20,164 nt of DNA from a virus. Shown one piece after another: positions 1-20,164 of the stretch (the stretch's first letter is position 1; each line of letters opens with the position of its first letter). Position numbers and translations under genes: made by a program. The notes below the pieces were generated by a model that saw nothing but the letters and a program-made list of their open reading frames with translations, was not told the origin of the DNA and ran no database searches. The stretch lies in IMG/VR virus record IMGVR_UViG_3300037189_014014, positions 1-20,164 of that record, one strand, 5' to 3'.

Positions 1-41
1 GTGCCGAGTATCGCGATAGCGATAGCGATAACGAATCTCAT
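1..41 (-). CDS. N-terminus of a hydrophobic (membrane or exported) protein, cut by window edge
   Basis: Only the first 13 codons are in the window. They read MRFVIAIAIAILG, a basic residue followed by an unbroken hydrophobic run, as expected of a signal peptide or a transmembrane anchor. The start is supported by a GGAGG ribosome site eight bases upstream (51-54 on the minus strand) and by repeat R1, which lies upstream exactly as R2, R3 and R4 lie upstream of the other minus-strand genes. The codons for the Ile-Ala run make a short GATAGC tandem repeat. The function cannot be told from this fragment. Confidence 0.6.
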   Translation of the reverse strand, partial: MRFVIAIAIAILG

Positions 42-49
42 CGTTATTG

Positions 50-210
50 CCTCCATGTCTAAACGTATACATCAATGTGTACCGCTTGACATAAACATAG
101 GGAATACCGTAGCAGTATCACCATAACTAACACACATACTTACGAGGTGGGTGTAAATCGCGAGGTGGCACAACATACATGTACCAGCGGGGCGTGTATG
201 TGCTCTGATC
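50..210. repeat. Intergenic repeat R1 (first of four diverged copies)
   Basis: R1 separates the partial gene at the left edge from the coiled-coil gene at 242-745. In order on the + strand it has: the anti-ribosome-site CCTCC; TTGACA (86-91) and ATAGGG (97-102); the shared string ACCATAACTAACACACATAC; two identical octamers CGAGGTGG (143-150 and 161-168); and a hairpin with arms ACATACATG (173-181) and CGTGTATGT (193-201) around loop TACCAGCGGGG. The stem has nine pairs, one of them T-G. The loop is identical to that of R2 although the stems differ. On the minus strand the same region supplies the -10 box TATGTT (94-99) for the leftmost gene. The role of the octamers and hairpin is unknown; see findings. 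Confidence 0.85.
94..99 (-). promoter_or_regulatory. Candidate -10 box in R1 for the leftmost gene
   Basis: Read on the minus strand the site is TATGTT preceded by TTCCC. It aligns with TATATA, TATAAT and TATGAT at the same place in R2, R3 and R4. It would start a leader of about 45 bases ending in GGAGG and the ATG at position 41. No clear TTGACA-like -35 box lies 17 bases upstream; instead TTATGGTG is conserved in that area. Motif call only. Confidence 0.45.
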
Positions 211-219
211 AAGAAAAGT

Positions 220-239
220 GGAGGGGCCGAAGCCCCTCC
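220..239 (-). terminator. Intrinsic terminator after the coiled-coil gene
   Basis: An eight-pair perfect stem, GGAGGGGC with GCCCCTCC, closes a four-base loop. On the minus strand the loop is TTCG closed by C-G, the very stable tetraloop type, and is followed by ACTTTTCTT. It sits two bases past the stop codon of the gene at 242-745. On the + strand it is followed only by GTTTAG, so it is better suited to minus-strand transcripts, though it could also stop + strand RNA from R1. Confidence 0.8.
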
Positions 240-241
240 GT

Positions 242-745
242 TTAGTCCTCGTCCTCGTCGTCGATGACTTCACCGCCGGCCCAGTCAGGCAATGAATCGA
301 TGATTAACTGGTGTTTAATCACCAGTTCATCGTGCTTTTGCTTCAACAGTTCGTGTTCGTTGAACTGCGACCGTAGTACCTTTAGTTCATCGGTGCGCTT
401 GTCAAGGATAAACGTCTGTCGCTCAATGAGTTCCTGTGCTACCTTTGCATGTAACTTGTAATCATTGAGTTCTTTCGTAAGTTCCGCTATCCGTCCACGA
501 TGAAGCGTGTCCATCTTCGACAGTGTGCCCACACACTCAGATGCAACGTTGTTGCTGGTGCGGTAGAACTCGATACGTTTGTTGTGCAATTCGACACGTG
601 CACGGTATACGTCTAAGGCAATAATAGCCTCGTCGTAATGCCCTTGCTTTTCTTGCAGTCTGTACTGCAAGGAGCGAACTTCGATGAACGCGAGTCCACC
701 GAGAATAGCGAACACTGCGCATAGCAGTGCAAGGATTATAACCAT
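242..745 (-). CDS. Membrane-anchored coiled-coil protein, inner-membrane spanin-like
   Basis: A 167-residue protein. Residues 1-21 form a hydrophobic anchor (MVIILALLCAVFAILGGLAF). Most of the rest is charged and helical with heptad-like spacing, typical of a long coiled coil, and the C-terminus is very acidic (DDEDED). One N-terminal anchor plus a periplasmic coiled coil is the layout of i-spanins (Rz-type), which with an outer-membrane lipoprotein disrupt the outer membrane at lysis; no partner lipoprotein was found here. The start is set by GAGGAGG seven bases upstream; a reading from 814 would add 23 codons that lie in repeat R2. It is followed by a strong terminator and is a single-gene unit behind the R2 promoter. 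The spanin role is an inference from layout; a tape-like or scaffold membrane protein is possible. Confidence 0.8.
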   Translation of the reverse strand: MVIILALLCAVFAILGGLAFIEVRSLQYRLQEKQGHYDEAIIALDVYRARVELHNKRIEFYRTSNNVASECVGTLSKMDTLHRGRIAELTKELNDYKLHAKVAQELIERQTFILDKRTDELKVLRSQFNEHELLKQKHDELVIKHQLIIDSLPDWAGGEVIDDEDED

Positions 746-751
746 ACGTTG

Positions 752-889
752 TAGCCTCCTCTGACTACATCTATATAGGTAATACCGTAGCAGTATCACC
801 ATAACTAAACACACATACCTACGAGTTGCATGTAGTTCGCGACGTTGCTATACATGCTCGTACCAGCGGGGCGAGTGTGTGCTCTGACA
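752..889. repeat. Intergenic repeat R2
   Basis: Second copy of the repeat. It keeps the string AATACCGTAGCAGTATCACC shared with R1 and the same hairpin loop TACCAGCGGGG (861-871), but the stem arms are ACATGCTCG (852-860) and CGAGTGTGT (872-880). Compared with R1, one pair changes from A-T to T-A and two others interchange Watson-Crick and G-T pairs, so pairing is kept. The octamers are CGAGTTGC (822-829) and CGACGTTGC (840-848), similar to each other but unlike those of R1. The promoter-like part is the most diverged: CTGACT (761-766) replaces TTGACA and ATAGGT (775-780) replaces ATAGGG. Confidence 0.85.
772..777 (-). promoter_or_regulatory. Candidate -10 box in R2 for the coiled-coil gene
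   Basis: TATATA on the minus strand lies at the same place as the -10 boxes of R1, R3 and R4. The distance to the ATG at 745 is shorter than in the other copies, giving a leader of about 20 bases with GAGGAGG. The upstream element TTATGGTGATAC is shared with R1. A weak match to a bacterial promoter; no standard -35 box. Confidence 0.45.
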
Positions 890-899
890 AGGGATCGTC

Positions 900-926
900 G
901 CGCAGTCTAGCTGCGCTCCCCCTTTT
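900..926 (+). terminator. Palindromic hairpin GCGCAG/CTGCGC, probable terminator
   Basis: GCGCAG (900-905) and CTGCGC (911-916) form a perfect six-pair stem around TCTAG. On the + strand it is followed by TCCCCC and TTTT (923-926), on the minus strand by GACGATCCC, so it looks better as a + strand terminator although it lies just past the stop codon of the minus gene at 930-1175. The identical palindrome recurs at 1726-1742 in the same setting. Confidence 0.5.
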
Positions 927-929
927 GGT

Positions 930-1175
930 TTAGTACCAGCCGTTTTTATGGCCTGGTAAAGGTCGTGAGCCTTTCCAGTCATAATATGCATCTTCGCCGT
1001 GAACTCGAGTGTGTTCACCGTTGATTGTCACATCAACAAAAGCGTACACTCCATCACGACTATTCGTGATAGTTAGCATCACCGTCCGCTTTCCGTCAGG
1101 TGATGCAAAGTAATGTCCGGGCGTGCAAACGCCGGGTACCGGGTGGAAATCCCGGAAGTCGTCAAATGGTTTCAT
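930..1175 (-). CDS. Small hypothetical protein (81 residues)
   Basis: The protein begins MKPFDDFRDFHPVPG and has a middle part rich in beta-branched residues (KRTVMLTITN, GVYAFVDVTINGEH), suggesting a small beta-sheet domain, followed by an aromatic and basic tail ending in NGWY. No family was recognised. The start is fixed by GGAGG seven bases upstream of ATG at 1175; a longer reading from 1322 runs backwards through the hairpin and the end of the next gene and is not credible. It is the second gene of the R3 cassette, separated from the zinc-finger gene by a GC-rich hairpin at 1195-1215. It may be involved in early host takeover like many such small phage genes, but that is only context. 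Confidence 0.7.
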   Translation of the reverse strand: MKPFDDFRDFHPVPGVCTPGHYFASPDGKRTVMLTITNSRDGVYAFVDVTINGEHTRVHGEDAYYDWKGSRPLPGHKNGWY

Positions 1176-1194
1176 ACATACCTCCAAAGTCAAA

Positions 1195-1215
1195 CGGGGC
1201 GCTGTCACCGCCCCG
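1195..1215 (-). terminator. Inter-gene hairpin with loop GTGACAG, possible attenuator
   Basis: A seven-pair stem, CGGGGCG with CGCCCCG, surrounds a seven-base loop that reads GTGACAG on the minus strand. It lies between the stop of the gene at 1225-1542 and the ribosome site of the gene at 930-1175. GTTTGACTTT follows on the minus strand, only a weak T tract, so partial termination, mRNA-end protection or a processing site are all possible. The hairpin at 1920-1940 has the same loop and a compensated stem at the matching place in the next cassette. Confidence 0.55.
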
Positions 1216-1224
1216 AGCCTACGA

Positions 1225-1542
1225 TTATTTACCGCACCGGCATTCAAACTGGCACGGCATCGGTTCGCGGAATGACGCGCATCCCGGACACGAGCAAGCC
1301 GACGTGTCGTGATTCTTGTCACGTCCGCATCCCTCGCATGGAATCACGCGGGTTTGCAACCATATGCGATGACGATACTGCATCGCCCATATTTGGTTGC
1401 GCACTAGATGGTATAAGTCATCTAGCGTGATGTCCGATGTAGCGGTGATTCCTTCGCAGGAATCAGGCTCAACGGCAACCGTGTTGCCGTCAAACCGTAT
1501 CAACGTGTCGCACCCCATGATGCGAGATTCTAATGTATGCAT
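1225..1542 (-). CDS. Small protein with cysteine-rich, probably zinc-binding, C-terminus
   Basis: A 105-residue protein. The N-terminal part (MHTLESRIMGCDTLIRFDGN) is mixed alpha/beta. From about residue 75 there are clustered cysteines and histidines: CEGCGRD, then CSCPGC, then CQFECRCGK at the end, giving several CxxC or CxC knuckles suited to binding one or two zinc ions. The start at 1542 is preceded by GGAGGT seven bases away; a reading from 1557 would put the ribosome site inside the gene. The leader up to the start is almost identical to that of the gene at 1951-2223, which also ends in a zinc ribbon, so the two may be distant paralogs that diverged by the same cassette duplication. 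Probable nucleic-acid or protein binder; function unknown. Confidence 0.75.
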   Translation of the reverse strand: MHTLESRIMGCDTLIRFDGNTVAVEPDSCEGITATSDITLDDLYHLVRNQIWAMQYRHRIWLQTRVIPCEGCGRDKNHDTSACSCPGCASFREPMPCQFECRCGK

Positions 1543-1549
1543 GATGCAT

Positions 1550-1712
1550 ACCTCCACCGTCTAAACGTTACATCGATGTGCAACGCTTGACATAATTATA
1601 GGGAATATCGCACCGATGCCACCACAACTATAGACACATACCTACGAGTGGCATGTAAATCGAGTGGCCATATAACACATACCTGTACCTGCGGAGGGTG
1701 TGTGTGGTGCAC
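1550..1712. repeat. Intergenic repeat R3
   Basis: Third copy. TTGACA (1587-1592) and ATAGGG (1598-1603) match R1 and R4. The octamers are identical to each other, CGAGTGGC (1645-1652 and 1661-1668), but differ from those in the other copies. The hairpin has arms ACACATACC (1675-1683) and GGTGTGTGT (1697-1705), nine pairs with one T-G, around a 13-base loop that holds the shared core GTACC and CGG. The copy is followed by the GCGCAG palindrome at 1726-1742. On the minus strand it provides a perfect TATAAT at 1595-1600. Confidence 0.85.
1595..1600 (-). promoter_or_regulatory. -10 box TATAAT in R3 for the 1542-930 gene pair
   Basis: The best -10 match of the four repeats. Read on the minus strand it is TATAAT preceded by TTCCC, with a predicted start about seven bases later and a leader of about 45 bases that ends in GGAGGT and the ATG at 1542. 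The conserved upstream string GTTGTGGTGGCAT lies where a -35 box or activator site would be. The same bases on the + strand are part of the ATAGGG motif. Confidence 0.55.
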
Positions 1713-1725
1713 TAAAAGGATCATC

Positions 1726-1742
1726 GCGCAGTCTAGCTGCGC
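1726..1742 (+). terminator. Palindromic hairpin GCGCAG/CTGCGC, second copy
   Basis: This is the same 17-base palindrome as at 900-916, with the same flank ATCrTC before it and TCCCC after it. It separates R3 from the small membrane-protein gene at 1756-1896. The T tract is poorer here (TCCCCTATTG), so termination on the + strand would be weak; on the minus strand it would fold past the end of the gene at 1756 without a T tract. Confidence 0.4.
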
Positions 1743-1755
1743 TCCCCTATTGTGA

Positions 1756-1896
1756 TTAGTCGATTAAGGCAGAAATGCCTATCGCACCAAGGAACACCGG
1801 TGCTATAACAGAATAGCCTGACCAGATGCAGATAACTGTTGCAACTAGCATGACGCATCCAAAGAGCCGTCGGCCAAAAGATTTTTGTTTTTGCAT
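1756..1896 (-). CDS. Small membrane protein (46 residues)
   Basis: The reading frame gives MQKQKSFGRRLFGCVM and then a long hydrophobic stretch (residues 14-43) ending in ALID. The hydrophobic part is broken near WSGYS, so it may be one long or two short membrane segments with a basic N-terminus held in the cytoplasm. The start is supported by AAGGA eight bases upstream. Another frame over the same bases (1733-1972) is longer but has no ribosome site and crosses the neighbouring gene and hairpin. It is the second gene of the R4 cassette. Small size, basic tail and hydrophobic core would fit a holin-like or other membrane-active phage protein, but there is no family match to support that. Confidence 0.6.
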   Translation of the reverse strand: MQKQKSFGRRLFGCVMLVATVICIWSGYSVIAPVFLGAIGISALID

Positions 1897-1919
1897 ATTG
1901 TTTTTCCTTTCCATAAAGT

Positions 1920-1940
1920 GAGGGCGCTGTCACCGCCCTC
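1920..1940 (-). terminator. Inter-gene hairpin with loop GTGACAG, second copy
   Basis: The stem is GAGGGCG with CGCCCTC (seven pairs) around the same seven-base loop as the hairpin at 1195-1215. Two stem pairs differ from that copy, each changed on both sides so that pairing holds. It lies between the zinc-ribbon gene and the small membrane-protein gene. CACTTTATGG follows on the minus strand, so again there is no strong T tract. Confidence 0.55.
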
Positions 1941-1950
1941 TGGTTTACGA

Positions 1951-2223
1951 TTAGTGCGTGAAGTATCCGCACTCATGACAGTCGCGACCGTCAAAGGTTC
2001 CGCGACCGCACTCGGGGCAACTTGGCGCTACCGCCTGTGCTGAGCGTCGTAGCGATTCCTTGAACACCACCATTGACACAGCCAAGCGAACTTGACGCGT
2101 TGTCCAATAGTTGCGGTACGCTGTTGAACCGTACCCTTCAACATAAAGGATAGCGAAGTCATGTGGTGGATATTGCACCACCTTGCAACGATGCCCGATA
2201 CAGGCAAACTTTGTGATATGCAC
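1951..2223 (-). CDS. Small protein with C-terminal zinc ribbon
   Basis: A 90-residue protein starting at GTG (2223). Residues 1-65 are mixed, with an aromatic segment (GYGSTAYRNYWTTRQVRLAV). The C-terminus from about residue 69 reads CPECGRGTFDGRDCHECGYF: two CxxC pairs ten residues apart, a compact zinc ribbon of the type common in small phage and bacterial regulatory proteins. The GTG start is chosen because GGAGGT stands seven bases upstream and because it aligns with the ATG of the gene at 1225-1542 in an almost identical leader. It is the first gene of the R4 cassette, transcribed away from the + strand operon. Probable role in binding nucleic acid or a host protein; unproven. Confidence 0.75.
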   Translation of the reverse strand: MHITKFACIGHRCKVVQYPPHDFAILYVEGYGSTAYRNYWTTRQVRLAVSMVVFKESLRRSAQAVAPSCPECGRGTFDGRDCHECGYFTH

Positions 2224-2275
2224 GATGCATACCTCCAACGTCTAAAGATTACATCACCGTGCAACCCTTGACATA

Positions 2276-2281
2276 ATCATA
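2276..2281 (-). promoter_or_regulatory. -10 box TATGAT in R4 for the zinc-ribbon cassette
   Basis: TATGAT on the minus strand, preceded by TTCCC as in R1 and R3. It would give a leader of about 45 bases to the GTG at 2223, ending in GGAGGT. The upstream string GTTATGGTGGTAT is shared with the other repeats. It drives leftward transcription, back to back with the + strand operon that begins at 2603. Confidence 0.5.
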
Positions 2282-2356
2282 GGGAATACACCACGCATAC
2301 CACCATAACCACATACCTATACCTACGTGAGGGGTGTAGATCGTGAGGGTAAGACA

Positions 2357-2391
2357 ATGCGCAGTACCTACGGATGGTGCGTATGCTTTTT
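2357..2391 (+). terminator. R4 hairpin followed by a T run
   Basis: The covarying hairpin of R4 (arms 2357-2363 and 2378-2384) is followed by GC and five T residues. This is the only copy where hairpin and T run adjoin. It would end a short + strand RNA of about 110 bases begun at the GGG at 2282-2284. The stem is only seven pairs with a large loop, so termination may be partial. Confidence 0.4.
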
Positions 2392-2398
2392 ATATATA

Positions 2399-2550
2399 CC
2401 CCTCCCCCTCCAGCTATCCCTCCCCCTCCCCTCCCTCCCCACCCCCACATGGCAATCCCCCCTATACCTATATTTATATATATTGTCCCCCACCCCTACA
2501 GAAGATCATCTCCAACTACTCCTTCTCCCACCGTAGAAAATACCAACCCC
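2399..2550. other. C-rich, G-poor tract in a 379-base gene-free region
   Basis: This stretch fills most of the gap between the divergent genes at 2223 and 2603. From 2399 to 2500 the + strand has only four G residues and many C runs; from 2418 to 2446 there are six runs of three to five C separated by single bases. The minus strand could therefore form a stable G-quadruplex, and a + strand RNA would resemble a Rho-utilisation site. AT-rich bases (2465-2484) interrupt the tract. Short proline-rich open frames across it look like by-products of composition. It could be an origin-associated sequence, a Rho site or a transcription barrier; the sequence alone does not decide. Confidence 0.6.
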
Positions 2551-2565
2551 ACAATTAAGTTACGA

Positions 2566-2599
2566 TACAATACCTACGTGCGTAGCGTCAAGGAGGTAA
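2566..2599 (+). promoter_or_regulatory. Leader of the + strand early operon: -10 candidate, palindrome and ribosome site
   Basis: TACAAT (2566-2571) is a fair -10 match, without a recognisable -35 box. It is followed by CTACG-TG-CGTAG (2574-2585), a short palindrome at about the expected transcription start, and by AAGGAGGT (2591-2598) in front of ATG 2603. The string ATACCTACG at 2570 also occurs in the nearby repeats next to the octamers, which may indicate a shared binding site. Motif-level evidence only. Confidence 0.4.
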
Positions 2600-2602
2600 T
2601 TA

Positions 2603-2830
2603 ATGAGCGACAAAGGGTTACGTAGAGAGTATGATCAGATCTTGGCAGACATGCTTGTAATGCAGTATCGTGTGGAGGTTTTCCGCAGGAGGATGCAAAT
2701 TGCTGAGTCTAGTTTTGGTATTGGTGTTCGTTTGCAGACGTCTGTTGAGGATGTGGTTAACGAGCTAGTGAAGATGAGTGACAATAAGTTTCTCCATGAA
2801 GAAGAGAAGAAAGCTTGGTGGATTAGATGA
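2603..2830 (+). CDS. Small hypothetical protein (75 residues), first gene of early operon
   Basis: The protein MSDKGLRREYDQILAD is predicted mostly helical: residues 5-35 and 45-72 are rich in charged and leucine-type residues, and it ends EEEKKAWWIR. No family recognised. A near-perfect AAGGAGGT ribosome site precedes the ATG, the strongest in this operon, as expected for the first gene. The stop overlaps the start of the next gene (ATGA, 2827-2830), so translation is coupled. Possible small helical regulator or inhibitor; unknown. Confidence 0.75.
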   Translation: MSDKGLRREYDQILADMLVMQYRVEVFRRRMQIAESSFGIGVRLQTSVEDVVNELVKMSDNKFLHEEEKKAWWIR

Positions 2831-3123
2831 CTGATACGTCGTTGATTATGACTGCTTTGATATTTGAAGAGAAAGCAGCTCATATAGATGTGTTGAATCG
2901 CAAGTGCCGTGAGTTGTTTGATGCTGATCCTGAGTTATTGTTGATACGTGTTTACCGTGATGGGCAGCACTTTGAAGACAATAACTTGCTTGGGTTGATC
3001 TATCGCCCAGGTCACTCTGAATATTATAGAGACTGTGGTGAGATTACTTGGAAATACCTACGTAAGTTGAACGAGTATGACGTGGCTGGTGAGCCAGATG
3101 GAGACGGTGTACGTATCCCATGA
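2827..3123 (+). CDS. Hypothetical protein (98 residues)
   Basis: A mixed alpha/beta protein: an N-terminal helix (residues 8-32), then beta-type segments (LLLIRVYRDGQHF, LLGLIYRPGHSEYY) and a second helix near ITWKYLRKLNEY. It overlaps both neighbours by four bases (ATGA), forming a tightly coupled three-gene operon. No catalytic motif or known family is apparent. Codon use and overlap make it a confident gene, function unknown. Confidence 0.75.
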   Translation: MTDTSLIMTALIFEEKAAHIDVLNRKCRELFDADPELLLIRVYRDGQHFEDNNLLGLIYRPGHSEYYRDCGEITWKYLRKLNEYDVAGEPDGDGVRIP

Positions 3124-3410
3124 GCCTGATGAATGCTAAGACGGTTGGCTCTGTATGTGAGCGTGATCAACGTAAGCGTGACTATAAGCCTATGGTCAAA
3201 CTGATTGATCAGATTGATCCAGCTGCGCAGGAAATGATCTGGGTTTGGTATCAAGAAGGTAAGACTCGGCGTCAGATGTCACAAATGTTGATTGACATGA
3301 ACGTACCTGGCCCACCAATGACTGTGCCTTGGGGAGACAACGCTATTCGAGTTGTTGTGGAAAAATACAAAAAGTTAAACACAGAATCAGACACGTCTAA
3401 TGTAAAATAA
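3120..3410 (+). CDS. Hypothetical protein with helix-turn-helix-like C-terminus
   Basis: A 96-residue basic protein. Residues 35-84 read as three helices: IDPAAQEMIWVWYQEGK, TRRQMSQMLIDMNVPG, then a PW turn and DNAIRVVVEKYKK. The order helix, glycine turn, short helix, proline-rich turn with W, and a final helix resembles the DNA-binding segment found downstream of serine recombinase catalytic domains and in some small phage regulators; no catalytic domain is present. It is the last gene of the operon before the terminator at 3467. A DNA-binding role is inferred from pattern only. Confidence 0.7.
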   Translation: MSLMNAKTVGSVCERDQRKRDYKPMVKLIDQIDPAAQEMIWVWYQEGKTRRQMSQMLIDMNVPGPPMTVPWGDNAIRVVVEKYKKLNTESDTSNVK

Positions 3411-3466
3411 ACACGCCACCAAGAGGTGAGCATCACAAAGAAAGCCCTGTTCTGGATTAGACAAAG

Positions 3467-3492
3467 ACCACCCTTTGCGGTGGTTTTTGTTT
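3467..3492 (+). terminator. Intrinsic terminator of the early operon
   Basis: ACCACC and GGTGGT form a six-pair stem around CTTTGC, extendable by A-T and G-T pairs, followed by TTTTTGTTT. It ends the 2603-3410 operon. The 3' flank GTTTTTGTTTGTATA is nearly the same as that after the terminator at 6368 and contains TATACT (3494-3499), a candidate -10 box for the next operon. Confidence 0.85.
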
Positions 3493-3493
3493 G

Positions 3494-3499
3494 TATACT
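3494..3499 (+). promoter_or_regulatory. Candidate -10 box TATACT before the metallophosphoesterase gene
   Basis: TATACT follows directly on the terminator and precedes the GAGGTAA ribosome site and the ATG at 3531 by a suitable distance. No good -35 box is seen, but T-rich DNA lies upstream. The setting, a new operon after a terminator, favours a promoter here. Confidence 0.4.
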
Positions 3500-3530
3500 G
3501 TCATTGATTACTAATAGTGTGAGGTAACCA

Positions 3531-4427
3531 ATGACAGTTATTGACTATTGCGTTGACACGGCTGACGTCTTGTTATGCTTAATGAGTGACCTCCATATTG
3601 GTGGTCTGCATATTGATTACGCTTTAATTGAAAAGGAGCTTGCGACTGCTAAGAAACGCGGAGCTAAGATCCTTATCAATGGGGATGTTTTTGACGCTAT
3701 TATGCCCGGTGATCGTAAAAGATACCGGGCTAATAATTTGCATCCTCGCATGTTCTCTGCCGGAGATGACATGCTTGGTGAGAGCATTAGATGGGCCTAC
3801 GAAATACTAGAGCCATACAAAGACGACATCATTATGATTGGCGACGGAAACCATGATGATAGCGTTGCCAGGTACCACCATATAGAGCCTGTTAAACAAC
3901 TAGTCGTCATGCTAAATGGCGGAACTGGCAAAATTCAGTATGGTGGATATCACGGATTCATTCATATACAGATGCGACCATACGCAGAAGCAAGTCGTGT
4001 TGGGCATTATATTATCCATTACCATCACGGTTCAGGTGGTGCAGCTCCTGTAACCAAAGGTGCTATCACTTTCTCGCGAGCTGCTATGTGGATCGAAGGT
4101 GCTGATGCTATTTGGCGTGGGCATACTCACCACCGTCAAGCGGGACGTGACAGTAAGGTAGTTTTTCACAAGAGTGTGCTTAAGCCAGAGAATAGAGTAC
4201 AAACCAGGGATGTTCTTACGTTAAGAACCGGATCGTATATGGATACTTATTCTGGGACAACGAGCGAAAATCTCATTAAACATGGACGTAAAGATTCTTA
4301 CGCTGCCCTGTGGGATTCTCCCACTCTCCCTAAAGGTGGGCTTATGTTAAATTTACAAACATCAAAACCGGGTGCAGTACGAGGTAATGGTGCATGTGTA
4401 GTTGTAACAGATACGTTGGAGATTTAA
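3531..4427 (+). CDS. Calcineurin-like metallophosphoesterase
   Basis: A 298-residue protein with all the metal-binding motifs of the calcineurin-like phosphoesterase fold in order: D-x-H at D20 and H22 (SDLHIGG), GDVFD at D52, GNHDD at N107-H108, HYHHG at H163-H166 and GHTHH at H198-H200. These ligate two metal ions and hydrolyse phosphoester bonds; phage members may act on nucleotides, RNA or DNA ends. The substrate cannot be read from sequence. The start is ATG after GAGGTAA. It opens an operon that includes dUTPase, which suggests nucleotide or nucleic-acid metabolism. Related phage proteins of this length are often annotated as DNA repair or Mre11-like exonucleases; no capping domain specific to Mre11 is evident. 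Confidence 0.9.
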   Translation: MTVIDYCVDTADVLLCLMSDLHIGGLHIDYALIEKELATAKKRGAKILINGDVFDAIMPGDRKRYRANNLHPRMFSAGDDMLGESIRWAYEILEPYKDDIIMIGDGNHDDSVARYHHIEPVKQLVVMLNGGTGKIQYGGYHGFIHIQMRPYAEASRVGHYIIHYHHGSGGAAPVTKGAITFSRAAMWIEGADAIWRGHTHHRQAGRDSKVVFHKSVLKPENRVQTRDVLTLRTGSYMDTYSGTTSENLIKHGRKDSYAALWDSPTLPKGGLMLNLQTSKPGAVRGNGACVVVTDTLEI

Positions 4428-4439
4428 AGAGGTAAACAA

Positions 4440-4697
4440 TTGAACTGGTTACAAGCATTTATTGCAGGTGTGGCGACTACGTCGTTAGCGTTCTACATCT
4501 ATGACTATATAGCTGGATACTTTGAGTACGGTAAATTTAAAAAGTGGTTAGTATCTATTGATGTAAATGTACACTCAATAGATGAAAGTGCTTTTGATGA
4601 GTACTACGCATTATGGGAATTAAGCAAATTACCAGGGGTAGAAGTATCTGGACTACCAGGCAGAGGTAACGACGATGTCATCAGCGAAGAAAACTGA
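4440..4697 (+). CDS. Small membrane protein (85 residues, TTG start)
   Basis: Begins at TTG 4440, preceded by AGAGGTAA seven bases away. Residues 4-25 (LQAFIAGVATTSLAFYIYDYI) are a hydrophobic helix. The remainder is acidic and soluble, with a C-terminus GRGNDDVISEEN. It overlaps the next gene by 23 bases, and that gene's ribosome site lies within it. No family recognised; one membrane segment with an acidic cytoplasmic or periplasmic tail. It may be a superinfection or host-interaction factor, but nothing in the sequence proves it. Confidence 0.7.
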   Translation: MNWLQAFIAGVATTSLAFYIYDYIAGYFEYGKFKKWLVSIDVNVHSIDESAFDEYYALWELSKLPGVEVSGLPGRGNDDVISEEN

Positions 4698-5061
4698 TCC
4701 GGGTAAATGGAAGTCCATCGTTGCTAGTGTAAAAGCTGGTACTAAAGGTGGAGATCCTGGTGAATGGTCTGCGCGTAAAGCGCAGCTGGCTACGCAAAAG
4801 TACAAAGGATCTGGTGGCGGATACGTTGGCCCTAAGCCTAGAGACAACAGTCTTTCTAAATGGACAGAACAAAAATGGAAGACTAGTGACGGTACACCAA
4901 GTGAAGGTAAGAAACGTTATCTTCCAGCTAAAGCTTGGAGTGGTTTATCTCCAGGAGAAAAAGCTGCTACAAACAAAGCAAAGGCTGCTGGTAACAAGGC
5001 TGGCAAACAGTTTGTTGCTCAGCCAAAATCAATAGCAGCTAAGACTGCAAAATACAGATAG
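4675..5061 (+). CDS. DUF5872-like basic protein
   Basis: A 128-residue lysine-rich protein. The C-terminal half has the recognisable pattern KWTEQKWKTSDG, then KRYLPAKAWSGLSPGEKA, then NKAKAAGNKAGKQFV, which matches what I know of DUF5872, a family found in phages of aquatic bacteria and in large eukaryotic viruses. The N-terminal half (DPGKWKSIVASVKAGTKGG) has the related look of a basic, tryptophan-containing unit, with WSARKAQLATQKYK following. The function of the family is unknown; the high lysine content suggests contact with nucleic acid. The start has AGAGGTAA upstream. Family assignment is from memory, without a search. Confidence 0.8.
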   Translation: MSSAKKTDPGKWKSIVASVKAGTKGGDPGEWSARKAQLATQKYKGSGGGYVGPKPRDNSLSKWTEQKWKTSDGTPSEGKKRYLPAKAWSGLSPGEKAATNKAKAAGNKAGKQFVAQPKSIAAKTAKYR

Positions 5062-5065
5062 GCAT

Positions 5066-5524
5066 ATGACACAAGTAATTACATACACACGCATGCGCGA
5101 GCGTTCAAGAGCGCAGAAGTTGGCTAGACAGACACATGGATCAGCTGGTTATGATCTCGCAAACGGAACTGCTGAACGCATTCCTATCCATCCAGGAAAG
5201 CATGCTATTGTTAGAACTGGCATTCGTATTGATATCCCCAGTGGTTATGAAGCACAGATCCGAAGTAGAAGCGGACTAGCTGCAAAGAATGGCGTGATGG
5301 TGTTAAATAGCCCAGGAACGATTGATTCTGACTATCAGGGGGAAGTGTGCGTTATCCTCTATAACGGCGGTGGTGACCTATTCTGGGTCGAACCAGGGGC
5401 ACGGATTGCACAGATGGTGATCAATAAGCTGCCAGATGTAGAACTAACCGAGGTGGTGACAGGTGATTTATTCATGGAGGATACGGAGCGTGGAAACAAA
5501 GGATTCGGAAGCACAGGATCTTAA
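5066..5524 (+). CDS. dut: Deoxyuridine 5'-triphosphate nucleotidohydrolase (dUTPase)
   Basis: Trimeric-type dUTPase, 152 residues, the usual length. All five motifs are present: AGYDL at 27-31, RSRSGLA at 66-72, GTIDSDYQGEV at 84-94 with the catalytic Asp-87 and water-binding surroundings, GARIAQMV at 111-118, and RGNKGFGSTG at 142-151, which closes over the substrate. The enzyme converts dUTP to dUMP and pyrophosphate, keeping uracil out of new phage DNA and feeding dTMP synthesis. The gene lies between the DUF5872-like gene and the DUF3310-like gene, overlapping the latter by 35 bases. No motif is missing. Confidence 0.95.
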   Translation: MTQVITYTRMRERSRAQKLARQTHGSAGYDLANGTAERIPIHPGKHAIVRTGIRIDIPSGYEAQIRSRSGLAAKNGVMVLNSPGTIDSDYQGEVCVILYNGGGDLFWVEPGARIAQMVINKLPDVELTEVVTGDLFMEDTERGNKGFGSTGS

Positions 5525-5843
5525 TAGCCATTACAGTTGCGCTCGCGACATGCAGCCGGTTGATGTAGCTGATGCTTGGGGACTAGATCGATATGAGTTC
5601 AGTACACTCAAGTATCTTTATCGCAGGGGAAATAAGGACGGTAACACACGTCAATCCGACCTTCTAAAAGCTATCTGGTATTTGGTGTACGCTATATCTA
5701 AGAACAAAACCCTATGCGGTATGGTTGTGGAGCTAGTGAAACTGCATAACAAGTATAAGGATATTGACAATGACAAGAGCAAGCAAGAGGCCGATTGCGA
5801 TCAAGGCGATCCAAAATTCCCGTTTGAACATTGGAGTAACTGA
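5490..5843 (+). CDS. DUF3310-like protein (phage nucleotide-kinase-like small protein)
   Basis: A 117-residue protein from GTG 5490. Residues from about 14 read HYSCARDMQPVDVADAWGLD, then the pattern LKYLYRRGNKDG and LLKAIWYL, matching the DUF3310 signature (HY.....QPIDV...W.L, KY..R...K......D L.KA.WYL). In phages this family is often labelled nucleotide kinase, but its activity is not established. The start is chosen for GGAGG nine bases upstream (5476-5480); an in-frame GTG at 5463 would extend further into dut. The C-terminal 40 residues (after WYLVYAISKNK) are charged and specific to this phage, and overlap the next gene. Confidence 0.8.
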   Translation: METKDSEAQDLNSHYSCARDMQPVDVADAWGLDRYEFSTLKYLYRRGNKDGNTRQSDLLKAIWYLVYAISKNKTLCGMVVELVKLHNKYKDIDNDKSKQEADCDQGDPKFPFEHWSN

Positions 5844-6321
5844 AGAAGGCGGAGAGAATCGTGGAAAATCAGTTGAATCTTATTTGGCTAGCTGTGTTCC
5901 AGCTCTCCCACCCGGCGCTCCCTGGTGTGTGGCTGTTGTTAGATTCAGACTCCGACAAGCAGCGCGAGATCTAGGGTTTACCTACGATGTGACTATGCCA
6001 CGTACTGGATACACGCCAGACTACGTAGCTTGGGCATACCGTACTGGTAACTGGATAAGCGTATCTCAGGCAAAAGAAAACCCTGAACTTCTCCGCGAAG
6101 GAGATATTGTATGCTTTCACTTTCCGCAGATGGGGCGCCATGCACACATGGGTGTAATTGATAAGATTGGCGACTGGGGAGTGCATACAATAGAGGGCAA
6201 CACAAGCCCAGAATTGGACGATTCTGAGTTTGTAGATCGTGATGGCGACGGATACTACCCGAAGGTCAGAAACTGGTCTGAATTAGGCCCTAAAGGTGGG
6301 TTTATAAAACTCGATTTCTAG
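5770..6321 (+). CDS. CHAP/NlpC-P60-type cysteine peptidase, probable endolysin or cell-wall hydrolase
   Basis: A 183-residue protein. The order of motifs fits papain-like CHAP or NlpC/P60 hydrolases: catalytic Cys-53 in GAPWCVAVVRF, then GDIVCFHF, catalytic His-126 in RHAHMGVIDKI, and EGN at 142-144 in VHTIEGNTS. Such enzymes cut amide bonds in peptidoglycan. There is no signal peptide or clear cell-wall binding domain; the first 30 residues are basic. The start is ATG 5770, with AAGGA eight bases upstream; TTG 5764 is a weaker alternative. It overlaps the DUF3310-like gene by 74 bases and ends the operon. It may be the phage endolysin or a virion-associated hydrolase; position beside dUTPase rather than with lysis genes is unusual. 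Confidence 0.8.
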   Translation: MTRASKRPIAIKAIQNSRLNIGVTEEGGENRGKSVESYLASCVPALPPGAPWCVAVVRFRLRQAARDLGFTYDVTMPRTGYTPDYVAWAYRTGNWISVSQAKENPELLREGDIVCFHFPQMGRHAHMGVIDKIGDWGVHTIEGNTSPELDDSEFVDRDGDGYYPKVRNWSELGPKGGFIKLDF

Positions 6322-6367
6322 GGTATATTTAGATCGTTCGAAAATAACTAACAACTAACCAAATGGA

Positions 6368-6400
6368 ACCCCGGCACGGCACATGCTGGGGTTTTTGTTT
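6368..6400 (+). terminator. Intrinsic terminator after the hydrolase gene
   Basis: ACCCCGGCA and TGCTGGGGT make a nine-pair stem with one G-T pair around a seven-base loop, followed by TTTTTGTTT. It closes the 3531-6321 operon. The bases that follow (GTGTATCGTGATAACAT) probably hold the promoter of the regulator gene at 6451, but no clear -35/-10 pair is seen. Confidence 0.85.
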
Positions 6401-6450
6401 GTGTATCGTGATAACATAAACGCACTAACTTATTAAGGAGGTGGCGATAT

Positions 6451-6789
6451 ATGAGTAATGGATACACACCACGTACGTTCTTGCATCACTTGCTTGACAA
6501 GCAACGTATGACTCAGAAGTATTTTGCCGAGCTGATGGGCGTTGATCGACCCAACGTTTCGATGTGGATGAGCGGTAAACGAATGCCGTACGAAGAGTCA
6601 ATCAATAAGATGGCAGACATCTTGCAGGTTGATCGTAAGTGGCTTCATGGAAACTTGATTGGTATGCAACTTGTTCGTGCTCACGGATCAGAAGACAACA
6701 TCTTGTTGAACTATGTGAAAGAGCATATTGAGAATGAAGTTACAGGACAGTGGTATGCAAAGCATGTAGGAGGTAAGGATGCTGAATAA
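6451..6789 (+). CDS. XRE-family helix-turn-helix regulator
   Basis: A 112-residue protein. Residues 8-65 form a Cro/CI-type domain: TPRTFLHHLLDKQRMTQKYF, the HTH at about 21-41 (TQKYFAELMGVDRPNVSMWM, where helix 3 carries the RPNVSMWMSG recognition pattern), then INKMADILQVDRKWL. The C-terminal 45 residues lack a peptidase or dimerisation motif that I recognise, so it looks like a Cro-type rather than a cleavable CI repressor. AAGGAGGT precedes the ATG. It overlaps ssb by 11 bases and would be transcribed with it, so it may control its own operon and DNA replication genes. Confidence 0.9.
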   Translation: MSNGYTPRTFLHHLLDKQRMTQKYFAELMGVDRPNVSMWMSGKRMPYEESINKMADILQVDRKWLHGNLIGMQLVRAHGSEDNILLNYVKEHIENEVTGQWYAKHVGGKDAE

Positions 6790-7162
6790 GGTTATTTTGA
6801 CGGGACGCTTGGTTGCAGATCCTGAAGTTATGAATACGCAAAGTGCGACTAGTGTTGTCAAGGTACGTATAGCAGTAGATCGTAAGGGCCGTGAGAAAGA
6901 GACGGACTTCTTTGACTGTGTGGCGTTTGGTAAGACTGGCGACTTTGTTGCTACTTACTTGAACAAGGGCCGGATGGTCGCAATCATGGGTAACCTCCGT
7001 GTACGCTCGTATGACGCCCAAGATGGATCCAAGCGGAAGGTCTGGGAGATCATTATTGATGAGGCGCACCCGCTTGATTCCAGGAAAACCGAGCAAGGCG
7101 AAGTATCCAAGCCAGCTCGAACGCCAGTCGCGACAGACGACATCGAGGATCCATTCGCATAA
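6779..7162 (+). CDS. ssb: Single-stranded DNA-binding protein
   Basis: A 127-residue SSB of the bacterial OB-fold type. The N-terminus MLNKVILTGRLVADPEV, then VVKVRIAVDR, ETDFFDCVAFGKTGDFVATY and KGRMVAIMGNLRVRSY are characteristic blocks. The linker is short and the tail ends DDIEDPFA, an acidic tip close to the DDxxPF end with which bacterial SSB recruits replication and repair partners; here an alanine follows the phenylalanine. It coats single-stranded DNA during phage replication. AGGAGGT stands before the ATG. It is coupled to the XRE gene upstream and, by a one-base overlap, to the next gene. Confidence 0.95.
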   Translation: MLNKVILTGRLVADPEVMNTQSATSVVKVRIAVDRKGREKETDFFDCVAFGKTGDFVATYLNKGRMVAIMGNLRVRSYDAQDGSKRKVWEIIIDEAHPLDSRKTEQGEVSKPARTPVATDDIEDPFA

Positions 7163-7431
7163 TGTTCCGCAATATTACACGTGAAAAGATCATAGAGGTC
7201 TGTAACATTGTCGATCGCGACAACACGTTACTTGCTGATGGGCTTGATGCTGCGTTCATTGGTGTAACAGATGATGGTGTCGCCGTGTACAGTAAAGAAC
7301 TGTGTATCCGTGCAATCATGGAACAAGATGGCTTATCTGATGAAGAAGCTATTGAGTTCCTAGAGTTCAACACATTCAATACTTACGTAGGCGAGATGAC
7401 ACCAATGTTCATCAACACTGGATGGGACTAG
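7162..7431 (+). CDS. Conserved small phage protein of unknown function
   Basis: An 89-residue protein. The pattern LDAAFIGVTDDGVAVYSKELCIRAIM, then GLSDEEAIEFLEFNTFNTYVG and TPMFI resembles a small protein found widely in phages of diverse bacteria, in which a beta-hairpin containing YD or YS is followed by an EEA helix and an F.FN.....G segment. Its function is not known. Start and ssb stop share one base (TAATG), so translation is coupled. Its TAG stop overlaps the TAG stop of the opposing gene at 7428 in a shared CTAG. Confidence 0.8.
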   Translation: MFRNITREKIIEVCNIVDRDNTLLADGLDAAFIGVTDDGVAVYSKELCIRAIMEQDGLSDEEAIEFLEFNTFNTYVGEMTPMFINTGWD

Positions 7432-7439
7432 CAGTCCCA
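7423..7439. terminator. Hairpin over the overlapping stop codons of convergent genes
   Basis: TGGGACT and AGTCCCA form a seven-pair stem with a three-base loop. The tetramer CTAG at 7428-7431 supplies the TAG stop on both strands and lies in the stem-loop. There is no T run on either side, so intrinsic termination would be weak; it may slow converging polymerases or protect both 3' ends. Confidence 0.45.
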
Positions 7440-7676
7440 AGCTCGTAGTGACTTATTGATCCGGCTATTTGGATCGTTAGCTGTCTTGGATGAAGTGTTC
7501 TTTGCCTTCATCCCAGACATGCGAGCACAAAAAGACTTCCGTCTAGCTGCGTCTTTAGGTGTTTTAGGATCTGGGGCAGGTGGCTTAAGTTTAGCACCGG
7601 TAGTCTTTTTAAAATACGCACGACCCGCTGCGTTAAGACCACCTGCAGGATTTTGATGTTTTTTGGTAACGCCCAT
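7428..7676 (-). CDS. DUF6321-like small phage protein
   Basis: An 82-residue protein with a recognisable block: NPAGGLNAAGRAYFKKTTG, then LKPPAPDPKTPKDAARRKSF and CARMSGMK, ending in LRAWDC. This matches my recollection of DUF6321, found in many phages of aquatic bacteria. The family's function is unknown; the conserved basic GLNAAGR and RRKSFCARM segments suggest nucleic-acid or virion association. The ATG shares one base with the stop of the upstream minus-strand gene (TAATG). Two conserved cysteines are present in this copy (CARMSG and the C-terminal WDC). Confidence 0.8.
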   Translation of the reverse strand: MGVTKKHQNPAGGLNAAGRAYFKKTTGAKLKPPAPDPKTPKDAARRKSFCARMSGMKAKNTSSKTANDPNSRINKSLRAWDC

Positions 7677-7915
7677 TATTTCATCTTCAACAAACTACGC
7701 ATAGATGGCGCTGGCTTAGGCTTTGATTTTGACCTAGCACTTGCCTTAGATGCAGCTAGTTTTTTTGCTTCCATGCCAAGCTCTTGAAAACGCATTTCTG
7801 GATCTTTACTATTTGTATCAACCCTAGCTTTATTGCTATATGCTGCGCCTTCTAAACGATCTTTAAAACTGTTGCGGACTTCATATCGTCCACCCATTGA
7901 TTTATCTTGTGGCAT
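7676..7915 (-). CDS. Small basic protein (79 residues)
   Basis: Begins MPQDKSMGGRYEVRNSFKD and is rich in lysine, alanine and serine, with a long C-terminal basic stretch (ASARSKSKPKPAPSMRSLLK). The C-terminal SMRSLL recalls the SMRQLM motif of the small protein at 9347-9526. The start is fixed by AAGGAG six bases before ATG 7915; an upstream reading to 8014 overlaps the LuxR-type gene and has no ribosome site. Probably translated with the DUF6321-like gene. May bind DNA or be packaged in the head; unproven. Confidence 0.7.
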   Translation of the reverse strand: MPQDKSMGGRYEVRNSFKDRLEGAAYSNKARVDTNSKDPEMRFQELGMEAKKLAASKASARSKSKPKPAPSMRSLLKMK

Positions 7916-7934
7916 GTTGTCACTCCTTTGTGAC

Positions 7935-7940
7935 ATTGTA
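7935..7940 (-). promoter_or_regulatory. Candidate -10 element GTACAAT before the 7915 gene
   Basis: On the minus strand the bases read GTACAAT then GTCACAA and a ribosome site. A similar string, GTACAAT then CGTGACAA, lies at 8272-8286 in the divergent region. The repetition suggests either a shared -10 box or a shared operator of the LuxR-type regulator. Weak by itself. Confidence 0.3.
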
Positions 7941-7943
7941 CTA

Positions 7944-8255
7944 CTATTTAATGATTCCGACTTTGCGCCCTTTAGCAACTGCCTGGTCACGTGCTTTTGC
8001 TCCACTACATCCAAGCTTCCAGTACATGCTGTCCATGTGGAACTGGACAGTCCTGTGGCTTATCCCAAGGCCTGTAGCAATTTGTTTGGCTGTCAACTTA
8101 GAAGACATAGACTTGAGAATCTCTAGTTCACGTGGACTTAACTCGTAGTCAAGTTGACTGTTAGATGCATTCTGAGATGTTGTATCTGCTGCTTCATCTT
8201 TTGATCGCCATTGATAGCCATCAAAAAACATACCATCGCGGTTTGGTTCTTCCAT
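7944..8255 (-). CDS. LuxR-type (GerE) helix-turn-helix DNA-binding protein
   Basis: A 103-residue protein. Residues 39-103 are a complete GerE/LuxR C-terminal domain: LSPRELEILKSM, the HTH LTAKQIATGLGISHRTVQFH (residues 54-73), then MDSMYWKLGC and the end AVAKGRKVGII. The first 38 residues are short and polar, with no receiver or ligand-binding domain, so it is a stand-alone DNA-binding protein. The start is ATG 8255 with GGAGGG six bases upstream. It is divergent from the gene at 8322; between them lies a palindrome (8274-8292) of a size suited to a LuxR-type dimer. It may control the switch to the late genes to the right; that is inference. Confidence 0.9.
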   Translation of the reverse strand: MEEPNRDGMFFDGYQWRSKDEAADTTSQNASNSQLDYELSPRELEILKSMSSKLTAKQIATGLGISHRTVQFHMDSMYWKLGCSGAKARDQAVAKGRKVGIIK

Positions 8256-8272
8256 TCAACACCCTCCTATAG

Positions 8273-8296
8273 TACAATCGTGACAAGATTGTGACA
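8273..8296. promoter_or_regulatory. Candidate operator and promoter in the divergent region
   Basis: ACAATC (8274-8279) and GATTGT (8287-8292) are perfect inverted repeats with a seven-base spacer. GTGACA also occurs twice, 11 bases apart (8280 and 8291), about one helical turn. TACAAT (8273-8278) could serve as a -10 box for the + strand gene at 8322. A plausible binding site for the adjacent LuxR-type protein. Confidence 0.45.
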
Positions 8297-8321
8297 TTCA
8301 AGGCTAGTAGGTAAGTATAAC

Positions 8322-8963
8322 ATGGCTAATGAAAAGAAGATAACGACCAGGAAAGAAGCTCGCTTAGTTGACAAGAAATCCATGGCTACTGGCGAGGTGC
8401 GTACAACTAGTCCGACTAGTCGTCAAGTACAATCACGACTTCTTGGAGATGCCGGTAGAAAAGCTGGCCTTAGTAAAACGGAACTAAAAACTGCAAAGTC
8501 TAAGTTGCCACCTAGTACTGTAAAAGGTATTGAGTCAAAATCAAATGCAGTTGCGTCAAGAGCTGTAACGGCTAGAGATGCCAACAATGTCAATGTTGTA
8601 AAAAATAGATTATCTCAAAGGTCGATTCAGTCTAAAACAGAAGCAGCCATCAAACGTAGTCTTGATGCAGAGTTTGCAGCCAAAAAGGCATCTACAAGTA
8701 AAGTTAAAGTTGCTAGTAACGTTATTGCTAACACAGCAAAGTCAACTGGGAGTAAGATTGCAAGCGACGCAGGGCGTGTTATTGGCGGTAAGGCTTTAGG
8801 TGCAGCAGCTCTAGTAATGGACGAGCAACCAAGTTTTCAAGAGATGAAACGTACGAGAGCCGACATAGTACCTGCGTATAGGAATAGATCTACACCACCA
8901 TCAGCAAATAGATGGGTAGTTGGTAAAGATGGTAACCTTCGATTTGTAGCAGGAAAGAAATGA
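8322..8963 (+). CDS. Basic Ala/Lys/Ser-rich protein, possible virion component
   Basis: A 213-residue protein with very high lysine, arginine, alanine and serine content and few aromatics until the C-terminus (RWVVGKDGNLRFVAGKK). Segments such as TARDANNVNVVKNRLSQRSI suggest long helices; residues 125-165 are small-residue rich (VASNVIANTAKSTGSKIASD, then GGKALGAAAL), a possible weak membrane-seeking helix. No family recognised. AGGTAA precedes the ATG. It begins the late block to the right of the LuxR-type regulator and overlaps the next gene by four bases. The composition is that of a DNA-bound internal head protein, as an inference. Confidence 0.7.
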   Translation: MANEKKITTRKEARLVDKKSMATGEVRTTSPTSRQVQSRLLGDAGRKAGLSKTELKTAKSKLPPSTVKGIESKSNAVASRAVTARDANNVNVVKNRLSQRSIQSKTEAAIKRSLDAEFAAKKASTSKVKVASNVIANTAKSTGSKIASDAGRVIGGKALGAAALVMDEQPSFQEMKRTRADIVPAYRNRSTPPSANRWVVGKDGNLRFVAGKK

Positions 8964-9121
8964 AAACAAAAGCACATCCTGGATTTAAAGCAGTCCAATC
9001 TAAGATTGCTTCTAAGCAAGGGATATCCATGAAGAGTGCCGGAGCAATACTTGCTGCGTCATCTCGCAATTCATCACCAGCAGCAAAAAAGGCAAATCCA
9101 CGCCTTAAGAAGGTCAAATAA
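8960..9121 (+). CDS. Small conserved basic phage protein (53 residues)
   Basis: The product is MKTKAHPGFKAVQSKIASKQ followed by a segment GISMKSAGAILAASSRNSSP and a tail of lysine-rich residues (AAKKANPRLKKVK). The pattern AHPGFKAVQ..IA, AGAILA and KKANPRLKKV is familiar from very small proteins in phages of aquatic bacteria, whose function is not known. It overlaps the upstream stop (ATGA) and shares one base with the next start (TAATG). Probably a nucleic-acid-associated virion protein. Confidence 0.75.
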   Translation: MKTKAHPGFKAVQSKIASKQGISMKSAGAILAASSRNSSPAAKKANPRLKKVK

Positions 9122-9345
9122 TGATCAATCAAATGAACAAGCACATGAATCATTTGAGCCTGAAAAAAAACCTTCTTGCTATAGAATCAATTGAGCATGG
9201 TCGCAAGATTACAAAAAAGAATTTGATGAATGCTGAGATGAAAGAACACGGACTGAAAAAGAAACCGACTATGTCTCAGTTGTTGGGAATGGAACGTAAA
9301 GAGCATCTTCGTAATGGGAAGATCGTAATTCAGAAGGAGTATTGA
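9121..9345 (+). CDS. Small Lys/Met-rich protein (74 residues)
   Basis: The protein starts MINQMNKHMNHLSLKKNLLA and is rich in Lys, Met, Asn and His, and contains two similar segments: NLLAIESIEHGRKITKK and NLMNAEMKEHGLKKK, then TMSQLLGMERKEHLRNGK. These read as an internal repeat of an L..xE..EHG/KEH unit, predicted helical. The last unit resembles SMRQLMGMENKEE in the next protein. Coupled to the upstream gene by TAATG. No family recognised. Confidence 0.7.
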   Translation: MINQMNKHMNHLSLKKNLLAIESIEHGRKITKKNLMNAEMKEHGLKKKPTMSQLLGMERKEHLRNGKIVIQKEY

Positions 9346-9346
9346 T

Positions 9347-9526
9347 ATGCCACAGGGAATGCCGTATCCAAAGGGTGAGATGTCCATGCATGGAGCTAAA
9401 TCTATGCGTCAACTCATGGGGATGGAAAATAAAGAAGAGTCCAAAGCCAAGATGATGACAAAAGGCAAGAAAGCTGCTTCTGGCAAGAAGATGCCTATGG
9501 GGATGAAACGTGGAAAAAGCTGTTAA
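9347..9526 (+). CDS. Very small Met/Lys/Gly-rich protein (59 residues)
   Basis: Starts MPQGMPYPKGEMSMHGAKSM and continues RQLMGMENKEESKAKMMTK to a C-terminus with KKMPMGMKRGKSC. Ten or more methionines and a similar number of lysines give it an extreme composition. AAGGAG lies before the start. The motif SMRQLMGMENKE is shared with the gene before it (TMSQLLGMERKE). The end overlaps the next gene by 17 bases in a different frame, over a run of five A. Function unknown; a virion or DNA-condensing role is a guess. Confidence 0.65.
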   Translation: MPQGMPYPKGEMSMHGAKSMRQLMGMENKEESKAKMMTKGKKAASGKKMPMGMKRGKSC

Positions 9527-9695
9527 GCAGGTACCGACTAAGCAAGATATCAAAGTAGTTCTTCCCCCAAAAAGGATGCCTATGATGTCTCAGAAAGTCA
9601 TTGGTAAGGCTAGGGCAATGACTGGTCAAGGCCGATCTATCAATAACATGATGAATCCGGCGACTCGTATGTCTCCTTATCGAAACGCGGAGTAG
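9510..9695 (+). CDS. Small basic Met-rich protein (61 residues, GTG start)
   Basis: From GTG 9510: MEKAVKQVPTKQDIKVVLPP, then KRMPMMSQKVIGKARAMTGQ and a C-terminal NMMNPATRMSPYRNAE. Like its neighbours it is basic and methionine-rich. GGGGAT upstream is a modest ribosome site; the start lies inside the preceding gene, and the two frames join at a GGAAAAAG run, so translation by frameshift from the upstream frame is an alternative. No family recognised. Confidence 0.6.
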   Translation: MEKAVKQVPTKQDIKVVLPPKRMPMMSQKVIGKARAMTGQGRSINNMMNPATRMSPYRNAE

Positions 9696-9702
9696 GTGAA
9701 GT

Positions 9703-10737
9703 ATGCCCAAGGATAGTAAAGAGAAGTCACTCGTTCAACGGATTATCGACAACCCTGGCGTTAAGCTAGGTGTGTTGGGTGGTGCCACTGTCCTTGGGAA
9801 CGAAATTCGTAAACAAGCGGTTGGTTCGCGTGTTATTCGAGAACAGAATCAAGCACGTAGATTGTTTGACCCAATGCCAAACAATCGAAAAAGTTTAAGT
9901 CCAGCATATGATCCAGTCACTGGTCGTAAAGAAGGTTTAACAAGTCCAGCTAGAGCTGCACGTACTCAACAACGATTAAAGGAAGACGTCGCTGGGCTTA
10001 AAGGTTTGAAACAACGTGCTCAGAAAGTACAAGCGGAGGATCTAGCTCGTCGTGAAAGTAAAGGCGCTTTTGACGCTCTAAAAGAATTTGGAAAACGACG
10101 GCCAAAACTACCTGCCGGTGTACAAAATGCAGTTACCAATTTAGGTCTTGGTAGTCGTGTTGCAGGTTCAAGTGCACCAGCACCTGAAGTTTCTAAAAAC
10201 AAAGTAACACCGACCAGGGCGCAACAGCAAAAAGTTCGTCGCGAAGTAGGTGTTACACCAAAGACTAGGTATCAGGCAAATGCTTACGCTGCCAAATTGC
10301 AAAGCATGGCTAAAGATGACATCTTTGCGCGTGCAAATAAACCATTATTCAACTCGCCGTTTAGGAAGCCTGGTGATGCTATAAAGACACCATCTCTTGG
10401 CAAAAGGGCTTTGAATTTTGGTGTTGTTACCGCACTTACGGCATTAGCGCCAAAAGGTTTAGATATAGCAGGTGAATTGAATTCACAGCGTATTGAGCAA
10501 AACAAAACTGGCAAGAAGCCTGATGCTAAACCAGGCGCTGGAAACACTAATACGGCTGCTGTAGACGAACGAGCAATGCAAGCTGAATATTCAAGGATTG
10601 TAAGCGAAGCAAATAATCTTCTTGCGAAAGAAGGTTATACAACAGATGATGCTCGTAGTTACGTACTAGATCGCATGTCTAAGAAAGGCCCAGTATATAA
10701 GGCCTACGCGGAAAAGAACGTAAAGTTGATGAGATAA
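9703..10737 (+). CDS. Large basic protein (344 residues), possible internal virion protein
   Basis: The N-terminus MPKDSKEKSLVQRIIDNPGV leads to a glycine-rich segment (KLGVLGGATVLGNEI) and then to an extended basic region (residues 45-215) with many Arg, Lys and Gln. Residues 232-256 (RALNFGVVTALTALAPKGLD) are hydrophobic and might insert in a membrane. The C-terminal 65 residues are helical (AEYSRIVSEANNLLAKEGYT, then ARSYVLDRMSKKG). No family recognised. AGGTGAAG precedes the ATG. Size, basicity and position just before the packaging genes would fit a head-internal or ejection protein, which is inference. Confidence 0.75.
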   Translation: MPKDSKEKSLVQRIIDNPGVKLGVLGGATVLGNEIRKQAVGSRVIREQNQARRLFDPMPNNRKSLSPAYDPVTGRKEGLTSPARAARTQQRLKEDVAGLKGLKQRAQKVQAEDLARRESKGAFDALKEFGKRRPKLPAGVQNAVTNLGLGSRVAGSSAPAPEVSKNKVTPTRAQQQKVRREVGVTPKTRYQANAYAAKLQSMAKDDIFARANKPLFNSPFRKPGDAIKTPSLGKRALNFGVVTALTALAPKGLDIAGELNSQRIEQNKTGKKPDAKPGAGNTNTAAVDERAMQAEYSRIVSEANNLLAKEGYTTDDARSYVLDRMSKKGPVYKAYAEKNVKLMR

Positions 10738-10738
10738 A

Positions 10739-11236
10739 ATGGATCCAATTGACAAGCAGTTCTTAAAGATATTGTTATCGGGTCGTACAGGCCCGATGGT
10801 AAAAGGGCTTATCAAAATTAATCCATACATCGATGCAGCCATGATGGCCTATCCGTATGCCGAGCAAATGGCTCGTCAGAATATGATTGAACATGGGTTG
10901 CCAATGGTTCCTAGGCAAAGGGGTTTTGGGCAAACATTTCGAACCAATACTGATGGGTATGATCCACATTATTACAAACCTCAACTTGAAGAACGTAATG
11001 ATGATGATTGGGATCAAGTACAACAGATTGCTAAAGATCGTTTAGCTGCATTGATGGAAGTAGCTAAAAAACGTCGAGCAGCTGGTGGCACTACGGCAGA
11101 TGTTTCAAAAGACTTTGCGACTATTCGTAAATCAGGACAACTGTACAACCCAGGTGATTTCATTAGAGGTGCTGGACAGAGTACCCCTAAACGTGGTGCG
11201 TCCATTCCAAATACATTAAGATTGCCAAAAACCTAG
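10739..11236 (+). CDS. Hypothetical protein (165 residues), late block
   Basis: Starts MDPIDKQFLKILLSGRTGPM and has a hydrophobic but broken helix at residues 28-45 (NPYIDAAMMAYPYAEQMARQ), an acidic-aromatic middle (GYDPHYYKPQLEERNDDDWD), a basic helix (RLAALMEVAKKRRAAGG), and an unstructured basic C-terminus. The ribosome site is weak (GATGAG), and the start follows the preceding stop by one base, so it probably depends on coupled translation. No family recognised; it is likely made with the preceding protein and may share its location. Confidence 0.7.
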   Translation: MDPIDKQFLKILLSGRTGPMVKGLIKINPYIDAAMMAYPYAEQMARQNMIEHGLPMVPRQRGFGQTFRTNTDGYDPHYYKPQLEERNDDDWDQVQQIAKDRLAALMEVAKKRRAAGGTTADVSKDFATIRKSGQLYNPGDFIRGAGQSTPKRGASIPNTLRLPKT

Positions 11237-11260
11237 TAAGTAAGTTGGTATTATGTTGGC

Positions 11261-12019
11261 ATGGCTGAGATTGTTGAAATTGGCGATGACAGATATCGAG
11301 TTACCAATGGTAAGCAAGTAAAACTATGTCGAGGAATAAGTACCTATAATTCAGAAGAGGGTAGACCTTGTAATAGCATCGCCCTTTCTGGGCGAAACTA
11401 CTGTAGATTTCATGGTGGCAAGACACTAATTGGCCCAGCTCATCCAAACTTTATTACTGGGTTGAACTCCGTAGGTTACAAGCGGTTTAGTAAAGTAGGT
11501 AAAGAACTACTTACTCAAATAGACGAATTACGTAACGACCCAGACCTATTTAGTTTGAAAGATGACGCAGCATTCATTACTGCGATCATGGACAAGCGTG
11601 CTGAAGCTGCTGGAGAAGGCGTAGGCATTGAGCAGTACAAGAAAGTACAAGCAGCCTACCAACTTGCTCATAGTAAATTAGGTTCATCTGACTTTATTGA
11701 TGCCTTTGAACAGATTGGCGACGTATTAAACGAGACACTTGATCAATTTGCAGCCAGCAGAGATGTCATGGAATTAATTGATCGACGTGTCGAGATAGTT
11801 GAGGCTGAGCAACGCATGATGCATGCGAAGGCATATACCCTCGAGGTTGATCAAGCTTTTTCATTTGCTATGCAGTTACTTGAGATCGTCAAAGACAATG
11901 TACGTAATGGTGATGAGTTGATTGCTATTCGAACCGGCGTGCAAAAGATGTTGAAGTTGTACAAGGGTGATGACGCAGATGACATACAAGACGCGGAGAT
12001 CATAAATGAATCAGCGTGA
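11261..12019 (+). CDS. Candidate small terminase subunit with N-terminal zinc knuckle
   Basis: A 252-residue protein directly upstream of the large terminase and overlapping it by 14 bases, the classic small-subunit position. Residues 20-55 have four probable metal ligands: Cys-23, Cys-37, Cys-48 and His-51, in LCRGIST, GRPCNSIALSG and NYCRFHGGKT. The CRFHGG motif is common in phage proteins next to terminases. Residues 100-235 are helical (LTQIDELRNDP, AFITAIMDKRAEAAGEG, QRMMHAKAYTLEVDQ), suited to oligomerisation. The small subunit recognises phage DNA and loads the large subunit. The call rests on place and motif; no strong HTH is visible. The ribosome site is poor (AAGTTGG), and a TATTAT box lies just upstream. 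Confidence 0.65.
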   Translation: MAEIVEIGDDRYRVTNGKQVKLCRGISTYNSEEGRPCNSIALSGRNYCRFHGGKTLIGPAHPNFITGLNSVGYKRFSKVGKELLTQIDELRNDPDLFSLKDDAAFITAIMDKRAEAAGEGVGIEQYKKVQAAYQLAHSKLGSSDFIDAFEQIGDVLNETLDQFAASRDVMELIDRRVEIVEAEQRMMHAKAYTLEVDQAFSFAMQLLEIVKDNVRNGDELIAIRTGVQKMLKLYKGDDADDIQDAEIINESA

Positions 12020-13739
12020 TCATGACAAGCTCACACCTCGTCGATTTAAGCAATTTACAAGGCCAGACAAACCTTTATCGCATGCACTGCTTGAGGCGAT
12101 GGATGCACGTTTAAAAGAAGTTATTGAAACAGGCGACTACAACTCGGGGAGGGCATATCAAATTAGCGGAGCTGAACTAGATTATAAAAAGTGGCTGCGT
12201 ACATACGCTCCACATGCAGCGTCGTCAGACCTTGGTGCTCATCACGAGCGTGCGTGGGAGTGGGCAGAAGGCATAGTGCCTGGTACGCCTCCACGTGCCC
12301 TAATTGAGTGCTGGTTTCGTGGTGGTGGGAAAAGTACCACAATGGAACTTATAACGTCTAGAATCGCCGTTAAGGGTACAAGGCGGTTTCTTGTGTATGT
12401 ATGTGCTACACAAGAAGCTGCTGATAGGCACGTGTCAGATATCGCAACCACTATGGAGCGATGTGGCATTGAAAGGGCTATGAACCGTTATGGCTTTTCT
12501 AAGGGATGGAATGCAAGCAAGCTTCGCACTGCTAATGGTTTTAACGTATTGGCTTTCGGTCTTGATACTGGCGCTCGTGGTGTTAAACTGGATCATCTTA
12601 GGCCTGACTTTATTATTCTCGACGATATTGACGAACTTGACGACTCAGTTAACAGGGTTGATAAAAAGATTGCTACGATAACACAAACTATTTTGCCAGC
12701 AAAGTCAAACGACTGCGCGATTGCGTTTGTTCAAAACAAGATCCACGCAAACTCTGTAATGGCTCAAGTTCTCAGTGGTGAGCTTGATATGTTGCAGAAC
12801 AGAATCCAGTCACCTATTGTCCCTGCAATTATTGATTTGAGATATGAGCCAGTTGAAAAAGAAGATGGCCGTATGGGTTATAAGATTACAGGCGGTACAC
12901 CTAGTTGGTCTCATAAAAACTTAGAGGTCTGCCAGCGTGAAATTGATGACTACGGACTTATCTCATTCCTTCGTGAGTGTCAGCATGACGTTGGCGTTGG
13001 TGGAAGATTCTTCCCAGAGTTTAAACAGCATGACGAAAAGGGTCAACCATGGCACGTAGTTGACACTATTGATGTCAAGCCGTGGTGGAGATTCTGGGCA
13101 TCTCATGACTTTGGAACTAATAGTCCAGCTTCGTTTATGATTTACGCGAGTGATGATGTAGAAAATGTTTACGTTCTTGCAGAAATTTATAAAAATGGAA
13201 TGGTCTCAAGTCAGCAAGCTGATGCTGCTCTCGAACTACTGGAGACAATGAAGTTAGCTGAACCAATACAATCAGATAAGCGACAGGAGACATGGCGTAC
13301 TAAGCTTGAAGCAATTGCATTTGACTGGGGTAACACATTCCCGCCGGAAAACCCTGCACAACGTATTGGTGAGTATCCTGTTGAGATCTGGTGGAAAAAA
13401 GGCATGCCGGCAGTACGTGCCGTCAAAGATCGTAAAGCTGGTTGGAGACGAGTTAAAGAATGGCTGGCTTCGTCTCGTATGCACGAGGGTTCTGTTATTC
13501 CGAGATTGCGCATTCTTCGTAACGGATGTCCTAACCTTATTCGTGAACTAGAAGCAGCAATGGCTGACCCACGTGATCCAGAAGAACTTGACAATGGTAC
13601 AAAAAGCGACCACGCACTCGACTCGTTTAGATATGGCGTTATGTGGCGCGAGTATCCAGCAAAGTGTGAAGAGGTAGTAGAAAAAATGAAGTACGCGCCT
13701 TCGTGGCTTCGTCCGCCTATTACGGATAACTTTTTATGA
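12006..13739 (+). CDS. Terminase large subunit (packaging ATPase and nuclease)
   Basis: A 577-residue protein with both terminase domains. ATPase: Walker A at 104-111 (FRGGGKST, a glycine-rich variant) and Walker B at 201-207 (DFIILDD, with the catalytic acidic residue next). RNase H-like nuclease: acidic residues Asp-368 in ASHDFG, Asp-440 in FDWG and Asp-539 in HALDSFRYG. The protein docks on the portal, pumps DNA into the prohead and cuts the concatemer. The length is normal. It overlaps the candidate small subunit upstream and ends over the start of a tiny membrane-protein gene. The packaging strategy (cos or headful) cannot be told from this gene alone. Confidence 0.95.
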   Translation: MNQRDHDKLTPRRFKQFTRPDKPLSHALLEAMDARLKEVIETGDYNSGRAYQISGAELDYKKWLRTYAPHAASSDLGAHHERAWEWAEGIVPGTPPRALIECWFRGGGKSTTMELITSRIAVKGTRRFLVYVCATQEAADRHVSDIATTMERCGIERAMNRYGFSKGWNASKLRTANGFNVLAFGLDTGARGVKLDHLRPDFIILDDIDELDDSVNRVDKKIATITQTILPAKSNDCAIAFVQNKIHANSVMAQVLSGELDMLQNRIQSPIVPAIIDLRYEPVEKEDGRMGYKITGGTPSWSHKNLEVCQREIDDYGLISFLRECQHDVGVGGRFFPEFKQHDEKGQPWHVVDTIDVKPWWRFWASHDFGTNSPASFMIYASDDVENVYVLAEIYKNGMVSSQQADAALELLETMKLAEPIQSDKRQETWRTKLEAIAFDWGNTFPPENPAQRIGEYPVEIWWKKGMPAVRAVKDRKAGWRRVKEWLASSRMHEGSVIPRLRILRNGCPNLIRELEAAMADPRDPEELDNGTKSDHALDSFRYGVMWREYPAKCEEVVEKMKYAPSWLRPPITDNFL

Positions 13740-13879
13740 TGACTGCTTTACTAGGTGCACTTTGTGTATTCAGTGCCATTATTGCGTACACCTGTGTTAG
13801 CGTATACTTGTTACTAAGACAACTTGTTGGCAATCCTTGGATGTTACGCACCATGAGCCAGGAAGATAGGTACCTTTGA
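13736..13879 (+). CDS. Very small membrane protein (47 residues) between terminase and portal
   Basis: The frame starts MMTALLGALCVFSAIIAYTC, and residues 3-28 form one hydrophobic membrane helix; the rest is amphipathic and ends SQEDRYL. It starts over the stop of the terminase gene (ATGATGA, with ATG at 13736 or 13739) and ends over the start of portal (TGATG), so both junctions favour coupled translation and the 140-base gap is fully used. No function is known; a small membrane gene in this place might be a holin-like or host-interaction protein. It is too short for most gene finders. Confidence 0.6.
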   Translation: MMTALLGALCVFSAIIAYTCVSVYLLLRQLVGNPWMLRTMSQEDRYL

Positions 13880-16038
13880 TGGCGATTCAAGACTTACTAG
13901 GACAACTGATGGGTGGCGCAAAGCAACCAAGAGTTATGGCTATGAATACGCCAGATAATAAGGGCACGCCTGGCAGTTTCGATATTGAAAGCCTACTCCT
14001 CAACGATCTAAAGAAACTAGGCATAGATCACGAGAAGCAGGATTGGAAAGTATCTCCTGACGAAGATAGTGACGAAGCCAAGGACATTACTAAATTTGTC
14101 AAAGAGCAGTTTGATGCGTCGTATCGCACTCGATACGAAATGGAACTTGAATGGATGCAAGCACTTGCCTTCTTCGAGGGACGCCAATGGTATCGAATAA
14201 ATTCAGCTGCTAGGAATCTGGCGTCACTACAGGACGATAAAGAGCCAAATCGGTACATAACTATCAATAAGATGAGACCTTTGATTGATGGTGTCGTTGG
14301 TAAATTGACGCAGGTTGGGCCAGATGCACGAGCAGTTCCGTTGTCATTTAACGAACGAGACCAAGCAGCATCTGACGAAGCAAACTTTATTTGTGGGCAC
14401 TTCACGCGAAAATTTAATCGTGAAACACAATTAAAAGAACGTGTTCGCTGGGCATGTGTGACTGGGACATCTTTTGTAAAAGTCTACTGGAACGCCAAGT
14501 CTGAACAAGTAATGCCGTATTTCGATATGAACGGCCAGATAACTGGTTATGACAAAGTGCCAATGGGTGATGTCGAAGAAGAAATCATTCCTTGTTTCAA
14601 TATTTACATTGATCCTCATGCACAGACTGATCACCACATTAGGTGGATGATACATGCAAGTATTAAACCACTTGGTTGGTTTGTAGATAACTATGGTGAA
14701 GCTGGAAAGAAAGTCAAAGCTAATGCATTGACAGGTCAGTCGGCTGGATACGTTGATGCATACCTTGAAGGTGCTAATGGTGCTGGTCAAGCATGGACTC
14801 AACCAACGTCAGCTAGGCTAAATGCTGCAGATCATCGCCGTATGGCTGCCGTTGTTTATGAGTACTGGGAAAAACCAACATCCCAATATCCTAAAGGTCG
14901 TTACATCGTTACATCGGATGATCAGCTTCTTTATGCTGGTATATGGCCTTATGAAAAGCGTGATGAATTCCCATTTATCCCTCTTCGATGGCAGCCTAGA
15001 TCCGGCACTCCATACGGGCACAGCTTAGGGTTTGACCTAACCCATCTCCAACTTACGTATAACCGAGTTTACTCACGTGCCGTTGAACAGATGGAAAAGA
15101 ATAAAGATTACGTCGTTGTAGAACGACGTGCTCGTATTGGTGCAGATGCTTTTAATGTCACTGGTGATGATATCAATGACAAGAACCGTATTTATCGAAA
15201 GGTTTATCACGACACTGGTAGCCGTCCTCCTCAAATTATGCGTGCTCCTGGCATTAGCGCTGACCTTTTCCCATTCCTTCAAGTACTTGAAAAAGATATG
15301 GCAGACATTGCGGGTTTGCACGATGTTAGTCAAGGTATGGCACAAGCAGGAACGCCAGCTGAATCCGTAAGACTCCTACAACGTGCAGATAACACACAGC
15401 ACTCATTTATCAGAGCTGATATTGAAATAAGTGCAGCCAAGATCAAAGAATGGGAGATTGCACTTGTAGAACAATTTGCTGCAGCTCCATTCATTGGTTC
15501 GGTTGATGATCAAATGAATCCAAGAGCTGCTGCTCAACAGGGTGTGATTACGTTTGATGCAATCCGTGATGGTGGTCAATATCGTGTTGTGTATGTTCCA
15601 GGAAGTACGCAAGAAGACAGCCCAGATCAAAAGATACAGAAGATTTCGATTCTACGGCAGATGGGATTGTTCGGTGATCCAGCAGATCCAGAAACAAACG
15701 CGCTGGTTGTACGTATGCTTCAGTTGCCAGAAACAGGCACTATTCTAGAGCACCTGGCTAATCAACAGGCAAAGCAACAAGAACAGCAGCAAATGATGAT
15801 GGAGATGCAACAGCAGCAAATGGAAGCTCAACAAGCTCCTAAGCAACCTGCATTTGATCCTGAAGCTGAGCAGATGCGTTCTGAGATGAAGATTCGTGAG
15901 AACGATGCAAAAACAGAGGCTGCAAGTCGTGCTAAACAGGACGATTACGCAGCCCAAAAGATTGCGGATTTGAGACAGCAAATGCTGATGCAAGGTATTA
16001 ATCCGCAACAAAATCAGCAAGCTCAACCACAGGCTTGA
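13879..16038 (+). CDS. Portal protein, P22-type
   Basis: A 719-residue protein (from ATG 13879; TTG 13876 is an alternative). Its size, position after the large terminase, and segments such as YEMELEWMQALAFFEGRQWY, RPLIDGVVGKLTQVGPDARA, PFIPLRWQPRSGTPYGHSLG and DIAGLHDVSQGMAQAGTPAE fit the P22-type portal family. It forms a dodecamer at one capsid vertex, docks terminase, and lets DNA in and out. The C-terminal 90 residues are very rich in glutamine, methionine and alanine (about 640-719) and should form a helical barrel or coiled coil as in P22. No missing segment is apparent. Two small ribosome-site candidates (AGG at 13868) lie upstream. Confidence 0.92.
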   Translation: MAIQDLLGQLMGGAKQPRVMAMNTPDNKGTPGSFDIESLLLNDLKKLGIDHEKQDWKVSPDEDSDEAKDITKFVKEQFDASYRTRYEMELEWMQALAFFEGRQWYRINSAARNLASLQDDKEPNRYITINKMRPLIDGVVGKLTQVGPDARAVPLSFNERDQAASDEANFICGHFTRKFNRETQLKERVRWACVTGTSFVKVYWNAKSEQVMPYFDMNGQITGYDKVPMGDVEEEIIPCFNIYIDPHAQTDHHIRWMIHASIKPLGWFVDNYGEAGKKVKANALTGQSAGYVDAYLEGANGAGQAWTQPTSARLNAADHRRMAAVVYEYWEKPTSQYPKGRYIVTSDDQLLYAGIWPYEKRDEFPFIPLRWQPRSGTPYGHSLGFDLTHLQLTYNRVYSRAVEQMEKNKDYVVVERRARIGADAFNVTGDDINDKNRIYRKVYHDTGSRPPQIMRAPGISADLFPFLQVLEKDMADIAGLHDVSQGMAQAGTPAESVRLLQRADNTQHSFIRADIEISAAKIKEWEIALVEQFAAAPFIGSVDDQMNPRAAAQQGVITFDAIRDGGQYRVVYVPGSTQEDSPDQKIQKISILRQMGLFGDPADPETNALVVRMLQLPETGTILEHLANQQAKQQEQQQMMMEMQQQQMEAQQAPKQPAFDPEAEQMRSEMKIRENDAKTEAASRAKQDDYAAQKIADLRQQMLMQGINPQQNQQAQPQA

Positions 16039-16080
16039 TGTATATAAATTTTAATTATGTGGTAGATTGAGGATAACTAG

Positions 16081-16893
16081 ATGTCTGACGAGATGGTGAT
16101 GCCAACTCCCGATTCACCAGCGGGGGCGACGGACAGCGGGTTGCGCGAAGCATTTGCAAACTTCATTCAGGAAGACGCCGTTCCTGAATTGACAGCAGAC
16201 AGGGCGTTAAATGCTGATACAAGTACGCAAGTTGCTGATAGTGATTCGTTATTGGAATCATTGCTTGGTGATTCACCAGGCGCTGTACCATACGAGCGCT
16301 TTCGCGAGGTCAATGAACGCGCCAAGCAAGCTGAACAGACAAGCGGAGAGCTGGAAGCATGGCGGGGTGTCATTGACGAGTTCAAGCACCTGGGATTTAA
16401 CAGCGCTGCCGATATTCAACAAGCTTTACTTCAGCAACAGCAAGAAGCCGAAGAATCTGAAATTCGACAACGATATGAAAATCTGCAATCAGCCAATATC
16501 TTAGATCCCCAAAGTGCATATGCACAGCAGGAAGCTGAGTTAACTAGGTTAAAGTATGAACGACAACTCGGACAGATTCAGGAGTACATGGTTGCTCAAG
16601 AATTGAACGAAGCAATGTCCCAGTACAAGTTTGCATCCAGAGCGCCTGATCTTGTGACAAGTCTTGTTCAACAAGGTTTGTCTCCAACTGTAGCTGCGGA
16701 GTTTGTTCACAACCAAGTGAAAGCTCTTGCGCAACAACTAGTCCCAGAACTTACCGGACGGTTGCAAGCTCAGTCACCAACTCCTATGGGTGGTGGACAG
16801 TCTGCTGGCAGAGCACCACAGGCACCACGTCAAGGGTCGATGTCTACACTTTCGCAACTTCTCGGTATTACTCGTAATCCAAATAATTTGTAG
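16081..16893 (+). CDS. Scaffolding protein
   Basis: A 270-residue acidic, glutamine-rich and helical protein between portal and major capsid protein, the usual scaffold position. Residues 70-90 (GAVPYERFREVNERAKQAEQ) are a motif common in phage scaffold proteins, followed by long coiled-coil segments (QQEAEESEIRQRYENLQSAN, QEAELTRLKYERQLGQIQEY). The C-terminus, from about residue 230, is Gly/Pro/Gln-rich and ends in SQLLGITRNPNNL, a likely capsid-binding helix. Scaffold directs prohead assembly and is then lost. GAGG lies seven to eight bases before the ATG. The 42-base AT-rich gap upstream (TATATAAATTTTAATTAT) might hold a promoter. Confidence 0.85.
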   Translation: MSDEMVMPTPDSPAGATDSGLREAFANFIQEDAVPELTADRALNADTSTQVADSDSLLESLLGDSPGAVPYERFREVNERAKQAEQTSGELEAWRGVIDEFKHLGFNSAADIQQALLQQQQEAEESEIRQRYENLQSANILDPQSAYAQQEAELTRLKYERQLGQIQEYMVAQELNEAMSQYKFASRAPDLVTSLVQQGLSPTVAAEFVHNQVKALAQQLVPELTGRLQAQSPTPMGGGQSAGRAPQAPRQGSMSTLSQLLGITRNPNNL

Positions 16894-16903
16894 GTGAAAA
16901 ACA

Positions 16904-17965
16904 ATGGCAGTAGATTTTAATGGTGCCCTTACACTTGCAGACTACGCTGCGATTTCTAACGACCCTCTTGTCAAAGAAATCACTAAGAGTCTGCATAAAA
17001 CCTGGAATGCCGTCAAGGACATTCCTCTATCAACCAATCCATCCCTTCGTCAGACGGGTATGCGTTTCACGAACGAGAACATTCCACTTCCTAACTGGAC
17101 TCCTCTCAACACTGAACCACAGACCTTTAAGACCAAGCCTAAGTCCTACGAAGAGCAGCTGTACATTCTGCGCAACAAGATCACGGTAGACCGCCGTATC
17201 CTTGAGCAGCCAAATGCTATTGTTGATCCAGTAGAATCCCAGATTCAGATGTTCCTCGAAGGCTTTGCCTACGACTTCAACGACAAGCTGATCAATAATG
17301 ATCCGACGTCGTCTGTTGTTGGCAACTCCCCTGACTGTTTCCCTGGTCTTTCTTATCGTCTTCAAAATAACGCAGACTATGATATTCCATCTGAAATGAT
17401 CGTTTCTTCGCAGGATATTTCGGCAACTAACCTGTTCCGTACATCCGCAAAGTCTGGATCCATTCCGTTTGGTGTACAGGCTGCAAACCGCCTTATCGCT
17501 GATCTTCAAACGTTGTTTGACAACATGAACAGCCCAGATGGTGATGGCGTCGTTTTGTACTGTTCTGAAGCTGCAAAGCGCCAGTTTGAAATGGCCATCC
17601 GCGTGATGGGTATTGGTGCTGGTTTTGATATCACTCAGGACAGCTACGATCGCCCAGTCGAAAAGTACAAGAACGCTACGGTTCGTACTGTTGGTCGTAA
17701 GTCAGATGGCGTTACCCCAGTCATCAGCAACGTTCAGACCCTTAGTGGTGCTAACCTTGATGCTAGTAAGGCTACTTCCATCTTCGCTGTACGTTACGGT
17801 ACTGGTTATGTCACTGGTTGGCAGTCTGAGCCATTCAAGCCTAAAAACCTTGGTCTGAGTCAGGAAAACGGCTTTATGCACAACATCCTGTTCGACTGGG
17901 GCGTTGGCTTGTGGATTCCTCATACTCGCGCCATTGGTCGCCTGAATATCCAGGTCACAGATTAA
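16904..17965 (+). CDS. Major capsid protein (HK97 fold)
   Basis: A 353-residue protein following scaffold. It begins MAVDFNGALTLADYAAISND and has segments typical of HK97-like major capsid proteins of podo-type phages: TRY-type helical start (LVKEITKSLHKTW), then FEW-type beta regions, PNWTPLNTEPQTFKTKP, a long helix VESQIQMFLEGFAYDFNDKL, DFNDKLINNDP with the LxGL-type FPGLSYRL, and a C-terminal IPHTRAIGRLNIQVTD. It makes the icosahedral shell. The length is slightly above average, with no protease delta domain. AGGTG precedes the ATG by about nine bases. Codon use looks more biased than that of the neighbours, as expected for a highly made protein. Confidence 0.92.
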   Translation: MAVDFNGALTLADYAAISNDPLVKEITKSLHKTWNAVKDIPLSTNPSLRQTGMRFTNENIPLPNWTPLNTEPQTFKTKPKSYEEQLYILRNKITVDRRILEQPNAIVDPVESQIQMFLEGFAYDFNDKLINNDPTSSVVGNSPDCFPGLSYRLQNNADYDIPSEMIVSSQDISATNLFRTSAKSGSIPFGVQAANRLIADLQTLFDNMNSPDGDGVVLYCSEAAKRQFEMAIRVMGIGAGFDITQDSYDRPVEKYKNATVRTVGRKSDGVTPVISNVQTLSGANLDASKATSIFAVRYGTGYVTGWQSEPFKPKNLGLSQENGFMHNILFDWGVGLWIPHTRAIGRLNIQVTD

Positions 17966-17975
17966 GGAGTAAATT

Positions 17976-18860
17976 ATGGCAAGAGATTTTAAACTATCGA
18001 ACTTTACGTTCACATCTGTAACGGCTGCAGCTAACTTGTTGGCAGTGACGCCTACATCACCAACTGGAGATGTAGCAAACTCTGGAGCAACACTAGGCCT
18101 AGCAAATGGTGCAGCTGGTACATCCACTGGATCTGCATCTGACACAAAGAACGTCATGGGTTTCTTGCAGAGCAAGCAAGACAACTCGTCGTTTGCAAAC
18201 TTCATTACTGGACAAGAAGTTACTGCAGTTACAAACCAACCAGCTATGATTGGTAATACGTCTTATGCAGAAATGTATATGTCGTTTAACATGTCGTGGA
18301 ACTTGAACGCAACAGCTGCAAACAACCTTCTTGAAAACGGTGGTTACTTTGTAGTTGAAGGTGCATACGACAATGGCTTTGGTTCAGTGGACTCATCGTC
18401 CTATGCTCCAATTTCAGGGCCAGTACCACTTGTTGTTCCGTCTGGAAACCTTGCTGCTGTTGCAGTTGCAAGCAATGTCATGACTACTGTAAGTGCTCAT
18501 AGCTTGAAGGTTGGTGATGTCGTAGTGTTCTACGTTGTATCTGGTTTCTCTACTGCACCTACAGCAAAACAACAGTACCAAGTACTTACAACACCTTCAC
18601 CTACCCAGTTCTCAATTGCACCTACTGGTTCAACGACTGCTGTAACTTTGGCTGGTACTCCAACAGCTGGAATTGCTGTCTATCGTTGTATTGGTGCTGC
18701 ACTTGGTGGCCATCGTGCTGCATGTCCAATTGTTCCAAGCCGAAGACCATACATGCGTCTTGCGCTTAAGTATGTAACGACAGCAACTACTGCTCCTGCA
18801 ACTATTAGCGTGTCACGTGTTGGACTGACGCTTGGTCGTGATAACGGCAATAACTACTAG
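17976..18860 (+). CDS. Probable head surface (decoration) protein with beta-sandwich insert
   Basis: A 294-residue protein right after the major capsid gene, rich in Ala, Thr, Ser and Val. Residues 90-155 contain beta-type segments (YAEMYMSFNMSWNLNATAA). Residues 158-235 (SNVMTTVSAHSLKVGDVVVF, then YQVLTTPSPTQFSIAP) match the pattern of a small beta domain seen in many phage structural proteins, in which an SAHGLxxGD-type loop is followed by SxTxF. The protein probably adorns or stabilises the capsid, or forms a head fibre. GGAG precedes the ATG by eight bases. No catalytic residue is evident. The decoration role is inferred from place and composition. Confidence 0.75.
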   Translation: MARDFKLSNFTFTSVTAAANLLAVTPTSPTGDVANSGATLGLANGAAGTSTGSASDTKNVMGFLQSKQDNSSFANFITGQEVTAVTNQPAMIGNTSYAEMYMSFNMSWNLNATAANNLLENGGYFVVEGAYDNGFGSVDSSSYAPISGPVPLVVPSGNLAAVAVASNVMTTVSAHSLKVGDVVVFYVVSGFSTAPTAKQQYQVLTTPSPTQFSIAPTGSTTAVTLAGTPTAGIAVYRCIGAALGGHRAACPIVPSRRPYMRLALKYVTTATTAPATISVSRVGLTLGRDNGNNY

Positions 18861-18869
18861 GTACCTACA

Positions 18870-19520
18870 ATGACACGATCTGAGATCAAACGGCAAGTAA
18901 GGCTACTAGGGCAGCATTACTTTAATTCTGCTCTAGACCTTGACCCGTTTGGTCTCGATCTGTTAGTGAACGAGACGACCAATGACATAGCCAGGACAAC
19001 TGACTGTTTCATTGGTCGTCGGTACTTAGACCTCGTAGCTAATACATCTGAGTACTGCGCCAGTGATCTCTACAGAGTAAAGAACATCTTTGTAAGTAAC
19101 ACACTTGGCGAATACACACGACTTATGTTGGTTGAGTGGTACGAAGGCGACAACGAACGATATCGTCGCGATGCCACAGCAACCTACCCAACTCATGCCA
19201 TGGTCTTTGGTATGAACAGGATCAAGCTTTGGCCAACGCCAGGCACTGCTATAACTGATGGTGTGATGATTGAGGGATACGCAACTCCAGGCGACACATG
19301 GACGTACGATGTAAACGGTAGCCCATCAACCACACCAGCAGACCAGCAGGAATGTCCTTTGCCCTCTGTAGCTCATGACGCCGTCGTATACGGGGTTTTG
19401 TACAAGAAGGCGATGCAACAGCGGGACATGGAAATGATGCCCTACTACAGGGACGAATACGAACGTCGCGTTGGTATGGTTGAAAGCTTTGCAAGTACAT
19501 TCGCACGAAGGGCAACGTAA
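18870..19520 (+). CDS. Head-tail adaptor-like protein, first of a tandem pair
   Basis: A 216-residue protein. An N-terminal helical part (MTRSEIKRQVRLLGQHYFNS, LLVNETTNDIARTTDCFIGR) leads to a beta-rich middle with LWPTPGTAITDGVMIEGYAT and then a helical C-terminus (LPSVAHDAVVYGVLYKKAMQ, YYRDEYERRV). This is the layout of phage adaptor proteins that bind below the portal. The pattern of WPTP... GYA..P and LP...H DAVV Y resembles families often named phage adaptor (DUF6682-like). The stop shares bases with the next start (TAATG). GGTACC precedes the ATG at a normal spacing. Adaptor identity is inferred from order and layout. Confidence 0.7.
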   Translation: MTRSEIKRQVRLLGQHYFNSALDLDPFGLDLLVNETTNDIARTTDCFIGRRYLDLVANTSEYCASDLYRVKNIFVSNTLGEYTRLMLVEWYEGDNERYRRDATATYPTHAMVFGMNRIKLWPTPGTAITDGVMIEGYATPGDTWTYDVNGSPSTTPADQQECPLPSVAHDAVVYGVLYKKAMQQRDMEMMPYYRDEYERRVGMVESFASTFARRAT

Positions 19521-20164
19521 TGGCACTTTCAATTAATACTCTTCGTCAAGAAACGTACAAGATCCTTAACGAAGCAAATAACAGTACAGTTGGACAGTTG
19601 CCTGACGGTGTTGGTGGAGACACTTCAACCAGTGACGTAAACGTCAAGCAATTTCTACTTGAGGGTATAGCTGACCTCTGTCGCAGCTGTGTTTACAATG
19701 AAGTAAGCGCTACGTACACGCTGACGAATGGAACCTCTAAAGTAGCGTTGGTTAGTCCAGCTACGATCACTCCAACCTCTTCCGAGTTGTGGTTTCCTAC
19801 AGATGTCTTTATAGGCTCCACAAGGCTCACACACGCGAACGAACAGTCAATCAGGGCTAATGACCTGTCGTACAGGACAACCGTCGCTACAACGGCAGCA
19901 GCCATTCTGTACTGGTACAGGACTGACAATTATCAGTTGAAGGCGTACCCAGGCAATAACACTGGTAGTTCACAGACGCTGACTGTTTATGGCGCTGGAA
20001 TCCCAGCACCACCAAGTTCAGACGCTGCTAATGAGATATCGTTCCTGCCGGACGATTTGTTACGGCAAGTTGTTCCGCAATACGCAGCAATAAAACTTAT
20101 TATGAAAAACGTTGACGACCAGTCAATGGCTGATCGTATGATGTGGCGTAACTGGTACGACGAA
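19520..20164 (+). CDS. Second adaptor-like protein, cut by window edge
   Basis: The first 215 codons are present; no stop occurs before the edge. The layout echoes the protein upstream: a helical start (MALSINTLRQETYKILNEAN), a helix (VKQFLLEGIADLCRSCVYNE), a beta-rich middle (ATYTLTNGTSKVALVSPATI), then YWYRTDNYQLKAYPGNNTGS, a GAGIPAPP turn, and FLPDDLLRQVVPQYAAIKLI, matching the LPSVAHDAVVYGVLYKKAM segment of its neighbour. It is probably a paralog by ancient duplication or a second adaptor with the same fold. The start is coupled to the preceding stop (TAATG). Tail genes may follow beyond the window. Confidence 0.75.
   Translation, partial: MALSINTLRQETYKILNEANNSTVGQLPDGVGGDTSTSDVNVKQFLLEGIADLCRSCVYNEVSATYTLTNGTSKVALVSPATITPTSSELWFPTDVFIGSTRLTHANEQSIRANDLSYRTTVATTAAAILYWYRTDNYQLKAYPGNNTGSSQTLTVYGAGIPAPPSSDAANEISFLPDDLLRQVVPQYAAIKLIMKNVDDQSMADRMMWRNWYDE

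Follow-up and report, generated by a model that had tools for sequence, protein, structure and literature searches.

The window analysed here, a virus record of 20,164 bases, carries small leftward genes, and directly upstream of these lie copies of an element of ~120 bases (Table 1). Leftward genes without a copy exist as well; these are reading frames located around 930-1170 and 1756-1914. Four hairpins, R1 to R4, which an earlier note had located here and read as four related RNAs, were confirmed in place; they sit within repeats of 60-130 bases sharing 60-80% identity. A repeated element with conserved pairing was upheld, but not a family of only four, since the unit is larger and its copies more numerous.

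Table 1. Elements and neighbouring features in the window (element strand given as a dot)
Feature	Position	Strand	Details
Element copy R1	94-213	.	minus -10 box 94-99; block 1 TACTTACG 137-144; block 2 TGTAAATC 152-159; block 3 TACCAGCGG 182-190; arms 173-181/193-201
Direct repeat of R1	144-168	+	GAGGTGG 144-150 and 162-168, after blocks 1 and 2
Terminator-like hairpin of the minus-strand gene 242-748	220-239	-	
Small leftward gene downstream of R2	242-748	-	no PHROG match
5′ leader hairpin holding the Shine-Dalgarno	751-768	-	GTAG TCAGAGGAGG CTAC on the minus strand
Element copy R2	772-892	.	minus -10 box 772-777; block 1 816-823; block 2 831-838; block 3 861-869; arms 852-860/872-880
Small leftward gene downstream of R3	1225-1545	-	cysteine-rich; no PHROG match
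Element copy R3	1595-1716	.	minus -10 box TATAAT 1595-1600; block 1 1639-1646; block 2 1654-1661; block 3 1686-1694; arms 1675-1683/1697-1705
Small leftward gene downstream of R4	1951-2226	-	cysteine-rich; no PHROG match
Element copy R4	2276-2396	.	minus -10 box 2276-2281; block 1 2320-2327; block 2 2335-2342; block 3 2365-2373; arms 2357-2363/2378-2384
Block-1 motif before the first rightward gene (2603-2830), at its presumed promoter	2570-2582	+	ATACCTACGTGCG

Read from left to right in the orientation of the window, the element consists of a TATA-like -10 box on the minus strand, a spacer of ~40 bases, block 1 (TACYTRCG), a variable word A, block 2 (TGTAGATC), a word B, the 5′ arm, block 3 (TACYWGCG-like) and the 3′ arm, beyond which the adjacent leftward gene ends. 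In minus-strand sense the order is gene end or terminator, ~120-bp element, TATA-like -10, a leader that often has the Shine-Dalgarno in a hairpin, and start codon, and the preceding leftward gene often closes with a terminal hairpin and a T-run. Spacing is nearly fixed: 15 between blocks 1 and 2 in 64 of the 69 copies aligned (see below) and 30-33 between blocks 2 and 3, again in 64/69. Most copies hold two TACYTRCG-like boxes 45-47 bp apart, and the TATA-like -10 is mostly found at 41-48 bp from block 1, towards the gene. The hairpin at 220-239, formerly taken for the end of a plus-strand RNA, instead reads as the terminator of a minus-strand gene. Similarly, the proposed RNA start near ATAGGG fits three of the four copies but not R2 (ATAGGT), and the motif overlaps the complement of the minus-strand -10 box.

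A 30.6-kb contig, identical to the window over the 2438 bases compared and with a 100% identical terL, extends it leftward and holds nine copies in total. A covariance model built from eleven copies located further ones in relatives whose terL is 80-95% identical, and a search of the extracted regions gave 69 aligned copies, distributed over eight contigs from a single phage clade: ten each in L126, L127 and L128, nine in L094 and L125, eight in L129 and L131, and five in the 15-kb fragment L130. All copies share the strand of terL, the small genes between them being on the opposite strand, and all are confined to the region of leftward small genes, with none among the virion genes. Exact-pattern and wider scans of viral contigs returned only the same clade and one short contig. 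The more distant terL relatives L140-L145 contain no full copy, while a TACYTRCG-like box is present in L140 and L141. In these two contigs a TACTTGCG box stands at or after TATACT at rightward genes (L140 14420-14460; L141 10790-10830 and 11401-11441), with an inverted copy upstream in L141. Similar DNA was not found among cultured phages, whose terL relatives show 27-32% identity over part of the protein, and the major capsid protein had no match in bacterial genomes.

Pairing of the arms was assessed by within-genome permutations in which arms were swapped between copies. From the four window copies alone, the case for the within-copy pairing described by the earlier note is weak, cross-copy pairing being about equal (for the R2 5′ arm the score is 12.5 against the R1 3′ arm and 11.0 against its own partner). 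With 69 copies the within-copy pairing stands above chance: own arms paired better than swapped arms, a score matched in 0 of 3000 permutations, which ignore kinship between genomes. The covariation was strongest with Watson-Crick pairs only (z 4.66), compared with 3.87 when plus-strand G-U was added and 4.10 when minus-strand G-U was added. Genome by genome, with plus-strand G-U allowed, p was 0.003 in L094, 0.012 in L125, 0.37 in L126, 0.007 in L127, and 0.03 in both L128 and L130. Arms that vary without preserved pairing, which had been named as evidence against structured RNAs, were met in part of the relatives, namely L129 and L131 (16 copies; p of 0.23 and 0.88).

The stems of R1-R4 contain exactly five non-Watson-Crick pairs, T-G every time on the plus strand, and R1 and R2 have an identical 11-base loop, TACCAGCGGGG, as had been reported. 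The T-G pairs had also been read as pointing to plus-strand RNA. This argument proved weak, because swapped arms already give a G-T share among G-T plus A-C mismatches of 0.80 ± 0.03, against 0.86 observed, so that the pattern is mostly base composition. A modest residue favouring the plus strand is left, in that the stems contain fewer A-C mismatches than swapped arms do (11 observed versus 21.4 ± 3.6). No other pairing within the element exceeded that of swapped copies, and a hairpin between blocks 1 and 2, made for the most part of pairs that are invariant or G-U, is uninformative. None of the plus-strand segments of R1-R4 folds better than its own shuffles (z 0.12 to -0.42).

Words A and B form a pair of direct repeats of 5-8 bases, 16 bp apart, which match inside each copy and differ among copies. 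Their agreement within a copy lies far above that of swapped copies (z 7.3, and about 9 in a second run, kinship ignored), a signal stronger than the arm covariation and one that the earlier note had missed. In L094 and L126 the agreement gave p = 0.00005, with 0.0004 in L127, 0.003 in L128 and 0.055 in L125; in L129-L131 it was not significant. No significant complement of the repeated word was detected upstream or downstream of the element. Such agreement inside a copy combined with divergence among copies is uncommon in promoters and calls for an explanation.

Because the element is positioned upstream of the -10 box and leader that belong to leftward genes, a promoter region is the first choice. 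We give a probability of about 0.6 to the reading, drawn from sequence, that it is a multi-copy upstream promoter region helping to switch on the leftward small genes; its promoter position is well supported by the anatomy. Each element would act as the double-stranded upstream promoter region of a leftward gene, probably early, a timing that we infer from gene position only. Transcription would start just beyond the -10 box, and the Shine-Dalgarno would often be presented in a small hairpin at the start of the mRNA. Among 37 leaders with GGAGG, the flanking stems covary (own 6.48, swapped 5.22, z 6.4, 0/5000, kinship ignored), with variants such as GTAGC/GCTAC, GTTAC/GTAAC, GATGC/GCATC and GTCGC/GCGAC. 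Since these covarying stems come after the -10 box, the mRNA probably begins near the stem, which would make the 120-base element upstream DNA.

The two TACYTRCG-like boxes and the TGTAGATC box, at nearly fixed distances from the TATA-like -10, would most likely be bound by a regulator. In L094 and L125-L128 the block-1 box also precedes the first rightward gene, standing about 25-35 bases before it in the same orientation; in L126 and L127 it takes the form TTGCAT-16-TATACT, then TACGAG. That this box recurs where the rightward operon begins suggests one regulator for both directions, which would act on the leftward genes and the rightward operon; against this, G015 showed no such box at its first rightward gene. 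On the rightward strand, 6451-6789 encodes an HTH transcriptional regulator (PHROG repressor families), a candidate regulator of the elements. Sigma-70 region 2 was searched for and not found, and T7-type RNA polymerase (PF00940) had no match in 13 records, the control genomes being silent too.

Several observations weigh against the promoter reading. The family is without a clear -35 hexamer, and in a promoter scan of the window only R3 showed a good sigma-70 match at its own -10 (at 1595). Moreover, a plain promoter needs neither pairing arms nor copy-specific direct repeats, and T-runs after the hairpin on the plus strand are in excess.

These T-runs belong to the main rival, in which the element would also be a plus-strand RNA gene, with TATACYTACG as its -10 and a start at or after TACG; the RNA, of 60-90 bases, would hold two copies of the variable word and end at the covarying hairpin. 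Plus-strand RNAs from the elements are possible on the sequence, and we consider this version unlikely; a bank of roughly ten divergent small RNAs, with private duplicated words and private hairpin arms beside the leftward units, appears somewhat less probable again. As the box before the first rightward gene is shared by five contigs in the same orientation, block 1 could by homology be a plus-strand -10, but it may equally be an operator. T-runs of at least 4 follow the hairpin in 19/69 copies versus about 2 expected, and these include R4, the copy adjoining the rightward operon, where the run comes after the 3′ arm and a plus-strand terminator-like match spans 2364-2380. The depletion of A-C mismatches in the stems points the same way, and the variable 5-8-mer, present twice, is reminiscent of a two-seed small RNA. 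However, most copies are devoid of the T-run, the plus-strand start has no -35, and the segments fold no better than shuffles. Watson-Crick pairing alone accounts for the covariation at least equally, pairing is lost in L129 and L131, no complement of the repeated word lies nearby, and Rfam gave no match, either at the gathering threshold or at E 5. A tRNA scan found nothing. If such RNAs were real, they would constitute a new bank of phage small RNAs. They would then be like the Racr RNA anti-CRISPRs, short phage non-coding RNAs with their own promoters that mimic the CRISPR repeat (PMC10651486), with the difference that the element copies here differ from one another.

It is improbable, though still more credible than the two schemes below, that arms and direct repeats are mutation products in an ordinary promoter region and have no function of their own, having arisen by template switching at quasi-palindromes, slippage or gene conversion between near repeats. 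Each direct repeat indeed has its partner in the same copy as its only match in the vicinity, and both arms and repeats are weak or absent in some relatives; against this, both features are kept in many copies and in two sub-groups despite sequence change.

In the early promoters of phage N4, the template strand forms a hairpin. A single-strand promoter of this style, for a virion RNA polymerase, would agree with the hairpin strand here serving as template for the leftward genes and with the giant protein encoded by relatives (4046 aa in G023, its gene at L147:715-12852; giant reading frames are also present in G009 and G015). However, this protein has no significant Pfam, PHROG or PDB match, hence none to an RNA polymerase, no consistent T7/N4-type or DxDxD motifs were found among the relatives, and the hairpin, unlike that of N4, is placed some 80-90 bp upstream of the -10, away from the start site, which makes such a promoter very unlikely. 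Least credible of all are integron attC-like recombination sites between gene cassettes: the array layout, with one or two genes to a unit, sites all in one orientation and stems that pair yet vary, would suit them, but the RYYYAAC...GTTRRRY core pair occurs in 0/69 copies and a tyrosine recombinase is absent from seven records (controls positive).

For the promoter reading, the nearest known kind is the ESAS/SAS of cluster K mycobacteriophages, to which the present elements are unrelated in sequence. ESAS contain putative SigA-like promoters (PMC11373665, PMC3203893), and their repeats, according to Pope et al., generally do not support pairing (ESAS/SAS: PMC3203893, PMC11373665). Both kinds are multi-copy, intergenic and upstream of non-structural genes only. 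In both, the near-gene part surrounds the Shine-Dalgarno, with GGGATAGGAGCCC in ESAS/SAS and variable stems around GGAGG here, and the far part of ESAS, like that of the element, combines a putative promoter with imperfect inverted repeats. Unlike the ESAS of about 50 bp, the element measures about 120 bp and carries two TACYTRCG-like boxes, covarying direct repeats and pairing arms. Compared with SigA-like -35/-10 at 17-18-bp spacing, it has a conserved -10 and no consistent -35. A search for the 13-bp SAS GGGATAGGAGCCC before start codons, with up to 2 mismatches, found none in the window and three large relatives; we therefore regard the element as working like ESAS/SAS without classing it as one. 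ESAS-type repeated upstream elements of phage early genes are without settled function. With 69 copies in a rare clade and conserved boxes at fixed spacing, a regulator-binding test would therefore be easy.

Between the leftward and rightward operons, at 2397-2500, lies a C-rich tract (G-rich on the minus strand), a candidate origin or packaging site, in which CCCACATGGCAA is conserved in 4/5 contigs compared. Another repeat family, which is partly palindromic and GCAGAATCTGCACCC-like, was observed at the distal end of the array of elements (L094 ~11990-12140), and similar sequence adjoins the outermost element in L125, L129 and L131.
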